From positions 744,001-808,000 of the forward strand of contig QAYZ01000016.1 in assembly GCA_003054655.1 (NCBI GenBank): DNA of 64,000 nucleotides, in the 5' to 3' direction. Position 1 is the first letter of the stretch. Each line of letters begins with the position of its first letter. The notes under the pieces are model-generated. The model was not told the DNA's origin and searched no databases. It saw nothing but the letters and a program-made list of their open reading frames with translations. The translations under genes and the position numbers were made by a program. Source of the DNA: Spartobacteria bacterium LR76. Lineage in GTDB: Bacteria; Verrucomicrobiota; Verrucomicrobiia; Chthoniobacterales; Terrimicrobiaceae. This document shows, piece after piece, positions 1-64,000 of the stretch.

Positions 1-1799
1 GTGAGGAACTGGGCCTGGATGATGCCCTGCAGGAGATACTGCGGGCTGAAGTAGCCGCCGTTCCCGTAGGTAAAGTGATTCTGGTTATTGTCGAACTGCT
101 CGTACGACAGGGCGAAGCCGATGGTGAAGTACTCGTAGCCCGGCATGTCGAGCAGGTGGGCAAAGGCTGCCGTACCGTACAGGTGGGTATTGTCCTCGAC
201 GTTGGTGCCATCGATCGTGCCGTAACCGCCCTTGAGGTAGATCGTATTGTCTTCGCCGACGGAGTGGAAGAACTGGAGGTTGCCGCCTGTCTCCTGCACC
301 CGGCCCCATTGGTTGCCGGTGTAGGGATCGACGATACCGACCCAGGAGAGCATGCTTTCCTTGATGGATTTGGAGTAAATCTCGCCCTGCACGTAGCCGC
401 TGTTGCTGCGCCAGATGAGGCCGGCGCTGCCGGTCGGACGGCTCTGGAGGGGGCCGTTGATCGGCGTGGTGCCGAGTTGGATGTACCAGCTAATCCAATC
501 CTGATACTCTAGGCGCACGTTGAACTCCCACAAGTCGTCCTCGCTCGTGGTGGGCTGGTAGTTGTAAGGAGTGTACACCGCAGGCGGGGTGCCGACCTGG
601 GCGCCATTGGGCAGATCGCCGCTGTCGAGACTCAGGTGGGTCAACGCGGCGCTGAGCATGAACTTGTTGGCCGGGAAAACCTGCGCCTGAATGACCGGGA
701 AGGTGATGACCTGCAACTGGCCCTCGCCCGCGGAACCCGACTTCGTGCGATACCCGAAGCCTGCGGCGACGCTGGGCTTGTTCAGGTTTTGGAGGACGGG
801 ATAGACCTTGGCTCCGCCGGAGTCGGCAGCGGCGCGGAAGAGGTTGGCCGACATGTAGCTCTTCGCGTCATACGTGTAGTACATGTCGCGAAGGGGACCG
901 CCCGAGCCGGAGAGCGAGTCGAGCTTGTCGTAGGCTTTGGTCTTGGAATACGCGGCGTAGGCTCCCTGAGCAGCGACACGATCGGGCGAGTTGCGGTAGA
1001 GCTTCTGGAAGAGCTCAGCCGACTGCTCGTATTGCTTGGTGTAGTAGAGATCCCACGCGACGATGATCTGCTCGTTGCGGCTCAGTGGGCGCATGGCACC
1101 GGCTTTGTTGAAATACTGGAGGCTGTCGTCGTACTGCTTGTTTTCGTAGGCCTCAGTGCCTCGCCGGGAGTAGATGTCGCCCAGCAGCGTCTTCATCTTT
1201 GGGTAGCTGTTGACGCGGAAATTGGCGATGGCTTCCGCCGAGGAAAGGTCCCCTTCCCGGAACTTGGAGAGGGCCAGGCCGTAGGCCGCCTCGCCGGAGT
1301 TGGAGTTCCACTCCAGAGCCTGGTTGAACCACATGCCGGCGGACGAATACTCGTTGCGATTGAAGTACGCCCAGCCGAGTTGCGTCGCCGTGGCGGAACT
1401 CCTGGTGGTACTCGCCTGGTTGGCGAGCTGGCTGAGCTGCGCCGTGGACAGCGTCTGCGGCATCGGTGAGGAACGCCTCACCGGGGTCGGAGTCGGCTGG
1501 GCCTTGGTCACCGGTTTCGCCACCGGGATGGCCTGGGGGATGATGTCCACCGTCTCGCCTGTCGCCTGCACGGCTGGTGCCGGCAGGTCGCTGGGAATAA
1601 ACATCGTCGGTGTCGCCGCCGCGGCGGGGGTCGGAGCCGGCGTCGGAGTGGGCGCTCCCGGCCTCACGGGAACGAAAAGGGACGGAGTGCTCGTCGGAGC
1701 CGGAGCACTGAGATCCGGCGGCGGTTGCTCACCAAAAAACGGTTGTGCGTCCGTCTTCTCGAATGCGAGAACGGAAAGGCCCAATGCAACCAGGCGCAT
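1..1799 (-). CDS. bcsC: Cellulose synthase operon protein C (BcsC), C-terminus cut by window edge
   Basis: Outer-membrane export protein of the cellulose secretion system: periplasmic TPR superhelix plus a beta-barrel. The minus-strand frame is open from an ATG at 1799 to the window edge, about 599 residues. It begins with a weak signal-like stretch and a long Pro/Ala/Thr linker. TPR-like helices follow (motifs such as QLGWAYFNRNEYSSA and EAYENKQYDDSLQYFNKAG). The last ~250 visible residues are rich in aromatic and Gly strands typical of the BcsC C-terminal barrel domain. It is much shorter than E. coli BcsC (about 1,150 residues), so it probably has fewer TPRs. It lies 31 bp after bcsZ in the same direction and is the last visible gene of the operon. 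The missing C-terminus prevents a full length comparison. Confidence 0.85.
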   Translation of the reverse strand, partial: MRLVALGLSVLAFEKTDAQPFFGEQPPPDLSAPAPTSTPSLFVPVRPGAPTPTPAPTPAAAATPTMFIPSDLPAPAVQATGETVDIIPQAIPVAKPVTKAQPTPTPVRRSSPMPQTLSTAQLSQLANQASTTRSSATATQLGWAYFNRNEYSSAGMWFNQALEWNSNSGEAAYGLALSKFREGDLSSAEAIANFRVNSYPKMKTLLGDIYSRRGTEAYENKQYDDSLQYFNKAGAMRPLSRNEQIIVAWDLYYTKQYEQSAELFQKLYRNSPDRVAAQGAYAAYSKTKAYDKLDSLSGSGGPLRDMYYTYDAKSYMSANLFRAAADSGGAKVYPVLQNLNKPSVAAGFGYRTKSGSAGEGQLQVITFPVIQAQVFPANKFMLSAALTHLSLDSGDLPNGAQVGTPPAVYTPYNYQPTTSEDDLWEFNVRLEYQDWISWYIQLGTTPINGPLQSRPTGSAGLIWRSNSGYVQGEIYSKSIKESMLSWVGIVDPYTGNQWGRVQETGGNLQFFHSVGEDNTIYLKGGYGTIDGTNVEDNTHLYGTAAFAHLLDMPGYEYFTIGFALSYEQFDNNQNHFTYGNGGYFSPQYLLQGIIQAQFL

Positions 1800-1830
1800 G
1801 GCGCCTGAGGCAATGACTCCGGTGTTATAT

Positions 1831-2952
1831 CTATTTGGTCGCAAAGGACTCACGGACTGCGATCTTGGTCAGGATGGAAAGGCTGGCAGAGAAGTACGGC
1901 TCGTCCTTGGTTACCGCAGGAAGCGCACGAACTGTCAAGCTCGCTTTGGACGCGCAGGCGATGGTGTAGGCGGCTATTGCCTTCATCCCTGGCAGGGCGG
2001 GATAAGGTCCAAAAGAATCGTCCTTCAGATTGACTGTGGCGGGCATGTGCTCCGGGAGCAGAGGCTTCCAGAAATCGGCAAATGGCGCAAGAAGCGGAGA
2101 GTCTTTTTGCGCCCAGGCGATGTGGAGGGGGACGCGGACGGCATTGTATCCAAAATCCGGCGGGAACTTGGGTGAGATCTGGAGTTCGCTCCCTGTGGCA
2201 AAGAGCCAGTCTGGAGTCAGCTTCCACTTTCCGAAGGCACCCTTCTCGATGAGCGACCGACCGTCGGCGGAGACCTTGCCCCAGGGCGTGCCGGGGAGTG
2301 CGGCGGCGATCTCATCCAGCGCGGGAAAGATGTAGTATGAAGGATTCAGCGTCGCGCCGTCCTCGGTCCAGAAGCCGTCGGTGCCGGGCAGCAGGATGGT
2401 TTTGCCGTCGTATTCCTTGAGATCGAGGCGGGCGAGATCGACGAGGATCTGGGCGGCGGCTTGCTGGTATTTGTAGTCATTCCAGACCTTGGAGGCGCGG
2501 ATGAGCGCCCAGGCCACGAGGATGTCACCGTCGCTGGCGTTGTTGGTATCCGTGACAGCGCCGCTGTGGTCAGTGCCAGGCAGCGGAGTGCCATTTTCAT
2601 CCTCGATCGGGCTGGCCCCGGGCTTCCACTGCCAGGCCAGGAGCTTGTCTGCGGGACGGACCTGGAGATTCTGTTGCGTCCAGTTCCAGATGCGGTCGAA
2701 GGCTGCGCGATCCTCGTAGGCCACGGCAATGACGAGTCCATACCCCTGCCCTTCGCTGTGGCTGACATTCTCATTGCCGGTGTCGATGACGCGCCCGCCG
2801 GTGCTGATGAAGTTGCGCTGGTAGATCTCCCAGTCGGCTTTGCGCAAGCCGTAGGGATTGAGAAAATCGAGCACGAAGGCGGTCAGCTTAAAGCCGAGCA
2901 CGAGCGCGAAAATCGCACCAAAGCTGAGAATGACCGCCCATTTTGCTTTCAT
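1831..2952 (-). CDS. bcsZ: Endo-1,4-beta-glucanase, GH8 (BcsZ)
   Basis: Periplasmic family 8 glycoside hydrolase that trims cellulose during export. The 373-residue product has an N-terminal hydrophobic segment (about residues 6-30) acting as signal or anchor. GH8 signatures follow: SEGQGYGLVIAVAYEDR (general-acid Glu region), ASDGDILVAWALIRA (catalytic Asp region), NPSYYIFPAL, and a late FGYNAVRVPLHIAW. Its ATG shares one base with the bcsB stop codon, showing tight translational coupling. Length and gene order match bcsA-B-Z-C operons of proteobacteria. I see no truncation or missing catalytic motif. Confidence 0.92.
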   Translation of the reverse strand: MKAKWAVILSFGAIFALVLGFKLTAFVLDFLNPYGLRKADWEIYQRNFISTGGRVIDTGNENVSHSEGQGYGLVIAVAYEDRAAFDRIWNWTQQNLQVRPADKLLAWQWKPGASPIEDENGTPLPGTDHSGAVTDTNNASDGDILVAWALIRASKVWNDYKYQQAAAQILVDLARLDLKEYDGKTILLPGTDGFWTEDGATLNPSYYIFPALDEIAAALPGTPWGKVSADGRSLIEKGAFGKWKLTPDWLFATGSELQISPKFPPDFGYNAVRVPLHIAWAQKDSPLLAPFADFWKPLLPEHMPATVNLKDDSFGPYPALPGMKAIAAYTIACASKASLTVRALPAVTKDEPYFSASLSILTKIAVRESFATK

Positions 2953-5327
2953 CAGGCATCGGACTCATTTTCTTCCGCACCGAGCTTCTCACCGCGGCGG
3001 CGCAGCACGGTGCGCACGCCCAGGGCGATCAAGAGGATGAGGATGATGAGGATCGGAGCAAAGAGCCACGGACTCTGCTGCATGTTGGTGCCGACGCGGG
3101 TGACCACAGAGGTCGACTTGTAGATGAAGTCGGGTCCCACCTTGGCCACGGCGAGTGAATCCGGGCGGGAGTTCCAGACCGCGAGGTCGCCCGCGAGATT
3201 GTCCCAAACGCTGCGATCCTGCAGGGCATTCATGCCGGAAAGCAGGTTGGCGGCACTGCCTGCGGTCACGATGGTGACCGGGTAGCCGACGGCGGTGGGC
3301 GACTCAAACTGTACGGCGACCGTGTCGTCGATCATGTCCGCCGCCATGGTCATCTCGGCGGTCTTTGGGGGTTCCGGTTCCGCTTTCTCCGAGGGCGTGC
3401 CACGGATCTTTTCCATGAACTCCTCGATCGGGGAGGTGGCGAGGCGCTCCGGCTTGGGGCTGACGCTGACGAGGTAGCGCATCTTGCCCACCTGCAACGG
3501 CGAGACGGGGGCTCGCGCCACGATATCCTCGGGGATCTGGTCGCGGGCACCGACGACGAGGAGGTTTTTGCGGATGTTGCGGCCCGGGGGCTTGAAGCCG
3601 ACCTCGAGGCGGTGCAGGAGAGCGCCGGAGATCTGGGACATCTTGCCGAGCAGCGTCCAGGCGGCGGTGACGGTTTCCATGTCGCGACCGGCGACGAATA
3701 GCGCCGTCTCCGCGCCATCTGGCGAACCGGAGTATGGGAAGGCCGTCTGGGAGAAAAGCCCCAGACTCGGCAGGCGGCACTTGCGCAGGGCGCGCGGAAA
3801 GACAAAGACGGAATCGTCGTAGAGGGTGAACACGAGATTCTCTTCCTGGATCATCTGGCACTTGCCCGTCACGAGCGGCACCATCACGGGAGTGAGGTCC
3901 ACGACGTTGCGCCCCGGCTGGAACGAGATCATCGGGAGGTACAGTCGATGGTCGGAGTGCATCGAGCCGTTCAGATCACGTAGACGTATGGCCTTCTGGA
4001 ACTGGCCGTTGACGAAGACATTGAACACCGAGTCGTCCCGAAAAGCGGCGCCATAGGTGAAATGCAGACGGAGTTCGGCGTTGGCACCGTCATCCTTGGA
4101 GATGTCGCCGGGCATGTAGATCGGGACGGAATATCCTCCGGCATTCCAGCCGCGAATCGTCTGCTGCTTGTAGCCGAGTTGACGGAAGCTGTAGATGCCG
4201 GGCATCTGCAAAGGAGCATTGCGGATGTAGGCAGGCTCCTGCGGCAGGGTGAGCTGATCGACGATGGCGTACTGGGAGTCGGGCAGCGGGTAGTTCACGA
4301 GGCCAAAGGCCAGCGCCGTCTGGCTGACCTCACGCTCGTCGCGGCCGCTGATGATGATCATGCAGTGCGCGGGATCGCCCGGCAGGGCCTTGATCGCGAG
4401 GAAGCTGCCATTGACTGATCCGATCTCGGTCGCGGTGAGATAGCCGGAAAGCTCCGTCATCGTGCCGATCACGATATTGTCCATGCCGGCCCGCAGGGCG
4501 TTGGCCGTCATGACGCGGAAGGGCTGGTAGTTCAGCGCGAGCGCGACGCCCTGGGTCACGATGCCGCCCCAGGCGAGCTGGAGGTCGGTCATCTGGCTGG
4601 AGCCGGGGAAGCAGACGTTGAACTGATACGGGTTCCAGAGCTTCTCATCCACCCACCAGCGGAGGTAGGAAAGCCGCTGCGGGACATCGCGCCACTCGGC
4701 CACGGCGGAGAGGTACGAGGTGTCGGGATTGATCTCGGTGAAAAGCTCGGGCGCGCCGGGGTCTTCGCACTGGTTCGTGTAGTGCTGGGCGACGATGAAC
4801 TGGAGGCGGTTGAATCCGGTCTTGAGGAGTTCCAGAGGGATGCCCATCTCGACGGAATTGAAGGGCCGGTTGCGGTCGAGGCGGTACTGGGCGACGATGA
4901 CGTCATTGACCACGACGCGGAGGACGGAACGCTCGGTGAGCAGAGCGATGGAGTTGGTGAAATCGAGGTTCAGCGAGCAGGACTTGAACTTCATGCGGGC
5001 GCTGACCGGGACGAATATGGTGTAGATGCTCGAGGCGTTGCGAAGCATCAGGGGGGAATCGAGAGCGATGAGCTTGCGAATGGGCAGGCGCATCGTTTCT
5101 TCGCGGGGCGTCGTGCGCTCGGGCAGAGGGAGCCTGGCTGCTCCCGCCGGGGCTGTGCGCTGAAAAACCGACGCTCCCGGCGTCGGCAGGGCCAGCGCGG
5201 CCGGAGCCACCGAGGGGGCGGCGACGGCTTGCTGCTGAGCGGATATCGGCGCGATCGAGCTGGCCAGAATGGCCAGGGCGAGGAGCAGGCTCTGCGGCAG
5301 GTGGAGGTGGCGCATCATATCTTTCAT
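2952..5327 (-). CDS. bcsB: Cellulose synthase regulatory subunit BcsB
   Basis: Periplasmic, membrane-anchored partner of BcsA that guides the nascent glucan. I start it at the ATG at 5327 (MKDMMRHLHLPQS), 7 bp after the bcsA stop, because this gives a clean signal peptide (LLLALAILASSIAPISA). An upstream in-frame ATG at 5396 would overlap bcsA. The product is about 791 residues. Alternating carbohydrate-binding and flavodoxin-like domains are suggested by the length and by motifs such as the cysteine-containing QHYTNQCEDPGAPELF. A single C-terminal transmembrane helix (WLFAPILIILILLIALGV) followed by an Arg-rich tail matches the BcsB anchor that packs on BcsA. Confidence 0.92.
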   Translation of the reverse strand: MKDMMRHLHLPQSLLLALAILASSIAPISAQQQAVAAPSVAPAALALPTPGASVFQRTAPAGAARLPLPERTTPREETMRLPIRKLIALDSPLMLRNASSIYTIFVPVSARMKFKSCSLNLDFTNSIALLTERSVLRVVVNDVIVAQYRLDRNRPFNSVEMGIPLELLKTGFNRLQFIVAQHYTNQCEDPGAPELFTEINPDTSYLSAVAEWRDVPQRLSYLRWWVDEKLWNPYQFNVCFPGSSQMTDLQLAWGGIVTQGVALALNYQPFRVMTANALRAGMDNIVIGTMTELSGYLTATEIGSVNGSFLAIKALPGDPAHCMIIISGRDEREVSQTALAFGLVNYPLPDSQYAIVDQLTLPQEPAYIRNAPLQMPGIYSFRQLGYKQQTIRGWNAGGYSVPIYMPGDISKDDGANAELRLHFTYGAAFRDDSVFNVFVNGQFQKAIRLRDLNGSMHSDHRLYLPMISFQPGRNVVDLTPVMVPLVTGKCQMIQEENLVFTLYDDSVFVFPRALRKCRLPSLGLFSQTAFPYSGSPDGAETALFVAGRDMETVTAAWTLLGKMSQISGALLHRLEVGFKPPGRNIRKNLLVVGARDQIPEDIVARAPVSPLQVGKMRYLVSVSPKPERLATSPIEEFMEKIRGTPSEKAEPEPPKTAEMTMAADMIDDTVAVQFESPTAVGYPVTIVTAGSAANLLSGMNALQDRSVWDNLAGDLAVWNSRPDSLAVAKVGPDFIYKSTSVVTRVGTNMQQSPWLFAPILIILILLIALGVRTVLRRRGEKLGAEENESDA

Positions 5328-5334
5328 AGGGCAG

Positions 5335-7602
5335 CTAGTTCGAAGATCGGCCTCCCACGTGATAAGCGGGCGCGGGTTGGCGGACATTGGATTCAATCAT
5401 GAGGTGAGCGAAGTGCTCGATCGAGAAACGGATGCCGCAGCTCATGAGGAAGAAGGCGCTGCGCGTGACGCCGAGCCGCTTCTCGCGATTGCTCTGGAAG
5501 CTGATCCAGCGGTCGCTGCTGCCATTGACGAGGAGGACCTTGCGCTTAAGCTCCTCCAGGTCCTTGTGCTGAAACTGGACGCCGAGATTGGTCAGCGAAC
5601 CCTCGCTGCGGGCGTTGCGCACGACGAAATGGAACGGCTCGCCGGAGAGGGCATTGTTGCCCTGGACGACGAAGTCGGCCTTGGTATCCGTGCGGAAGAT
5701 GGTTTCGTAGGCCGCGTCGATCTGGATGCTGGCACCGCTGATCGAGAGATCGGTGATGGTTGCGACGTACGACTTGTCCCCCACCCGCACCCGGGCGGGA
5801 ATGTTGGCAGGCATGCGGGGCGAGGCGCGGCGCTGCCTTCGCTCGAGCAGCGCGCCCATGGCGGCGAGCAGGATGAAGACGTTGAATGCCGCCCAGCACA
5901 TCGTGATGGTCGTCGGGAATCGGTCGCCGACATTGCCCCACACCAGGCGCCCGGCACCGAAGCCGATGGCGACGAGGTTGAGGAGAAGGAAGAGGTAAAA
6001 CGGCCTGGCCAGCGGACTGATGAAATCCTGAGTGAGCGTCTCGCCCTTGGCTGTCACGTTGAAGGTCGGCGCTTTTGGATTCATCAGCACCTTGAGCATG
6101 GCCGGGAAGGTGTAGACCGACTGCATGAGCTCGTAGAGCTCGGAGACGAACGACCATCGCACATGGCCGAAGAGGAAGTCGGAGACCATGAACACGGCAA
6201 ACAGATGCGGTAGACAGTATGCGGCGAAGTCGACGAAGTTTGCGTTGTAAATCTTCAGGCCGAAGAAAAGGAAGCACATCGGCGCGAGCAGGAAGACGAG
6301 CCGTGCGTAGGCGAAGAACCAGAAGAAGCCGCTGCTGAAATAGCACAGGCGCTGAGGGAGCGTGAGTCCCGGCATGATGAGCGGATTCTTCAGGAGGAAG
6401 ATCTGGAGCATGCCCTGCGCCCAGCGGACGCGCTGGCCGATGAAGCCGCCGAGTGTCTCGGGCTGGAGGCCCGAGATCATGGGCTTGGCGATGTAGGCGC
6501 TGTTGTACCCGCGGGCGTGCATGGTGAGCGCGGTCTCGGCGTCCTCGGTGATGGTGTCACCGCTGATGCCGCCGATCTCCATGATGTACTTGCGGCGCAG
6601 GACGGCGGCGGAACCGCAGAAGAAGGCGGCATTCCAGTAATCCAGCCCCCGCTGGATGACGCGGTAAAACATCTCGTTCTCACTCGGCATCTGGGTGAAG
6701 GTCTGGAGATTCTTCTCGATCGGGTCGGGGTTGATGAAGAAGTGCGGCGTCTGGACGAGAAACATCTTCGGGTCCTTGATGAACCACCCGACCGTGTTTT
6801 GCAGAAAGTCCGCCGTCGGTGCATGATCCGCATCGAGGATCATGATGAGGTCTCCGTCGGTCTGCTGGAGGGCGCTGTTGATGTTGCCCGCCTTGGCGTG
6901 GACGTTCTTCTCACGGGTGAGATACCTGGCACCCACCTTGGCGCAGAGGGCCTGCAGCTCGACGCGGCGCTTCTTCGCCTTTTCCGACAGGACGGGATCG
7001 GGCGAGTTGCAGCGCTGATCGGTGCCGCCATCGTCCAGCAGGAAGACCTGGAAGCGATCCTTGGGGTAATCCATCTGGAGCGCGGAAAGCAGCGTCACCT
7101 CGAGCAGTTCCGAGTCCTCGTTGTACGACGGGATCATCACGTCGACGCTTGGGAGGCTTGTCTCGGTCTCCTTGGACAGCGGGATCGGCCTGCGGTCCAG
7201 CGGGTCGATATTGACGAAGATACTCAGGATATAGACGACGAATCCGTAGAGCTCGGCGAGATACAGGATGATAGCGCAGGAGAAGCTGAGCAGATCGTTG
7301 AAGCCCAGCGTGGTAAACGTACGCCAATAGAAGTAGTCGACCGAGAGAAATGCCGCGAGGATGAGGTAGAGGACGCGGATCGTCTCGATGTTGTTGAAGC
7401 GCTTGAGGGCGAGGAAGACGACGATGGCCGACACGGCCACCGCGATCTGGGTCTTCGTCGTGATGCTCGCTGCACAGGCGATGATCCCGGCGACGAAGAG
7501 AGCCGCCAGCACGAGCTGGGTGACCGGGCTCTTTTCGATGCGGGCGAGGATCTTCTGTCCGAGATCCTCCGGGCCGCTCTGTTGGGATTTCTTTTTCGCC
7601 AT
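5335..7602 (-). CDS. bcsA: Cellulose synthase catalytic subunit BcsA (GT2 plus PilZ)
   Basis: Inner-membrane family 2 glycosyltransferase that polymerises UDP-glucose into cellulose and threads it through the membrane. The 755 residues contain the complete D,D,D,QxxRW signature: LLDDGG near 190, LDADH near 258, TEDAETA near 352 and QRVRWAQG near 390. Several transmembrane helices lie before and after the catalytic domain. The C-terminal PilZ domain (from about residue 590) keeps the c-di-GMP motif: RxxxR in RRASPR, then DLSISGA. Activity is therefore probably c-di-GMP dependent. It sits 27 bp downstream of a coiled-coil membrane protein and immediately upstream of bcsB. Confidence 0.96.
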   Translation of the reverse strand: MAKKKSQQSGPEDLGQKILARIEKSPVTQLVLAALFVAGIIACAASITTKTQIAVAVSAIVVFLALKRFNNIETIRVLYLILAAFLSVDYFYWRTFTTLGFNDLLSFSCAIILYLAELYGFVVYILSIFVNIDPLDRRPIPLSKETETSLPSVDVMIPSYNEDSELLEVTLLSALQMDYPKDRFQVFLLDDGGTDQRCNSPDPVLSEKAKKRRVELQALCAKVGARYLTREKNVHAKAGNINSALQQTDGDLIMILDADHAPTADFLQNTVGWFIKDPKMFLVQTPHFFINPDPIEKNLQTFTQMPSENEMFYRVIQRGLDYWNAAFFCGSAAVLRRKYIMEIGGISGDTITEDAETALTMHARGYNSAYIAKPMISGLQPETLGGFIGQRVRWAQGMLQIFLLKNPLIMPGLTLPQRLCYFSSGFFWFFAYARLVFLLAPMCFLFFGLKIYNANFVDFAAYCLPHLFAVFMVSDFLFGHVRWSFVSELYELMQSVYTFPAMLKVLMNPKAPTFNVTAKGETLTQDFISPLARPFYLFLLLNLVAIGFGAGRLVWGNVGDRFPTTITMCWAAFNVFILLAAMGALLERRQRRASPRMPANIPARVRVGDKSYVATITDLSISGASIQIDAAYETIFRTDTKADFVVQGNNALSGEPFHFVVRNARSEGSLTNLGVQFQHKDLEELKRKVLLVNGSSDRWISFQSNREKRLGVTRSAFFLMSCGIRFSIEHFAHLMIESNVRQPAPAYHVGGRSSN

Positions 7603-7629
7603 CCGCTCGTATCGACTGTCCTTGCCTGA

Positions 7630-8145
7630 CTACCAGCCGAGCAGCCGTGACGCGATCGCGCCGAACACGGCAAAGAAAATGCACAGGGTGATCACCGCCC
7701 CGCGGGTAATGGGCTTGATCTGCGAGCCGACCTTGTCCACGCGGATGACGAGCGCGTCGGTCTCCTTCTTCACCACGTCGAGCTTCTTGGTGCAGTAGTC
7801 GATGCCCTCGTGGTAAGCCTCGATCTGCTTGACGAACTTGTCGAAGTCGATGAGCTCAAGCTTCTGCTGCATCTCCTGGGCCTGATAGGACATGCGCTCG
7901 ATCACGGGTAGCAGCGCGGTCTTCATCGCCTCGGCCAGCGCTTCGCTGGAGACGTCCACATGGGCGGAGACGGGAGCTGCCGACGCCGGGGCGCGGTGCT
8001 CGCCGGGTTCAGCGGGAGCTGAACCTCTCATGGGGCCGATGAATTCAATGAGCTCCAACAGGGCGATCGCGGGATCACCATCCTGGATGTTGTAGCGTTT
8101 CTGCCAGTCGAGGATTTTGGCGCGGATTTCCGGGTTTTCTATCAT
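7630..8145 (-). CDS. Coiled-coil protein with C-terminal membrane anchor in the bcs operon
   Basis: Unrecognised 171-residue protein. It has a short N-terminal helical region (ENPEIRAKILDWQKRYNI), a Pro/Ala-rich linker (about 45-65), a long predicted coiled coil (about 70-140, rich in Glu/Lys/Gln), and one C-terminal transmembrane helix (GAVITLCIFFAVFGAIAS). That topology leaves the coiled coil in the cytoplasm. Its ATG overlaps the stop codon of the preceding ParA-like gene (ATGA), and bcsA follows after 27 bp. The position suggests an adaptor tethering the ParA-like ATPases to the cellulose synthase, playing a role analogous to small Bcs accessory proteins. That role is inference only. Confidence 0.8.
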   Translation of the reverse strand: MIENPEIRAKILDWQKRYNIQDGDPAIALLELIEFIGPMRGSAPAEPGEHRAPASAAPVSAHVDVSSEALAEAMKTALLPVIERMSYQAQEMQQKLELIDFDKFVKQIEAYHEGIDYCTKKLDVVKKETDALVIRVDKVGSQIKPITRGAVITLCIFFAVFGAIASRLLGW

Positions 8146-8873
8146 GGCAAAAGGATTTTCTTGGCGTTGTCGAGCTGCTCGAACCAGTTTCGGGAAAAGT
8201 CAATAAGCCGCTGCCGGTCCAGGAGGTTCACCTCCGGGCTTTCCATCGCCTTGTCGATGGTCATCGAGCGGCCCTGGAGGATCTCGGCAAGGTGCGGCTG
8301 GAGCTTGGGCATCTCGACCTCGATGGCTCCATTGGCGAGCAGGGTCTGGCGGGCCTGGCTGTTGTCGTAGATGCGCATGGTGTTCGACATCTTCTGGTTC
8401 TTGACGACCAGCCAATCCACAAGGTTGCCGGCGCGTTTTGCCGCCTCACCCGCCTGATGCACGGTATCCTTGTCGGACTCAATGATGAGCACGAGGGTGA
8501 CGGACAGGCCGAGTTGCTGCTTCACATTGAGCAGGTCGGTCTCCTCCATCCAGTCGAGAAAGATGCTCTGGTGCGCGCCGACGCCATCGACGATGATGAG
8601 GTCGCTGCTGTCGAAGGATTCGACGATCTGGTCGAGATTCTCGCTATGGCGGATGTCGAGGAACTTTGCGCTCGGGTAGAAACGAGTCAGCGTACTGTTG
8701 CTGTAGTCGGGGTCGAACGCGGAGAAGTTCACCCCATGCAGGGCGAGCCACTCGACGAGACGTACGCAGAAGAAGGATTTGCCCACCCCGCCCTTGTCAA
8801 TGGCGACCATTACCAAGCGTTTGGTATGGTTGCGCGTGGGAATCCTGGATAGCGTCCGGGAACCGCTCATCAA
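8142..8873 (-). CDS. ParA/MinD-like ATPase, BcsQ-type, copy 2
   Basis: P-loop ATPase of the ParA/MinD class (243 residues) with deviant Walker A KGGVGKS near residue 29 and a Walker-B-like LIIVDGVGA. In proteobacterial bcs operons a ParA-like protein (BcsQ) helps place or assemble the cellulose machine, and the operon position suggests the same here. It is clearly paralogous to the upstream gene: both share a VDWLVVKN motif, an IYDNSxARQxLL motif and DKDTVxQAGE. Its start overlaps the upstream stop (ATGA), so the two are translationally coupled. I do not assign a bcsQ symbol because similarity to E. coli BcsQ cannot be measured here. Confidence 0.85.
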   Translation of the reverse strand: MMSGSRTLSRIPTRNHTKRLVMVAIDKGGVGKSFFCVRLVEWLALHGVNFSAFDPDYSNSTLTRFYPSAKFLDIRHSENLDQIVESFDSSDLIIVDGVGAHQSIFLDWMEETDLLNVKQQLGLSVTLVLIIESDKDTVHQAGEAAKRAGNLVDWLVVKNQKMSNTMRIYDNSQARQTLLANGAIEVEMPKLQPHLAEILQGRSMTIDKAMESPEVNLLDRQRLIDFSRNWFEQLDNAKKILLP

Positions 8874-9661
8874 ACTTCCTCAGGGGCCACGCGGGGGCGC
8901 GCAGACGTTGCCGGCTTGCCCGCCTTGTGGACAGGCGCAGTCATGGCCAGCCGGGTAGGCACCAGGAGAGCCCGGGCAGACTCCAACTGCTCGAAGAATC
9001 TCTTTTGAAATGTCCGCAACCGCTGCCTCTCGAGGAAGGGCAGCGACTCATCCAGCACGAGGGAGGAAAGTCCCCGGCTGGTCTTTTGGATCGTGGCCAG
9101 CAAGCTCCAGGGCACGCGCTCCATCGTGATCTCCATCGCGCCGAGGCGCAGGAGCTCCTGGCGCGCCTTGCTGTTGTCGTAAATCTCCGAGGTCGAGCAG
9201 GTCTTGTGATTTTTCACCACGAGCCAGTCCACCTGGTCGCCGAGACGCTTCGCCAGCTCCCCGGCCTGGAAGACCGTGTCCTTGTCCTCCTCGATCATGA
9301 GGATCATCGTGACGCGATGCTCGGCAAAGCGGTCCTTGTTCTGGACAAAGGTCTCGTCGAGGAAATCCGGGTAATACCCCTTCAAGGCTCCCAGGGCATC
9401 CCATCCCAGCACCTCGCTGTCATCGAGCACCTCGCTCAGCTCGCGCACCGCCTCATCCGGGTTATCGAGGGGCAAAAATCGCGAGTCCGGCAGGAAGCGG
9501 GTCAGCGTGCCATTATAGAGATCCGAATCAAAAAACGCGCAGTCCTGCTCGATCTCCGCATACCAGTCTGCGAGATTCACAAGGAAGAAAGTACGTCCCA
9601 CGCCTCCCTTGCAGGTTGCGCTGACGATGATCCGGCGAATGATTTGGGCGCTAGCGGGCAT
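8870..9661 (-). CDS. ParA/MinD-like ATPase, BcsQ-type, copy 1 with Arg in the P-loop
   Basis: First gene of the operon (263 residues). The P-loop reads KGGVGRT near residue 19: the signature lysine of the deviant Walker A is kept, but the canonical lysine before Ser/Thr is replaced by Arg. The rest matches the downstream paralogue (DKDTVFQAGE, VDWLVVKNHK, IYDNSKARQELL), with a longer C-terminal basic tail. The lysine change suggests altered or lost nucleotide hydrolysis, perhaps a regulatory partner in a heterodimer with copy 2. About 217 bp separate it from the next upstream gene, so the operon promoter should lie in 9662-9878. Confidence 0.85.
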   Translation of the reverse strand: MPASAQIIRRIIVSATCKGGVGRTFFLVNLADWYAEIEQDCAFFDSDLYNGTLTRFLPDSRFLPLDNPDEAVRELSEVLDDSEVLGWDALGALKGYYPDFLDETFVQNKDRFAEHRVTMILMIEEDKDTVFQAGELAKRLGDQVDWLVVKNHKTCSTSEIYDNSKARQELLRLGAMEITMERVPWSLLATIQKTSRGLSSLVLDESLPFLERQRLRTFQKRFFEQLESARALLVPTRLAMTAPVHKAGKPATSARPRVAPEEV

Positions 9662-9878
9662 GGTAAATTGGATACGAGCCTCCCGATGGCTTTAAAAAGG
9701 TAAGCCTTGCAGCTTCACGAAAAACGCCACCTACGACAAGGTTATTTGCGAATGTCAGAGTGTGATCCCCCATGGTTTTCAGCCGATTTCGCCAAAATCC
9801 TAAACACATCGGCTGCGCATTGCAACCGATTGCATAACTTTTTTACAGGTATCCCCCATTTCGGGAGGAACAGGATAT
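9662..9878 (-). other. Intergenic region expected to hold the bcs operon promoter
   Basis: This 217-bp gap has no supported gene and lies immediately upstream of the first bcs-operon gene. It is clearly AT-richer than its surroundings. I see no convincing -35/-10 pair, and I see no c-di-GMP riboswitch consensus. The promoter assignment rests on position only. Confidence 0.35.
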
Positions 9879-10580
9879 CTAGTTTCCCGAGGGAGAGACT
9901 TTGAGGAGATTCTGTGCTGTTTGCTTTTGGACAGAGAAACGCCCTCCCGCGACAAGCGCATTGCGGGAATCGAGAACGACCGATTTGACCGTGCCGGAAA
10001 CCGCCTGGGGGTTGGAGATGACGGGCGCGTCGAGCGAGCCATCGGCATTGAGCCGGGCCACGCTGCGGCGCGGCTGGCCCAGCACGAGGCTGAAGCTCCC
10101 GCCGAGGACGATCTTGCCATCAGGTTGGACAGACAGCGCAAAGACCGGGCCATCCGTCCCCTGGCTGGAAGTGCCGTTGGTCGTCCCAAAGGTCTGATCC
10201 ACCGTGCCATCGGGCTTGTAGCGGGCGATGTTGTAGGTTCCGAAAGAGTTTGCCTGAGTAAAGGTGCCGCCGACGATCACGCTGCCATCCGCCTGGAGAG
10301 CGAGGGCGAAAATCTGGCCGTTCACTCCTGCCTCGTAGGTATTGGCAAATGTCGTATCGAGGGTGCCATCGGGGTTCAGGCGTGCGAAACTGCCCCGGGG
10401 CTGGCCGTTCACGGAGTTAAAGAGACCACCGATGATGACCTTGCCATCGGGCTGGATGGCGATGGCATTCACCTCGCCCTGTACGCCCGGCTCCGAGGTG
10501 AACGCCGAGCGATTTTCCCCACTCGATTGGGCAAAAACAGATGAACTCAAGGCCAGGAGGAGCACGAGCAACAGGGGCAT
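9879..10580 (-). CDS. Secreted delta-60 repeat protein
   Basis: A 233-residue protein beginning at the ATG at 10580, chosen because it gives a good signal peptide (MPLLLVLLLALSSSVFAQ). An upstream in-frame start at 10661 would put a charged tail before it. The mature part is four delta-60 repeats, for example AIQPDGKVIIGGLF, ALQADGSVIVGGTF and SVQPDGKIVLGGSF, each followed by a variant of ARLNPDGTLDTTF. The repeats form short beta-strand units likely to build a propeller or solenoid. The protein is short for this family and ends shortly after the fourth repeat, so it may be only a module. Exported; function unknown. Confidence 0.8.
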   Translation of the reverse strand: MPLLLVLLLALSSSVFAQSSGENRSAFTSEPGVQGEVNAIAIQPDGKVIIGGLFNSVNGQPRGSFARLNPDGTLDTTFANTYEAGVNGQIFALALQADGSVIVGGTFTQANSFGTYNIARYKPDGTVDQTFGTTNGTSSQGTDGPVFALSVQPDGKIVLGGSFSLVLGQPRRSVARLNADGSLDAPVISNPQAVSGTVKSVVLDSRNALVAGGRFSVQKQTAQNLLKVSPSGN

Positions 10581-10665
10581 AATGCATAGTCCAATCCCGA
10601 AATCGTACAAAATCAAGCTCTCACGCTTGATTCCCCGCCCGAAATGCAGGATGCTTCGCACCCTC

Positions 10666-10739
10666 GCACCGGTAGCTCAATCGGATAGAGCGTCGGCCTC
10701 CGGAGCCGAAGGTTGTGGGTTCGACCCCCGCCCGGTGCA
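10666..10739 (+). tRNA. tRNA-Arg (anticodon CCG)
   Basis: A 74-nt cloverleaf. The acceptor arms GCACCGG and CCGGTGC pair fully and are followed by discriminator A. The D arm is GCTC/GAGC, the anticodon arm is TCGGC-CTCCGGA-GCCGA giving anticodon CCG, and the T arm is GTGGG-TTCGACC-CCCGC. No CCA is encoded. A 9-bp hairpin follows at 10751-10772. Confidence 0.97.
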
Positions 10740-10750
10740 GTTTCTTTTTC

Positions 10751-10772
10751 CCTCTCAGAAAGCTCTGAGAGG
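10751..10772 (+). terminator. Perfect 9-bp hairpin after tRNA-Arg
   Basis: CCTCTCAGA and TCTGAGAGG pair perfectly around an AAGC loop, 12 bp after the tRNA. No U-tract follows on the plus strand, so it may be a processing or termination hairpin rather than a classical intrinsic terminator. Confidence 0.4.
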
Positions 10773-11093
10773 CCGATAAACAAAGCTCTCCGCCAAAAAA
10801 TGGGGATGAGGTCATTTGTTGATGTTTGGGGTTCACCGCATTGGGCGATGAGGCGCAAGCGGTAGTTTCTGAAGCCGGCTTCACGTTGGAGCCTGCGGCC
10901 TCCATTACTTCCTTTCGCGGATCGGAACCCGCTTTGCCGTGAGCGGCTTTTCGAGCAGGGCCCCAAGGGTCGGGACGCCTTTCTGATGATTCGGAGCGAG
11001 AATGGATTCGTCTTTTTTATAGCGTTTTCAGTTTCTTTGCCACAGGCAACGTTTCGCGATCCCCTCGAAACCTGGTCCCGACGGATTTCCCAA
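10773..11093. other. Intergenic stretch without a supported gene
   Basis: Open frames here on the minus strand are continuous with the antisense of the tRNA and have no plausible protein character. I see nothing else specific before the promoter/operator at 11094. Confidence 0.5.
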
Positions 11094-11129
11094 TTGACAC
11101 AGTAATCCATGTTGTAGCATTTTTGCTAT
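11094..11129 (+). promoter_or_regulatory. Promoter with GntR-type operator, copy 1
   Basis: A TTGACA -35 element (11094-11099) lies upstream of an inverted repeat TAGC-ATTTTT-GCTA (11115-11128) that occupies the -10 position, 28 bp before the start of the PEP-CTERM gene. The same core (TAGCATTT, two variable bases, GCTA) recurs at 15688-15701. The GntR-type gene at 15812 is the obvious candidate to bind both. Occupation of the -10 region suggests repression. Confidence 0.6.
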
Positions 11130-11156
11130 GTTTTGAAACCCTAACGCCTCCACCCC

Positions 11157-12605
11157 ATGCAACATCTACACCTCAAGAAATCCGCAACCCTGTTCGTGAC
11201 ACTTGCGATCATGCCGCTGATCGGACGGGCGCAATCGACCTCCACCTGGAACACGACCACGGGCAACTGGAGTGTCGGCACCAACTGGTCACCGACGGGC
11301 GCGCCAGTCTCCAATGCCGGGAACGCGCTGACCTTTGGCGGGGCCGCGAGCTACACGGCGACGAATAACATCAGCTCCGACTTCCAACTGAACAGCCTGA
11401 GCCTCACGAACACGGCGGGTCGCGTGACCATCGCTGGCTCCAGCCTGAATTTCATTTCCTCCGGGGCCACGACGCCCACGATCACCCACACCACGACGGG
11501 GACCGAGGCGACGACGATTTCCGCCAATGTCGTGCTGACGAATGACCTCAGCATCACGGCGACCGGATCGAGCAGTTTTGACTGGCTGACCATCACGGGC
11601 GCGGTGAGCGGAGCGGGCAAACTCTCGATCTCGACCGGAGGCGGCAACTACTTCGTCATCCTCGCCAACACCAACAGCTATTCCGGCGGCACGTCGGTGA
11701 CGGGAGGCTTGAAGACCAGCGCCGCCGGGGCTCTGGGCAGCGGCGCGATCACGCTCGGCGGCAATGGCAAGTGGATCATCAATACGACGGCGCAATCGTA
11801 CTCGAACGCCATCACGCTCAATGGCGCATTCGCGATCGACGCCAACGTGGCAACGACCCTGGGCGGCAACATCGCACTCGGCTCCAGCCAGCTCACCTTG
11901 CGCGGCAGCGCGGGATCGGCCACCTCCACCGCCAGCGGCGTGATCTCGGGAGCAGGCAATATCCTTAAGGGAGATGCCGGGAGTACGTGGATACTCAGTG
12001 GCAACAACACCTACACCGGCACCACGGGAGTGAATGCCGGGACGCTGCTCATCAATGGCAATCAGGCCGCATCCACTGGCGCTGTGTCGGTGGCGGCCTC
12101 GGCCACACTCGGCGGCGACGGGACCATTGGCGGCGCGGTCACGGTGGCCAACTCCGGCATTCTCTCGCCGGGCGCAGCCAGCGGCGCGACGGGCACGCTC
12201 TCGCTCAACAATAAAAACCTCACGCTTTCCGGGGCTGACACCAAGATCCAGATGGAAATCGCGGGCACGTCGGCAGGCGCGTTTGACCGGATCGCGGGAG
12301 TGTCGACCCTCTCGCTGAACGGCGACCTGACCCTCACGCTCACCGGCACATACACGACGGCAAACTGGGACGTCCTCGACTTCAGCGCCAAGTCGGGCAA
12401 CTTCGACACCGTCACGCTGGCTGGGAGCTACGCCGGATCGCTCAGCCGTATCGGCGACACCTGGACGGGCAATGTCGGCGGACAGGACTGGACCTTTGAA
12501 CAGACGACCGGCGTCCTCAGCGTCGTGCCGGAACCCGGTACGACCGCGCTGGTCATCGCAGGGCTTGGTTTCACGCTGCTCCTGCGCCGTCGTCAACGCG
12601 CCTGA
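11157..12605 (+). CDS. Autotransporter-type beta-strand repeat protein with PEP-CTERM tail
   Basis: Secreted 482-residue protein: signal peptide (about residues 1-24, ending GRAQ), then beta-strand repeats. These include a clear autotransporter-associated repeat (WILSGNNTYTGTTGVNAG) near residue 285. It ends in a PEP-CTERM sorting signal (VPEPGTTALVIAGLGF, then RRRQR). Such tails direct anchoring by an exosortase system. The M55 peptidase gene starts 17 bp after its stop, so it heads an operon of three genes behind an operator-bearing promoter. The long antisense frame over it is a GC-driven shadow. Confidence 0.85.
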   Translation: MQHLHLKKSATLFVTLAIMPLIGRAQSTSTWNTTTGNWSVGTNWSPTGAPVSNAGNALTFGGAASYTATNNISSDFQLNSLSLTNTAGRVTIAGSSLNFISSGATTPTITHTTTGTEATTISANVVLTNDLSITATGSSSFDWLTITGAVSGAGKLSISTGGGNYFVILANTNSYSGGTSVTGGLKTSAAGALGSGAITLGGNGKWIINTTAQSYSNAITLNGAFAIDANVATTLGGNIALGSSQLTLRGSAGSATSTASGVISGAGNILKGDAGSTWILSGNNTYTGTTGVNAGTLLINGNQAASTGAVSVAASATLGGDGTIGGAVTVANSGILSPGAASGATGTLSLNNKNLTLSGADTKIQMEIAGTSAGAFDRIAGVSTLSLNGDLTLTLTGTYTTANWDVLDFSAKSGNFDTVTLAGSYAGSLSRIGDTWTGNVGGQDWTFEQTTGVLSVVPEPGTTALVIAGLGFTLLLRRRQRA

Positions 12606-12621
12606 TCCCCGAGCGAACATC

Positions 12622-13455
12622 ATGAGCCAAAGATCGAGCTATCACATCCGCTGCGACATGGAGGGCGTCTCCGGGGTCGTCAGCATGGAGCAGGTAACAC
12701 CCGGATCGCCGACCTATGCAGAGACGCGTGAGTGGTTCATGGCGGAGCTGCTGGCCCTGGTGGAGGGGCTGCGCTCCGGTGGGGCCGATCGCATCAGCAT
12801 CTACGATGAGCATTGGTCTGGCCGCAACGTCGACATCGCCCGCATCCCGCGCGGGGTGGCCGTGTTTTGCGGCAAGCCTCCCTACCGCCCCGAATGGGCT
12901 GGAGGGCTCGATGCCAGCTTCTCGGGCATGATCCTGCATGGACTTCACTCCATGGCGGGCAGCGGGGAGCTGCTCGCGCACACGTACGAATGGGATATCC
13001 GCGAGCTTCATCTCAATGGCCTGCTGGTCGGAGAGATCGGCATGGAAACAGCCATCGCAGGGGACTGGGGAGTCCCGCTCGCCATGGTGGTGGCAGACTC
13101 CGCGGGAGCCGACGAGGCGCGCGCGCTGCGGCCCGGTGTCGTCACGGTCGCGACCAAGATGTCCCAATCACCCGATGGCGCGGAGTGCCGTCCCCTGCCC
13201 GATGTGCTGGAGGAAATCCGCGCCTCCGCCGAACGCCTCGCCCAGGACGGGCCGACGACCGAGCCGCTTCGCATCTCCGAGCCGGTCGCCCTGGAATGCC
13301 GTCTCTGGCCCGGCAAATACACCGACGCTCTCCGCAGCGTGATTCCCGCGGCCTTCGTCGACAGCGAGCGGGTCGTGCTGCATGGCCGAACCGCCACCGA
13401 TGTGTGGAGCCAATACTGGCAGCACAAGCTCGAGGCCAGCCGCCGAATTTTATGA
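12622..13455 (+). CDS. M55-family D-aminopeptidase (DppA-like)
   Basis: A 277-residue zinc peptidase resembling Bacillus DppA, which cleaves D-amino-acid-containing peptides. All expected metal and catalytic positions appear: CDMEG (Asp12 and Glu14), YDEHW (His), GLHSMAG (His), LAHTYEW (catalytic His), and GLLVGEIGME (Glu). No signal peptide is present, so it should be cytoplasmic. The stop overlaps the ATG of the next gene (ATGA). Context in a carbohydrate/surface locus suggests turnover of D-amino-acid peptides or a related amide substrate; the real substrate cannot be read from sequence. Confidence 0.87.
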   Translation: MSQRSSYHIRCDMEGVSGVVSMEQVTPGSPTYAETREWFMAELLALVEGLRSGGADRISIYDEHWSGRNVDIARIPRGVAVFCGKPPYRPEWAGGLDASFSGMILHGLHSMAGSGELLAHTYEWDIRELHLNGLLVGEIGMETAIAGDWGVPLAMVVADSAGADEARALRPGVVTVATKMSQSPDGAECRPLPDVLEEIRASAERLAQDGPTTEPLRISEPVALECRLWPGKYTDALRSVIPAAFVDSERVVLHGRTATDVWSQYWQHKLEASRRIL

Positions 13456-14399
13456 ATATCCCTTCTCTCCGCGAGGTCGCCCGCCTCGGCACCGTTCATC
13501 ACATGCTCTTTGGCCGCTGCACGCGGGACCCCGACTTTCACACCGAGACCCTGCATCGGCTCATCACCTGGCCCGAGCTGGATACTTTCGACTGCTGCCT
13601 GCCCTTTGGCGAGGCGCGCCAGCAGGAACTCGCCCGCGCCATTCGCGCCTGTGGGAAAGTCCATATCACCTTCGCGCCCCACCTTTTTCCCGGCCGCAAG
13701 CTATCCTTCTCCTCCCCCGACTACGCCGAGCAGGAGCAATGCCGCGTGCTGGCGAGGTATTTCATCGACCAGGCGGCCGCCATCGGCGCGCGCTATTTCA
13801 TCTTCTTCTCCGGAGGTCCGTCGTGGGTGGACGGAACGCCGGAACATCACCGGGCCTTTCGGGACTTCTGCCGATGGCTCTGCCGGAGCCTGGCCCCGCA
13901 CGGCATCACGGCGCTGCTGGAGCCGTTTGACTTCACCGTGGACAAAAAGTTCCTCTACGGCCCGCTCGACGAGTGCATCACCCTGTTGGAGGAGATCGGC
14001 GCAGAGCATGAGAATATCGGGATGGAGCTGGATATCGCCCACCTCCCGCTCATGGGCGAGGACATCGTCTCCTCCATCCATCGCGCCCGCCGCTGGATCC
14101 AGCGGGTTCATCTCGGGAACTGCTGCATGCGGCCGGTCAGCGATCCCTTTTACGGCGATAATCATCCGCCAATCGGGTACGTCAACGGCGAGATCGACAC
14201 TCCGCAGATCGCCCTCGCCCTGCGCGCCCTCGCCGACATCGGCTACCTGAATCCCTCAACCAAGGGCGACCTCGTCATCGAGCTCCAGCCCTTTCCCGGT
14301 CGGAGTGAGAAGGATTCCCTGAGGGATAACCTCCAGCGGGTCGAGGACGCCTGGCAGCTCCAGGCATCCGCGAACCAGCTCGCCGGGCTTACACCGTGA
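13452..14399 (+). CDS. Sugar phosphate isomerase/epimerase-like TIM barrel (AP endonuclease 2 fold)
   Basis: A 315-residue xylose-isomerase-like TIM-barrel protein. Metal-ligand style motifs are visible: LLEPFDF (Glu), MELDIAHLPL (Asp and His), VHLGN (His) and a C-terminal VIELQPF (Glu). These are the usual divalent-metal site of this superfamily. It is translationally coupled to the M55 gene and ends 11 bp inside the 3' end of the convergent sialidase-like gene. The likely role is isomerising or epimerising a sugar or inositol derivative released in this locus; substrate unknown. Confidence 0.83.
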   Translation: MNIPSLREVARLGTVHHMLFGRCTRDPDFHTETLHRLITWPELDTFDCCLPFGEARQQELARAIRACGKVHITFAPHLFPGRKLSFSSPDYAEQEQCRVLARYFIDQAAAIGARYFIFFSGGPSWVDGTPEHHRAFRDFCRWLCRSLAPHGITALLEPFDFTVDKKFLYGPLDECITLLEEIGAEHENIGMELDIAHLPLMGEDIVSSIHRARRWIQRVHLGNCCMRPVSDPFYGDNHPPIGYVNGEIDTPQIALALRALADIGYLNPSTKGDLVIELQPFPGRSEKDSLRDNLQRVEDAWQLQASANQLAGLTP

Positions 14400-15678
14400 C
14401 CAGCTCCGCCTTGCGGCTGTCCTGACCAAAGGAAAACGGCACGGTCTCGAGCGGGGCAAACGCCTCGCTCCCGGGTTCATCGAGGCGGGCGAGGTCAATA
14501 CCCATGAAGAAAACGGTGTGCGAGTCCTCCCAGAGGAAGCGGATCGCATTGGCCTCCTCGTCGAGGTAGGCGCTCGGGTAGTTCAGCCCGTGCGGGCAGC
14601 CGTCCTGTTTCGTCACCAGGTCGATCTGTCGGCTCCACGTCGCCATGTCGTCCTCGCTCACCCAGAGGGAAAGCGGCGTCCTCGCGCTCATCAGGTTGGA
14701 GCGATCGGACGAGGGATTGTTGAGCAGGAAGATGCGGCCATCGGAGTGGCGCAGGATGTTCGCCTTGCTTGAGGGATTCGGGATGGACGTGCGCTCCAGC
14801 GCGCTCCACGTCTCGCCGCCATCGCGGGAGACCGAGCGCAGGAGCACACCCTCGCCACGCGAGCGCAGGAGCATCACGATGCTGCCATCGGAAAGCTCCA
14901 CCACCTGCGGCTCCATGAGGTGGCCGGAGGCCCCTCCGGTGAGGTAGCCGCGCAGGCGAAAGGTCTTTCCCCCGTCGTCGGAAAGCACGACCCCGGCGGC
15001 GTAGCGGTGATTGCGGTGGCACCAGTCATTGGCCTCGCCGTAGCGCGCCCAGCTTTCCATGTCGCGGGGCATCTCGTGCGTCGGCACCTCGCGCCATCCG
15101 GCGCAGGCAATACCGCTGGCGCGGCCGGAGCTGGGCTCCCCCCACTCCTCGCCGATGAACTCCGGCCACGTCAAGGGCAGCACCCAGCGGCCCGAGGAGT
15201 GCGTGATGCCGACATTCATCCAGCCCGGGGGCACTCCGCCCGGAACCGTCTCCGGGATGCTCCAGGTCAGGCCCCCGTCGCGCGAGATGCTGCGAAACAT
15301 CTGATTGTGCGACATCCAGCGCCAGGAATCATAGACCTGGAGGAAGGCGTGCACCTCATCCGGCCCCGCCACGAAAAGCTCCGTGGTGAATAGCCCGCGA
15401 TGCGGATGCTCAAAGCGCCCGGCGTCCTCCCACGTGCGCCCGCCGTCTCCGCTCCAGGCCAGCCGCGTGATATTGCCCGAGCTGGGCTCGCAAAATCCGC
15501 CCATCGTCCAGGCGGCGACGAGCCGACCGGGGGCGACCATGCGCACCATCGCCTCGCGCGTCCATCGCATGGGAAAATACCGCGCGTCCGGGTAGCCCTC
15601 GCTCGGCGGCCAGAGGACGGAATGAAAATCCACCACCGGATTCAGGAGGTACTTTTGATCAGGATTTGGGTGAAACAT
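14389..15678 (-). CDS. Exo-sialidase-like BNR/Asp-box protein
   Basis: A six-bladed propeller type protein (429 residues from the ATG at 15678, MFHPNPDQ). Four Asp boxes are visible: SGDGGRTWE, SRDGGLTWS, SDDGGKTF and SRDGGETWS. I prefer 15678 to the longer start at 15693 because the latter lies inside the operator. No signal peptide is obvious, so it may act on imported oligosaccharides or be exported another way. It is convergent with the M55/TIM-barrel operon and divergent from the GntR-type regulator. Sialidase specificity is not proven; many BNR proteins act on other glycans. Confidence 0.82.
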   Translation of the reverse strand: MFHPNPDQKYLLNPVVDFHSVLWPPSEGYPDARYFPMRWTREAMVRMVAPGRLVAAWTMGGFCEPSSGNITRLAWSGDGGRTWEDAGRFEHPHRGLFTTELFVAGPDEVHAFLQVYDSWRWMSHNQMFRSISRDGGLTWSIPETVPGGVPPGWMNVGITHSSGRWVLPLTWPEFIGEEWGEPSSGRASGIACAGWREVPTHEMPRDMESWARYGEANDWCHRNHRYAAGVVLSDDGGKTFRLRGYLTGGASGHLMEPQVVELSDGSIVMLLRSRGEGVLLRSVSRDGGETWSALERTSIPNPSSKANILRHSDGRIFLLNNPSSDRSNLMSARTPLSLWVSEDDMATWSRQIDLVTKQDGCPHGLNYPSAYLDEEANAIRFLWEDSHTVFFMGIDLARLDEPGSEAFAPLETVPFSFGQDSRKAELVTV

Positions 15679-15686
15679 GATAGTAA

Positions 15687-15702
15687 ATAGCATTTACGCT
15701 AT
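15687..15702 (-). promoter_or_regulatory. GntR-type operator, copy 2
   Basis: Inverted repeat ATAGC-ATTTAC-GCTAT, 9 bp before the ATG of the sialidase-like gene and about 110 bp before the divergent regulator. The minus strand carries TTGACG 13 bp upstream of the repeat. Its core matches the site at 11115-11128 with identical spacing. Confidence 0.6.
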
Positions 15703-15811
15703 AAATTTTTATTGCGTCAAATCGAATCCTCCGTAATTTTACCTCCAGCAGCTCGCGTCACCCCAAAATCCTTTGACATCGAGTATAGCAACCGTGCGAC
15801 CCTCCCACTCC

Positions 15812-16906
15812 ATGAAACCTCGCCAAGACAACGTCGTCGACACCCTGCGTGAACGGCTGACCGTGGGATATTATGACCGCCGCGTATTCCCCAGCGAGCG
15901 CGCCCTGGCCAAGGAGTTTTCCGTCAGCTACATGACCGCCCGCAATGCCGTGCTGCGGCTGCTCGAGGATGGCCTACTCGTGCGCGAGGGCCGCTCCACC
16001 ATTCCCAATCCCGCCAGGCAGCGCTCCGCCCGCCGGGAATTCCTCTTCGTCGTGCCCAACTGGAACAACCCGGCCTACTGGCTGTGGTATCCCGCCATCG
16101 AAAAGGCGGCGGCACGGGTCGGCGGCACGTCGCGGTTCATCGTCTATGACAACTGGACCGATCCCGTCATCTACAACATCTTCCAGGAGCCTGCCGACGG
16201 GATCTTCATCTACCTGTATCCCGACGTCCCGGAAGCCATCCTGCGCCTGATGGAAAAGCGCCGCGGGCAGGTCGTGATCATCGGCGAGGATCACACGGAT
16301 CTCGGCATCGCCATGCTCGACCTCATGCCGCCCAATGGCGTGGACCTTCTCGTCCAACACCTCGAGGAGCTCGGGCATGCGCATATTGACTGCTTCAACT
16401 CCGAGCCTCACTCGAATGGCGAACTCCGCCGCGTCCAGTACTGGCAGGAGGCGCTGGTCTCGCATGGCCTCACCGGCAACCTCATCGACCATCCCGCCAC
16501 TCCCGGTGTCGACGCCCTGGTCGTCGCTTATGACGCCGCCATGCAGCGCCTGCGCAATGGCCCGGGGTTTTCCTCGGCGGTCTTTTGCACCTCGACCCGC
16601 GTGGCCATGGGGCTGAGCCGCGCCTGCTATGACCTGAATCACACCGTCGGCTCCCGCATCTCCATCTGCACGATGGGCACGTACGACAACTGCCGCTATC
16701 TCACGCCGTCGCTCACCTGCCTCGTCACGCCGAATCTCGAGATCTTCGCCGACCGCGCCGTGAAATACATCATGGAGCCCGCACCCTTCGCCGGATCGTC
16801 GATCCGGTTCCAGCCGCAGAACGCCGAGATTTACTTCGGCGAATCCACCGGCCCGGTCGTTCGCCGGACGGAGCAGCGCGCCGCCCGGAAGTCTCCCAAG
16901 AAATAA
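15812..16906 (+). CDS. GntR-family transcriptional regulator with LacI-like effector domain
   Basis: A 364-residue regulator (start ATG 15812). The N-terminal winged helix-turn-helix is GntR-like (FPSERALAKEF, then SYMTARNAVLRLLEDGLL, residues about 25-65). The C-terminal ~280 residues resemble a periplasmic-binding-protein type sensor as in LacI/AraR regulators. It lies divergent from the sialidase-like gene with an operator between them, implying local control and perhaps autoregulation. The next gene begins 10 bp after its stop, so it heads an operon with the secreted protein, pseudopilin and beta-helix protein. The ligand is unknown, presumably a sugar. Confidence 0.85.
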   Translation: MKPRQDNVVDTLRERLTVGYYDRRVFPSERALAKEFSVSYMTARNAVLRLLEDGLLVREGRSTIPNPARQRSARREFLFVVPNWNNPAYWLWYPAIEKAAARVGGTSRFIVYDNWTDPVIYNIFQEPADGIFIYLYPDVPEAILRLMEKRRGQVVIIGEDHTDLGIAMLDLMPPNGVDLLVQHLEELGHAHIDCFNSEPHSNGELRRVQYWQEALVSHGLTGNLIDHPATPGVDALVVAYDAAMQRLRNGPGFSSAVFCTSTRVAMGLSRACYDLNHTVGSRISICTMGTYDNCRYLTPSLTCLVTPNLEIFADRAVKYIMEPAPFAGSSIRFQPQNAEIYFGESTGPVVRRTEQRAARKSPKK

Positions 16907-16916
16907 GCCACGCCTC

Positions 16917-17609
16917 ATGAAAATCGCTCCCCTGCTCCTCGCCGCCACCCTCACCGCACAGGCCGCCCTGGCTGAGACGCTGCTCGAAGAACGCTTTGAG
17001 AACTATGGCAACGAAGAGGAAATCGTGGCCAGCGAGCATGGCAAGTGGGTGAGCGACCAGAGCGATGGCGGCTGCATCGCTCCCGTCCTGGTGACGAAGG
17101 ATAGTCAATGCATCCAGCTTTCCGCGACGCCATCCGGCCAGATCCGCAATGGCTTCCTCTGGAAATCCTTCCCGGCCGTGTCGCAGTCCAAGGTCCGGCT
17201 GACCTTTCGCATGCTGCATAATGAAGGCGGAGCGGGTCAATACGTCGGGCTCTTCAACGCCGCCCGCACCGCCGGGTACGCGATCTGGTGGACCGCCGGG
17301 GATGCGCCGACCACCGGAGTGGTGAAGGTCCTGCGCTTTGAGGGGAGCAACCCGATCCCGTGGTCCGATCGTGGCACCGAGATCGCCGTGGTGCGCGCGG
17401 GCAGCATGACGCACGACTCGCAGAACCTCCCGCTCGCAGCCTTCGACTTTTTCCTCGATCAAAAGACGGGGGAATTCCGCCTTGCGATCGACGGACAGGA
17501 CAAGGCGGAGGGCCGCGACGGCTCACCGATCCAGGCACTTTCCACCGTGGTGCTCAAGGGAAACAAGGGAGCGTTCTTCGACGACATCGTGGTGGCCACC
17601 GAAAACTAG
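16917..17609 (+). CDS. Secreted lectin-like (concanavalin-fold type) protein
   Basis: A 230-residue protein with a signal peptide (MKIAPLLLAATLTAQAALA) and a beta-rich mature part. Motifs such as LLEERFENY near the N-terminus and a closing AFFDDIVVATE are seen in verrucomicrobial secreted proteins with a LamG/concanavalin-like jelly roll. No catalytic residues can be assigned. It lies 10 bp after the regulator and 10 bp before the pseudopilin gene, so it is part of the same operon. A polysaccharide-binding function is inferred. Confidence 0.7.
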   Translation: MKIAPLLLAATLTAQAALAETLLEERFENYGNEEEIVASEHGKWVSDQSDGGCIAPVLVTKDSQCIQLSATPSGQIRNGFLWKSFPAVSQSKVRLTFRMLHNEGGAGQYVGLFNAARTAGYAIWWTAGDAPTTGVVKVLRFEGSNPIPWSDRGTEIAVVRAGSMTHDSQNLPLAAFDFFLDQKTGEFRLAIDGQDKAEGRDGSPIQALSTVVLKGNKGAFFDDIVVATEN

Positions 17610-17619
17610 ACTTCTTCCT

Positions 17620-18324
17620 ATGACCTGCCATCCCCCCAAGAGCAGCGCGGCATTTTCGCTGGTGGAGGTGCTCATCGTCATCGGCATCATCGCCACGCTG
17701 GCCGTCCTCCTTGTTCCCTCGCTCGACTCGATGCGAAACCGCGCCCAGCAGGCCCGATGCGCCTCGAATCTCCGCCAGATCGGCTCCGCCCTTCTGCAAT
17801 ACGCCGGGGAAAACAACGGAGCACTGCCACCCGGTCGCACTTGGGACCGCGAGATTTCCCCCTACTTCGGCATTGCCGACTGGAACGTGAAGGGAGCCCA
17901 TACCGCCGTCCTCACCTGCCCGATGGACAAGCGCACCGGCCCGCTCGCCTCGGAAAAATACCCTCGCTCCTACACCTCCAGCCAGATCAAGCCCGCCGAC
18001 CCGACGCAGGGTGTCTTTGGCGATGATGTGAATTTTACGTCGCGACGGCTTTCCGCCATCCCCCGCCCGGGCTCGACGATCGTGATCTTTGAATACTTCA
18101 CCGACGCCACAGGAAAGCCGATCGGCAACGAGCAGTTCATGCAGGCCTACGGCTACTCCGCCGGTTACCAGTCCACCGCCAGTCTGCCGCGCCTCGCCAA
18201 TGGACGCTACTATCACGGCAGCGCGTTCAACTACCTCTTCGCCGACGGCCATGTGGAGGCCATGCCTCCCGCCGTCGTCTTCACTCCGCCCAACAACTCC
18301 TGGCGGGCGACCACCACTCCCTAA
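17620..18324 (+). CDS. Type II secretion pseudopilin-like protein (prepilin N-terminus)
   Basis: A 234-residue protein beginning at ATG 17620. It has the prepilin peptidase site: a short basic leader, then AFSLVEVLIVIGIIATLAV with Glu at +5 and a hydrophobic helix. The rest is a globular domain ending in a FADGHVE motif, common in planctomycete and verrucomicrobial pseudopilins. These proteins are abundant in such genomes and are thought to support envelope secretion or surface structures. Its stop is directly followed by the ATG of the beta-helix lipoprotein gene, with no gap. Confidence 0.85.
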   Translation: MTCHPPKSSAAFSLVEVLIVIGIIATLAVLLVPSLDSMRNRAQQARCASNLRQIGSALLQYAGENNGALPPGRTWDREISPYFGIADWNVKGAHTAVLTCPMDKRTGPLASEKYPRSYTSSQIKPADPTQGVFGDDVNFTSRRLSAIPRPGSTIVIFEYFTDATGKPIGNEQFMQAYGYSAGYQSTASLPRLANGRYYHGSAFNYLFADGHVEAMPPAVVFTPPNNSWRATTTP

Positions 18325-20220
18325 ATGCAAATCCGTCTGTCTCCCCTGTGGATGACAGCCCTCGCCGCCCCGCTCCTGGTCGGCGCGTGCTCTCGTCCCG
18401 CCGCCAACACCAACCAGGCCTACCCCGCGGAGATCGCCGGATGGTCGGACAAGGTCATACAGGCGCAACGCGACGCCGCCGTGAAGCTGGCCGCCGACAT
18501 CACCAGGGCCGCAGCGGCGGGAGAGAAGCGCTTCGTCGTTCCGCCGGGGCAATACCGCTTCGGGCCCGGCGGCGCGGAGAGCCTGGCGATCCGGGGGGCA
18601 AAGGACTTTGAGATCGACGCCACGGGCTCGACCTTCTGGCTCTACCCCTTCCAGCGCAAGGACGGCATCCTCATCGACAACTGCCGCAACGTCACCCTCA
18701 AGGGTGTAACCGTGGACTACTCCCCGACGCCGTATTCCCAGGGTGTCGTCACGGAAATCAACGGCGCGGAAGGCTATATCGCCATGCGGGTCGAGCCGGG
18801 CTTTTCCTCGCCGCTCGACACGCCGAGCAAATCCGCCAACGCCAAGATCGTCCACTTCACCCCGGAGGGCGATCTTCTCCCCTCCCGCCTCGACTGGGCA
18901 AAGGAGGTGAAAGCCGCCGAGGACGGTCAATACCTCATCTATCCGCGCGGCGGCTGGGCGTGGAAGTATGAGACCGGGATCAAACCCGGCACCCGTATTG
19001 CCCTCGCCGATCGCACCATGCGCATGGCGGTCAATGTCGCAAACAGCGAAGCCTGCCGCATCCAGGATGTCACCATCTACGCCGCTCCGCACATGGCGCT
19101 TACCGAGCACATGGGAGCGGGCGGGCATGTCTATCAACACTGCCGCGTCATCCGCCGCCCGGATACCCGCCGCCTGCTCGCGTGCAATGCCGATGTCTTT
19201 CACTCGATCGGCGTTGCCAGGGGACCAATGATCGAGAATTGCGAGCTTTCCTTTGCCGCCGACGACCTTGTCAATATTCACGGCCTGTTGTCGTTCGTCC
19301 AGGAGCAGCGCCAGCCCGACCAGATCGACCTCGTCACCCAGATCGTTCCCACCATCGCGGCGGGGGCGGAGGTCCGGTTTTATGCGCAGGATTCCTTTGC
19401 CCTCAAGGGAGTGGCCAGGGTCCTCAGCGCCGAGTCCATCACCCTCCCCGAGCGCGTCCAGGCCGCCGACGCTTTAATCGCAGCGAAAAAAATCGCCTTT
19501 CTCAAACCCGCCCGCGTCGTGCGCGTGACCCTCGATCGCCCGGTCGAGGTGGCCCCATCGGATTACGCCAGCGCCGACGACCGCATCGCCCGCGGCACCG
19601 TCATCCGCGACTGCTTCTTTCACGACTGCTACACGCGCGGCGTCCTCCTCAAATCCCGCGACGGCCGCATCGAAAACAACCGCTTTGACAACATCGGCAT
19701 CGCCTCCATCGGCGTCGCCCTCGATGCGCATTTCATGGAGGCTCCGCTGCCCTCCGACATCGTCATCTCGGGCAACCACATCACCCGCAATGGGTACAAC
19801 GACCTCGTGAGCCGCACGGATTGGAACTACCACATCGGAGCCATCTCCGTGACCAACGAGCAAACCAGGGGCCTGCCTCCCACGCCGACACTCTCCAACA
19901 TCACCATCCGCGACAATGTCATCGAAAACACCGCCACCATCGGCATCCTCATGACCAATGTTTCCGGCGGGGCGATCACGGGCAACACCATTCGCGGATT
20001 CCTCGATGGCACGCCGGACAGGATGACCGGCGGCCTCGGCGGGCGCATGCAGTTGCTCAATCCCGCCTACGCCATCGTCCTCGCCCGCAGCACCGACATC
20101 CGGTTGGAAGGCAATACCATCGAGCAGCCCGGCCCCTTCGCGAAGGGCGGCATCGTCTTTTACGGCGCTGTCGCCGCCTCACCTCAAGCGCCGGACGCCT
20201 GGAAAGATCGCCAACCGTAG
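18325..20220 (+). CDS. Right-handed beta-helix lipoprotein, GH110-like
   Basis: A 631-residue protein with a lipoprotein signal (hydrophobic stretch ending LVGAC; Cys about residue 22), followed by parallel beta-helix repeats over most of its length. The segment HSIGVARGPMIENCELSFAA followed by a DD and NIHG motif resembles the active region of GH110 alpha-galactosidases, where acidic residues on the helix act in catalysis. The repeats continue as VISGNHITRNG and TIRDNVIENT motifs. It closes the operon begun by the GntR-type regulator and is probably surface- or periplasm-facing. The GH110 assignment is tentative; another polysaccharide-active beta-helix family is possible. Confidence 0.72.
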   Translation: MQIRLSPLWMTALAAPLLVGACSRPAANTNQAYPAEIAGWSDKVIQAQRDAAVKLAADITRAAAAGEKRFVVPPGQYRFGPGGAESLAIRGAKDFEIDATGSTFWLYPFQRKDGILIDNCRNVTLKGVTVDYSPTPYSQGVVTEINGAEGYIAMRVEPGFSSPLDTPSKSANAKIVHFTPEGDLLPSRLDWAKEVKAAEDGQYLIYPRGGWAWKYETGIKPGTRIALADRTMRMAVNVANSEACRIQDVTIYAAPHMALTEHMGAGGHVYQHCRVIRRPDTRRLLACNADVFHSIGVARGPMIENCELSFAADDLVNIHGLLSFVQEQRQPDQIDLVTQIVPTIAAGAEVRFYAQDSFALKGVARVLSAESITLPERVQAADALIAAKKIAFLKPARVVRVTLDRPVEVAPSDYASADDRIARGTVIRDCFFHDCYTRGVLLKSRDGRIENNRFDNIGIASIGVALDAHFMEAPLPSDIVISGNHITRNGYNDLVSRTDWNYHIGAISVTNEQTRGLPPTPTLSNITIRDNVIENTATIGILMTNVSGGAITGNTIRGFLDGTPDRMTGGLGGRMQLLNPAYAIVLARSTDIRLEGNTIEQPGPFAKGGIVFYGAVAASPQAPDAWKDRQP

Positions 20221-20255
20221 AACAGCACGGGTTCGCCGGATCGGCCAGGTGCGAT

Positions 20256-20411
20256 CTATTCCTCGTCGACGTGCTCCCGGGCGGCAGAGACGCGCTGGTC
20301 ATGGTCGGCTTCTTCCAGCCCCTCCTGGACCAGATGCTCGGCAGGGCTGTCTTCGTCCTCCGGGGTGATCCGGACCGCGCTCTCACCAGTCGAAGCCGGG
20401 GGCACCCCCAT
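20256..20411 (-). CDS. Small acidic ORF downstream of Nudix
   Basis: A 51-codon ORF (start MGVPPASTGESAV, end AAREHVDEE). It is strongly acidic and helical in its second half (EHLVQEGLEEADHDQ), with codon use like the neighbours. It overlaps the preceding 47-codon ORF by 29 bp in another frame. It may be a translationally coupled small protein, or the C-terminal part of a gene broken by a frameshift from that ORF. No family recognised. Confidence 0.4.
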   Translation of the reverse strand: MGVPPASTGESAVRITPEDEDSPAEHLVQEGLEEADHDQRVSAAREHVDEE

Positions 20412-20526
20412 TCATCTGGCTCAGCCTCGATTTCTTCCGGCGGCGGCGGAGGCCCGCCATTTCAAGAGCCTCACGCGCCCTTTGGAAATCAGCATCCGAC
20501 GGTTCCGGAGCCGCCGGGTAAACCAT
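20383..20526 (-). CDS. Small basic ORF downstream of Nudix
   Basis: A 47-codon ORF starting 24 bp after the Nudix stop (MVYPAAPEPSDADFQRAREA, then a basic RRRRKK patch). Both its helical segment and basic patch look protein-like rather than random. It overlaps the following small acidic ORF. A +1/-1 change in the overlap would fuse the two into one protein of about 90 residues, so a decayed or frameshifted gene is an alternative. Confidence 0.4.
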   Translation of the reverse strand: MVYPAAPEPSDADFQRAREALEMAGLRRRRKKSRLSQMNGGAPGFDW

Positions 20527-20550
20527 CCGATGCCGGGACCGCGGGGATGG

Positions 20551-21105
20551 CTAAGCGGAAAGGGTGGCGCAAAGGAACAGCTCATACGCCCGGCGCATGG
20601 AATCAAAGGCGAGCGAGCCGGGGTCTACCCCGGTGGCCGGGAGCCAGCGGGCATCGGAGGCCTCGCCCGGCGCGAGCCGCACCTGCTGCGACGGCACGCG
20701 CCCGCGGAAGAAGACATCGCAAACCGGGCGGCTGAATCCCTGGTACACGTATTCATTGGGGAACGAGCCCAGATAATGCAGTTCGCCGGGAACAACGCTG
20801 GTTTCCTCGATCACCTCGCGGATCGCGGCGTGCTCGAGGGTCTCCCCGGCATCGACGAAGCCGCCGGGCGGAGCCCACTTCCCCAGCCCGGGCTCGCGGG
20901 CGCGGCGAATGAGCAGCACGCGATCGGATTCATCGGTGATGAAGACGGCCACGGCGGTCACCGGGTTGTTAAAGTCCCGATGGCCGCAGGCCCCGCACTC
21001 GAGGAAGCCGCGCTCTCGCGACAGCGCGGGAGAGCCGCAGAGCGGGCAAAACCGATAGCTGCCGACGAGCGAGGCGTGGAGGGAGCGCGGGGGAGAGGTG
21101 TGCAT
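20551..21105 (-). CDS. Nudix hydrolase with N-terminal zinc ribbon
   Basis: A 184-residue protein. An N-terminal four-cysteine ribbon (FCPLCG and CGACG, residues about 19-40) precedes a Nudix domain, as in NudC-type NADH pyrophosphatases. The Nudix box reads GGFVDAGE, seven residues, then REVIEETS: the catalytic REVxEE is intact, with Ser replacing the usual Gly. It probably hydrolyses a nucleotide diphosphate such as NAD(H) or a nucleotide sugar. It is shorter than NudC (about 257 residues) and lacks most of that N-terminal domain. It lies downstream of deoC on the same strand. Confidence 0.88.
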   Translation of the reverse strand: MHTSPPRSLHASLVGSYRFCPLCGSPALSRERGFLECGACGHRDFNNPVTAVAVFITDESDRVLLIRRAREPGLGKWAPPGGFVDAGETLEHAAIREVIEETSVVPGELHYLGSFPNEYVYQGFSRPVCDVFFRGRVPSQQVRLAPGEASDARWLPATGVDPGSLAFDSMRRAYELFLCATLSA

Positions 21106-21118
21106 AGATGGGTATTGC

Positions 21119-21892
21119 CTAGTACCCAGCGGCCACGGCCGGTGTGGCGTCGCCGAGGTGGGGGTTCGGCAGGCTGCCGGAGAAGCCGCGGCGGATGGCC
21201 TCGTTGAGGATCACCTTGGTCGCGGTCGCGCCGATGCGGGTGACGCCGAGTTCGCGGACCTTCAGCAGGTCGTCGAGCGTGCGCACGCCGCCGGCGGCCT
21301 TGATCTGGATGTGCGGGGCGGTGTGCTTGCGCATGAGCTTGAGGTGCTCAAAGGTCGCGCCCTTGTAGTTGTACTGGCCGTCGGGCTGCTTGACGAAGCC
21401 GTAGCCCGTCGAGGTCTTCACAAAGGCCACGTCGACCTCGGAGCAGATCTCGCAGAGCCGGATGATCTCGTCGTCGGTGAGGTAGTCGTTTTCAAAGATG
21501 ACCTTGAGGATCGCATCGGAGGCGAGGACGGCTTCGTTGATGAGGGCGATCTCGCGCTTCACATAGGCCCACTCGCCGCTCTTCACCTTGCCGTTGTTCA
21601 CGACCATGTCGATTTCCTTCGCCCCGGCGAGCGCGGCGGATTCCGCCTCGACGACCTTGATGCCAGTGGTGCTGTTGCCATGGGGGAAGCCGATGACGGC
21701 GCAGGCGAGGACGTCGGTGCCTGCAAAGACCTCCAGCGCCTGGCGGATGCTGTAGGGTTTCACGCAGGCGGTGGCGACGCCGTAGTCGCGGGAGATTTCG
21801 CACCCGGTCTGCACCTCGGCATCCGACATCGTCGGGTGGAGCAGGGAGTGGTCGATCATCTTGGCGAGTTCGTTGACAGTAGGTTGATTCAT
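21119..21892 (-). CDS. deoC: Deoxyribose-phosphate aldolase
   Basis: Class I aldolase cleaving 2-deoxyribose-5-phosphate into acetaldehyde and glyceraldehyde-3-phosphate. The 257-residue product starts at ATG 21892 (MNQPTVNEL); a longer frame to 21931 would overlap the upstream gene. Key motifs are IDHSLLHP near the N-terminus, VAFVKTSTGYG with the Schiff-base lysine, and IKAAGGVRTL with the proton-relay lysine. It lies 22 bp downstream of a GntR/UTRA regulator, facing away from a ROK kinase, so this may be a sugar or nucleoside catabolic set controlled by that regulator. Confidence 0.93.
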   Translation of the reverse strand: MNQPTVNELAKMIDHSLLHPTMSDAEVQTGCEISRDYGVATACVKPYSIRQALEVFAGTDVLACAVIGFPHGNSTTGIKVVEAESAALAGAKEIDMVVNNGKVKSGEWAYVKREIALINEAVLASDAILKVIFENDYLTDDEIIRLCEICSEVDVAFVKTSTGYGFVKQPDGQYNYKGATFEHLKLMRKHTAPHIQIKAAGGVRTLDDLLKVRELGVTRIGATATKVILNEAIRRGFSGSLPNPHLGDATPAVAAGY

Positions 21893-21914
21893 AAGTTTGA
21901 GGGATGGCTGGGGT

Positions 21915-22670
21915 TTAGGATTGCGTGGCAAAGTTGAGGGCGAGGCGGGGCACGCCGGCAGCGCTGTCCACGATATTGCTCAAGGTGAAGCGGTCACCCC
22001 GGTAATGGAGCGACTGATACCAGAGCGGCTGACCGGAGGAGTCGCAGCCGATGCCCTCCAGTCGCAAGGCCGGGCCGGGCCAGCGCACTCCCGGCCACGC
22101 GGGCGCGATGACAGCCTGGATCTCGGCCTCCTCGCGCTGCACGACGAGGCCATAGCGTTCCCGGCAAAGTTGATAAAAAGAGCCCTCCAGCGCGCGGGTG
22201 TTCAACTGCGGGTAGAGCGCAGCCGGGAGCCAGCGCTCCTCCAGGATCACCGGGTCGTCGTCGATCAGGCGCAGGCGCCTCATGTAGCTCACACGCGCGG
22301 AATGTTGCACCTGCAGCGCTGCGCGCACGGCGGGCGGAGCGTCATGCCGGGATTGAAACTCCAGCAGACGGGTCGAGGGACGATATCCCTGCTCGGAGGC
22401 AAACACGGTAAAGCTCTCGATGCGTCGCAGCGAGGTGAAGAGCGTCGGGCGCTCGGCCACGAAGCAGCCAATACCCTTGCGCATCTCCAGCCAGCCCTCG
22501 CTCGCGAGCTTGGCCAGCACCTTGTTGGCCGTGGCCCGGCTGATCCCGTGCCTCGCCGCGAGGTCGCGCTCGGAGGGAAACTGCTCGCCGGGTTGCCAGC
22601 GTCCCGCCGCCAGATCCTCCTGGCATGAGCGGATGAGTTGTTCATGCACTGTCCGGGTGTCGCCTGCCAT
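21915..22670 (-). CDS. GntR/HutC-family regulator with UTRA domain
   Basis: A 251-residue regulator. The N-terminal GntR helix-turn-helix reads FPSERDLAARHGISRATANKVLAKL (given in part: PSERDLAARHG, residues about 32-42). The C-terminal ~160 residues match the UTRA ligand-binding fold (YMRRLRLIDDDPVILEE, then LYPQLN). It is first in a minus-strand operon with deoC. The gap to the divergent ROK gene carries two GTGG-N5-CCAC operators, one 17 bp upstream of its ATG, pointing to autorepression. The ligand is likely a sugar phosphate. Confidence 0.88.
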   Translation of the reverse strand: MAGDTRTVHEQLIRSCQEDLAAGRWQPGEQFPSERDLAARHGISRATANKVLAKLASEGWLEMRKGIGCFVAERPTLFTSLRRIESFTVFASEQGYRPSTRLLEFQSRHDAPPAVRAALQVQHSARVSYMRRLRLIDDDPVILEERWLPAALYPQLNTRALEGSFYQLCRERYGLVVQREEAEIQAVIAPAWPGVRWPGPALRLEGIGCDSSGQPLWYQSLHYRGDRFTLSNIVDSAAGVPRLALNFATQS

Positions 22671-22686
22671 GCGCTCTCTTTGCCAC

Positions 22687-22699
22687 GTGGCCTAGCCAC
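22687..22699. promoter_or_regulatory. Operator GTGG-CCTAG-CCAC, proximal to gntR
   Basis: GTGGC and GCCAC form a 5-bp inverted repeat around CTA, 17 bp upstream of the GntR/UTRA start. The extended form GTGGCYTAKCCACCT recurs at 22807-22821. Confidence 0.6.
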
Positions 22700-22806
22700 C
22701 TGCAAGCAGGAAATTTTCCATTCCCCGGGGAAAACGCCTTACTCCATCTTAAAATATCATTTTTTTCCCGGCGAAACACAGAGAGAGATTGCGCTCGGTG
22801 ACCCAT

Positions 22807-22819
22807 GTGGCTTATCCAC
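22807..22819. promoter_or_regulatory. Operator GTGG-CTTAT-CCAC, proximal to the ROK gene
   Basis: Second copy of the site, ending 9 bp before the ATG of the ROK gene. Same orientation and same trailing CCT as the first, with centres 120 bp apart (about 11.4 helical turns), compatible with looping. Binding here would block ribosome access or promoter clearance. Confidence 0.6.
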
Positions 22820-22827
22820 CTAGACAC

Positions 22828-23787
22828 ATGACCATCTCCCCCTCTGATCTCCGTCCCGTGGAAGATTCGCCCACCCACCGGGGCGACTATGTCGTCGGCA
22901 TCGACATGGGCGGGACGGCGATCAAGGCGGCGGCATTTTCTCCCGACGGGCAAAAGCTGGCATGGCGCACGGGGCCGACCGGCGACGGGGAAAAGATCGG
23001 CGGCGACCATGCGTGGGCCTGGCGTGTGCGCGAGCTCATCCGCGAGCTGGAGGCGGAGTTTCGGCGTCCGCCGCTCCATGTCGGGCTTTCCTCGCCCGGC
23101 CTCGCCTCGCCGGACCAGCGCTGCATCGTCTCGCTCCCCAACCGGCTCCACGGCATCGAGGGCTTTGACTGGAGCGAATGGCTTGGCTGTCGCGTGCCGG
23201 TGCTGAATGACGCGCATTCCGCACTCGGCGGCGAGGCCTGGCAGGGCGCGGCCCGGGGGCGTCGTCACGTGGTCATGCTCACGCTGGGCACGGGCGTGGG
23301 AGGCGCGGCGATGGTGGACGGCCACATCCTGCGCGGCCATCTCGGGCGGGCCGGTCACCTCGGCCATGTCAGCGTCGACTGTTCCTCGCCGGAGGTGAGT
23401 ATTTTCGGCATGCCCGGAGCGCTCGAAACCGCCATCGGCAACTACAATGTCCCGCTCCGCTCGGGCGGTCGGTTCCCCGATTCCCGTGCCCTCGTCGAGG
23501 CGGTGACCCAGGGGGACGAGGCCGCAGCAGCCGTGTGGGAGCGTTCCGTCTGGGCGCTCGGGTGCGCCATCGGCTCGTTCATCAATGCCTTCGACCCCGA
23601 GGTGGTCGTGGTGGGAGGCGGCGTGGCCGAGGCCGGACCCGTGCTGTGGGAACCGCTCAAGCGCGTGCTCGCGCAAGTGGAATGGCGGCCCGTCGGCTCA
23701 GGCGTCCCGATCATTCCCGCCGAGCTTGGCGGCTGGGCGGGTGCGTGGGGAGCCGCGGCGGAAGCCCTCGCCTGCTCGGAGCGCTAA
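22828..23787 (+). CDS. ROK-family sugar kinase-like protein
   Basis: A 319-residue member of the ROK/hexokinase superfamily. The phosphate-1 motif is GIDMGGTAIKAA near residue 25, the catalytic Asp lies in VLNDAHSA, and LTLGTGVGGAAM is the phosphate-2 motif. It keeps the GH of the metal-binding helix (GHLGHVSVDC), but the usual CxCGxxGC zinc cluster is replaced by a Cys-poor loop (SSPEVSIFGMPGALE). It is probably a glucose or amino-sugar kinase, or a related phosphotransferase. It is divergent from gntR-deoC with shared operators, so the three are likely co-regulated. Confidence 0.87.
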   Translation: MTISPSDLRPVEDSPTHRGDYVVGIDMGGTAIKAAAFSPDGQKLAWRTGPTGDGEKIGGDHAWAWRVRELIRELEAEFRRPPLHVGLSSPGLASPDQRCIVSLPNRLHGIEGFDWSEWLGCRVPVLNDAHSALGGEAWQGAARGRRHVVMLTLGTGVGGAAMVDGHILRGHLGRAGHLGHVSVDCSSPEVSIFGMPGALETAIGNYNVPLRSGGRFPDSRALVEAVTQGDEAAAAVWERSVWALGCAIGSFINAFDPEVVVVGGGVAEAGPVLWEPLKRVLAQVEWRPVGSGVPIIPAELGGWAGAWGAAAEALACSER

Positions 23788-23950
23788 TGGGTTCCCTGCC
23801 CTCCGCTTGCTAACATTAGCTCGCTGATTAGCCATGAGCGGCGCAGTCGCGGAAAAACCGCCGGCTCCGCCGCTCCCGACCAATGATTTCCCCAGGCTGA
23901 TCGCCGGGAAGCAACAGGACGCCCGACGCGCGAAACGCCGGGCGGGTGGG

Positions 23951-24466
23951 TTACTTCTGCTCGGAAACGGCGGAGACGTCCTCGAGCCGGTTGGCCTTGA
24001 AGATGTCGCGCACGGCGGTCTCGTATTCCCGCGAGGGCGTGTGGACGGCGATGAGGTAGCCGCCATTCTTGATGTGCGTCTCGTACGTCTTCGCCTCGTA
24101 CTCGGGAATCCCGAGGCCGACGAGCGCGCCGACCACGCCTCCAGCGGTCGCACCAGCCGCCACGCCGCTCAGCGCGGCCATGATCGGACCCGCCGCAATG
24201 AGCGCGCCCAGGCCGGGAATGGCCAGCGTGCCGATGCCTGCGAGCAGGCCCAGCGTGCCGCCGATCGCGCCGCCTGCTACTGCGCCGGTCGTCGCGCCTT
24301 CCGGGGCCTTCGACGCCTTCACGGCACCCAGCTCGGGCGTGCTGCCCGCATCGGGCATGAGCACGGAGATGTTCGCGGCGGGGATGGCGGCGGTATTCTG
24401 GAGATCAATGAGGGTTCGTTCCACCTGAGGGGCGGACTTGGCAATACCTACGATGGCTTTGGACAT
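23951..24466 (-). CDS. Glycine-zipper stress-type protein (YflT-like)
   Basis: A 171-residue protein. An N-terminal alpha/beta segment resembles the general-stress YflT/GsP17M fold (VGIAKSAPQVERTLIDLQ). A long Gly/Ala-rich hydrophobic middle follows (about residues 60-120), with GxxxG spacing typical of glycine zippers. It ends in a second small domain (GGYLIAVHT). It probably inserts into or spans a membrane. It sits just downstream of the BON-domain gene on the same strand, and such pairs are common in osmotic or envelope stress regions. The exact role is unknown. Confidence 0.7.
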   Translation of the reverse strand: MSKAIVGIAKSAPQVERTLIDLQNTAAIPAANISVLMPDAGSTPELGAVKASKAPEGATTGAVAGGAIGGTLGLLAGIGTLAIPGLGALIAAGPIMAALSGVAAGATAGGVVGALVGLGIPEYEAKTYETHIKNGGYLIAVHTPSREYETAVRDIFKANRLEDVSAVSEQK

Positions 24467-24480
24467 AATAAGGGAGAGAG

Positions 24481-24837
24481 TTAGGGTTGTTTGACTTCCA
24501 GGAGGTTGACGACCTTGGTTGCGCCCGCGTGCTTGGCGTGCGTTTCCAGGAGGGCGATTTCTTTTTCCGTCTCGACCGGGCCGCGCAATGTCACGACCTG
24601 GTCGATGGTGATGATCTTCGCATTCTTCGCCAAAGCGGAGAGGGCCTCGTCGGCGATGACCATCTTGCGGATCTCGGCGGTCATTTTCACGTCCGCCGGG
24701 GCGTTGGATTGCTGATCCGAGGTGGGGTTGTCGCTGTGCTGGTCGCGGGCGTTGGTCCCGGTATTATCCGGAGCCTGCGCCCAGGCGGCCGACACAGCGG
24801 TAAACGCTGCGAGACAGAGTACGGCAGGGAGTTTCAT
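24481..24837 (-). CDS. Periplasmic BON-domain protein
   Basis: A 118-residue exported protein: signal peptide (MKLPAVLCLAAFTAVSAAWA), a Gln/Asp/Asn-rich linker, then one BON domain (IRKMVIADEALSALAKNAKI, then VTLRGPVETEKE, then ATKVVNLLEV). BON domains bind phospholipid or proteins, as in OsmY. It lies 14 bp upstream of the glycine-zipper gene, likely as one operon responding to envelope or osmotic stress. Confidence 0.88.
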   Translation of the reverse strand: MKLPAVLCLAAFTAVSAAWAQAPDNTGTNARDQHSDNPTSDQQSNAPADVKMTAEIRKMVIADEALSALAKNAKIITIDQVVTLRGPVETEKEIALLETHAKHAGATKVVNLLEVKQP

Positions 24838-25002
24838 AGGGGTTTGATTGACACCGGGGAATCGCCCCCCGCCCCACCCCCGGGCGTGGCCCTAGGATTT
24901 GCTCAGGGTCGGGACTCGGTTTTCCGCAAAGGCGCGCTCCGTGCGGGCGTCAATTCGCGCTCCGCCGACGTCCGCGCCGGTACGCGAAGACGATTCCCTC
25001 CC

Positions 25003-25296
25003 GTGGCGCAGAGAACGAAACAGCGCAAGGGCGGAAGCTCGAAAATCTCCCCGGCGAACCCCGTCCCGGCGGCTGATACCTCCCTGAGCCCGCGCGGCGG
25101 GGCGAAGCACCGGAGAATGAAAGAATCCATCCTCGCATGTCTGCGGGAGGCGGGAGGAGCAGGCAACACAACCACAGAGATCGCCAGGGAGCTGGGCGTG
25201 TTAAAATCGCGCGTCCAGTCCTGGTTCAGCAGCACCGGAAAGAAATGCGCCGAGGTGCGCAAGATCGGCACGGGCCGCTGGCGCTTCGTCGATTGA
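25003..25296 (+). CDS. Small winged-helix-like DNA-binding protein
   Basis: A 97-residue protein if it starts at the GTG at 25003, or 59 residues from the ATG at 25117. The basic, Ser/Pro-rich N-terminus (QRTKQRKGGSSK) keeps high GC at third positions, favouring the longer form. The C-terminal half is a compact helix-turn-helix (TTTEIARELGVLKSRVQSWF) ending KIGTGRWRFVD, which suggests a small winged helix with a DNA-binding tail. No close family recognised. It stands alone on the plus strand between the BON gene and an SDR. Confidence 0.6.
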   Translation: MAQRTKQRKGGSSKISPANPVPAADTSLSPRGGAKHRRMKESILACLREAGGAGNTTTEIARELGVLKSRVQSWFSSTGKKCAEVRKIGTGRWRFVD

Positions 25297-25445
25297 TGGT
25301 CCCGGCGGCCGGGCTGGCGCGGCGGACGATGTATTGACCTCGGCAGAAAAGACTCGGATGAGCCTCAGCACGGAGTGATCAAAGCATGGGAGGCTGGTCG
25401 AATTCCGGCTTTTCAGATCCCGGATCATCCGCCTACAATCCCGCG

Positions 25446-26396
25446 ATGGCAGCGCTACCCGCGATTCTCGTCACAGGAGCTTCTTCAGGGATCGGCTTGG
25501 CCACTGCCCAGTTGCTGAGCAAATCGGGGTACCGTGTTTTTGCGGGAGTTCGCACACTTTCCGATCGATCCATTCAGGAAAACCTGAGCGAGATCGAGCT
25601 CGACGTCAGTGATGAGTCCTCCATTCGTGCCGCCGTGCAGAAGATGGAGCACGAACTTAAAGGATCCGGTCTTGCCGGGCTCATTAACAACGCAGGTATC
25701 GCGGACGTCGCTCCCATTGAATTCCATCCTGTAAGAAATTTCCGCGAAGTTTTTGAGGTCAATGTCTTCGGCCTGGTGGCTGTCACGCAGGCCTTCCTGC
25801 CTCTTCTCCATCGGACTCAAGGCCGGATCGTCAACATCGGATCCATCGGAGGATTAATCACGATACCCTTCGGTGCCACGCTCTGTGCTTCGAAGCACGC
25901 CGTCGAGGCCATCAGTGATTGCATGCGGCTGGAGCTTTATCCCGCTGGCATTCATGTGACATGCCTGCAGCCGGCCTCCATCAACTCAGGCTCCGCCGAG
26001 AAGCTCGCCGCTAAAAATGAACAGACTATCGCTGCTCTATCCCCAGAGGGACAACGGCGCTACGCCGATATGCTCAGGCGATTCATGAAGGTTACCATGG
26101 AGTCCGAGACCAAAGGGAGTCCTCCCTCTCTTGTGGCCCGCGCCGTACTTGATGTCCTGCGGAGCGAGGTTCCTCCCGCCAGGAAGCTCGTGGGCAAAGA
26201 TCACCTACTGTTGAAACTCGCCGCGAAAGCCCTTCCCGACTCCATTCGCGATCGGTTGTTTCGGAGGATCTTTTTCGGCAGCCCATCCTTTGGTTCCTGC
26301 CTGGCCTCTCAGGACCAAGACACGGAGCATCATTCGCCTGCCGTTTCTAATACACGCCTGCGCGGGGACTCGCCCCCTACGCATCCAAACGCATAG
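25446..26396 (+). CDS. Short-chain dehydrogenase/reductase lacking the catalytic Tyr
   Basis: A 316-residue SDR starting at ATG 25446. The cofactor motif TGASSGIG, NNAG and catalytic Ser (NIGSIGG) are present. The active-site YxxxK is LCASK, so the general-acid Tyr is replaced by Leu while the Lys is kept. The codons are ctc-tgt-gct-tcg-aag, so this is not a simple single-base change from Tyr. It may bind cofactor without normal reduction, or use another residue. Base composition is lower in GC than its neighbours, suggesting acquisition. A longer start at 25386 adds an unlikely tail. Confidence 0.82.
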   Translation: MAALPAILVTGASSGIGLATAQLLSKSGYRVFAGVRTLSDRSIQENLSEIELDVSDESSIRAAVQKMEHELKGSGLAGLINNAGIADVAPIEFHPVRNFREVFEVNVFGLVAVTQAFLPLLHRTQGRIVNIGSIGGLITIPFGATLCASKHAVEAISDCMRLELYPAGIHVTCLQPASINSGSAEKLAAKNEQTIAALSPEGQRRYADMLRRFMKVTMESETKGSPPSLVARAVLDVLRSEVPPARKLVGKDHLLLKLAAKALPDSIRDRLFRRIFFGSPSFGSCLASQDQDTEHHSPAVSNTRLRGDSPPTHPNA

Positions 26397-26464
26397 CGGA
26401 GTCCCTTCGGCCCGGTCTCAACCCGGGATATGCCGCAATTTTCATAACTCTCATCAACATTCCA

Positions 26465-27175
26465 TTGCGGGGCGGGCTTGCCGCTGTATCGTTGACCCCG
26501 GTGGACGTCCGAATGATCGCGCATGATATGCGCACTCCCCTGAGCGCGCTAATGTTCAGCCTGAAGAACGCCAGGTCGTTATCGGGCGACCCCGCCGCAT
26601 TGCAGCGCGCCCTGGACGTCGCCGAGCGGAATACCGCCGCCCTCGCCTCGATCGTCGAGGCCCTGCTCGATACCTCCACCGACGGACGCGGCCAGTTGTC
26701 CCTCGCCGAATGCCGCCCGGCGGACCTGATCGCCTCGGCCATGGATCAAATCGCCCCGCAGTCGGAGCAAAAACGCCAGACCATCACGATCGGCGAAACC
26801 TTTTCCCAGCCCATCCTGGCCGACCCCACCCGCATCACCCGCGTCCTGGTGAATCTCCTGTCCAACGCCATCCGCTTCAGCGCCGATGGCGGCGAGATCA
26901 TCATCCAGGCCGTGATGCGCCTGAACGACGGCCATCCCTGCGTCGTCTTTTCCGTCAGCGACCATGGCCCCGGCGTTTCGCCCGAGGACATCACAAAGAT
27001 CTTCGGCGAGGGCGTCAGCATCGCCAAGGGCGGCAAATACTCCTCCGGCCTCGGCCTCGCCGTTTGCAAGGAACTCGTCGAAGTCCACGGCGGCCGCATC
27101 TGGGTCGAGACCGACCGCACCGACGGCGCGACCTTTTCCTTTTCGATCCCGCTCGACTACGAAGCGGAAGAGTGA
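26465..27175 (+). CDS. Sensor-less histidine kinase
   Basis: A 236-residue kinase core with no input domain or transmembrane segment. H-box IAHDMRTPLSAL (phospho-acceptor His) lies near residue 20. HATPase motifs follow: NLLSNAIRFSADG (N box), DHGPGVSPED (G1) and SSGLGLAVCKELVE (G2). The start is uncertain: TTG at 26465 or GTG at 26501. The frame is open further upstream without a good start, so an N-terminal sensor may have been lost. No response regulator is adjacent, so it is an orphan kinase. Confidence 0.8.
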   Translation: MRGGLAAVSLTPVDVRMIAHDMRTPLSALMFSLKNARSLSGDPAALQRALDVAERNTAALASIVEALLDTSTDGRGQLSLAECRPADLIASAMDQIAPQSEQKRQTITIGETFSQPILADPTRITRVLVNLLSNAIRFSADGGEIIIQAVMRLNDGHPCVVFSVSDHGPGVSPEDITKIFGEGVSIAKGGKYSSGLGLAVCKELVEVHGGRIWVETDRTDGATFSFSIPLDYEAEE

Positions 27176-27182
27176 TTCCGGC

Positions 27183-27368
27183 TTAGGGGCTTTCCGGGGA
27201 GGTCCGATCACCTGAAACGCGCTTTTCCCTCCCAGTGAAAATGAGTTCGCTATTCGCGTCGACATTCATGGTGGCCCTAATCTGCCGGGCCACCTCTGCG
27301 CGTTTCATGCGCGGTTGATTGAGCCGCGCCTGCCGCATCTCCGCCGGGCTGAGAATTTTCAACGCCAT
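27183..27368 (-). CDS. Small hypothetical protein
   Basis: A 61-residue ORF (MALKILSPAEMRQARLNQPR), basic and mostly helical, lying between the kinase gene and the HNH gene. It could be a truncated regulator or a small DNA-binding protein. Codon use is mixed and no family is recognised. Confidence 0.35.
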   Translation of the reverse strand: MALKILSPAEMRQARLNQPRMKRAEVARQIRATMNVDANSELIFTGREKRVSGDRTSPESP

Positions 27369-27424
27369 TGATTTTTAAAATACTTCAATCCATTTGCTCA
27401 CCAAGTCAGAGAAACGCGGTAAGA

Positions 27425-28264
27425 TCATCTTTTCTCGCCTCGCTTCGTTGTTCTCCACTCCTCAAACGAACTGCAGAGTTTTGTTCCCTTGCGAACATGC
27501 TTTCTTCCAACTGGCGTGCCGCTAAGTTTTCGATGAAGAAATGCAACCAGAGAGGGGAACTTCTCCGCAGGAATATGATAACGCGTTCTCTTACTGAGCC
27601 GAAATTCGCGTTTTATGGAAGTACCTATTTTTGCACGTAACTTCTGCTCATCCTCACCCGTAAGCAGCATGTACTGGACATATAGGTCACAAAGGTAGTC
27701 TGTATACCCGCTGAAATTGGCGTCAGCACCGATACTGTTCGAAGGATATCCCAAGCCGGTCGATTTACTCGATCGAGGAGCATGTATTTTGATGCCTCCC
27801 ACATTGTTCCCAACGAACGAAATGGCGATGCCGTTGCGTCCAGCCGAGGCGCTCGAAATTCCTGAATCAATGGAACTGGTGACTACCTTCTTCCTTTTGG
27901 CTCGGTAATCCGACAAGATAGCTAGTGCTTGACGCTCCTCCAAGGGGGACAATTCAAACGCTCCTCCTTTCTCATGATCTGCCTTGGTTTGCAGTAAATA
28001 TTCAACTGAAAAAGCTCCGGTCTTGTCTTTGTCCACCAGTTTATGACACGTGGGGCATAAAAGAATGAGATTTGCAGACTGATCTCTTTGCTCGGCAGTC
28101 AGTGCAGGATCATATCGCGGCCCGCCCTTTCGCCTTGCTCGAATATGACAAATCTCCGCAATGATCATCTCGCCAACAACCAGAGTCGCATGGCATTCTG
28201 GAATAGCGCACTGATTTTTGCACTTGGCAAAAAGCCTTTTAATGGTGGTTTCTTTTATAGCCAT
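27425..28264 (-). CDS. HNH endonuclease with unknown C-terminal domain
   Basis: A 279-residue protein. The HNH core spans residues about 10-85: a first zinc pair (KCKNQCAIPEC), EICHIRA carrying the first His, and NLILLCPTCHKLVD carrying Asn, the second zinc pair and the final His. The C-terminal ~150 residues (with a Gly/Ser/Asn-rich centre and a YTDYLCDLYVQYM helix) are unfamiliar and may sense a trigger or bind DNA. The gene is clearly richer in AT than its surroundings, suggesting recent transfer. It starts an island of nucleases and abortive-infection-type genes, so an anti-phage role is plausible but unproven. Confidence 0.8.
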   Translation of the reverse strand: MAIKETTIKRLFAKCKNQCAIPECHATLVVGEMIIAEICHIRARRKGGPRYDPALTAEQRDQSANLILLCPTCHKLVDKDKTGAFSVEYLLQTKADHEKGGAFELSPLEERQALAILSDYRAKRKKVVTSSIDSGISSASAGRNGIAISFVGNNVGGIKIHAPRSSKSTGLGYPSNSIGADANFSGYTDYLCDLYVQYMLLTGEDEQKLRAKIGTSIKREFRLSKRTRYHIPAEKFPSLVAFLHRKLSGTPVGRKHVRKGTKLCSSFEEWRTTKRGEKR

Positions 28265-28417
28265 ACGCGATGCCCTAAGACACCTATCTCATTACGCGAT
28301 CCGCTCCAAGCGGATATTCCAACCCACTTTAAAGCAACCACTCACATGAGAATGGGTAAGTCCTCCAGAAGGCCGCTATAGCATAAGTATATTGTTACCC
28401 CCCGCCAAACACCATCG

Positions 28418-28444
28418 GCCGACCTCCATTTTCTGAAGGTCGAC
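28418..28444. terminator. Imperfect hairpin between katG and the HNH gene
   Basis: GCCGACCTCC and GAAGGTCGAC pair around ATTTTCT with two mismatches. It lies downstream of katG and could terminate its transcript, but there is no U-tract. Confidence 0.3.
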
Positions 28445-28507
28445 CGACATTGGGGTCTTTGGGAGAATTACCTTAGCTAATACTTGCGCCTGATAGCCTG
28501 AGACGCC

Positions 28508-30781
<2,274 letters not shown>

Positions 30782-31444
30782 TTAAAAAAAGAGTCTCTCC
30801 AGAAAATCACGCGCCGCAATCCCGCAGCCACGCCCGGCCTCGCACGGCAGGGCCGCATTCGCGCCGACCGTCCCGGCATCCGCACCCGGATCGCCGCCAA
30901 ACGCCGGGGGAATTCCCGGCTCGTTCGCACTTGGAAACACAGGGCGAAACATCGCCAGCCTTCGCGCCTCGCGCCGCCGGGGAAATCGCCGCGCCCGGCT
31001 CATGGCGAGGCCCGCCCGCGCTCCCTCGCTGCCCTCGCCCCGATTCGCGCCGCTCGCAGCGCCACGTCCCGCGCCGCCTTTTGCTACGCCACGCTGGGCG
31101 CATCGCTCGCCATCCGGCTTCCGACATTCGCTCTCGTCACGGCCCTCGCTCCCGGCTCGCCGCAGCCCGGCAGTCGCCACGGCCTCCGCACCCGGCTTTC
31201 CGCCCGATCGCCGAGCGTCTCCCGGCTCGTTCCCGCACGGCTCCGCACCGCCAATCGCCGCGCCCGGCTCGCCCCGGAACCAGCCGACCAATTCGGCCCC
31301 GCTCATTCCGGCTTCGCCAGTCCCGGCCAGGCCGTACCGCGAGTTTGTTACGTAACCGCCTGCGTCATCCATGCGTGCCGGGAGTAAACCAGCCCGCGAG
31401 GTATTGTTGAAATACTTTGTTCCTTGGTCAATGATAGGCGGCAC
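30782..31444 (-). other. Unassigned Gly/Ala/Arg-rich reading frame in the katG upstream region
   Basis: The 686-bp gap between katG and oxyR holds no recognised gene. A 220-codon minus-strand frame runs through it and ends 21 bp before katG. It starts inside the OxyR site or at an internal ATG (MDDAGGYVTNSRYGL). The DNA repeats CCCGGCTC at least six times, giving GEPG-like units in the protein. It could be a real leader-encoded protein, but low-complexity GC-rich sequence produces such frames easily. Plus-strand frames of similar quality also exist. Confidence 0.25.
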
Positions 31445-31448
31445 CTAT
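31412..31448 (+). promoter_or_regulatory. OxyR binding site overlapping the oxyR start
   Basis: ATAC-N7-CTTG-N7-ATAG-N7-CTAT matches the four-element OxyR consensus ATAG-N7-CTAT-N7-ATAG-N7-CTAT at 14 of 16 bases with exact spacing. It ends on the second base of the oxyR ATG, so binding would autorepress oxyR while possibly driving transcription toward katG. Confidence 0.75.
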
Positions 31449-32343
31449 GGAAATGCACCAGCTCCGCTACGTCGTCGCCGTGGCGCGCACGGGGACCTTC
31501 TCCCGCGCCGCCGAGGAGTGCCGCGTCGCGCAACCCTCCCTCAGCCAGCAGATCCAGAAGCTCGAGGACGAGCTCGGCGAACGCCTCTTTGATCGCCTGC
31601 GCCGGGGCGCGAAACTCACCGCCCACGGCGAGGCTTTCCTCCCCCGCGCCGTCCGCATCCTCGAGGAGGTCGAGGCCGCCCGGCACGAAGCCCGCGAGGC
31701 CAATGCCCTCCTGCGCGGCACCCTCTCCCTCGGCGTGCTCCCCACCATCGCCCCCTACCTGCTGCGCGACGTCCTCGTGCGCTTCGCCGCCAGCTACCCC
31801 GACGTGCAGGTCGTCATTCACGAGGACACCACCGCCGCCCTCCTGCGCCAGCTCCACTCCTGCGAGATCGACCTCGCCCTCGCCAGCCGTCCGCTCGACG
31901 ACGCCACGCTCACCATCCGCGACCTCTTCACCGAGGAGCTAAAGCTCGCCCTGCCCCCCGGCCACCGCCTCGCCCGCCGCCGCCAGCCCATCACGCTCGA
32001 CGACCTCCGCGAGGAACAACTCATCGTCATGAAGCCCGGCCACTGCCTGGGCGAGCAAGTCCTCGGCTTCTGCCAGCGCGGCGACACCGCCCCGCGAATC
32101 GCCTTCCGGGGCGCGCAGTTGGAGACCATCCAATCCCTCGTCCACGCCGGCATCGGCCTCTCGCTCATCCCCGCCATGGCCGCCCGCCCCGACCACCCCG
32201 CCGCCCCCGTCTACCGTTCCCTGAACCACCCCCGCCCCCAACGCACCATCTCCGCCCTCTGGACCAAAAACCGCCCGCCAACCCGCGCAGCGGGGGAGTT
32301 TTTGAGGATTGTGGAGGAGAGGGATGGGAAGGCTGGGAACTAG
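31447..32343 (+). CDS. oxyR: Peroxide-sensing LysR-type regulator OxyR
   Basis: A 298-residue LysR-family regulator with an N-terminal helix-turn-helix (FSRAAEECRVAQPSLSQQ, residues about 19-36) and a C-terminal sensor domain. The redox pair is conserved: C200 and C209 in KPGHCLGEQVLGFC, with the same spacing as E. coli Cys199/Cys208. Peroxide would oxidise this pair and switch the regulator on. It is divergent from katG and has an OxyR-type site overlapping its own start. This is one of the firmest functional calls in the window. Confidence 0.93.
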   Translation: MEMHQLRYVVAVARTGTFSRAAEECRVAQPSLSQQIQKLEDELGERLFDRLRRGAKLTAHGEAFLPRAVRILEEVEAARHEAREANALLRGTLSLGVLPTIAPYLLRDVLVRFAASYPDVQVVIHEDTTAALLRQLHSCEIDLALASRPLDDATLTIRDLFTEELKLALPPGHRLARRRQPITLDDLREEQLIVMKPGHCLGEQVLGFCQRGDTAPRIAFRGAQLETIQSLVHAGIGLSLIPAMAARPDHPAAPVYRSLNHPRPQRTISALWTKNRPPTRAAGEFLRIVEERDGKAGN

Positions 32344-32544
32344 GAGCGTTACGTAATATCTTCCGCAATTCGCCAGCTAAACACGTGCCATCGTCTTGCC
32401 TTACCTCTTTAAAAAACCGCAGGGCATAAATATTCTCGACCGACAATTGAAGAAAACTATGTTCTAATCACAGTTTTCCCTCCCCGAACTGCTCTTCCAA
32501 AAAGGAACCCTTCTTGAGGACCGTCAAAATACAAAACAGATCAA

Positions 32545-33312
32545 ATGAATACCTGGCCAGAGGACTTTTTTGAATTCGCTTACATCCCTGAAATAAATCA
32601 ACAGCTCACCGCACTTGCAGAGTTGGCAGAGCCGGAAGATTGGGATTACCACCACACTCCATCCATTCACCCTCACCCCGTTCTGCATAATTATGTTCGC
32701 TATACATACAAAAAAGTTGCTCAAGAGGGGAAAATTTCTCTTTCAGACGATGGGCAATATGCCTGCTTCAATACGGGGCTAGTTACTGAAAACCAAGAAA
32801 GCATTTTCGCCTCATTTGAGGTGAATAGGCAGGCGGAGCGTCAACCTTGGTACTTTAAGGGATGGTTTCGCAAGGGCAGATGGGAACTAAATAAATTCAA
32901 TCTACTTCCAGAAATGGCACATTATTTCGACGACCCTACATGCCTCGTGCTGGATCTCAGAAAGCCGCTTCGTCCCAACGTCGAGCACATTATCGAAGAC
33001 AATAAAGAGAGATTCCCTGATCCATACAAGACAATGGACAACTATGCGCTACAGACCTTCCTAAAGGGCGCAATCGATAACGCTCAACAACGCGTCATGC
33101 GCTCATACAAGGCCGCGATTCCTCAATATTACAACGGGCATGTGCAACTGCTTTTGCCTCTTTGTTTATCATCCCCTGGGAAAGCAGATCTAGCTCTCGT
33201 CGTTGAGCGTCACGCCCAATTCTACCGAGGCAGCACATGCCTAACCCTCGATATGGCATACAATAACGCTCGCCAAATCTGCAAACCCGAACGTGATTGG
33301 CTCCAGCCTTAA
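32545..33312 (+). CDS. DUF3825-domain protein
   Basis: A 255-residue protein matching DUF3825 along its length. Features include an initial FFEFAYIPEINQQL, YACFNTGLVTENQESIF in the middle, AIPQYYNGHVQLLLPLCL, and a closing STCLTLDMAYNNARQI. The family's biochemical role is unknown; it often occurs with nucleic-acid-binding modules. The gene is AT-rich relative to the chromosome, indicating transfer. It is followed after 24 bp by an Abi-alpha-like gene on the same strand, suggesting a two-gene unit within a defence-rich island. Confidence 0.8.
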   Translation: MNTWPEDFFEFAYIPEINQQLTALAELAEPEDWDYHHTPSIHPHPVLHNYVRYTYKKVAQEGKISLSDDGQYACFNTGLVTENQESIFASFEVNRQAERQPWYFKGWFRKGRWELNKFNLLPEMAHYFDDPTCLVLDLRKPLRPNVEHIIEDNKERFPDPYKTMDNYALQTFLKGAIDNAQQRVMRSYKAAIPQYYNGHVQLLLPLCLSSPGKADLALVVERHAQFYRGSTCLTLDMAYNNARQICKPERDWLQP

Positions 33313-33336
33313 TCCATCAAAATCAAACGGTATACC

Positions 33337-34128
33337 TTGAATATAGATCTCTCGTTCTTGAGCAAATCCGTTCAAGAGAAGATATATCAAGATCTTCTCC
33401 AAGGGCTTTCCAAAAATTGCGGAACCGCCCTAACAACACTATCCGAATTCATTTGCACTCCGCTTTTTCTTCTTCAACTGACAAACAGAGCAGCGCGATT
33501 AAGATTTGACCGAGCAATGATCAAGCTCGAGGAGCGGTACAAAGAAATTCCAGAACCAAAAAGAATCCCCCCGCCCACTGAGATCGCATCACCTTCACTA
33601 GATGAGTTGCTAAAAGTTGATGATGAGCTACTTACGGAAATGTTCATTGAACTGCTTGCAAAAGCCTCTGACATTTCCCCTGAACACAAGATTCATCGCG
33701 CATTTATAAGCTCATTGAGAGAGCTTGTCCCCGACGAAGCGCTTATAGTAAAGACGCTTGAAGCCAACAGCTTCCTTCCCTTTGTTCGCTTTATGGGCGA
33801 CGAGTTTATTCCATTTAGTGAGCCTTTAACGTATATAGACGAAAAGGCCGAGCTTTCGCTCCCAGCATCCATACCATTATATCTAGAAAATCTGGTTCGG
33901 GTCGGTATTTTTGAATGCAAATACGATTTATTTTACCAGGGCTCTGAAGAAATCTACCAAAATCTGATTAACAAAAATTCCTGTGATGGATATGCGTTTT
34001 CATATCAATTCAACAGACTGGAGCCGTTCCGCCCTGTAAAAGACGGGGTTTTTTGGAAGCGAGGATTCTACCGATACACCCTGTACGGAGAAAAGTTTAG
34101 AGACGCATGTTGTCGAAAGACTAACTAG
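33337..34128 (+). CDS. Abortive infection Abi-alpha-like protein (DUF4393)
   Basis: A 263-residue protein resembling DUF4393/Abi-alpha: YQDLLQGLSKNCGTALTTL near the N-terminus, then a core DELLTEMFIELLAKASD and HRAFISSLRELVPDEALIVKTL. Members are linked by family name to phage-abortive infection, but the mechanism is not established. The start is the TTG at 33337. The DUF3825 stop lies in the same frame 24 bp upstream and no ATG/GTG exists between, so translation probably re-initiates or is coupled. AT-rich like its partner. Confidence 0.75.
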   Translation: MNIDLSFLSKSVQEKIYQDLLQGLSKNCGTALTTLSEFICTPLFLLQLTNRAARLRFDRAMIKLEERYKEIPEPKRIPPPTEIASPSLDELLKVDDELLTEMFIELLAKASDISPEHKIHRAFISSLRELVPDEALIVKTLEANSFLPFVRFMGDEFIPFSEPLTYIDEKAELSLPASIPLYLENLVRVGIFECKYDLFYQGSEEIYQNLINKNSCDGYAFSYQFNRLEPFRPVKDGVFWKRGFYRYTLYGEKFRDACCRKTN

Positions 34129-34141
34129 TCTAGTGGTCACT

Positions 34142-34465
34142 TTACGCCGCCGACTTCAGAAAAATCTGGCTGCGGTGGTAGTCGAGGAAGTGTTTTTGGT
34201 CGGAGTTGAACTTGCCGGAGAAGATGGGCGGGTTGACGCCCATTTTGCTGAGGGAGTCGTCTGCGGCGGCTACGGGGGAGACGTGCACCTCGCCGTCGTC
34301 GGCAAAGGTAATGAGGCCCCGGTCGAAGAGGTGGTCGATCGAGGGCGTGAGGAGCAGGCCGTTCCCGGCGGCGAGGCGTTCCTCGTCGGAGGATTCGCGC
34401 CACGGTTTGATGTGGCTGGCGATGAGGTGCATGGGATTGCCCACGCGGGTGATGCGGCATTCGTG
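34142..34465 (-). pseudogene. 3' part of an EVE-HNH endonuclease gene split by an IS element
   Basis: The downstream 108 codons (including stop) encode the HNH_2 catalytic half: HECRITRVGNPMHLIASHIKPW in two overlapping pieces (CRITRVGNP, then IASHIKPWR), NGLLLTPSIDHLF and DRGLITFADDGEV. It is separated from its 5' part (35747-36403) by a 1,277-bp IS. Removing the IS plus one CTCG copy gives 657 + 324 nt, a continuous 326-residue protein. This fragment lacks the N-terminal DNA-recognition domain. A GTG at 34444 could start a 100-residue remnant, but it is unlikely to be active alone. Confidence 0.85.
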
Positions 34466-34542
34466 CTCGTGGCCTGAAACCCTGAAAGTAGACGGTTGAA
34501 AAATGAAGTTCTGCCAGAGAGAAAAAGGAGAGGCAGAACGAG

Positions 34543-34809
34543 ATGAAGAAGAGTCGATTCAGCGAAGAGGAAATCATCGGGATCCTGAGGGAGGGCGAGA
34601 GCGGGAGTTCGGTGAAGGCGGTGAGCGCCAAGCACAACATCAGCGAGGCGACGTATTACGCGTGGAAGCGCAAGTACGGGGGGATGGACGAGAGCGAGGC
34701 CAAACGGCTGAGGGCGCTGGAGGAGGAAAATGCGAGGCTGAAGCGGCTGGTGGCGGACCTGTCGGTGCAGAACCAGATCCTGAAGGAAGTGAACGCAAAA
34801 AAATGGTGA
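34543..34809 (+). CDS. IS3-family transposase OrfA
   Basis: An 88-residue DNA-binding component. It has a helix-turn-helix (FSEEEIIGILREGESG and HNISEATYYAWKRKYGGM) and then a leucine-zipper helix (ALEEENARLKRLVADLSVQ) ending EVNAKKW. This pattern is typical of IS407/IS2-group OrfA. The end overlaps OrfB in the -1 frame at an A7 run (34797-34803), the usual place for programmed frameshifting to the OrfAB transposase. Confidence 0.95.
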   Translation: MKKSRFSEEEIIGILREGESGSSVKAVSAKHNISEATYYAWKRKYGGMDESEAKRLRALEEENARLKRLVADLSVQNQILKEVNAKKW

Positions 34810-35720
34810 GCCCGTCGACCAAGAGGCGGGCGGTAAAGATCAGCGTGGAAGAGGGCTTGGGATCAGCGATGGCAGCGTGCCGGGCGTTGGGTCTGGCGCG
34901 GTCGAGTTATTATCGGACGAGCCGTCAGAGCGTGGAAAGTCGGCGGGTGCGCAAGGAAGTGATCGAGTTGAGCGAGAAGCATCCGAGGTACGGATACCGG
35001 CGGATCACGGCGCTGCTGAGGCGGGACGGGTTTGAGGTCAACGGGAAGCGGGTGGCACGAATCCGCCGGGAGGAAGGACTGAAGGTGAACAAGCGGCAGC
35101 GACGCATGAGAAGACTGGGCCTCTCGACGGCGGAGCGGCAGCGAGCCGGGCGCGCGCGGCAGGTGTGGAGTTGGGACTTCGTGGAGGATCAGACCGAAAA
35201 CGGGAGCCGGTTCCGCATCCTGACGTTGATCGACGAGTACACCCGGCAAAGCCTGGCCGTCCATGCGGCATGGTCGATCCGGGCCCTTGACGTTATTGGG
35301 GTGCTGGAAGTGGCCATCGCCCGTCATGGAGCGCCGGAACACCTGCGCAGCGACAATGGCCCGGAGTTTATCGCCTACGCGATCCAGGACTGGCTGGCAG
35401 AGGCGAAAATCAAGACCTTGTACATCCGCCCGGGCAGTCCGTGGGAAAACGGACACATCGAAAGCTACCACGACAAGCTGCGAGACGAATGCCTCAACCG
35501 GGAGCTCTTTGGCTCACTGGCCGAGGCGAGGATCATCCTGGAGGCATGGCGAGTGGAATACAACGAGAGAAGGCCGCACAGCGCTCTTGGCTATCAAACT
35601 CCAGGCGAGTTCGCTCGCCGCAGCAACCCTCTGCTCCAGGCGCCCTCCGGGCTCCTTCCGCAGAGAGTTGCTCTTAACCCAAAAACCAACCATAACAAAA
35701 CCGCAGAGCTTCAGTTTTGA
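34803..35720 (+). CDS. IS3-family transposase OrfB (DDE integrase core)
   Basis: A 305-residue integrase-type catalytic part, in the -1 frame relative to OrfA. It can initiate at the ATG at 34803 or be made as a fusion by frameshifting. The DDE triad is intact: WSWDFVED, RSDNGPEF and GSPWENGHIESYHDKLRDE (Glu 35 residues after the second Asp). HPRYGYRRITALLRR is the usual HTH_21-like region. The stop lies 26 bp inside the right end of the element. Confidence 0.95.
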   Translation: MVSPSTKRRAVKISVEEGLGSAMAACRALGLARSSYYRTSRQSVESRRVRKEVIELSEKHPRYGYRRITALLRRDGFEVNGKRVARIRREEGLKVNKRQRRMRRLGLSTAERQRAGRARQVWSWDFVEDQTENGSRFRILTLIDEYTRQSLAVHAAWSIRALDVIGVLEVAIARHGAPEHLRSDNGPEFIAYAIQDWLAEAKIKTLYIRPGSPWENGHIESYHDKLRDECLNRELFGSLAEARIILEAWRVEYNERRPHSALGYQTPGEFARRSNPLLQAPSGLLPQRVALNPKTNHNKTAELQF

Positions 35721-35746
35721 ATCGTCCCGCTTACGGGATCAGGCCA

Positions 35747-36403
35747 CTCGTAGCGGTGAACCGCCTCCTTAAAGCGCCCCTGGCCCCGGCGCGCGTCGAT
35801 GAGCGCCCGGCGGGTCGTCTCGGGCAGGCTGATCGTCGCCTCGATCTTGCGCTCGATCTGCTCCTCCCACTCGACGAGCACGGGCGGCTCGAAGGTCGGC
35901 ACCTGGGGCGCATCCTCCCGCAGCACGGGCGCGCTCTGCATGAGGCCGAGCAGGAGCGGGTCGGCGAGGCTTAGCACCTTGGCCGCCAGCCCGCGCGGAA
36001 TCTCCGCCAGATACGCATTCTGGTTCCCGTCGCCCGTGGGCTTCAGCGGCGAATATCGCTCGGTCAAAAGCGGGCGGATCTCGCCGATGACGTCTTTGAC
36101 GCGCAGCGGCCTCGGGAATCGCATGAAATCCACATCCACGCGCCAGCCGAGGGCATTCCACAGGTCCCCCACTTTGCCAAACTCGTCGGGCTTTGGGCAG
36201 GAATAGCACGGCTGCCGGGCCACGCCGACCGCCTGCACCTTCGTGGAAGCAAAGGAAAAGATGAGGTCGCCCTGCTGGACATCGCGCAGGGTTTCATAGA
36301 AGTGATTCAGCGCACCATTGCGCTTGCGTTTGGGGCACCAGATGTAGCCGTTGTCCACCTCGTGGCGAAACGTCTTCTTATGGTTGACCCACCAAAACCG
36401 CAT
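35747..36403 (-). pseudogene. 5' part of an EVE-HNH endonuclease gene (type IV restriction-like)
   Basis: The upstream 219 codons encode an EVE/ASCH-like module (RFWWVNHKKTFRHEVDNGYI, then FYETLRDVQQGDLIFSFAST, then KVQAVGVA), which in EVE-HNH enzymes recognises modified cytosine. A linker follows, then the start of the HNH_2 domain (RRGQGRFKEAVHRYE). At codon 219 the frame enters the IS and stops ten codons later. Intact, this would be a modification-dependent endonuclease resembling the VcaM4I type. The loss may have relieved self-toxicity or permitted DNA modification. Confidence 0.85.
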
Positions 36404-36470
36404 GGACGTGCTTAGCGCTTTCCCCGCCGCGAGGCAATCCCCCAGGCGCGCCTTTGCCCTTAGATGGGCC

Positions 36471-37361
36471 TCAATCCTTCACGTCGCGGCAGCGGGAGTC
36501 TAGCTGGCGGGCGATGAGGTCGACTTGTTGGGGGTCGAGGACGCGGAGGCCTTTGCCGAGGATGTGGGCGGGGAGGTTTTTGGGGTTCTGGACGGCGACG
36601 GGGCCGGGGGTGCGGGTTTCCACCCACCAGCCGGGGAGCGCGAGCACGGGGCGGGCGGCGAGGTCGAGGCCGGTCATTTGCCGCAGCCACTTTGTCAGCC
36701 ATTCCGCCTCGTTCGTGGCCTGCTGGAGGCCGTAGGTATCCTCCGCCCAGGGCCAGATGAGTTGCCGTCCGTCGTAGAAGACCTTGTGATCCGCGAAGCC
36801 CTCCCGCGCGCGCCCCTTGCGCCGCGTCTTCGTCTCGATGGCAAAGAGCCCCGTCGGCCCGACCACGACATGATCGAGGTTGAACGCCCCCTTGCCCTCA
36901 TCCACCGGCACGTCGTGAAAGACCCGGTATTCGCGCGGCAGCGTGGCGAGCCATTCCCCCACCGCCCGCTCGCCGAGGTAGCCGAGGAGGTAATTGCGCC
37001 GTTGCTGAAAGTGGCGATAGACCCACCAGCAGTTCAATATCAGCCCGACCACGAGCGCGACGGCACCCGCCACCAGGGCAAAGAGGACGTAGTCTTTCCC
37101 GAGCTTCAGCCCCACCCCCAGAGCAACGCAGCCGACCACCCACGGCGCGACAAAAAGCAGCAGGGCTCTTTGAAAAAGAGACTCGTCCCCGTCCACGATC
37201 TTGCGCCGCAGCGACTCCCCCGGCCCGCGCAGCAAGGCAAAATCCACCGGAGGCCGCTCTCCTCCTCGTTTCATTTGCAGCCGCAGCAGCAAAATCGCCA
37301 CCCCAAAAGGGATGAAAAAGTATGCGAGAAACACCAGGGCTGGAATCAACGACTTATCCAC
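36471..37361 (-). CDS. Membrane-anchored NERD-domain nuclease-related protein
   Basis: A 296-residue protein. There is one transmembrane helix at residues about 5-26 and two more at about 68-115, then a NERD domain (residues about 125-240). NERD motifs: LLGYLGERAVGEWLATLP, DHVVVGPTGLFAIETKT (Asp, Glu-x-Lys of the nuclease-like core) and a later WLTKWL. NERD proteins are thought to process DNA. It begins the minus-strand side of the nuclease island and diverges from a PD-(D/E)XK-like gene. Confidence 0.87.
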   Translation of the reverse strand: MDKSLIPALVFLAYFFIPFGVAILLLRLQMKRGGERPPVDFALLRGPGESLRRKIVDGDESLFQRALLLFVAPWVVGCVALGVGLKLGKDYVLFALVAGAVALVVGLILNCWWVYRHFQQRRNYLLGYLGERAVGEWLATLPREYRVFHDVPVDEGKGAFNLDHVVVGPTGLFAIETKTRRKGRAREGFADHKVFYDGRQLIWPWAEDTYGLQQATNEAEWLTKWLRQMTGLDLAARPVLALPGWWVETRTPGPVAVQNPKNLPAHILGKGLRVLDPQQVDLIARQLDSRCRDVKD

Positions 37362-37475
37362 GCCCTAAGCCTCAACTTTCCGCGCCCTATGCCAAGCCGA
37401 TTTCGAAGAACCTCAGCGCAGCCCTCGAAGAATGTCATTCAAGGACAAGCACTGATCCTCTAAGCTGAGCCTGCC

Positions 37476-37985
37476 ATGAAGTTTGACGAGATCATCCCCC
37501 ATCTGGAGAATTTAAGCGCCCGCGAGCTACTTTTGCTCGGACGACGCATCAACGCCGTATTGAGTGACAGAAAAATAAGTCGGTCATCCAATAATCCTGT
37601 GAGCGATTATGCGGAGCACCTGATCTCAAAAGCTTTGAACCTGGAACCCGCAACTAGGTCGATGAGAGGTTACGATGCAATCGACGAAAAAACGGGCGAG
37701 AAATACGAGATCAAGTGCCGTTGGCTCTCCAGCAGCAACACCTCCCGCCAGTTAAGCGCGATTCGCAATCTCGAGAGCGCTCATTTCGACTACCTCGTCG
37801 CAGTCGTTTTTGACGCCGATTTCAATGTGGATATGGCGGTCAAAGTCCCCCACGCTTCTGTCAAAGGATACTTTTCCAAACATACAAACAGCCACATCGT
37901 TTACGCTGATGCAAAGCTGCTTGCAGCAGACAAGGCAGAGGACATTACCAGCAAGGTTGCCGACGCTGCCGCCACCTTGGGGTAA
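37476..37985 (+). CDS. PD-(D/E)XK-like nuclease protein (DUF6998-like)
   Basis: A 169-residue protein with the sparse restriction-endonuclease fold signature: Asp67 in GYDAIDEKTG and Glu78-Ile-Lys80 in KYEIKCRW. Strand FDYLVAVVFDADF comes later in the core. The N-terminal helices (LENLSARELLLLGRRIN) are like those of DUF6998 proteins. It is moderately AT-rich and stands alone. It may be an orphan restriction-type nuclease or a repair protein; no partner methylase is visible. Confidence 0.65.
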   Translation: MKFDEIIPHLENLSARELLLLGRRINAVLSDRKISRSSNNPVSDYAEHLISKALNLEPATRSMRGYDAIDEKTGEKYEIKCRWLSSSNTSRQLSAIRNLESAHFDYLVAVVFDADFNVDMAVKVPHASVKGYFSKHTNSHIVYADAKLLAADKAEDITSKVADAAATLG

Positions 37986-38049
37986 TTCTTCAACATTCTT
38001 CCTAGACGAAAGACGAGCCCCCCGGCGCTCCCCTGCCCTCAGCCGGGCC

Positions 38050-38562
38050 TTACTCCTTCACCTTCACGAGGGAGTCCTTGATGGGGCGGCCTGCGAGTTT
38101 GGCGGCGTAGACGGCGAAGGGCTGGTCGATGAGGTCTTCCGGCTGGTCGCCGCCGAGGGTCCACCAACTGCTGTTCGCCGTGACGAGGGCGGAGCCGACG
38201 AGCTTGCCGTCGCGGTAGAGCGGGAGCGAGACTTTCACGCGATCCGCCTTGCCCGACCATTCCGTGGCGCGGTCTTCCCAATGCAGGAGCTGGGGTTTGA
38301 CGACATAGCCGCCGGGGGCCGCCGTGGTGACGACGGAGGAGCCGGGGTAGTATGGAATGAGCGCCGCCGTGAGCTTGCCCGCTACCACGCCGCCGGAGCC
38401 GGGGAAGTTGTCGGATTCAAACGTGGCGTCGGCGGGCTTCAGCACCGCGATCTGCGTCCCGGCGGGCACCGTGGCGGGAATCTGGACGGCGAGTTCGCGC
38501 TGCGAGACATAGCAGCCGGAAAGCAAAGAAACACAAAGAAGACCAAGGATCGCGGAACGCAT
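38050..38562 (-). CDS. Lipoprotein, DUF4823-like
   Basis: A 170-residue lipoprotein with a textbook lipobox (ILGLLCVSLLSGC, Cys17). The mature domain contains LAVQIPATVPAGTQIAVLKP and LLHWEDRATEWSGKADRVKV, which resembles DUF4823 proteins and also SH3-fold lipoproteins. Probably outer-membrane-anchored and facing the periplasm. Function unknown. It ends near the downstream PD-(D/E)XK-like gene and begins before the palindromic repeat array. Confidence 0.75.
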   Translation of the reverse strand: MRSAILGLLCVSLLSGCYVSQRELAVQIPATVPAGTQIAVLKPADATFESDNFPGSGGVVAGKLTAALIPYYPGSSVVTTAAPGGYVVKPQLLHWEDRATEWSGKADRVKVSLPLYRDGKLVGSALVTANSSWWTLGGDQPEDLIDQPFAVYAAKLAGRPIKDSLVKVKE

Positions 38563-38702
38563 GGCCCCCGGGATAAGCTAAGCCAGGCGCGTGGTCAATG
38601 CGGGGCTTGGCGCTCGGCGCGAATCCGTTTTCTCCTGCCAGCACCCGCTAGGCTCTCAGGATTTTTTGTTTTTACAAAAAGGCCCCTCCACACCACCCCT
38701 GT

Positions 38703-38764
38703 GATTTCGTTTCCCTCGTTTCCACCCTAGGGAAGGAAACGAGGAAACGAAGCTTTGACCATGG
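38703..38764. repeat. Palindromic repeat A, copy 1
   Basis: A 62-bp unit starting GATTTCGTTTCC and ending TTTGACCATGG. Its arms (CGTTTCC and CTCGTTTCC against GGAAACGAG and GAAACG) form a hairpin of about 18 bp around ACCCTAGGGA. Nearly identical to copy 2; in the opposite orientation to copy 3, judged by which arm carries the extra base. Confidence 0.85.
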
Positions 38765-38766
38765 GG

Positions 38767-38843
38767 GGAGAGTGTAAACTTTGGTATTTCTTTTATTCAG
38801 AGAGGACGAGCGAGGGTGTATCCCCTCGCCCTGGCCCCGGTAA
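38767..38843. repeat. Repeat B, copy 1
   Basis: A 77-bp unit containing GTGTAAACTTTGGTATTTC, TTTTATTCAG and a small hairpin GCGAGGG-TGTATC-CCCTCGC. It precedes palindrome A copy 2 directly and recurs at 39010-39086 with few changes. Confidence 0.85.
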
Positions 38844-38905
38844 GATTTCGTTTCCTTCGTTTCCACCCTAGGGAGGGAAACGAGGAAACGAAACTTTGAC
38901 CATGG
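38844..38905. repeat. Palindromic repeat A, copy 2
   Basis: A 62-bp unit matching copy 1 from GATTTCG to CCATGG, with a hairpin loop ACCCTAGGGA. It follows repeat B copy 1 without a gap. Confidence 0.85.
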
Positions 38906-39009
38906 CGGGAGAGCTTCTGCGGCCAGAGGGCGCGGTTGGATTCTCTGGCTTTCGGGCCAGTTGCTAGAGGGTAAACCATGCTTTGCCGTGGTGATGTGCT
39001 CCGACCCGG

Positions 39010-39086
39010 GGAGGGTGTAAACTTTGGTATTTCTTTTATTCAGTGAGGGAGAGCGAGGGAGTATCCCCTCGCCCTGGCCCCGGTAC
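39010..39086. repeat. Repeat B, copy 2
   Basis: Second 77-bp B unit, 243 bp after the first, again containing the GTGTAAACTTTGG core and the GCGAGGG/CCCTCGC-type hairpin (one arm base changed). Immediately followed by palindrome A copy 3. Confidence 0.85.
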
Positions 39087-39137
39087 GATTTCGTTTCCTC
39101 GTTTCCTCCCTATAGGTGGAAACGAGGGAAACGAGAT
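39087..39137. repeat. Palindromic repeat A, copy 3 (inverted form)
   Basis: About 50 bp, GATTTCGTTTCC to GGGAAACGAG. The extra base is on the right arm rather than the left, so its complement matches copy 1 best. It ends 7 bp from the stop codon of the helicase gene and may also serve as its terminator. Confidence 0.8.
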
Positions 39138-39143
39138 TTCCGA

Positions 39144-40217
39144 CTAGCGGAGGAAGTATTCGCGACCGCGTTTGCCGAGCCATCCGTCGGCGATGGCGCG
39201 CTGGGCCATCTTGGAGATGGTTCCTTTGGACACGCCCATCTCGCGGGCGATGTCCTCGGCGCTGGTGAGGCCGCAGGCGATCCATTCGCGTAACGTCTCC
39301 AGACCCGAGGAGGCTATGGCTTTCACCTCGACGACGCCGGATTCCAGCGTCTGGAAAGTCCATTCGTACGGGCTTTGCTCGCGGCGGCTGTTGCGGTCTT
39401 TCGTGAACTCGGAGCGGAAGGCTGCTCCGTCGCGCTGTTCGTCGTTCACGGCGTCCAGCCGGATGACCCAGAAGGCGGCGTCTTCGCGGCGGGAGGTGCC
39501 TCGCATGGTTTCCTTGTTGCGGCCCGAGTGGTGGACGACGACCACGGCGATGCGGTGGCGGCGCAGGGTGAGGAGCCAGCCGAGGACGGATTCCCAATCG
39601 TCGGCGTCGTTTTCCTTCATGCCGGAGAAGAGGCACGAGAGGTTGTCGAGGAAGACGATGCCGATGCCCTGGGCGAGGAGGCGGCCGGTGAGGGCGCGCT
39701 GCGCGGCGGGGGTGGCGAGGTTGAGCACTTCGCCGGTGAAGTGAAAGAGCTCCTCGTGGTTGAGCACGATAAGCTCCCTGCTCTCGCCCATGCCGCCGAT
39801 GCGCGCGTCGAGCGCCTCGCAGGGCATCTCGCCATCCACGTAGAGCACGCGGCGCGGGGCCGTCGCCGTCCAGGGGCCAAAGGCGCGGCCATTCGCCACG
39901 GCGGTCGCCAGCCCGAGGGCGAACCACGTCTTGCCTAATCCGCGCGGGGCGTAGATGAACCCGAGGTCACCCTCCATGAACCAATCGCCGAGCACGGGCT
40001 GGCGGGACGGGATTTCGTGCGCCCGGTGGTCGGTGGAATCGCGCATGCCCACGGTGATGGCCTCGCTGAGCGCGGTCTCGCGGGCGGCCTCACGGTCGGC
40101 GGGGAGGTCGCGAGCAGGGTCCGGCGCGGCGGGCGCGTCCCCGGCGGCGCGGGCGGTGTCGGCTTGCTGGGATTTCATGAAGTCGGTGAAGATGTTCCAG
40201 TTGTTGGCGAAGTTCAT
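39144..40217 (-). CDS. RepA-like AAA ATPase / hexameric helicase
   Basis: A 357-residue RecA-fold ATPase of the RepA/AAA_25 type: Walker A YAPRGLGKTW near residue 90, a Glu motif VDGEMP, Walker B IGIVFLDNLS, and a sensor VVVHHSGR. A C-terminal helix-turn-helix (TSAEDIAREMGVSKGTISKM) would bind DNA. Plasmid and satellite replicons use such helicases for origin melting. It is last of a three-gene minus-strand set with a primase-like protein and a zinc-finger protein, and lies beside a palindromic repeat array that could be an origin or termination region. The gap to the upstream gene is 37 bp. Confidence 0.85.
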   Translation of the reverse strand: MNFANNWNIFTDFMKSQQADTARAAGDAPAAPDPARDLPADREAARETALSEAITVGMRDSTDHRAHEIPSRQPVLGDWFMEGDLGFIYAPRGLGKTWFALGLATAVANGRAFGPWTATAPRRVLYVDGEMPCEALDARIGGMGESRELIVLNHEELFHFTGEVLNLATPAAQRALTGRLLAQGIGIVFLDNLSCLFSGMKENDADDWESVLGWLLTLRRHRIAVVVVHHSGRNKETMRGTSRREDAAFWVIRLDAVNDEQRDGAAFRSEFTKDRNSRREQSPYEWTFQTLESGVVEVKAIASSGLETLREWIACGLTSAEDIAREMGVSKGTISKMAQRAIADGWLGKRGREYFLR

Positions 40218-40254
40218 AGGTGGACGAGATGGTGAGTTTTCAGTGGTTCAGTTT

Positions 40255-41166
40255 TCAGACTTGAGGCCGGGGGGCCGGGTTGAAGTAATAGACGTATTGA
40301 CGGTTCCCGCTGTCGCGGAGGCCGCCGGGGATGCGGACAAACTGCGAGCGCGTCCAGGTGGCGCGATCCGCGCCGAGGCTCACGGCGTAGCGCATGAAGG
40401 CATGCATGTCGGCCTCGGGCCGCCCGGCGCAGAGATACCACCCGTGGAGCGACCTGCGGCCGCTGTGCACGACGAGGACGAGCGGGGAGAAAAGGGCGAG
40501 GTGCGCGAGGATGGCGGCCTGCTCGTCGGGCGCGCCGCCATCCTGCTCGATGATGAGGTGCTGGCGCGGCCCGGTATTGGCCAGCGTGTGCTCGCTCTCG
40601 CGGCCATCCTGGGTGAGTCCCGTGCGGCTCGTCATGGCCGAGGGCACCATGAGCGCCAGCCCGGCCAGCCGCCCGCGCCAGTCGGAGCGGGGCCGCGTGG
40701 CAAAGACGGAGCTGCTGCGCCCGCAGCACAGGAGCGGATCGCCGGGAAAGAGCGTGTCGACGACGGTCTCGGCCTGCGACTCGCCCTCGGGCAGGCGTAT
40801 GGGCGAGGTTTCCCACAGGTCCGCGAGGGTATACCCGGCATTCTCCGCCAGCACGGTCGAGCGGAGGGCGGCATTCACCTCGGGCCACAGCGAGGCGGCG
40901 GGGCGCACGGCGGAGGCTCCGCCCTCGAGGCCGGGCTGCCACGCCACCTTGCGCGAGTTTTCCACCGCACGGCGTATCTCCTGCTCCGTCACCACGCGCC
41001 CGCATCCGGCCACGGCGGCGCGCAACAGCTCGACGATCTCATGCTCCGTGCGGTAGGCGTGGAGCACGCGGGCGAGGCGGAAGAGGTAGAGATTCACCCC
41101 CTGCCCCGCGCGGGGCGGAGCGGCGAGGAGGTCGCGCACGAAGCGCGGAAGCTGCTCGCCCGTCAT
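40255..41166 (-). CDS. Primase-like replication protein
   Basis: A 303-residue protein starting at ATG 41166 (MTGEQLPRFVRDLL), overlapping the upstream stop by ATGA. The C-terminal half contains LVLVVHSGRRSLHGWYLC, GADRATWTRSQFVRIPGG and RQYVYYFNP. These resemble the RepB/AEP-type primase domain seen in verrucomicrobial plasmid and prophage-like elements. The N-terminal half (helical, with EQEIRRAVENSRKV) may be a PriCT-like helper. It pairs with the RepA-like helicase. The family assignment is from remembered motif patterns and is moderately certain. Confidence 0.7.
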   Translation of the reverse strand: MTGEQLPRFVRDLLAAPPRAGQGVNLYLFRLARVLHAYRTEHEIVELLRAAVAGCGRVVTEQEIRRAVENSRKVAWQPGLEGGASAVRPAASLWPEVNAALRSTVLAENAGYTLADLWETSPIRLPEGESQAETVVDTLFPGDPLLCCGRSSSVFATRPRSDWRGRLAGLALMVPSAMTSRTGLTQDGRESEHTLANTGPRQHLIIEQDGGAPDEQAAILAHLALFSPLVLVVHSGRRSLHGWYLCAGRPEADMHAFMRYAVSLGADRATWTRSQFVRIPGGLRDSGNRQYVYYFNPAPRPQV

Positions 41167-41408
41167 TCGCGCCCCACCTCCAGCATGCCGCCCACGTGCC
41201 GGGCAAAGGCCAGCCGGTGCGCCTCGCGCCCGGTGGCGAGGTACTGCGCCGCCAGCCGCGCGGCCTCGCGCTGCCACGGATCGCTCCGCCCGGGTTGAAA
41301 AAGCACCTCCTGGTACACCGTCGCCAAGACCGCACGACCCGCCTCCCTCGCTCGCGGACACCGCCCGCAATTACCGCATTTCAGCTTATATGCCATGGGG
41401 TGATACAT
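41163..41408 (-). CDS. Small zinc-finger protein of the replicon-like set
   Basis: An 81-residue protein (alternative start at 41396). CGNCGRCPRAR near the N-terminus is a partial zinc-ribbon or knuckle, and the rest is helical (REAHRLAFARHVGGML). It is translationally coupled to the primase-like gene by ATGA. Possibly an accessory or regulatory protein for replication; no family recognised. Confidence 0.65.
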   Translation of the reverse strand: MYHPMAYKLKCGNCGRCPRAREAGRAVLATVYQEVLFQPGRSDPWQREAARLAAQYLATGREAHRLAFARHVGGMLEVGRE

Positions 41409-41439
41409 AAGCAGAAACGCAGGTCATTTGCGACGCGCA

Positions 41440-41450
41440 TTTCCTAAGCG
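41440..41450. repeat. Direct repeat TTTCCTAAGCG, copy 1
   Basis: An 11-bp sequence 32 bp upstream of the zinc-finger gene, repeated exactly at 41498-41508. It may be an iteron or a regulator site for the replicon-like operon. Confidence 0.55.
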
Positions 41451-41497
41451 AAGGGAAAATCCACTAATAACCATGCTAGGGATGCAACACCCGCAAG

Positions 41498-41508
41498 TTT
41501 CCTAAGCG
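41498..41508. repeat. Direct repeat TTTCCTAAGCG, copy 2
   Basis: Exact second copy, 58 bp from the first. The region between is AT-rich for this genome. Confidence 0.55.
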
Positions 41509-41654
41509 TTCAGAAAACGCCGCCGGGGGCGCTTATGGCGAAACAAGGGAGCGGCGGCAGTCGGGGCAAGACGATTTTTCCTCCCTTCGATGCCGAGGAA
41601 CGCCTGCGGAACGCCGCAGTGGCCGGGGGCGGCGGCATCTGCTATAGTGCGCGC

Positions 41655-42113
41655 ATGTGCAATCGCTATCGCACCGTCAGCGCCGAGTGGCGGGCCGGGC
41701 AGGAGCTGGAGCTCGAGGTCGTCGGCGGGGATTTCTACCGGCCCAAGTGGGCGGGCAGCGCGACGGTCGAGAAGCTGAAGCGGTATTGGCTGCGCGAACC
41801 CGGCAGCGAGCTCGCCCAGACGCGCGAGGACGTGACAGAGGTCTCCGAGACTGCGGAGGATGACGGCGAACTCCAGTGGTGCGCGGCCCCGGCGGGAGCC
41901 CGGCTGCTCTTTGTCATCGCCGCCCCGCCGCCGGGCAAGACCTACCGCCTCGCGAAGCTCATCACGACAGCCGCCACGCCGGACCAGGCCGCGTATTTCC
42001 GCCGCGACCGCTTCCCGCTGCTGGGCCGCCTCACGCCCTCGGGCGAGATCGACATCATCCCCCCGCTCCCCGCCCCGCCGCCGAAACCGAAGCCGCAGGG
42101 GGAGCTGTTTTAG
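41655..42113 (+). CDS. Hypothetical protein with SRAP-like N-terminal MCNRY
   Basis: A 152-residue protein starting at ATG 41655. The first residues MCNRYRT match the active-site start of SRAP (YedK/HMCES) proteins, where Cys2 crosslinks to abasic DNA. The remainder lacks the other SRAP landmarks and ends in a Pro/Lys-rich tail (PPLPAPPPKPKPQGELF). It may be a diverged or cut-down relative, or the resemblance may be chance. A longer start at 41535 is possible. The sequence TATAGT just before the ATG looks like a -10 element, so the mRNA may have almost no leader. Confidence 0.55.
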   Translation: MCNRYRTVSAEWRAGQELELEVVGGDFYRPKWAGSATVEKLKRYWLREPGSELAQTREDVTEVSETAEDDGELQWCAAPAGARLLFVIAAPPPGKTYRLAKLITTAATPDQAAYFRRDRFPLLGRLTPSGEIDIIPPLPAPPPKPKPQGELF

Positions 42114-42135
42114 CCAAGCCAACCGCCCATCCCTC

Positions 42136-42477
42136 ATGAGCACGCCAGAGTATTACCACCACCCGGAGCGCGACCCGCGCGGAGTGGCGGGGGCGTTTTA
42201 CACTCGCGGCCTGTGTCTCGCCTGCGCGGCACCGCAGGAGCTTGCGCCGTGTTTGGTCAGCGAACTGGCGACGAATGACTACGACACGTTCTTCGTGCGC
42301 CAGCCGGAGACGGCGGAGGAGATCGAGCAGGCCTGCGCGGCGATTCATATCTGCTGCGTTTCCGACCTTCGCTACGGCGGGCAGGACGCCGCCATCATCT
42401 CGCGCCTGGGCAATACGCCGGAATACTCGGACTTTCTCATCGACGAGGCTGGCAGGGTTTACCTGAGAACCTCCTAA
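42136..42477 (+). CDS. Ferredoxin-like small protein
   Basis: A 113-residue protein. GLCLACAAPQELAP near residue 25, later ICCVSDLRYGGQDAA and a C-terminal VYLRTS resemble a verrucomicrobial ferredoxin-like family with degenerate iron-sulphur cysteines (CxxC early, CC later). Only four cysteines are seen, so cluster binding is uncertain. It starts 22 bp after the MCNRY protein and may be in the same transcript. Confidence 0.6.
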   Translation: MSTPEYYHHPERDPRGVAGAFYTRGLCLACAAPQELAPCLVSELATNDYDTFFVRQPETAEEIEQACAAIHICCVSDLRYGGQDAAIISRLGNTPEYSDFLIDEAGRVYLRTS

Positions 42478-42516
42478 CGATAATAACACCCGCCCGGACC
42501 GCAGCGAGGAGGGCAC

Positions 42517-42723
42517 CTAAGTCTCCACCGCGATCTCCTCGGTCACGCCGTCGCCGTCGTGGAGGACGACGGTGCGCAGACCTCGCTCGCGGGCGAGGTC
42601 TCTGGCGCGGGCGATGGCGGCGTCCTTGTCGGAGTCGTGGGTGAGCAGAGCGCCGTCCTGGTCCTCCACGTCCCACTGCCCTTCGTCGGGCATCACGTGA
42701 ATCTTGTCCGTCGTGTGGTCCAT
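42517..42723 (-). CDS. DUF2188-domain small protein
   Basis: A 68-residue protein (MDHTTDKIHVMPDEGQWDVE), then DAAIARARDLARERG and a closing VVLHDGDGVTEEIAVE: a single DUF2188 domain. The same C-terminal segment occurs as a broken copy at 52121-52220. The longer minus-strand frame continuing through the symporter gene is spurious. Function unknown. Confidence 0.8.
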   Translation of the reverse strand: MDHTTDKIHVMPDEGQWDVEDQDGALLTHDSDKDAAIARARDLARERGLRTVVLHDGDGVTEEIAVET

Positions 42724-43008
42724 GGCGGGGTATCGTGCGCCCCAGGCCCGGCGGATGCGGAATGGTGCCCCGGACCATAGGCCATGCGCCCCGCACGGCA
42801 GCCTGCGATGGGCATCCTCCGCCGAAGAACCAGATCCTCGATGGCGGCAAAGGCTGCTGGCATGGGGCACTGGACGCGCTTTGTTGCCAAATTCCTCGAC
42901 TGCTCCACGACGCGGAGCCTCGGAGGCGTCATCACACCTGTGATTTCCCCTTGCATTCCTCCCGGGACGCGGCACAGTAGATCGGTCTGAATCCCCGACT
43001 CTCCCGAC

Positions 43009-44427
43009 GTGTCCCTGAAATCTCCCTCCCCCGCTTCGCGCCAGACCGATAAGGTGCCCGTCTGGCAAAAGATCTTTTACGGCGCGGGTTCCGGCAGCTA
43101 CCAGCTCTCGGGCGAAGGGGTGAAGGGCCTGGCCAACCCGATCTATAACATCACGCTCGGGCTGAGCCCGTCGCTGGTGGGGCTGGTGTTGATGATTGCG
43201 CGCATTTTCGACGCCTTCACGGACCCGCTGATCGGGCGCTGGTCGGACAATGCGCGGACGCGCTGGGGGCGTCGCCGTCCGTTTATTTTCGTCGGGTCGT
43301 TCCTCACGGCGGGTGCCTTCGTGTTGATCTGGATGGTGCCGGAGAGTTGGGCGGGCCAGACGCAAAAGCTGTTTCTCTACTACCTGGTCTCGATGCTGGT
43401 CTTTTACTTCTGCGCGACGATCCAGGTGGTGCCTTATCATACGCTCGGGCTGGAGATGACGGCGGATTACCACGAGCGCACGGTGATCTCGGGGTACAAG
43501 ATGGTGTTCAGCTTCACCTTCTCCCTCCTGCTTCCCTGGGTGTTTCGCTTTGCCCAGGCCGATGCGTTTTCCGGCAATACGATGGCGGGGATGCGCTTTC
43601 TCAGTTTCATCATGGCCGGGGTGATCATCGTCGGCGGCATCCTGCCCGCGCTCTTTGTCAGGGAGCCCTATTACCGGCTGGCGAAGGACCAGGAGAAGGT
43701 TCCCTTCTGGAAAAGCGCGCGTCTGACCCTGCAAAACACGTCGTTCCTCATCCTGACGGCGGTCATTCTCACCAGCAGCCTCGGCCCCAGCATGGTCGGT
43801 GCGCTCGGGCCCTATATCATCTATTACGAAATGTATGGCGGCGACACCAAGGCCGGGGCGGAGCTGGCAGCCATCGGGTCGAACCTCTTTTCCATCGCCG
43901 CCATCATCTGCACTCCCCTCCTCACCGCGTGGTCGAGGAAGACGGGCAAGGTGGCCATGCTGAAGCTCCTCGTCTGGCTCGGGTTGATCGGCTCGCTGCT
44001 CTCGTTTGTCCTTTTCTCGCGGACCCATCCGTACCTGGTTCTCGTCTATTATCTTCTGCAGGCACCAGCCGCCGCGGGCTTCTGGACGCTGACGACTTCG
44101 ATGAAGGCGGACATCTGCGACGATGATGAGCTGCGCAACGGGACGCGCCGGGAGGGAATGTTTGGCGCGGTCGGAGGATGGATCGGCAAGACCGCGCTGT
44201 CCGTGACCTTCCTGATTTCCGGCGTCATCCTGGAGGCCACCGGCTTCCGGGTTGAGCTCAAGGGCAATCAGGCTCCGGAAACCCTCCTTTGGATGCGGAT
44301 TCTCTTCGCCGTCATCCCGGCGATCAGCTCGGCTGCGGCCCTCTATTTTCTCTCAAAGTACACCCTGAGCCACGCCCGCATGGATGAGATTCGCCGGGAA
44401 CTGGAAGCCCGGCGCAGCACGATCTAG
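43009..44427 (+). CDS. GPH-family sugar:cation symporter
   Basis: A 472-residue 12-helix MFS transporter of the glycoside-pentoside-hexuronide (MelB-like) family. The family signature DPLIGRWSDNARTRWGRRRP after helix 2 is intact, with conserved Asp residues for cation coupling, and PYHTLGLEMTADYHERT lies in the middle. It starts at the GTG at 43009; no upstream ATG fits. It would import an oligosaccharide or glycoside with Na+ or H+. No enzymes adjoin it directly, so the substrate is open. Confidence 0.9.
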   Translation: MSLKSPSPASRQTDKVPVWQKIFYGAGSGSYQLSGEGVKGLANPIYNITLGLSPSLVGLVLMIARIFDAFTDPLIGRWSDNARTRWGRRRPFIFVGSFLTAGAFVLIWMVPESWAGQTQKLFLYYLVSMLVFYFCATIQVVPYHTLGLEMTADYHERTVISGYKMVFSFTFSLLLPWVFRFAQADAFSGNTMAGMRFLSFIMAGVIIVGGILPALFVREPYYRLAKDQEKVPFWKSARLTLQNTSFLILTAVILTSSLGPSMVGALGPYIIYYEMYGGDTKAGAELAAIGSNLFSIAAIICTPLLTAWSRKTGKVAMLKLLVWLGLIGSLLSFVLFSRTHPYLVLVYYLLQAPAAAGFWTLTTSMKADICDDDELRNGTRREGMFGAVGGWIGKTALSVTFLISGVILEATGFRVELKGNQAPETLLWMRILFAVIPAISSAAALYFLSKYTLSHARMDEIRRELEARRSTI

Positions 44428-44568
44428 GCTCGCCTCGCCCCAGCCCCGGCGATCCCGCCCGATTCCTGTGCAGAAGGTCGACACTCCTTTTAATCAAACG
44501 ATTGACATGAGATATTTCTGCTGGCAGGTGTATTTCTGTTCCGGGCCTCAGCCCCGGCCATGCCCCCT

Positions 44569-47500
44569 ATGAAGACTCCCCGTATTTTTCTCTGGGCCAT
44601 TGTCATGGTCCTCGTTTCCACATCCGGTCGCCTCTGGTCGTACACGTTGGGGAACCTGCAGACGGCGCAGGATGGCACGATCGAGACCATCCCGCTGGAG
44701 GCCACGGTGCAGGAGAGTCCGGCGCAGATCCGGATCAAGACCTACGCGCCGGGCACCTTCACCATTTATCGCAAGTCGCCGTCGGACCAGGACTGGGGCA
44801 CGCCGCTGGCCAGCGGGGTCTCGCTCACGCAGGAGGGAGTCTGGACGGATAGCTCCGTCACGGTCGGCACGCTCTACGAATATCGCTTCGTCAATAGCGC
44901 CGGCTCCCCGACCAATGGCATCTTTCCCTCCGGCTACATCCTGTGCGGCATCAAGGTGGACAACACGGCGTCCCGGGGCCGCATGGCGGTGCTGGTCGCC
45001 TCCGACGTTCCAACCACGCTGGCCCCCGAGTTTGCTCAATACAAAGCCGATCTGGTAGCCGACGGCTGGACGATCCATGAGGTTTCCGTACCGCGCGCCG
45101 CGAACTATGCGGGCCTGGGCAACGGCACGATCCAGACCGTCAAGGTAAACAGCGGCGGCACCGGCTACGCGACCGGCGACTACGTGCGGTTGGACGGCCC
45201 GGCCGGAAAAGTCGCGCGCGGCAAAGTCACCGCCGCCAGCGGAGCAGTCACCGCCATCAGCATTCCCGTCAACGGCGGAGGCCGGGGGTTCGCCGTGAAC
45301 GACGCGCTCACCGTCTCCGGCGGCACCACCACCGGATCGGGTGCCTCCTTCATCGGTCATGTGAATACGGCCGAGATGACGCTCAAATCCGCCACCTCGG
45401 TGGACGGCGGCTCCGGCTATACGAATGGCGAGGTCGTCACACTCACTGGCGCTGTAAGCGGCAAGACCGCTCAAGCCACCATCCTTGTCTCCGGCGCTTC
45501 GAACGCGATCTTCTGGCTCTATATCAACTCGAGCCAGACCGGATTTATCCTGGAAGAGTCCCTGATCATGTCGGGAAACAAGACGGGCACCGGCGTAGGC
45601 AACATCCTCGCCGCCGGCATCAACGGCTTGGGCATGCTCACCGCCGCGGGGACCTACTCGGCGGGCTCGGGCTATGTCGAGGGCGATCAGGTGACCATCA
45701 CCGGCGTCACCAGCGGCAAGACCGCCCAGGCTCTCCTGCATGCCTCGCCCGCAGGCGTGATCTATTCCCTGGAGATCGTCTCCAGCCAGATCGGCTTCAT
45801 CAACGGGGAGTCCCTCACCATCTCGGGAAATACCGCAGGCTCCGGCATCGGGCCGTTTACCGCGGAAATCGGGGGGCCGATGGTATCGGTCGAGGTCCGG
45901 GCTGGCGGCACCAACTATGTCAACGGAAACGTCGTGACCTTCTCGAGTTTAAGCGGCTCCACCACGCTCGCCGAGGGCGTCCTGAACGTGACCAACGGTG
46001 CCGTCACCTCGGTGACGCTCAACTCCCCCGGTGCCGGGTACGTCGACGGCGATGCACTTTTCCCCATCGGCCTGCAAAGTATCGGCGGAGGCGCGACCGC
46101 CACCGTCACCGCAGTGGACAATTCCAACGTGGGGCGAAAAGTGAACGTCACCGCCGGGGGCTCCGGCTACCGGGACAATGACCCGGTGACCATCAGCGGA
46201 GCTGGAGGCAGTGTCACCGGCTCCATCATCGCACCCAGCGGCACGATCACCGGCATTTCCGCCGTCCTGCCAGCGACCTTCGCGGCAGGCGAAACGCTCA
46301 CCATCACTCCGGCCTCCGGCGGCACCGGGGCCACGGCCAGCGCAGACTCTACGCTGAGGGATTATCACCTGCTCATCCGCGAGGCCGTTCAAGCCTTGAA
46401 CACCGCCTATCCCGGCGAACTGAAAAATCTCGCCGTCATCGGCAAGGTGCCGGTCTGCCGCAGCGGACGCAGCGGCGGCCCCGACGGCCACGGCAACAGG
46501 GCCCCCTACGGCAACGACGCCTTTTTTGCCGACATGGATGGCGTCGTGGGCGTGGATTGGACGGACAATATGGCAAACACCGCCGACTCCCTCATTTTCA
46601 ACACTCCCGGCGACGGCCAGTTCGATCAACAGGCAATGGAGGAGGTGGGCAACGGCGGCCGCGTGGAACTCGGCTTTGGCCGCATCGACCTGTCCCTCTT
46701 CATCCAGACCGAGACCGAGGCCATGCGGACCTACTTCTGGAAACTCCACCGCTACAAGACGGCCGCGGCGGATTTCCGCCCAGGCCGCCGCGTGCTGGAC
46801 CGCTGGACGTACGCCAACGAACGCGAGACTCAACTGCAGTCCATGCCCGGCACCGTCGGCATGAGCAACGTCGAGTTTATCACCAATGCACAACTGCCGC
46901 GGGTGATAACCGGCCAGGATGCCGATGCGCTCTACTCCGCGCAAAACGGCCCCTATCTTTTCTACTTCAAGGGAAACAGCGGGCCGATGCAGGGCGTCGG
47001 CGGGCGCGCCGTCTTCTGGACCGGCATGCAAAGCCACTGGGGCTACTGGTACGAGTCCAACCTCCCGACCAATGGACCCAACTCCATGCAGAAGGCGCTC
47101 GCCGAGGACAATTTCACCCTCAGCTATACCTGGAACATCTGGGGTGTGCGCTACATTTACCACCGCATGGGCATGGGCCTCGACGCGGGCGACATGATGC
47201 GGCAGAGCCTCAACAACCGCGGATGGACCACGGACGTCGACGGGGGTCCGTACACCTACAAGTTCAACGCCCAGAACAACGGCGACTACCACACCTCCCT
47301 CTTCATGGCGCACATGGGCGACCCTGCACTGCGCCTGTTCATGTTTGAACCGCCCTCGGCCCTCAGCGTGGTCAAGTCGGGCAGCTCTCCTGTCCTCACC
47401 TGGACGGCCTCACCGGACCCGGGCGTGATCGGGTATCACATCTACCGCGCGCCGTATCCCTCCGCTCCCTTTGCCCGGCTCACCACCACTCCGGTCAACG

Positions 47501-50301
47501 CCACGACCTACAGCGATTCGTCGGTCACCAGCGGCAACCCGGTGTACATGGTGCGGGCCGTCCGGCTCGAGACCACCGGCGGCGGCACCTTTTACAATGC
47601 CAGCCTCGGCATCACACAGTCCGTCAGTCTCGACAGCGCTCCGTCCGCAGTCGGCATCACCACTACCACCATCGCCCCACTCAGTTGGAACAGCCCCGCC
47701 TCCATCACTCTCGCAGCGAGCGGCGGCGTACCGCAATACGGCTGGGCGCTCGAGTCCGGCACCCTCCCCAACGGCCTCTCGCTTTCGTCTGAAGGAGTGA
47801 TCTCCGGAACTCCGATCAACCCGGGCACCTACGCGTTTGCCGTCCGTGTGACCGACCAGATCAACCAGACCGCCACCCGCTCCTATACCGTGACAGTCAC
47901 GTCGAACAGCGCCACCGTCCTCTATCCCGAGGCCACGACCTACACCGACAAGGCCCGGCCTACCGTGTCCTTCGGCGCCGATGAGGCAAATTACATCTCC
48001 GGCATCGCTGCCAACCAGTACGAGACCTTCCAGCGCTACGATCTCTCGGGCCTCACGGTGAACAACAGCTTCGTGCGCGCCACCCTCTACCTTTACGTCA
48101 CCAGCGGCACGGCCGCCGGCACCATTGCCAACGTCCAGGCCAGTCTCATCGCCGACGCGCAGGATGGATGGATCGAGCGCGGGATCGCGCGGCCCTTCAC
48201 CGGCGCAGCCAACAATGGCTCCGGCAAGACACGTATTACCTGCCCCGGCCATGAATTCACCAACGGCATCCAGGTATCCCTCGCCGGACTCACCGGCTCC
48301 GGCGCGCCTTCCTCGGGTCCCTACACGATCACCGTGGTGGATGCCGACCGCTTCGACCTTCTCACGGTCCCCTTCGGGACGTGGCAGTACGATCCCGCCC
48401 TCGCCTTTGTCTCGACGACGAGCATGACGTACAATACCCGGCCCACCACCTACAGCACCACCGCGCCCACCATCAGCGGTTCCGGGGTGAACACGCCGGG
48501 CACCCTGTTGCAGTTCGACGTGACCCCGTTCGTCCGCGAGACGCTGGCCGGCGATCCGCTGAAGAAACTCGGCCTGCGCTTCTTCACCGGCACGCCGCAA
48601 ACCGTCGCCATCAGCTCATCGAAGTCCTTCGGGGCCTCCCGGCCATACATCGTCTTTGAAACCACCAACGGCCCGGATATCACAGTCAACCGGCCCACCG
48701 ACAACCCGGCCTACATTTCCACCGGCACCGGTCTGCTCCTGGACACGACGGTGAAAACGCTGCCGGAGCGGAGCGCATCGCTTTCGCTTCTCTGGACGAA
48801 ACTCTCGGGACCAAACGCCGTCACCTTCAGCCGCCCGGGCGAGGCCTCGACCGCCGCTTCCTTCGCCGGGCCCGGCGAGTATGTCATCCGCCTCACCGCC
48901 ACCGATGGGGTGGCGCAGAGCTTCCGCGACATCCCGGTCCGCGTGATCGACCGGCCCGTCGCCGGGCCTGCGGACAGCAGCCTGCTTTTGTACCTGCCCT
49001 TTGACGAGGGAACCGGCACGACCGCCTCGGACATCATGACTCCCGGCCGCCAGGCCACCCTCACCGGAGGAGCCCTGTGGGCCAGCTCCGGTCGCATCGG
49101 CAACGCGGCGGCTCTCGGTGGGACCGGGCAATACGCCGTCATTCCCGACTCTGTGAACAAACCGCTGGACGGCCTGTCGCAGATGACACTGTCCGTCTGG
49201 ATCAACCAAAAGGTTTCCGAGACCGACAGCAGCATCAACCGCGCCATCATCGCCAAGAGTGCCAACCAATACGACGGCAGTTACGTCCTCAGGCTCCGCG
49301 GCGGCACGGGTGGAAAAAACACGCTCTATGTGGACATGCTCAAGACCAGCTTCACCGGGGCAACCCAGATCGAAGCCAACAAATGGAACCACCTCGTCCT
49401 TGTCTTTGACGGCACCCAGTCATCGAACAACGTCCGGTACTACCTGAACGGCAACCCGGACAAATTTGTCACCGTCTCCGGAGCCACCCAACTGGACCGG
49501 AAGACCACTCGCAACTTCTTTATCGGAGCCTTCGGCACCACAGACACCAAAACCTTCAATGGCATCATCGACGAGGTGCGCGTCTATAACCGGGCGCTCT
49601 CGGGCGATGAAATCCGCGATCTGGCCCAGGCCGTCCCGGCCCGCATCGGACCCGCCGTCAGCGTAAGCGGCCCGATCTCCGGCACGACGGGAAGCTCCCT
49701 GCCTGTCACCGGCACGGCCAGCAGCACCGCAGGTCCGGTCACTCTGCAATGGAGCGCCCCCCAGGCCTCCGCAGCCGCCGCCTTCGCCGATCCGGCAGCG
49801 GCCTCGACGACAGTGAGCTTCAACCAGCCCGGGACCTACACCGTGCGGCTGACCGCCGACGATGGAAGCATCTCGACCTGGGCCGAGACCAGCGCCTCCA
49901 TCACCCCAGCCCCCGGCATGTCCTCGTGGTTGCAGCAGCACTTTGGCACCACCGATGCCACCGGCTCCCGCGCACCAACGGCGAACCCCGCCAGCGACGG
50001 CCTGCCGAACCTCCTGAAATACGCCCTCGACCTCGATCCCAACCAGGCCTACTCCCCCGCCGAGGCCGGTCTCAACCTCGGCCAGACGAACGTCTCCGAC
50101 CAGGATTACCTCACCTACACCTTCACCGGCACCGCTGCCGACGTGACCTATATCGTCGAGGCGACAAACGGTCTCGGCGAACCGTGGACCACCATCTACT
50201 CACACAGCGGCTCGGCCCCGGGCACGGTGACCGTGAATGACACCCAGCCGATCCAGGCCGCGACCAAGCGCTTCCTGCGCCTCCGCGTGACCACCCCATG
50301 A
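44569..50301 (+). CDS. Very large secreted multidomain protein (C25-like, DNRLRE, LamG, PKD-like)
   Basis: A 1,910-residue exported protein (start ATG 44569; signal MKTPRIFLWAIVMVLVSTSG). Domains by eye: an Ig-like start; a gingipain/C25-like fold beginning RMAVLVASDVPTTLAPEF near residue 140; and an inserted array of about 400 residues of GGTGYATGDYVRL-type repeats (residues about 190-590). The C25-like fold then resumes (LAVIGKVPVCRSG, FYFKGNSGP region). After it come a fibronectin-like and a putative Ig domain (LPNGLSLSSEGVISGTP), a DNRLRE-like segment, a PKD-like domain, a LamG domain (YLPFDEGTGTTASD to VRVYNRALSGDEI), a second PKD-like domain and a terminal beta-rich part. No PEP-CTERM is present. 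Proteolytic activity is unproven. Confidence 0.85.
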   Translation: MKTPRIFLWAIVMVLVSTSGRLWSYTLGNLQTAQDGTIETIPLEATVQESPAQIRIKTYAPGTFTIYRKSPSDQDWGTPLASGVSLTQEGVWTDSSVTVGTLYEYRFVNSAGSPTNGIFPSGYILCGIKVDNTASRGRMAVLVASDVPTTLAPEFAQYKADLVADGWTIHEVSVPRAANYAGLGNGTIQTVKVNSGGTGYATGDYVRLDGPAGKVARGKVTAASGAVTAISIPVNGGGRGFAVNDALTVSGGTTTGSGASFIGHVNTAEMTLKSATSVDGGSGYTNGEVVTLTGAVSGKTAQATILVSGASNAIFWLYINSSQTGFILEESLIMSGNKTGTGVGNILAAGINGLGMLTAAGTYSAGSGYVEGDQVTITGVTSGKTAQALLHASPAGVIYSLEIVSSQIGFINGESLTISGNTAGSGIGPFTAEIGGPMVSVEVRAGGTNYVNGNVVTFSSLSGSTTLAEGVLNVTNGAVTSVTLNSPGAGYVDGDALFPIGLQSIGGGATATVTAVDNSNVGRKVNVTAGGSGYRDNDPVTISGAGGSVTGSIIAPSGTITGISAVLPATFAAGETLTITPASGGTGATASADSTLRDYHLLIREAVQALNTAYPGELKNLAVIGKVPVCRSGRSGGPDGHGNRAPYGNDAFFADMDGVVGVDWTDNMANTADSLIFNTPGDGQFDQQAMEEVGNGGRVELGFGRIDLSLFIQTETEAMRTYFWKLHRYKTAAADFRPGRRVLDRWTYANERETQLQSMPGTVGMSNVEFITNAQLPRVITGQDADALYSAQNGPYLFYFKGNSGPMQGVGGRAVFWTGMQSHWGYWYESNLPTNGPNSMQKALAEDNFTLSYTWNIWGVRYIYHRMGMGLDAGDMMRQSLNNRGWTTDVDGGPYTYKFNAQNNGDYHTSLFMAHMGDPALRLFMFEPPSALSVVKSGSSPVLTWTASPDPGVIGYHIYRAPYPSAPFARLTTTPVNATTYSDSSVTSGNPVYMVRAVRLETTGGGTFYNASLGITQSVSLDSAPSAVGITTTTIAPLSWNSPASITLAASGGVPQYGWALESGTLPNGLSLSSEGVISGTPINPGTYAFAVRVTDQINQTATRSYTVTVTSNSATVLYPEATTYTDKARPTVSFGADEANYISGIAANQYETFQRYDLSGLTVNNSFVRATLYLYVTSGTAAGTIANVQASLIADAQDGWIERGIARPFTGAANNGSGKTRITCPGHEFTNGIQVSLAGLTGSGAPSSGPYTITVVDADRFDLLTVPFGTWQYDPALAFVSTTSMTYNTRPTTYSTTAPTISGSGVNTPGTLLQFDVTPFVRETLAGDPLKKLGLRFFTGTPQTVAISSSKSFGASRPYIVFETTNGPDITVNRPTDNPAYISTGTGLLLDTTVKTLPERSASLSLLWTKLSGPNAVTFSRPGEASTAASFAGPGEYVIRLTATDGVAQSFRDIPVRVIDRPVAGPADSSLLLYLPFDEGTGTTASDIMTPGRQATLTGGALWASSGRIGNAAALGGTGQYAVIPDSVNKPLDGLSQMTLSVWINQKVSETDSSINRAIIAKSANQYDGSYVLRLRGGTGGKNTLYVDMLKTSFTGATQIEANKWNHLVLVFDGTQSSNNVRYYLNGNPDKFVTVSGATQLDRKTTRNFFIGAFGTTDTKTFNGIIDEVRVYNRALSGDEIRDLAQAVPARIGPAVSVSGPISGTTGSSLPVTGTASSTAGPVTLQWSAPQASAAAAFADPAAASTTVSFNQPGTYTVRLTADDGSISTWAETSASITPAPGMSSWLQQHFGTTDATGSRAPTANPASDGLPNLLKYALDLDPNQAYSPAEAGLNLGQTNVSDQDYLTYTFTGTAADVTYIVEATNGLGEPWTTIYSHSGSAPGTVTVNDTQPIQAATKRFLRLRVTTP

Positions 50302-50396
50302 GCCACAGTCCGCGTTTCGGCACGAAAAGAAGTTGAGGCTCAAGATTTGACTTGAGCACCCCCCTTGATTCCTTATATCACATGTTTGATCCCCAC

Positions 50397-51467
50397 ATGA
50401 AGAACCTCCCGCTTTGTGCCGCGATCGGATTCGCCCTCGCCCTTCCGCTCCGCGCTTTGCCCGCCCAGGAGGCGGCCACCATTCCCTCGGGCATGGTCAG
50501 TATTTCGATCCCCGCCGGGACGGGCGCGGTCAAAAAGACCTCGCTCATTTCACTGCCGTTGCTTGAGACGGCCGCGCTGGATGGAAAGTCCGTCGGGAGA
50601 TTTACGGGCGTCACCTCCACGACCTTTTCTGACACCTCGGCCGACTGGACGCCGGGCGAACTCTCCAATGTCGCGGAACCCAAGCTCCTTTTGATCACCA
50701 GCGGCGCAGCGGAAGGGTATATATTTTTGATCTCCACCGCAGCAACTAGTCAGAACACCGCAACCTCCGCCACGATCTCCGCCGATGATTCCGTGGTTGC
50801 AGATCTCACATCGCTGGGGATTCGCACGGGAGAAAGTGGCGATACTTACCGGATTCTAAACTGCGACACCCTCGCCTCACTTTTTGGAACTCCGGAAACA
50901 TCCGGAGTCTTGGGCGGGACATCCCCGACCACGGCCGACAGCATCATCCTTGTCGTCAATGGCATCACGAGCACCTACTATTACAAAACCGATGTGACTC
51001 CCAATCGCTGGACGAAGTTGGCCTGGGGAAATCCCGATGCATCCAACACCCCCGTCCCGCCCTATTATGGAATCCAATATGGTCGGTTAGGCAGCACCTC
51101 CATCGGGTTGACAGTCCGGGGAGATATCCCTTCAAATCCAAGGAAGGCGTTTGTTAAGAATTCTGGCACCACATTCCTGGCACAGTTCTGGCCTGTCGAC
51201 TCCACGTTGGGATCCACCGCGATTTCTTCTCTCCCGGGATGGTTCTCCGGACCTTCTCCGAATACAGCTGATACGGTGATCATCACGTCTAATGGAGTGA
51301 CGTCCACGTTCTGGTTTGACGGAACAAACTGGCGCAAGCTGGCCTTCGGCAGCCCGATAAGCGACACCGCGTTGATCCCAGTCGGTTCGACACTGTCCCT
51401 CGTTAAAAAAGGCACGGTGCCGGGCTCTTCGATGTTAAGCCAAAACCTCCCTTACACGCTCCAATAG
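50397..51467 (+). CDS. Secreted TIGR02597-like protein
   Basis: A 356-residue exported protein from ATG 50397 (signal peptide MKNLPLCAAIGFALALPL). A start at 50382 is also possible. Repeated strand pairs such as SIILVVNGITSTYYYKTD and TVIITSNGVTSTFWFDGTN, each followed by a WTKLAWG or WRKLAFG unit, mark the TIGR02597 family found in Verrucomicrobia. Its role is unknown. It is followed after 27 bp by a PEP-CTERM protein, as is common for this family. Confidence 0.75.
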   Translation: MKNLPLCAAIGFALALPLRALPAQEAATIPSGMVSISIPAGTGAVKKTSLISLPLLETAALDGKSVGRFTGVTSTTFSDTSADWTPGELSNVAEPKLLLITSGAAEGYIFLISTAATSQNTATSATISADDSVVADLTSLGIRTGESGDTYRILNCDTLASLFGTPETSGVLGGTSPTTADSIILVVNGITSTYYYKTDVTPNRWTKLAWGNPDASNTPVPPYYGIQYGRLGSTSIGLTVRGDIPSNPRKAFVKNSGTTFLAQFWPVDSTLGSTAISSLPGWFSGPSPNTADTVIITSNGVTSTFWFDGTNWRKLAFGSPISDTALIPVGSTLSLVKKGTVPGSSMLSQNLPYTLQ

Positions 51468-51494
51468 CTGGTACACGACTCCGAACTGCTCAAT

Positions 51495-52052
51495 ATGAAA
51501 TCCGTTTCGATCATCGCTGCTTTACTCCTCGGTTTTGCCTCTGCGAGCTTCGCCCAAGTTCTGGTCACCCTTGGCTCCAATGGATTTACCGTGGATGGAG
51601 TCTCATCAGCGCCTTACTCTCAAACGACGACAACCCTGAAATTCAATTCCTCCCTCGCGCTCGGAGACGCCGTGGTGGGAGCTTTGAATACGACCTATGA
51701 CTGGTCGTCTTACATCACCTTCGGCTTGGAGTTTAGCGTTTCTGGAACAAACCCTAACCTCCCGATTTCAGTATATTTCTACGACACTGACTACGCGGTC
51801 ATCAATATCTACAGCCTCTCGACAAATGGCGTGGGCTCCACGCCGACAGTGGTTCCCATGACCTTGGTCTCGATCGGCTCTGGAAGGTTGAATGCCGTTG
51901 CCGGTTTCCAACTCGCCTGGGAAGGTGGCGGAACGGTGAACGCCACCTTCACCAACGTCGTCGCCGTCCCGGAGTCCGCCACCTGGGCCTTGCTCATCGG
52001 GGCGCTGGGAGCGACACCGCTTCTCCGTCGTCGCGTCACCCGCGGCTGCTGA
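51495..52052 (+). CDS. Small PEP-CTERM protein
   Basis: A 185-residue exported protein. Signal peptide MKSVSIIAALLLGFASASFA, a beta-rich middle, and a PEP-CTERM tail (VPESATWALLIGALGATP, then LLRRRV). The motif reads VPES instead of VPEP, a tolerated variant. Likely sorted to the cell surface together with the preceding TIGR02597-like protein. Confidence 0.85.
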   Translation: MKSVSIIAALLLGFASASFAQVLVTLGSNGFTVDGVSSAPYSQTTTTLKFNSSLALGDAVVGALNTTYDWSSYITFGLEFSVSGTNPNLPISVYFYDTDYAVINIYSLSTNGVGSTPTVVPMTLVSIGSGRLNAVAGFQLAWEGGGTVNATFTNVVAVPESATWALLIGALGATPLLRRRVTRGC

Positions 52053-52120
52053 ATCCAGATAGGCACTCCGGCTTCGCAAAGCGGCGGTCGCGGGCCGGAC
52101 TCCCGGTCAGGGAGGCAGAC

Positions 52121-52220
52121 TCAGGCTTCCACCGCGATTTCTTCCGTCACGCCGTCGCCGTCGTGGAGGACAACTGCTCGTACGCCGCGCTCGCGGGCGA
52201 GATCCTTGGCTCGTTCTCGC
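52121..52220 (-). pseudogene. Truncated DUF2188 copy
   Basis: The last ~33 codons of a DUF2188 gene (RERAKDLARERGVRAVVLHD, then GDGVTEEIAVEA and stop) with no N-terminal part or start. It parallels the end of the intact gene at 42517-42723, and similarity stops abruptly near 52220. It looks like a deletion remnant of a duplicated gene. Confidence 0.75.
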
Positions 52221-52367
52221 CGGGCTGGCCGGATGCCTGCTCTGGCGCTGGCGGCGCAGGGCGGCTGGCGGGAGTCGTTAGCGAGCGCGAGCCGCCCCGG
52301 AAATGCAAGAACCCGGGCGTCTCCGCGTGGGAAAGCCCGGGTTCCTGACTGGCGGGGGGGAATTCTT

Positions 52368-53765
52368 TTAGAACTTCACGCCGAATTGCGCGCCGAGGAC
52401 GAGGCCGTTGGGGATGTCGCCGGTGCCGCCGGGCTGGATGACCCACTGCACGTCGGGCTGGATGTAGGCCCACTTGTTGAGCTGCACACGGTAGCCCGCC
52501 TCAAAGACGAGTTCGTAATCCGGCGAGCCGCCGCCCTGCGCGGAGACGCTGTTGGCGTAGTCATTACTGAATTGCCCGTAGATCACGCCGAGGATGGTGC
52601 GGTCGTTGTCCCGGCCCGGGATGAGGCCCTGGTAAATCGCGCCTCCATTCACCTGGAAGGGCACGATGGCGACATTCTGCTGCGGCGAGAGCGTGAAGGT
52701 GGTGAAGAGGGTCAGCCCCTGGTCGCTGTCGAGATTCTCGCGATACACCATCTGGTCGCCGTGCAGGTAAAAGCCATAGCTGGCGGGCGTGGTCGAGGTC
52801 TGGCCAAACTGCGGGTAATCCCACGACGACCAGTAGCCGCCGAAGAAATAGTGACCCGGCAGGCCCTTCGCGGTCGGGCTGATCGCAGGGGCGACGGCCT
52901 TTTTATCCGCCACCGCCTTGCCATCGGAAACCGGCGCGGGAGCCTCGCGCTTGAAGAACTCCGGCGTCCATCCGACCTGCCCGATGAGCATGAACCCGTC
53001 GCCGCTCTGGATGCTCATGTCCACGCCGTGATAGGCGCGGTCAAACATGCGGCTGGAGACCTGGTAAATGCCGACCATGGCGTTGAACTCCGGCGTGGGA
53101 TCGATGCGCAGCCGCGCGCCCCACGAGGCAAAGGGATAGGCCGAGAAGCGCGTATTGAAGAGCACCGCGCGAATGTTTCCGTCGATGCCGTTGTTCAGGT
53201 AGTACCCATACAGTGGCGAGGTGGCAAAGTCGTCGCTCGCGCCGAGGCGGCCCAGCTTGATCGAGAGCTTGTCATCGAGGAGCTTTTGCTCGAGGAACAG
53301 CCCATACAGGAAGATCGCCTGCCCGCCGACGAGCTGCATCGGGTCGTACTGGCTGCCCAGCGCGCCCTGGATGCTGTTGCCGTCGCGGTTCACCCCCGTG
53401 ATGGTGAAGGTCGCGCCCTGCCAGCCGACGAGTTTCTCCAGGTCGGTCTTCAGGCCGAAGTAAAAGTCATCGGCATAGGAGGCCGACTGGTTCCGCCCGC
53501 CGACGGGATTCCCTGCCACGATGGCATTGTAATAGGCAAAGAAGTCGAAGCCGTAATCGCTAAGTTTAGGCCGCAGGCCGAACCAGTCGCCCGTGGCGTA
53601 ATCACCCTGCCACCAGGAGACGGAGGCGGGTTCCGGCGTGGCGCGGGGGAAGTCGCGGTCCTCCGCCGGGAGGGCGCGGGAGTTGTTGGTGGACTGGGTG
53701 AATGCGGTTATAGGTAATACCGCCGAGAACAAAGCCGCGTATACGGCAGAGGTGCGAGGGAACAT
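52368..53765 (-). CDS. OprB-family carbohydrate-selective porin
   Basis: A 465-residue outer-membrane porin. Signal peptide ending ITAFTQS, then WWQGDYATGDWFGLRPKLSD, which is the OprB start signature. The barrel contains many YG/WG strands, and a final NGLVLGAQFGVKF ends in Phe as expected for Bam assembly. It is the last gene of the fructose PTS operon, 18 bp after fruK, so it probably admits fructose or a fructose-containing sugar across the outer membrane. Confidence 0.9.
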   Translation of the reverse strand: MFPRTSAVYAALFSAVLPITAFTQSTNNSRALPAEDRDFPRATPEPASVSWWQGDYATGDWFGLRPKLSDYGFDFFAYYNAIVAGNPVGGRNQSASYADDFYFGLKTDLEKLVGWQGATFTITGVNRDGNSIQGALGSQYDPMQLVGGQAIFLYGLFLEQKLLDDKLSIKLGRLGASDDFATSPLYGYYLNNGIDGNIRAVLFNTRFSAYPFASWGARLRIDPTPEFNAMVGIYQVSSRMFDRAYHGVDMSIQSGDGFMLIGQVGWTPEFFKREAPAPVSDGKAVADKKAVAPAISPTAKGLPGHYFFGGYWSSWDYPQFGQTSTTPASYGFYLHGDQMVYRENLDSDQGLTLFTTFTLSPQQNVAIVPFQVNGGAIYQGLIPGRDNDRTILGVIYGQFSNDYANSVSAQGGGSPDYELVFEAGYRVQLNKWAYIQPDVQWVIQPGGTGDIPNGLVLGAQFGVKF

Positions 53766-53783
53766 AGGGGGTGTGTTTGGGTG

Positions 53784-54710
53784 TTAGGGTTGGGTGATCT
53801 GGATGCAGGGGAAATAGCTCCGGGGTTCGTCCCTCGGGCTGACGTCGATGGCCGCGAGGGAAAAGGCGGTGGCGAGGCGGGCGGCTTTTTCCAGCGGGAG
53901 GCCGCGCAGGCTGGCGGCGATCCACCCGGCGACCATGGCATCGCCCGCGCCCACGGTGGTGCGGATGAGGAGCTGCGGCGGCACGGCCAGCAAGGCCTCG
54001 GCAGCGGTGACAAAGAGCGCGCCCTCCGCGCCCATGGAGACGATGACGCACTCGATGCCGCCCTGCACCAGCTCCCGCGCGGTCTTCAGCACGTCGGCCC
54101 GGGTCTTCAGCGAGCGGCCCGTGATGGCCTCCAGCTCGTGGATGTTGGGCTTGATCACGCTCGGCTTTGCCGCGATGGCAAACTGCAGCGGGCGGTCACT
54201 GGTATCGACTGCCACCCGTGTGCCCCGCCGCATGAGATCGGCGGTGAGTTCCGCGTAGATGGAGACCGGCACGCCCGGCGGCAGGCTGCCGGCCAGCACC
54301 GCCCAGCGGGCGTCAAGGTTTGCGATTCTTTCCCGCAGCCCGGCCACGTCATCGGCGGTCGGCTCCGCGCCGGGAAAGTTGATGTCCGTCGTGGTCTGGT
54401 TCGCGGGATCGGTGATCTTGATGCCCGTGCGGGTGGCCCCCGCGATGCGCACGCATTCGTCGACCACGGCGTATTTGCGGAAGAGACTCTCGAAGGAACC
54501 CGCATTGTCCTCGCCGAGGAACCCGGAGACGGCCACGCGGAATCCGGCGCGAGCCACGGCCACGCCGACATTCACGCCCTTCCCCGCCGGGCGGCTCTCC
54601 TCGGCGGCGACGCGATTGACTTTGCCCGCTGCGAAGTGCGGGATGGAAAGCGAGTGGTCGATCGCCGGGTTGAGGGCGACGCAGAGACAGTCAAAGGCGG
54701 CCTGGTTCAT
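53784..54710 (-). CDS. fruK: 1-phosphofructokinase
   Basis: A 308-residue PfkB-family kinase converting fructose-1-phosphate to fructose-1,6-bisphosphate. N-terminal substrate motif RPAGKGVNVGVAVARAG; C-terminal anion-hole and catalytic motif TTVGAGDAMVAG, with the Asp as base. It lies between the EIIA-HPr-EI fusion (4 bp away) and the porin gene. The product of FruA import (fructose-1-phosphate) is its natural substrate, which supports the call. Confidence 0.93.
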   Translation of the reverse strand: MNQAAFDCLCVALNPAIDHSLSIPHFAAGKVNRVAAEESRPAGKGVNVGVAVARAGFRVAVSGFLGEDNAGSFESLFRKYAVVDECVRIAGATRTGIKITDPANQTTTDINFPGAEPTADDVAGLRERIANLDARWAVLAGSLPPGVPVSIYAELTADLMRRGTRVAVDTSDRPLQFAIAAKPSVIKPNIHELEAITGRSLKTRADVLKTARELVQGGIECVIVSMGAEGALFVTAAEALLAVPPQLLIRTTVGAGDAMVAGWIAASLRGLPLEKAARLATAFSLAAIDVSPRDEPRSYFPCIQITQP

Positions 54711-54714
54711 GAGA

Positions 54715-57171
54715 CTATTTCCCCAGGTTGCGCACCTCGGCGGCGGTCGTGCAGGCCAGCGCGCGGCGGGCGAGTTCCGTGGTTTCGTTAAAGCGCAGCT
54801 TGCGCAGGTGGGCCTTCACCGCAGGCACGCTGGGCAGGCTCATGCTGAGTTCCTCGACGCCCAGGCCCGTGAGCAGGGCCGCGCCGAGAGGCTCCCCGGC
54901 AATGCCTCCACAGACTCCCACCCATTTGCCCGCGGCCTTCGCGGCCCGCACGGTCATGTCGATGAGGCGCAGCACGGCGGGGTGCAGGCCGTCGACGTTC
55001 CTGCCCAGGGTCGGGTGCAGGCGATCCATGGCGAGGGCGTACTGCGTGAGGTCGTTCGTGCCGATGGAAAAGAAGTCCGCCTCGCGGGCCAGCTCCGGGG
55101 CCATGATGACGCTGGAGGGCACCTCGATCATGATGCCGATCTCGACCGGCGGCGCTCCGATCTGGGCGCGCACGGTTTCGGCCAGTTCCTTGGCGGCGCG
55201 CAGATCCTCCAGCGTCGAGATCATGGGAAACATGATGCGCACGGGGCCAGTCAATGCCGCGCGGTAGATGGCGCGGAGCTGCGGGATGAAGAGGTCGGGC
55301 TGCTGGAGGCAGAGCCGGATGCCGCGCACGCCGAGGAAGGGGTTTTCCTCCTTCGGCAGCGAGATGTAGGAGGCGAGCTTGTCGCCGCCGATATCGAGGG
55401 TGCGCAGGATGAGCGGCAGACCGTTGAGCGCCTGGATCATCCCGGTGTAAATCTCCGTCTGCTCGTCCTCCGAGGCGGGCGCGTCGCGGTCGAGGAAGAG
55501 GAATTCCGTACGCATCAGCCCGACGCCCTCCGCACCAGCCTCCACGGCGGCGGCAGCCTCGGCGAGCTTGCCGATATTGGCCACCACCTCGACCCGATGA
55601 CCGTCGAGCATGAGGGCGGGAGCGAAGCGGCTGGCATTCGCCTCGTCATTGCGCGCGGCCAGGGTTTGCTGGAATTTCCGTGCCGATTCGATGTCATCCG
55701 CCGTCGGTGCCGTATAGAGCCGCCCCGCAGCGCCATCCGCGATGCAGACCGTACCCGCCGGGATGTCATGCACCGCCGCGCCGAGGCCGACGATGGCGGG
55801 AATGTCGAGCGAACGGGCAATGATCGCCGTGTGCGCGGTCGGTCCCCCACCCGCCGTGCAGATGGCGAGGATGAGCGCAGGATCGAGCCGCGCGGTGTCG
55901 GAGGGCGCGAGATCTTCGGCCACCAGAATGCCCGGCGTGGCAGGCAATACCGGCCCTTCGTTTTTCACCCCGGCGAGGAGGCGGAGCACCCGGCGGCCCA
56001 CGTCGTTCCAGTCGGCGGCGCGCTCGGCCAGGCGTTCGTTTTCGATCTGGCGAAACTCCGCCACGCGGCGCTCGATGGCCTGCTGCCACGCCCAGGCGGC
56101 GGATTTGCCGCTGTCGATTTGCAGGTACACCTCGTCGAGGAGTTCGGCGTCGTTGAGTAGCGCGAGGTGAGCGCGAAAGATGGCCGCCTGTCCTTTCCCG
56201 CTGCGCTGCTCAACGTCCGCCTGGATCGCTTGCAACTCCGCCGCCGCATCGACGAGCGCGTTGCGAAACGCCGCAGACTCCACATCCGCGCCGCGCGAGG
56301 TTTCCGGAACCTCGATGCGCTCGACGCCGTAATGAAAGACCGGGCCGATGCCGACGCCCGGCGCGCCGGAGACGCCTTCCAGCGAGGCTCCCTTGCCACC
56401 CGGCTCCCAATGCGCCGCCGGAATGATCGCCGCCTCGGTTTCTTCATTCTCGCCCAGTCCATCGGCCACCGCCGCCGCGAGGGCGCGCAGGGCCTCCTGG
56501 GAATCCGGCCCGCTGGCGAGCAGGCGAATCGTCGCTCCGCCATGCACGCCGAGCTTCAGCAGCGAGGCCATCGACTTGCCATTGGCCGCCTTGTCCTTGA
56601 AGCGCACCTGGATCGTGCTGGCAAAGGTATTGGCTAATTCCGCGAAATGCGTGGCGGGCCGTGCGTGCAGCCCCGCCTTGCCCGCGACGAAAACATCGAC
56701 GAAATCCGCGCCCGGGAGTTCCTCGACCACCGCCGCCGCCTGCTGGCGGGCCGTGAGGCCGAGAATGATGTCCGCCGCGCTGCTGGTCTGCGCGAGCTGG
56801 GCGGCCATGGAGTCGTTGTCGAGCACGTCGGTCAGCGCCGCGAGCACCTCGATGTGCTCGTCGGATTTCGCCGCGATGCCGATGATGACGCGCACGATCT
56901 GGCCGGGATTCCACTCGACGCCGAGCGGCACCTGCACCACGGCCACGCCCGTGCGATGGATCAGCTCGCGGTCCTTTTGCAGCCCGTGCGGAATGGCGAT
57001 GCCATTGCCGAGAAAGGTATTCGCCTGCTGCTCGCGGGCCAGCATGCTCTCGATGTAGCCGGGGTCGATGCACCCCAGCTCGACGAGCAGGCGGCCTGCC
57101 TCGCGGATGGCCTCTTCCTTGTTCCCGGCTCGCGCGTGGAGCTGGATGTTCTTGGGCGTCAGCTCGATCAT
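54715..57171 (-). CDS. Multiphosphoryl transfer protein (EIIA-HPr-EI fusion)
   Basis: An 818-residue cytoplasmic phosphoryl relay. EIIA-Fru comes first (GIAIPHGL, active His near residue 62), then HPr (AGKAGLHARPATHF, near residue 165), then enzyme I (GVSGAPGVGIG start; active His in GGGPTAHTAIIARS; PEP-binding EGVGLMRTEFLF; late CGGIAGEP). This order gives a complete route from phosphoenolpyruvate to FruA in one protein, so no separate ptsH/ptsI is needed for fructose. It lies 10 bp downstream of fruA. Confidence 0.95.
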   Translation of the reverse strand: MIELTPKNIQLHARAGNKEEAIREAGRLLVELGCIDPGYIESMLAREQQANTFLGNGIAIPHGLQKDRELIHRTGVAVVQVPLGVEWNPGQIVRVIIGIAAKSDEHIEVLAALTDVLDNDSMAAQLAQTSSAADIILGLTARQQAAAVVEELPGADFVDVFVAGKAGLHARPATHFAELANTFASTIQVRFKDKAANGKSMASLLKLGVHGGATIRLLASGPDSQEALRALAAAVADGLGENEETEAAIIPAAHWEPGGKGASLEGVSGAPGVGIGPVFHYGVERIEVPETSRGADVESAAFRNALVDAAAELQAIQADVEQRSGKGQAAIFRAHLALLNDAELLDEVYLQIDSGKSAAWAWQQAIERRVAEFRQIENERLAERAADWNDVGRRVLRLLAGVKNEGPVLPATPGILVAEDLAPSDTARLDPALILAICTAGGGPTAHTAIIARSLDIPAIVGLGAAVHDIPAGTVCIADGAAGRLYTAPTADDIESARKFQQTLAARNDEANASRFAPALMLDGHRVEVVANIGKLAEAAAAVEAGAEGVGLMRTEFLFLDRDAPASEDEQTEIYTGMIQALNGLPLILRTLDIGGDKLASYISLPKEENPFLGVRGIRLCLQQPDLFIPQLRAIYRAALTGPVRIMFPMISTLEDLRAAKELAETVRAQIGAPPVEIGIMIEVPSSVIMAPELAREADFFSIGTNDLTQYALAMDRLHPTLGRNVDGLHPAVLRLIDMTVRAAKAAGKWVGVCGGIAGEPLGAALLTGLGVEELSMSLPSVPAVKAHLRKLRFNETTELARRALACTTAAEVRNLGK

Positions 57172-57181
57172 GGGATGGTCC

Positions 57182-58915
57182 TCAGGCCTGGGCGGCGATG
57201 GGTTTCTTGACGAGGAAGAGCGCGGCCACGGTCACTAGTGTGCCGGCGACCAGGGCGATGAAGAAGGCCCCGAGGTGCTGCACGGCACCAGGAATGACGG
57301 CGGCAAAGATCCCGCCATGCGGCACGAGGAAAAGCACGCCGCTCCACATCGCCAGCGCACCGCCCACGGCGGAACCCGCGATCAGCGCCGGGATCACGCG
57401 CACCGGGTCTTTGGCGGCAAAGGGAATCGCCCCTTCCGTGATGAACGACAGCCCGAGCACGAAGGCCGGTCCCGCCGCCTCGCGCTCCTCGAGATCGAAG
57501 CGATTGCGGAATAGCCACGCCGCCACCGCGACGCCGAGCGCCGGGGTCATGCCCGCCACGATCACCGCGCCCATCGGCGCATAGACCTTGCTGGCGAGCA
57601 GGCCCACGGCAAAGGTGTAGGCGGCCTTATTGACTGGCCCGCCCATGTCAAAAGCCATCATGCCGCCGAGGATCACGCCGAGCAGGATGGCATTCGCCCC
57701 CTGCATGCCCTGGAGCCAGGTCGTCAGGGCGGAGAGCACCACCTGGACGGGCGGCGCGATGACATAGATCATGGCGAGGCCGACGATGATGGAGCTGAGA
57801 AAGGGCAGGATGAGCACGGGCTTCAGCCCCTCCAGCGTGGCGGGGAGCTTGATTTTTTCCGCGAGGAACTTCGTCAGGTAACCCGCGAGGAAACCCGCCG
57901 CGATGCCGCCGAGGAAGCCCGCGCCGAGATTTTGCGCCAGCATGCCACCGATGAGGCCGGGCGTGATGCCGGGCCGGTCGGCGATGGAAAAGGCAATAAA
58001 TCCCGCAAAGACCGCGACGAAGAGATGAAACGCCACGTCGCCGCCGATGAGGGTGAGCGCCGCCGCGAGAGTCCCCTCCTGTTTCCCCGCATAGATGCCG
58101 CCAAACGCGAAGGCCAGCGCGATGGACAGGCCTCCCGCGATGACCAAGGGCAGCATGTAGGAAACGCCCGTCATGAGGTGCTTGTACGGGCCGGTGCGGG
58201 ACCGCGACCGCTCGGCTTTCAGCTTTTCCACGGAGCTGGCGAGGGATTCGCTCTTCGGCTGCTCCAGCGCGGTCTGGAGGACTTTCTGCCCGGCGTGGAT
58301 GGCTTCCTTCGTCCCGGTCGAGTAGATGGGCTTCCCGGCGAAGCGCGAGAGGTCGACCTTCGTTTCCGCCGCGATCACCACCGCATCGGCGGCGGCGACA
58401 TCCTCGGCGGTGAGCGTGTTCTTGGCCCCGACGGAACCCTGCGTCTCGACCTTGATCTGGTAGCCGAGCGCCTTGGCCGCCTTCTGCAGGGCTTCCGCCG
58501 CCATGAAGGTATGGGCGATTCCCGTGGGACAGGAGGTGATGGCGACGAGTTTCTTCACCGCCTGCGGAGCAGCCGGAGCCGGTGCGGCGGGAGCGGAAAC
58601 CGGAGCGCCTGCCGGAATCGTGGCAAGCTGGAGCGCGGCGTCGAGAATGGCTCGCGTATCGCGAATCGCCTCGCTCACCCGCGTGCCATAAACCGGCTTG
58701 CCCGCGAACCGCGCCGTATCGACCTTCGTGTCCGAGGCGAGGATCACGGCCTCGGCGGCAGCGATCTGGCTGGCGGAGAGCGGCGAGGTTTGCGTGGGAA
58801 TCTCCACCGCGACCTCATACCCCATCGCAGCGCCGACCGAGCGGAGCGCCTCGGAGGCGAGTTGGGAGTGAGCCGGGGCGGCCTGGGAAGATACGACTGC
58901 GACGAGATGTTTCAT
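57182..58915 (-). CDS. fruA: PTS fructose transporter EIIB'BC (FruA)
   Basis: A 577-residue permease from ATG 58915 (MKHLVAVVSSQAAPAHSQ); an upstream start at 58984 is unlikely. Domain B' (residues about 1-95) has lost the phospho-acceptor Cys (VVSSQ). Domain B (about 115-210) keeps it in AITSCPTGIAHTFMAAEAL. The membrane EIIC part follows (GGMMAFDMGGPVNKAAYTF). It imports fructose as fructose-1-phosphate. First gene of a four-gene operon; its upstream gap holds candidate sites for the divergent DeoR-type regulator. Confidence 0.95.
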   Translation of the reverse strand: MKHLVAVVSSQAAPAHSQLASEALRSVGAAMGYEVAVEIPTQTSPLSASQIAAAEAVILASDTKVDTARFAGKPVYGTRVSEAIRDTRAILDAALQLATIPAGAPVSAPAAPAPAAPQAVKKLVAITSCPTGIAHTFMAAEALQKAAKALGYQIKVETQGSVGAKNTLTAEDVAAADAVVIAAETKVDLSRFAGKPIYSTGTKEAIHAGQKVLQTALEQPKSESLASSVEKLKAERSRSRTGPYKHLMTGVSYMLPLVIAGGLSIALAFAFGGIYAGKQEGTLAAALTLIGGDVAFHLFVAVFAGFIAFSIADRPGITPGLIGGMLAQNLGAGFLGGIAAGFLAGYLTKFLAEKIKLPATLEGLKPVLILPFLSSIIVGLAMIYVIAPPVQVVLSALTTWLQGMQGANAILLGVILGGMMAFDMGGPVNKAAYTFAVGLLASKVYAPMGAVIVAGMTPALGVAVAAWLFRNRFDLEEREAAGPAFVLGLSFITEGAIPFAAKDPVRVIPALIAGSAVGGALAMWSGVLFLVPHGGIFAAVIPGAVQHLGAFFIALVAGTLVTVAALFLVKKPIAAQA

Positions 58916-58958
58916 GGGGGAGATGGAAACGGGTACTGCGGGGGAACTTGGGCGCATA

Positions 58959-58978
58959 CTTTCATTTGCTTTCGTTTT
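58959..58978 (+). promoter_or_regulatory. Tandem CTTTCRTTTK decamers (candidate FruR sites)
   Basis: Two adjacent 10-mers, CTTTCATTTG and CTTTCGTTTT, in the fruA/fruR gap. A third copy lies at 59043-59052. Short T-rich direct repeats are typical of DeoR-family operators. Confidence 0.5.
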
Positions 58979-59042
58979 ACGCAAGCGAAATAAAATTTTG
59001 CGCGGAACTTTTTATCATTTCCCTCGTTTTTGATTTCTCTAT

Positions 59043-59052
59043 CTTTCGTTTG
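59043..59052 (+). promoter_or_regulatory. CTTTCGTTTG decamer next to the fruR start
   Basis: Third copy of the decamer, ending 4 bp before the ATG at 59056. Binding here would block translation start or promoter clearance of the regulator. Confidence 0.5.
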
Positions 59053-59055
59053 AGC

Positions 59056-59853
59056 ATGCCTACCCCTCTCCCCCAAGACCTCTCGACCACCCAGCGCCGC
59101 GACGCGATCCTGGAGCAACTCCAGCGGCAGGGCGTGGTGCGGGTGCGCGATCTGGCAAAGCACTTTGCCGTCTCGACCGTCACCGTGCGGGCCGACCTCG
59201 CCGCGATGGAGGAGGAGGGCTTGCTCCGCCGCGAACATGGCGGAGCCGTGCGCACCCTGCCCGGTCGCAGCCTGCTGACCTCGCTCTCCGGCATGGAGGA
59301 GCGAGCCGGGCTGAACTCACCGCAAAAGCGCGCCATTGCCGCCGCCGCCGCCCGTCACGTCCGCCCCCGCGACATCATCCTCATCGACGCGGGAACCACC
59401 GCCGTTGAGATGGTCCCCTTTCTTTCCGAGGTCGAGGACATCACGATCGTCACAAACGCCCTCAACGTCGCCGCCGCCGTGGGCGCGCACCTGCGCTGCC
59501 GCCTTATCCTTCTCGGCGGAACCTACAGCCGCACCTCGTCGAGCACGCTCGGCCCGCAGGCTCTGCTCGCCCTGTCGGAGTTTAACATCTCGCGCCTTTT
59601 CCTCGGCACCCAGGCCTTTGATGCCGCCAGCGGCCTCACTGACACCACGACGGAAATCGCCCAGATGAAGCGCGCCATGATCGAGGCCTCGCGCGAGGTC
59701 TTTCTCCTGGCGGATGCCAGCAAGTGGGAAAAGGCCGGTTTCATCAAGGTCGCCCCGCTCGGCAAGGTCCACCACGTCATCTCCGACCGCGCCCTGCCCG
59801 CCTCCGCCATCCGCGCCATCAAGGAAGCCGGGCCGCGCTGCGAGATCGTGTAA
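59056..59853 (+). CDS. DeoR-family regulator of fructose use
   Basis: A 265-residue DeoR-type regulator: N-terminal helix-turn-helix (RVRDLAKHFAVSTVTVRADL, residues about 30-50) and a sugar-phosphate-binding C-terminal fold (IILIDAGTTAVEMVPFL, then TNALNVAAAV, then DASKWEKAGF). Divergent from the fruA operon, so it most likely senses fructose-1-phosphate or fructose-1,6-bisphosphate and represses that operon. I call it FruR-like without assigning a symbol. Confidence 0.88.
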   Translation: MPTPLPQDLSTTQRRDAILEQLQRQGVVRVRDLAKHFAVSTVTVRADLAAMEEEGLLRREHGGAVRTLPGRSLLTSLSGMEERAGLNSPQKRAIAAAAARHVRPRDIILIDAGTTAVEMVPFLSEVEDITIVTNALNVAAAVGAHLRCRLILLGGTYSRTSSSTLGPQALLALSEFNISRLFLGTQAFDAASGLTDTTTEIAQMKRAMIEASREVFLLADASKWEKAGFIKVAPLGKVHHVISDRALPASAIRAIKEAGPRCEIV

Positions 59854-59893
59854 CGGGCGCGGCATCACGCGGAATTGACGCGCACCGCGCCCG
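59854..59893 (+). terminator. Hairpin after the DeoR-type gene
   Basis: CGGGCGCGG and CCGCGCCCG form a 9-bp stem around a 22-nt loop directly after the stop codon. No U-tract; a likely stabilising or weak termination structure. Confidence 0.4.
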
Positions 59894-59918
59894 GCGGTAT
59901 CCTGCACGTGAACTCAAG

Positions 59919-59972
59919 CTGCCTTGGGTGCAGGGGCATCCTTCGATGCGAAGGGTAGCGGCCCTGCCTTGG
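59919..59972 (+). ncRNA. Structured leader before the binding-protein/GTPase/ABC cluster
   Basis: The leader of the 59998 gene folds into a nested hairpin. The outer stem is GCAGGG/CCCTGC (59930-59935 with 59962-59967), the inner stem is CCTTCG/CGAAGG (59940-59945 with 59949-59954), and there is an asymmetric internal loop. The 9-mer CTGCCTTGG occurs on both sides (59919-59927 and 59964-59972), so two alternative pairings of the leader are possible. I do not recognise a known riboswitch class. Confidence 0.45.
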
Positions 59973-59997
59973 TGGGTAAGTGAACCACACTACCGCC

Positions 59998-61020
59998 ATG
60001 CCCACGCCCATCGCCGACATCGACCCGCAGGAGGAGATTCCCTCCTTTCCCGAAACCTATGGCGCGAAGCCGCGCGCCCTCGACTATCTCGGCTACGCCC
60101 CCTGCCCGATCCGGCAGGAGATGCAGCGCCAGCTCCACCAGCACTTCCGCCGCCACGAGGCGGAGTTTGGCCCCGTGGAATGGTTCTCGCCCAATGGCTG
60201 CGGCGGCGACGATCCCTACGACCTCGTCTGGCAGGACGGCACAGAGGAGTCTCTGCCCGGCCTGATCAGCGACGGCGGGAATAGCGATTTCTTCAAACCC
60301 GAGGCCCATCGCCGCTGGATCGAAAGCGGCATCCTCTCGCCCATCGCGACCGACGCTCTGGAGGTCCGCCCCGAGCTGGCGGAAGCCGGAATCGTCGACC
60401 CGTGCGGCGGCATCACGATCTACGGCGCGTTTCCCTCGGTCCTCCTCGTAGATCACGACAAGCTCCAGGGCCGCCCCGCCCCGCGCTCGTGGCAGGACAT
60501 CCTCGATCCCATCTACCAAGGCGACGTCACCATCGCGGGCCACCATGGCCGCGCCCCCGACGTCCTGCTTTTCAACTATTGGAAAAACCACGGCGACGAG
60601 GGCGTGAAAGCGCTGGCCCGCAATGTGGCGGAGTTCGCGCCCCCGGCCCGCATGGCAAAGATCGCCGGGCTGGGCAGCCCGCAGGGCACGGCGGTCTTCG
60701 TGCTCAATGGATTCTTTGCCAAGGCCGTGCGCGGCCCCGCCGCTGAGGTGATCTGGCCGGAGGAAGGCGCGTGGTTCAACCCGCTCATGCTCCTCGCCAA
60801 ACGCAGCCGCCGCCCCGCCAGCGACCTCGCCCTACGCTACCTGCTCGGCCCCGAGTGGGCGGCCTACATCGAGTCCGTCGGTATTCCCTTTGCCTACCGG
60901 CAACCCGGCCAGCAACCGCTCCCGGGCAGGCTCTCGTGGATGGGATGGGATTTCATCCGCTCGCACGATCTCGACGCGCTGCGGGACGAACTGCTCGCGG
61001 TCTTCAACGCCGCCCGCTGA
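59998..61020 (+). CDS. Signal-less ABC-type substrate-binding protein
   Basis: A 340-residue protein with a periplasmic-binding-protein type II look: YLGYAPCPIRQEM, then LISDGGNSDFF, YGAFPSVLLVDHDKL, DILDPIYQGDVTIAG, and FNPLMLLAKRS. No signal peptide or lipobox is visible from ATG 59998 or from an upstream in-frame GTG at 59980, so it should be cytoplasmic. The CxxC-like context (APCPIRQ, NGCGGDD, DPCGG) could bind a metal or cofactor. It is first of three tightly spaced genes (6 bp to the GTPase). Exact ligand unknown. Confidence 0.75.
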   Translation: MPTPIADIDPQEEIPSFPETYGAKPRALDYLGYAPCPIRQEMQRQLHQHFRRHEAEFGPVEWFSPNGCGGDDPYDLVWQDGTEESLPGLISDGGNSDFFKPEAHRRWIESGILSPIATDALEVRPELAEAGIVDPCGGITIYGAFPSVLLVDHDKLQGRPAPRSWQDILDPIYQGDVTIAGHHGRAPDVLLFNYWKNHGDEGVKALARNVAEFAPPARMAKIAGLGSPQGTAVFVLNGFFAKAVRGPAAEVIWPEEGAWFNPLMLLAKRSRRPASDLALRYLLGPEWAAYIESVGIPFAYRQPGQQPLPGRLSWMGWDFIRSHDLDALRDELLAVFNAAR

Positions 61021-61026
61021 CACGCC

Positions 61027-61716
61027 ATGCGCCTCGTCACCGTCGCCGGGCCGCCCTCCAGCGGCAAGACCAGCCTCATCGTGCGCACGCTCCTCGCCCT
61101 GCGCGACGACGGGCTGCGCGTGGGGGTGGTGAAGTTTGACTGCCTGAGCACGCAGGATGCCGCCGTCTTCGACCGGCACGACATCCCGGCGCTGGTCGGC
61201 ATTTCCTCGGGCTTCTGCCCCGACCACTACTTCATCTCCAATATCGAGGACTGCGCCGCCTGGGGCGAGCGGCTGGGCCTCGACCTGCTCGTGACCGAGA
61301 GCGCGGGCCTGTGCAACCGCTGCGCGCCGCACATCCGGGGCTTCCTCGCCGTCTGCGTGCTCGATGCGCTGTCGGGAGTCAATACCCCGCGCAAGGTCGG
61401 CCCGATGCTGAAGACCGCCGACCTCGTCGTCATCACGAAGGGCGACATCGTGAGCCAGGCCGAGCGCGAGGTCTTCGCCTTCCGCGTGCGTCAGGTGAAT
61501 CCCCGCGCCCGCATCCTCTTTGTCAATGGCATCACCGGCCAGGGCGCATGGGAGGCCGCCCGCATCTGGCGAAGCGCCCCCGAGGATGGCGTACTGCAGG
61601 GCGGGCGGCTGCGCTTTTCCGTGCCCACCGCCGTTTGCTCGTACTGCCTCGGCGAAACGCGCATCGGCTCCGACCACCAGCACGGCACTGTGCGCAAAAT
61701 CCCCATCCCGTCATGA
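61027..61716 (+). CDS. HypB/UreG-like metal-chaperone GTPase
   Basis: A 229-residue SIMIBI-class GTPase. P-loop GPPSSGKTS near residue 8; switch regions VGVVKFDCLSTQD and VTESAGLCNRCAPH (a CxxC-type metal site); VVITKGD for guanine recognition; a late second Cys pair in VCSYCLGETRIG. HypB and UreG use similar proteins to deliver nickel. The gene overlaps the following ABC ATPase gene by ATGA, so the two are made together. Nickel is inferred from the class and from the nearby larC, not shown. Confidence 0.82.
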   Translation: MRLVTVAGPPSSGKTSLIVRTLLALRDDGLRVGVVKFDCLSTQDAAVFDRHDIPALVGISSGFCPDHYFISNIEDCAAWGERLGLDLLVTESAGLCNRCAPHIRGFLAVCVLDALSGVNTPRKVGPMLKTADLVVITKGDIVSQAEREVFAFRVRQVNPRARILFVNGITGQGAWEAARIWRSAPEDGVLQGGRLRFSVPTAVCSYCLGETRIGSDHQHGTVRKIPIPS

Positions 61717-62696
61717 GCACCGCCCTTTCGCCCGCTCCCTTTGACGCGGCGAGATTCGCCGACTTCCTGCGCCTGCACCATCTCCCCGCCTGCATGGAGG
61801 CGAATTCGCCCGACGCTTACTGGGCCGCGCTCACCTGGGAGCAGCGCGAGGATACCGGACTCGACCCGGAGACGCTGGCCGCGCGGTATGCAGAGTTTCT
61901 CACCCTCGACCGCCAGCCCGGCGCGGAAATGGCGCTGCATTCGCTCGACGTGCTGCGCGGGCGGGACAAGAGCGGCAACCCGGAGCGGTACGACCTGCGC
62001 TTCGCCCCCGGCGATGTCGTCTGCCTCGTCGGCCCGACCGGAGCCGGGAAGAGCCGCCTGCTGGCCGACATCGAGTGCCTCGCCCAGCGCGACACCCCGA
62101 CAGGCCGCCAGGTGCTCATCAATGGCGAGCCGCCCGGCGACTCCGAGCGCTTCTCGGGGGAAAGCGGGCTGGTCGCGCAGATTTCGCAGAATATGAACTT
62201 CGTCATCGACCTGCCCGTCGGCGAATTCCTCCATATGCACGCCGAGAGCCGGGCATTGACCGATCCCGCGCCGGTCGTCGATCAGGTCCTCCACGCCGCC
62301 GTGGCCATGGCGGGCGAACCCTTCGACGCCGACACCCAGGTGACGCAGCTCAGCGGTGGCCAGTCCCGCGCCCTCATGATCGCCGACGCGGCCTTTCTCA
62401 GCCCAAAGCCCGTCGTCCTCATCGACGAGATCGAGAATGCCGGGGTCGACCGCCGCGCTGCGCTCGATCTCTTTGTGCGCAAGGGCAAGATCGTCCTCCT
62501 CTCCACCCACGACCCGCTGCTCGCGCTCTCGGGTTCCCGCCGCCTCGTCATCCGCCATGGCGCGGTGCAGGATGTCATCACTCCCGGGCCGGACGAACAG
62601 GCCATGATCGCCCGGCTCGTGGAGATTGACGCCCGGCTGGCCGACCTCCGCGCCCGCCTGCGCAATGGCGAGCGAATTTCCGGCTTCCCCGCCTGA
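61713..62696 (+). CDS. Lone ABC-type ATPase of the metal-GTPase cluster
   Basis: A 327-residue protein. An N-terminal helical extension of about 90 residues (FADFLRLHHLPACMEANSPD) precedes an ABC ATPase domain: Walker A GPTGAGKS, signature QLSGGQSRALM, Walker B PVVLIDEIENAGV, and a switch His in LLSTHDP. No membrane segments are present and no permease gene is adjacent, so it may act as a soluble energiser rather than part of an importer. It is translationally coupled to the GTPase gene. Confidence 0.82.
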   Translation: MSTALSPAPFDAARFADFLRLHHLPACMEANSPDAYWAALTWEQREDTGLDPETLAARYAEFLTLDRQPGAEMALHSLDVLRGRDKSGNPERYDLRFAPGDVVCLVGPTGAGKSRLLADIECLAQRDTPTGRQVLINGEPPGDSERFSGESGLVAQISQNMNFVIDLPVGEFLHMHAESRALTDPAPVVDQVLHAAVAMAGEPFDADTQVTQLSGGQSRALMIADAAFLSPKPVVLIDEIENAGVDRRAALDLFVRKGKIVLLSTHDPLLALSGSRRLVIRHGAVQDVITPGPDEQAMIARLVEIDARLADLRARLRNGERISGFPA

Positions 62697-62795
62697 CCGG
62701 CGAAGGGCGGGGAGCATCGTTTTCTTGCCTCCCCCGCCCCGCTCTCTAAGCTTCCGGGACGCACGGGAGCCTCTCTCCGTGTCCACACCACTTTC

Positions 62796-63593
62796 ATGAA
62801 AGCCGCCGGTACCCTCGTCATCATCGTCCTCATCATCGCCGCCATCCTGCTGATGAACTCCTTTTACGTGGTCAATCCCGGTCTCGCCGGGGTGAAGATC
62901 ACCATGGGCAAGGTCGATCCCGACCCGCTCCCGAGCGGCACCGGGCTGCGCACGCCCTTTGTCACCCGCATCGTCGACATGCCCGTGAAGGTGCAGACGC
63001 TGAAGTTTCCCACCCAGTGCTTCAGCTCCGACCTCCAGACCGTCACCGCCACGATCACGGTGAATTACCAGTTCCCGCTCAACCAGGTCGTGAAGCTCTA
63101 TGTGGACTACGGCGGCAACGTGGAAAACTCCATCCTCAAGCCGCGCACCCAGGAGGCCATTAAAGAGGTCACCGCCCAGCGCACCGCCGAGAAGATCGTG
63201 AAGGAGCGCGAGCAGGTAAAGCGCGCCACCCTCGACCTCCTCCGCCAGAAGATCGGCGACATCGTCACCATCGACGACCTCGTGTTGGAGGACATCGCGC
63301 TTTCGTCGGAACTCGAAAAGGCCATCGAGCAAAAGATGGTCAGCGAGCAAAAGGCCGCCCAGGCGCGTTTCACCCAGGACCAGACCCGCATCGAGGCCGA
63401 GACCGCCATCATCAAGGCCGAGGGCGAGGCCAAGTCGATCAAGGTCATCGCCGACGCCCTTTCGCAAAATCCGAAGATCCTCGAACTCCGCGCCGTCGAC
63501 AAATGGAACGGCGTCGCTCCCACAACTGTCGTCACGGGCGGAGCCAATACCGTGCTCCCCCTCGCCACCGGCGTCATCAAGCCATCGAACTAA
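62796..63593 (+). CDS. SPFH/prohibitin-family membrane protein
   Basis: A 265-residue band-7 protein. One N-terminal transmembrane helix (GTLVIIVLIIAAILLMNSFY), the SPFH domain (VVNPGLAGVKITMGKVD, then VKVQTLKFPTQC), and a long C-terminal coiled coil rich in Glu/Gln/Lys (about 130-225). Such proteins form oligomeric membrane rings that organise lipids or proteases. About 100 bp separate it from the ABC ATPase gene, so it is probably a separate unit. Confidence 0.9.
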   Translation: MKAAGTLVIIVLIIAAILLMNSFYVVNPGLAGVKITMGKVDPDPLPSGTGLRTPFVTRIVDMPVKVQTLKFPTQCFSSDLQTVTATITVNYQFPLNQVVKLYVDYGGNVENSILKPRTQEAIKEVTAQRTAEKIVKEREQVKRATLDLLRQKIGDIVTIDDLVLEDIALSSELEKAIEQKMVSEQKAAQARFTQDQTRIEAETAIIKAEGEAKSIKVIADALSQNPKILELRAVDKWNGVAPTTVVTGGANTVLPLATGVIKPSN

Positions 63594-63627
63594 GGCCCGC
63601 TCAACCCCTCTCCGCCAATCTCCCGCC

Positions 63628-64000
63628 ATGCGCACCCTCTATCTCGATTGTTTTTCCGGCATCAGCGGCGACATGACGGTCGGCGCCTTGCGCGACCTCG
63701 GCGTGCCGGAGGAGGTCTTTCAGCAGGCCATCGCCTCGCTCGGGCTGGCCGATGAATTTCACATCCACTTCCAGCGCGGCCACAAGCAGAACATCGCCGG
63801 GTGGAAATTCGACGTTCACGCCGCCCACGGGCATTCCCACGAGGCGCACGAGCACTCGCATTCCCATGAGCATGGCGGGGAGCACCATCACGAGCATGGG
63901 CATTCGCACGAACACTCCCACAGCCACGAGCACGGCGGGCACACCCACTCGCATCCGCATGAGCATGGGGAGCACTCGCATGAGCATGGCCAAGAGCATC
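63628..64000 (+). CDS. larC: LarC, nickel-pincer cofactor insertion protein (5' part)
   Basis: The first 124 codons of LarC, which inserts nickel into the lactate-racemase pincer cofactor. The hallmark LDCFSGISGDMTVGAL lies at residues 5-20. From about residue 67 to the window edge the sequence is a His-rich stretch of HSHEHGG-type repeats, where nearly every second residue is His, Glu or Ser. This His domain is a plausible nickel store. The gene continues beyond the window. Confidence 0.9.
   Translation, partial: MRTLYLDCFSGISGDMTVGALRDLGVPEEVFQQAIASLGLADEFHIHFQRGHKQNIAGWKFDVHAAHGHSHEAHEHSHSHEHGGEHHHEHGHSHEHSHSHEHGGHTHSHPHEHGEHSHEHGQEH

Follow-up and report, generated by a model that had tools for sequence, protein, structure and literature searches.

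The cellulose (bcs) operon lying at one edge of the DNA analysed here, a stretch of 64,000 nucleotides from Spartobacteria bacterium LR76 (the window), is headed by two ParA-like ATPases, ParA1 and ParA2, and a small membrane-anchored protein, CC. These three genes probably represent a ParA–partner cassette of conjugation or mobilisation systems that was captured by the operon, its ATPase gene being duplicated, and that would serve as a membrane-tethered, ATP-sandwiched scaffold for the cellulose synthase BcsA. The capture and the duplication are supported by computation, through the homology of the ATPases to the conjugation protein TraL, the homology of a CC module, the sister relationship of the ATPases, gene order, and purifying selection; the scaffold role, which is drawn by analogy with BcsRQ-E-F of E. 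coli, is our best guess.

Organization and Distribution of the Locus

Open reading frames and family scans place the three head genes where they were originally predicted, on the minus strand ahead of bcsA–bcsB–bcsZ–bcsC (Table 1). The usual order of bcs genes is present, with a PilZ domain in BcsA and with bcsZ and bcsC assigned by position and comparison, and the bcsA product scores 891 bits against TIGR03030 (cut-off 699). CC and bcsA are separated by 27 bases. The ATGA coupling proposed for the head genes is found at the ParA2/CC overlap, and the ParA1/ParA2 overlap reads TGATG instead. An Rfam scan at the gathering threshold finds one tRNA in the window.

Table 1. Features of the bcs operon head and adjoining genes, in positions of the window.
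Feature	Position	Strand	Description
ParA1	8870..9661	-	263 aa, P-loop KGGVGRT; TraL-like deviant Walker-A ATPase
ParA1 P-loop	9590..9610	-	Signature Lys retained; Arg (codon CGT) at the position of the P-loop Lys
ParA1 tail RPRVAPEEV	8873..8899	-	Conserved short motif after a variable linker
ParA2	8142..8870	-	242 aa from ATG, TraL-like ATPase; P-loop KGGVGKS at 8775-8795
CC	7630..8145	-	171 aa, tail-anchored coiled-coil partner, TraM-like architecture
CC N-terminal module	8038..8133	-	Two predicted helices around W-Q-x-R...D-x-D-P; common to the mobilisation partner gene
CC C-terminal transmembrane helix (tail anchor)	7636..7713	-	Predicted from hydropathy and model helix 145-170
bcsA	5335..7602	-	Cellulose synthase with PilZ domain, by family scans
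bcsB	2952..5396	-	PF03170, 266 bits
bcsZ-type gene	1831..2952	-	Named by position and likeness across loci only
bcsC-like TPR gene	3..1853	-	Cut by the window edge; named by position and cross-locus likeness only
Putative secreted-type protein	9879-10661	-	260 aa, from reading of the translation; nearest same-strand gene upstream of ParA1

The order ParA1–ParA2–CC–bcsA occurs in 11 genomes, that of the window included, all of which belong to one order (Chthoniobacterales) and represent two families; with this retention, the arrangement is more than chance. The count leaves out five genomes with lower-scoring bcsA-like genes under the cut-off and a second match in genome G193. All 11 loci with the ATPase pair carry CC, and the membrane-anchored CC and the two paralogues form, as foreseen, a conserved head of the operon. 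One bcs locus of the same order (G038) has neither the pair nor CC, and beyond this order all four of the bcs loci inspected lack the cassette.

Relationship of the ATPases to TraL

ParA1 and ParA2 are 40% identical to each other, and both resemble TraL over nearly its full length. ParA2 matches the TraL profile NF010461 with an E-value of 5.1e-9 (residues 19-238 against positions 4-240 of 241), and hhalign comparison with nine TraL-type sequences gives a probability of 98.9% for ParA2 (E 1.4e-17) and 98.3% for ParA1 (E 1.1e-14), the alignments spanning 212-220 columns and reaching the C-terminal R-Q-R-L region. The profile scores of 35.9 bits (ParA2) and 20.6 bits (ParA1) fall far under the curated cut-off of 360 bits, so the kinship is remote, and the two proteins are relatives of TraL and not TraL itself. 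ParA2 also passes the Pfam cut-offs for MipZ and CbiA, and a sequence search of solved structures returns three weak MipZ matches for it (best E 0.0014) and no match for ParA1 at E up to 0.1. The AlphaFold model of ParA1 (mean pLDDT 82.8) has a ParA/MinD fold, the best matches of which are ParF/TP228 ParA (Z 16.6, rmsd 2.7-2.9 over 192-196 residues), with other families of that fold scoring only slightly below.

A phylogenetic tree of 57 retained rows (M_L106 excluded) joins ParA1 and ParA2 in a single clade with support of 99/97, within which the ParA1 clade is strongly supported (100/98) and the ParA2 clade modestly (86/67). This sister relationship fits one capture followed by a tandem duplication. 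The tree holds 24 rows labelled as mobilisation ParAs (MOB), four of which (L103, L104, L105, and L142, with no adjoining relaxase) were left out of the topology test; a single clade of the other 20 sequences is not rejected (p-AU 0.067), and the direction of the capture therefore rests on the conjugal outgroup.

The Membrane-Anchored Partner CC

The Verrucomicrobiota carry mobilisation cassettes in which a ParA gene and a CC gene precede a VirD4-like coupling protein next to a MobF relaxase (12 loci: L036, L037, L097, L134-L137, L139-L141, L143, and L144). Domain scans find the coupling protein beside both cassettes scanned for it (L036 and L098) and the TrwC/MobF relaxase beside the one scanned (L036); a tblastn search of plasmids with the L036 CC and its small upstream gene gives no match. 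These cassettes share with the window a homologous ParA and CC, the CC gene lying directly upstream of the gene for the membrane machine's own enzyme; they differ in having a single ParA that lacks the RPR[VI]xPxxV tail, and a relaxase and a coupling protein in place of the bcs genes. Residues 1-36 of CC align in hhalign with three mobilisation CCs, picked for likeness from many, at a probability of 97.1% (E 5.9e-11), a score matched by 0/150 column permutations. When the diverged partner genes of L098, L100, and L102 are included, making six rows, the probability is 88.4% (E 2.8e-6) across 24 columns, and in whole genomes the CC profile also finds the CC of the G120 cassette (E 3.6e-8), that gene being one of the three.

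A comparable arrangement is found in TraL–TraM of RP4 (IncP), where the gene of the ParA-like ATPase overlaps the next gene downstream, which encodes a small protein carrying an N-terminal ...DDP motif and anchored in the membrane at its C-terminus. CC shares this architecture: a DP motif, an anchor, and a gene overlapping a ParA gene. The combination of a DP motif near residue 25 with a C-terminal anchor is seen in 11/11 CC, in 8/8 TraM, and in all 13 mobilisation CCs counted, which were selected by likeness to CC. The 19-residue hydropathy maximum starts 19-22 residues ahead of the C-terminal end in 11/11 CC proteins; AlphaFold models CC poorly (mean pLDDT 58.8, pTM 0.22), with helices predicted at residues 5-18, 25-36, and 145-170. 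CC has no match to the TraM profile NF010470 at E up to 1, and direct hhalign comparison with TraM gives E 0.052, with 8/150 permutations as good and the strongest local similarity falling in the anchor. The mobilisation CC reaches TraM at E 0.0025 with 0/150 permutations as good; because the direct comparison is not significant, the connection between CC and TraM runs via the mobilisation CC.

In contrast to TraL–TraM and to the StbABC system of R388, the cassette in the window adjoins bcsA instead of a relaxase and has a duplicated ATPase, and no TraK/StbA-type gene is recognised at the locus. StbB of R388 is set beside the pair by description only; deletion of stbC or of the entire stb operon did not lower transfer, as reported in PMC3098194. 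Two loci on cyanobacterial conjugative plasmids (L108 and L109) have a tandem P-loop pair, a TraL-like ParA and, immediately after it, another P-loop protein whose changed motif reads GDARVGKS. This is a candidate sister duplication only, in which the second copy matches no TraL model and bcs genes are absent.

The Active Site of ParA1

The P-loop of ParA1 carries Arg in place of Lys, from which the original prediction derived a heterodimer of an active and an inactive ATPase that would position the synthase. Conservation of KGGVGRT is not general: Arg is found in 3/11 ParA1 orthologues, all from genus g1, the genus of the window (3/3 species), and the other 8 have the normal Lys. As the substitution is limited to one genus, a generally inactive first copy is refuted, and an active/inactive pair might apply to genus g1 only. 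Across the 11 ParA1 and 11 ParA2 sequences, the P-loop Lys is present in 19/22 (11/11 for ParA2 alone), the signature Lys, the second switch-I Asp, and the Walker-B Asp in 22/22, and the first switch-I Asp in 21/22, with Glu in the remaining one. Genus g1 also shows a second change in the active site, in which the Gly beside the Walker-B Asp is replaced by Ala (DG to DA).

It is possible, if somewhat doubtful, that the exchange of Lys for Arg is neutral, ParA1 and ParA2 forming separate homodimers in which Arg still supports ATP binding. Variants with KGGVGR form a named family, NF047398 (against which ParA1 scores 21.2 bits, below the cut-off of 90), and E. coli BcsQ, with RGGVGTT and hence without the P-loop Lys as in ParA1 of genus g1, is still ATP-bound in its complex, as described in PMC11470070. 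The Gly-to-Ala change speaks against neutrality, being fixed in the same three Arg-bearing ParA1 proteins and found in 0/19 of the other ParA1 and ParA2 sequences. ParA1 is under strong purifying selection in genus g1, with dN/dS of 0.020-0.025 as against 0.031-0.046 for ParA2 and 0.042-0.074 for BcsA. Decay of ParA1 as a pseudogene is ruled out by the same values.

A Predicted Scaffold for Cellulose Synthase

After the capture of the cassette at the head of the operon and the duplication of its ATPase gene, the two ATPases would form an ATP-bound sandwich dimer, either hetero- or homodimeric, which would bind the N-terminal helical module of CC and be kept at the inner membrane by the CC tail anchor. 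There, the dimer may recruit or buttress BcsA, as BcsRQ does together with BcsE and BcsF in E. coli, where an ATP-bound dimer of BcsQ, likewise of MinD/ParA fold, adjoins the BcsA PilZ domain and is kept there by BcsE and the single-pass membrane polypeptide BcsF, which forms part of the tether (PMC11470070). All 11 ParA1 proteins end in RPR[VI]xPxxV, and the DNA pattern for the motif occurs once in the whole LR76 genome. This fixed C-terminal peptide could be a docking ligand for BcsA or CC; an alignment of the ends of BcsA and BcsB reveals no clear partner site. In genus g1, the ParA1 half of the dimer might hydrolyse ATP weakly or not at all, with its signature Lys still contributing to ParA2's ATP site.

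A bolder version of the scaffold, which we put forward tentatively and consider rather unlikely as a whole, is that the cassette is a portable docking device, serving the coupling protein in conjugation and cellulose synthase here, with an obligate heterodimer. ParA1 of genus g1 would then be a pseudo-ATPase that completes the ATP site of ParA2 in trans via the signature Lys and docks BcsA via RPRVxPEEV. If this were true, the genus g1 pair and BcsQ would have lost the P-loop Lys convergently, which would mark both as nucleotide-locked scaffolds and not as cycling motors.

A positioning motor, which we judge to be unlikely, would work differently: ParA1 and ParA2 would shuttle between CC and either the nucleoid or the membrane, in the manner of ParA/McdA, spreading the synthases or bringing them to the pole, with CC as a ParB-like stimulator acting via an N-terminal basic residue. 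The invariant Arg17 near the N-terminus of CC (10/10) would suit such a role, as would the retention of the checked catalytic residues in 8/11 ParA1 and 11/11 ParA2 (one switch-I Glu aside), the ParF/TP228 ParA proteins at the top of the fold matches, and the need for StbB in forming R388 plasmid foci near the cell poles, as described in PMC3098194. However, the P-loop Arg found in genus g1, where ParA1 is strongly constrained, would be odd for a motor, and the partner CC is itself membrane-anchored.

If the captured scaffold is real, ParA-type subunits have been taken into cellulose secretion on at least two occasions, as BcsQ in proteobacteria and as a conjugation-type pair with a membrane partner in the Chthoniobacterales, and the role of such an ATPase for the synthase, as scaffold, assembly factor, or positioner, could be compared between the two. 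It would also mean that the little-studied TraL–TraM/StbBC type of cassette can work outside DNA transfer. A link between a conjugation-type ATPase and cellulose is described in no title or abstract start among the literature matches listed, a set that mostly excludes subscription literature.

Relationship to BcsQ and to DNA Transfer

The pair had been read as two paralogues of BcsQ, and it does occupy a BcsQ-like position, upstream of bcsA with CC between, as bcsQ lies upstream of bcsA in E. coli. This assignment fails on the sequence comparisons, which place BcsQ in another subfamily. Neither ParA1 nor ParA2 matches the BcsQ model TIGR03371 at E up to 1 (cut-off 157.85 bits); the cut-off is exceeded in 0/17 genomes, and the bcs pair is absent among the weaker matches listed. 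E. coli BcsQ aligns in hhalign at a probability of 13.5% over 29 columns at the P-loop, compared with the 212-220 columns for TraL (one BcsQ sequence against nine TraL), and membership of ParA1 and ParA2 in BcsQ is ruled out by the model, hhalign, and the 17-genome scan together. That the pair consists of fast-evolving BcsQ duplicates, whose likeness to TraL reflects no more than a shared ParA fold, is thus very improbable and already largely refuted, the more so as CC is common to mobilisation cassettes. BcsQ chains stand outside the best 50 ParA1 fold matches listed in two listings, which has no bearing on kinship with BcsQ either way. No BcsR, BcsP, BcsE, or BcsF is recognised at the window locus, where dedicated profiles were not used.

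Least probable of all is that the pair still works in trans for a DNA-transfer system and adjoins bcsA by accident: the only TrwC/MobF match of the LR76 genome is partial and lies on another contig (E 4.5e-29), 7/10 cassette genomes have no match at all (for the TrwC/MobF class only), and the cassette precedes bcsA in every one of the 11 loci, across both families.

Operon layout

The cellulose operon opens with two ParA-like ATPases, ParA1 (P-loop KGGVGRT) and ParA2 (KGGVGKS), followed by a tail-anchored coiled-coil protein (CC) and the bcs genes. ParA1 and ParA2 are 40% identical, and a search of the genome of the window with ParA1 at E values up to 10 returned only the sites of these two genes. 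The original prediction of a paralogous pair and a coiled-coil gene before bcsA describes a real and conserved arrangement, but it gave ATGA as the junction of the pair, which is TGATG; only ParA2 and CC are joined by ATGA. A gap of 27 bases separates CC from bcsA.

Features of the bcs region in the window
Feature	Position	Strand	Remarks
ParA1	9661-8870	minus	
ParA2	8870-8142	minus	
CC	8145-7630	minus	171 residues; hydrophobic helix at C-terminus
bcsA	7602-5335	minus	above curated cellulose-synthase cut-off; PilZ domain
bcsB	5396-2952	minus	PF03170
bcsZ-type gene	2952-1831	minus	
bcsC-like TPR gene		minus	truncated by window edge
tRNA gene	10666-10739	plus	sole Rfam match in window at gathering threshold

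Conjugation-type ATPases in a cellulose operon

Assigning the pair to BcsQ, the ParA-like protein of the E. coli bcs operon, places it in the wrong family, as TIGR03371, the model for BcsQ, gives no match to either protein at E values up to 1 and both instead match TraL-type profiles. In profile comparison with nine TraL-type plasmid sequences (TraL and TraM being conjugal proteins of RP4), ParA2 scored 98.9% (E 1.4e-17) and ParA1 98.3% (E 1.1e-14), and the comparison with the single E. coli BcsQ sequence gave 13.5% over 29 columns. ParA2 aligns with nearly the whole conjugal TraL model at E 5.1e-9, far under its curated cut-off, and also exceeds the Pfam cut-offs for MipZ and CbiA; its tblastn search of plasmids matched 362 records, with TraL annotation in 21 of the 25 listed. 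The better finding is that a conjugation-type ParA/partner cassette resides in a cellulose operon.

In a tree of 57 sequences containing long branches, including the ParA1 of locus L035, ParA1 and ParA2 together form one clade (99/97), with support of 100/98 for ParA1 and 86/67 for ParA2. This single clade is consistent with one capture, followed by a tandem duplication that predates the split of the two families; monophyly of 20 mobilisation ParAs was not rejected (p-AU 0.067). The AlphaFold model of ParA1 adopts a ParA/MinD fold (mean pLDDT 82.8; C-terminal tail below 50), and its best fold match is the ParF/TP228 ParA (Z 16.6, 192-196 residues).

Mobilisation cassettes and the CC partner

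Verrucomicrobiota homologues of these ATPases lie in mobilisation cassettes that also encode a CC-type protein, a divergent relaxase and a coupling protein, all four genes being present at 12 loci (L036, L037, L097, L134-L137, L139-L141, L143 and L144), with the relaxase truncated in L135 and L136. It is absent from L138, on a short contig; at L098-L102, ParA is joined by a coupling protein and a relaxase, and the partner gene is more diverged or unlabelled. Family scans identified coupling-protein domains in L036 and L098 and a TrwC/MobF relaxase in L036; gene labels at the other cassette loci come from their similarity to L036. At the 12 loci, the ParA is TraL-like, the CC tail-anchored, the coupling protein VirD4-like and the relaxase MobF-type, and a small gene often precedes ParA in mobilisation cassettes. 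When the CC and the small gene of L036 were compared by tblastn with 72,556 plasmid records, neither gave a match at E values up to 1.

The bcs and mobilisation-cassette CCs match over residues 1-36 (97.1%, E 5.9e-11; 0/150 permutations). In a whole-genome search, the CC profile matched the cassette CC of genome G120 (E 3.6e-8). Against TraM, the mobilisation-cassette CC gave a weak match (E 0.0025; 0/150 permutations) and the bcs CC a non-significant one (E 0.052; 8/150). A near-N-end motif and a C-terminal anchor occur in 11/11 bcs CCs, 8/8 TraM proteins and 13/13 mobilisation CCs, the last having been picked for likeness to CC. In RP4, the traL and traM genes overlap. The AlphaFold model of CC is of low confidence.

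Elsewhere in the genome of the window, contig C9:348647-349342 partially matches the TrwC/MobF relaxase family (E 4.5e-29). In cyanobacterial conjugative plasmids (L108:3953-5531 and L109:3890-5458), a TraL-like ParA is directly followed by a second P-loop protein with the motif GDARVGKS, possibly another active/altered ATPase pair.

Distribution of the cassette

Among 58 genomes, including that of the window, ParA1 matched in 13 at E 1e-5, and reading of the loci revealed the order ParA1-ParA2-CC-bcsA in nine genomes beyond the window's. A search of 213 genomes of the Chthoniobacterales added G471, whose bcsA is truncated by the contig end and which falls outside the 13 genomes of the order with bcsA over the cut-off, to make 11 loci. 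By script labels, bcsB-bcsZ-bcsC lie downstream of bcsA in eight of these; in the remaining three, the contig stops at bcsA (L029, L133) or bcsZ is unlabelled (L031).

The pair is present in 10 of those 13 genomes. The contig of G006 begins just before bcsA with an apparent 3' end of CC, bcsA of G055 runs to the contig end, and G038 has neither a ParA nor a CC gene in the 1.5 kb upstream of bcsA. The G038 locus keeps the order bcsA-B-Z-C with a lower-scoring BcsA, which suggests a separate bcs lineage. Outside the order, 18-19 kb were read in genomes with bcsA over the cut-off (five with weaker matches being left aside), and all four had bcsA-B-Z-C without ParA or CC; the 387 genomes searched included six over the cut-off, these four among them. 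A scan of named GTDB genomes, which detects close relatives only, returned nine loci: one is a weak Planctomycetota match, and the other eight come from such relatives, with titles naming Verrucomicrobia, Verrucomicrobiaceae, Chthoniobacterales or Terrimicrobiaceae. These titles are the basis for calling the order Chthoniobacterales.

P-loop substitution in one genus

KGGVGRT is not conserved among ParA1 orthologues: the P-loop Lys is retained in 8/11, and Arg, encoded by CGT each time, is confined to three sequences of a single genus. The original prediction made too much of a change seen in that genus. In these three sequences Ala also replaces the Gly after the Walker-B Asp, and the other 19 of the 22 ParA1 and ParA2 sequences have Gly. 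The signature Lys, second switch-I Asp and Walker-B Asp are retained in 22/22, and the first switch-I Asp in 21/22. The altered ParA1 is strongly constrained, since its dN/dS within the genus, from three species pairs, is 0.020-0.025, although two of its dS values exceed 1 and are rough; over as many pairs, ParA2 gives 0.031-0.046 and BcsA 0.042-0.074. Loss of the P-loop Lys need not abolish ATP binding, because E. coli BcsQ has RGGVGTT, yet its dimer is described as ATP-bound in the Bcs complex (PMC11470070).

Proposed mechanism

A ParA1-ParA2 heterodimer is likely, though unproven, because the ATPases are duplicated and always adjacent. The dimer would bind the N-terminal module of CC, which may serve as its membrane anchor, and the complex could recruit or stabilise BcsA. 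All 11 ParA1 proteins end, after a variable linker, in RPR[VI]xPxxV (window 8873-8899), which is absent from the 10 ParA2 and 25 other ParA ends compared and whose DNA pattern occurs once in the genome of the window; this peptide is likely a docking motif, and the ParA1 tail would dock through it.

In E. coli, PMC11470070 describes the ATP-bound BcsQ dimer and BcsR as abutting the BcsA PilZ domain, with BcsE and BcsF, a membrane polypeptide, as the tether. In R388, according to PMC3098194, the ParA-like StbB is required for near-pole plasmid foci and, if StbA is present, for conjugation; its homologues usually lie in three-gene operons in several plasmid groups, and StbC is an orphan whose deletion has no effect.

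Upstream of the cassette, the tRNA gene sits between ORFs at 9879-10661 and 11157-12605, the latter encoding 482 residues that, by motif, resemble a PEP-CTERM, autotransporter-repeat-like surface protein.

Follow-up and report, generated by a model that had tools for sequence, protein, structure and literature searches.

The repeat array directly behind the RepA-like helicase gene is probably an iteron-type replication origin that belongs to the adjoining primase–helicase module and is read by the winged helix-turn-helix (HTH) of RepA. Three properties, shown computationally, form the basis of this assignment: RepA has the fold of RecA and RSF1010 RepA, it ends in a C-terminal winged HTH, and the arrays found 3′ of its homologues vary with this HTH. 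The window, that is, the whole stretch of 64,000 nt analysed here, corresponds to G000:C11:744001–808000 in a genome of 4.75 Mb and 16 contigs.

The gap behind the helicase gene is taken up by three palindromes (A) and a 79-bp unit (B) present twice, all assigned to the minus strand. Palindromes A1 (38703–38752) and A2 (38844–38893) share the centre CCCTAGGG, and A3 (39087–39138), which lies about 6 bp past the repA stop codon (39144–39146), has the centre CCTATAGG. B unit 1 (38765–38843) contains a short GC hairpin and an AT-rich stretch (38772–38799), and a second AT-rich stretch (39015–39042) is found in B unit 2 (39008–39086); both stretches, which carry no strand assignment, are candidate unwinding elements. 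B and A together form a direct duplication of 132 nt, with 82% identity between the copies. These coordinates agree with the unit order given in the earlier note (A, B-A, spacer, B-A) and with its statement that the array abuts the helicase stop. A feature that the note overlooked is that in every arm of A the 8-bp word GGAAACGA stands twice in direct orientation, which amounts to four iterons per palindrome and 12 in the array. The exact heptamer GAAACGA occurs at 12 sites in the 500 bp from the repA stop, with spacings of 8–9, 20 and 8–9 bp inside each palindrome. By comparison, shuffled sequences contain at most 5 copies of a single 7-mer, and the 177 background windows of the locus at most 6; the array has the multiple short repeats beside the initiator gene that are expected of an iteron origin.

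Folded as DNA, the three A palindromes form hairpins of about 18–20 bp with energies of −16.8, −17.5 and −17.3 kcal/mol (z about −5.9; none of 200 shuffles is equally good), in line with the hairpins of about 18 bp noticed earlier. When A3 is aligned to A1 in inverted form, 88% of positions agree, versus 61% in the 70-nt direct register, confirming that the third copy is inverted in form. A hairpin had also been described in B; it is present, with 9–11 bp, but, at z −0.5 and −1.5, is ordinary given its composition. The highest AT content of any 30-bp window in the array is 73%, located in B unit 2, a value that 10% of background windows match. The sole Rfam match, mir-4716, reaches 27 bits where the gathering score is 76, and we therefore consider it a chance match and reject a structured RNA.

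The repA gene (39144–40217, minus strand) encodes a 357-residue helicase of the AAA_25 family (PF13481, E 3e-29) with a C-terminal winged HTH at approximately residues 305–356. In the AlphaFold model (mean pLDDT 81.8), the C terminus is predicted to run H-H-H-strand-strand. Foldseek returns 1olo, 1nlf and 1g8y as top PDB matches, with TM scores of 0.67–0.70 by target length; by E-value, the closest solved folds are the RSF1010 RepA helicase and then RecA, so that the modelled fold would place the protein in the RSF1010 RepA family. Among cultured phages, nothing matches the RepA of the window. Upstream of repA lies a primase-like gene (40255–41166, minus strand), tentatively of the archaeo-eukaryotic primase type, an assignment suggested by the motifs HSG...LHGW and SQFVR.P.G, which are conserved in four homologues. 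The protein matches no Pfam or PHROG family, and a profile search against the PDB returned nothing. Its AlphaFold model is of low confidence (mean pLDDT 51.9) and was left out of the assignment.

A second repA paralogue is syntenic in two congeners (G000:C1:333306–334238, L034; G001:C73:23764–24771, L036). It is not followed by a GGAAACGA array, and the repeats in its 3′ flank resemble CAGAACATRGGTAACAC.

On its far side, the array is flanked by DUF4823, NERD, IS3-like transposase, HNH, Abi_alpha and DUF3825 genes, and the segment 32545–37361 has the appearance of a defence-like island (DUF3825, Abi_alpha, HNH, IS3-type transposase and NERD genes). We recognised no structural phage genes in the subset of neighbouring ORFs that was scanned, and the module appears to be situated outside any recognisable prophage, as a chromosomal locus.

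We gathered RepA homologues from 97 relatives, 384 genomes of the class and 58 IMG/VR loci. A scan of the viral contigs with a single RepA sequence found nothing, and the 58 viral loci were obtained with an alignment query; it should be noted that the genomes are largely metagenome-derived and that the viral contigs are fragments. Iteron arrays are present 3′ of the RepA stops, with a word that differs from family to family, and the same arrangement of a repeat cluster behind a phage-like replication gene is seen in dozens of virus contigs. At 35 of 68 loci, the 300-bp window of highest repeat density is found no farther than 150 bp from the repA stop, where 2.5 such loci would be expected (p 3e-32), and the arrays usually start at most about 30 bp behind the stop. 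Each comprises 5 to 12 sites spread across 150–400 bp. At L040, L060, L063, L064 and L113, palindromes of four iterons with a spacing close to 8-20-8 are found again. Between neighbouring iterons on the same strand, distances of 7–9 and 10–12 bp are the most frequent, and smaller maxima lie at about 22 and 33 bp. AT-rich stretches are uneven across the phage arrays. Downstream of the array, L038 has a gene for a terminase small subunit and L060 one for a large subunit, an arrangement known from phages. Some observations count against an origin: tandem iterons, typical of the phage arrays, are missing from the window array, which has its palindrome tripled; approximately 24 of the 62 homologues with an HTH lack a clear array on their 3′ side; and the GC skew of six phage contigs shows no consistent switch at the array. 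No strong 3′ array was seen behind the distant helicases of the cultured phages Courthouse, Mahdia, mu1/6 and CRP-810. In one viral contig (L095:6850–7350), CGGGACA is repeated densely, with 10 copies in 500 bp, close to where a long helicase-like ORF ends.

The repeat word tends to change together with the DNA-reading tail of RepA, as far as sequence comparison can indicate. TCTTGCA is paired with the tail 'DYQVSR', TGGGACA with 'SKSK', CGCAACA with 'NKSN/HKST' and GGAAACGA with 'SKGT'. Among 38 dereplicated array-bearing loci, a partial Mantel test relates the iteron to the HTH, given the helicase core (r 0.43, p 0.0005), and does not relate it to the core, given the HTH (r −0.06, p 0.81); further dereplication leaves the iteron–HTH partial r at 0.45. 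Control windows correlate as well, with partial r 0.21 (p 0.002) inside repA, 700 bp before the stop, and 0.13 (−1200), 0.03 and 0.11 (+1000) elsewhere, indicating that part of the HTH signal is due to relatedness or composition; the informative part is the excess of correlation at the array over these windows. Arrays accompany 38 of 62 HTH-bearing loci and none of the 7 HTH-less loci (Fisher p 0.002). We assigned HTH status by inspecting the tails, which were cut by pattern, and set aside L076, where the count comes from a tandem repeat of 12 bp situated 355 bp downstream; if L076 is included, p is 0.038.

Synteny of the repA locus extends over three congeneric species, G000 (the genome of the window), G001 and G002. 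The RepA proteins are 69–78% identical with dN/dS of 0.30–0.57, indicating that they are constrained but evolve fast. The iteron linked to repA differs by species, with GGAAACGA in G000, GCAATGAA in G001 and TGAACGAA in G002, and just 50–58% similarity between the repA arrays of the latter two. In these two species, two arrays of the same orientation flank a single ORF after repA (L007:7218–8263; L142:11563–13364), and this ORF appears to differ between them.

The three genomes also contain orphan arrays, which lack a repA gene, at two other conserved chromosomal loci, an observation that counts against the origin reading. At the HU locus, in the gap between HU-like and nucleoside hydrolase genes (G000:C13:658616–659666, L008; G001:C21:82964–84901; G002:C2:3040874–3041909), there are 3, 4 and 3 GGAAACGA palindromes in G000, G001 and G002, respectively. 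Since these palindromes stay GGAAACGA in all three congeners, we rejected the rule that orphan arrays follow the repA motif of their own species. Locus I (G000:C10:596702–599329, L138; G001:C46:37576–39728, L139; G002:C2:117083–119072, L180) carries iteron arrays of about 130 bp in the order isomerase, array, TPR gene, array, membrane gene, array(s), with 3, 4 and 4 arrays in G000, G001 and G002, all in a single orientation and several starting 10 to 45 bp past a stop codon. Positions 1 and 4 are conserved (81–93%); position 2 is 89% alike between G000 and G001 and resembles position 1 in G002. The alternation of arrays with small genes at locus I is reminiscent of repeat-separated cassettes.

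Ectopic lambda origins are known to arrest lambda (PMC4488673), and by analogy the orphan arrays could be decoys, or else relics. The same role might be extended to the window, whose locus in G000 would then be a decayed or decoy phage origin that titrates the RepA of incoming phages. The lack of an integrase near repA, the defence-like genes in the neighbourhood and the retention of orphan arrays with more than one iteron type per genome at conserved loci are consistent with this idea, but RepA and the upstream gene are intact and the dN/dS of RepA speaks for constraint. Since, in addition, the array matches the type of its own RepA, a pure decoy is not needed at the window locus, and we regard this explanation as rather unlikely.

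It is quite improbable that RepA or its HTH binds the array as an operator, regulating the next operon without starting replication. The link between HTH and iteron shows binding at most, and arrays precede phage genes such as terminase; however, the number of sites and the length of the arrays are far above those of a typical operator, and 38400–39400 contains no sigma-70-like promoter.

The earlier note had considered a REP/MITE-like element besides an origin, and had proposed that dispersed units would indicate the former and units unique to RepA-like neighbours the latter. The entire 441-bp array occurs once in the genome, and only A-like palindromes recur, on contig C13. The pattern GAAACGA-N0-3-AAACGA has two clusters in the genome, the window and C13:658616–659666, and a sequence model of the arrays finds three matches at locus I in G000; orphan arrays were sought with patterns and this one model, whose E-values are rough. 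In relatives beyond the genus, GGAAACGA matches are at repA loci or are single sites, which look like chance in the eight loci inspected. The units are thus not dispersed, and many copies scattered among unrelated genes, named in advance as evidence against an origin, were not found; nor are the units unique to RepA-like neighbours, given the orphan arrays. A dispersed palindrome family that landed beside repA by chance could account for the A-like palindromes at the HU locus of all three congeners and for the arrays at locus I. Nevertheless, there are few copies at just three conserved loci per genome, with no empty sites seen, and the association with repA spans many families and viruses, with a sequence that follows the RepA HTH. 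The restriction of the GGAAACGA pair to two clusters shows that the array is not REP-like, and we rejected a REP/MITE identity, which we rate as very improbable, for its low copy number and its association with repA.

Packaging (cos/pac) and transcription termination, two further options of the earlier note, are most improbable as functions of the array, and so is partition (parS-like). The terminase genes behind the arrays of L038 and L060, the parS repeats 3′ of repA in mycobacterial prophages (PMC7157519) and the strong A hairpins speak for such a site; against it, the arrays vary with the HTH of RepA, neither parAB nor a terminase gene was recognised beside the window array among the ORFs examined, and we rejected a terminator because no T-run was found.

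For the candidate origin, we propose a mechanism in which RepA would bind GGAAACGA through its winged HTH, with copies placed 8 to 9 bp apart in the palindrome arms and, in phages, 10 to 12 bp apart on tandem iterons. Several bound copies could then assemble the helicase ring, the AT-rich stretch in B would melt, RepA would unwind the DNA and the upstream primase-like protein may prime synthesis.

The elements of this system are partly known from other replicons; as proposed, it would operate in the manner of the PICI/SaPI pri-rep-ori and of pRN1, but with a helicase of RepA/RecA fold. RSF1010 combines a hexameric RepA helicase fold with a separate primase-like gene, and its oriV has iterons and hairpins. 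Its RepA is about 20% identical to the window protein and is not known to have a C-terminal winged HTH, the iterons being read by a separate RepC. In the pri-rep-ori modules of PICIs and SaPIs, a primase gene precedes the initiator-helicase gene, and the origin, the function of which has been tested, follows immediately 3′ of rep, with short iterons, an AT-rich stretch and sometimes terS afterwards (PMC6092414). The window has the same gene order with the candidate origin 3′ of rep, the primase assignment being tentative. Unlike these islands, which have two iteron sets around one AT-rich region, it has palindromic four-iteron units, its helicase is of the RepA/RecA type (AAA_25), and no PICI regulatory genes were seen. 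Moreover, no phage integrase (PF00589) is found near repA, the nearest match on the contig being about 261 kb away, and for this reason we do not file the module as a PICI. The replicons of pRN1 and phage BIP-1 combine primase, helicase and winged HTH, and their replication gene is followed immediately 3′ by a large stem-loop, of 100 nt and essential in pRN1; in these replicons, however, the helicase is of SF3 type in one fused protein, and no iteron array is described as origin (PMC4234260). PrimQH-type primases of mobile elements also bring together primase, RepA/DnaB-type helicase and winged helix, whereas the primase-like and helicase genes of the window are separate; in the parts of that description available to us, an origin array is not among the features (PMC5862659). 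Relative to these precedents, the new features are the type of helicase, palindromes of four iterons that are themselves repeated, and retention on the chromosome.

The position directly 3′ of AAA_25 helicase-HTH genes offers a route, from sequence only, to candidate origins in uncultured phages, and the paired HTH tails and iteron words are material for learning how an initiator reads DNA. The primase–helicase module is of phage type and is kept here as a chromosomal locus in synteny across three congeners. Speculatively, and with considerable doubt, the genus may have domesticated a phage-type primase–helicase replicon whose HTH and origin iterons turn over together from species to species, and the orphan arrays may be secondary origins that respond to RepA or heritable decoys against phages. 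Their conservation within one genus raises the question of whether captured phage origins serve as decoys or are used by the host.
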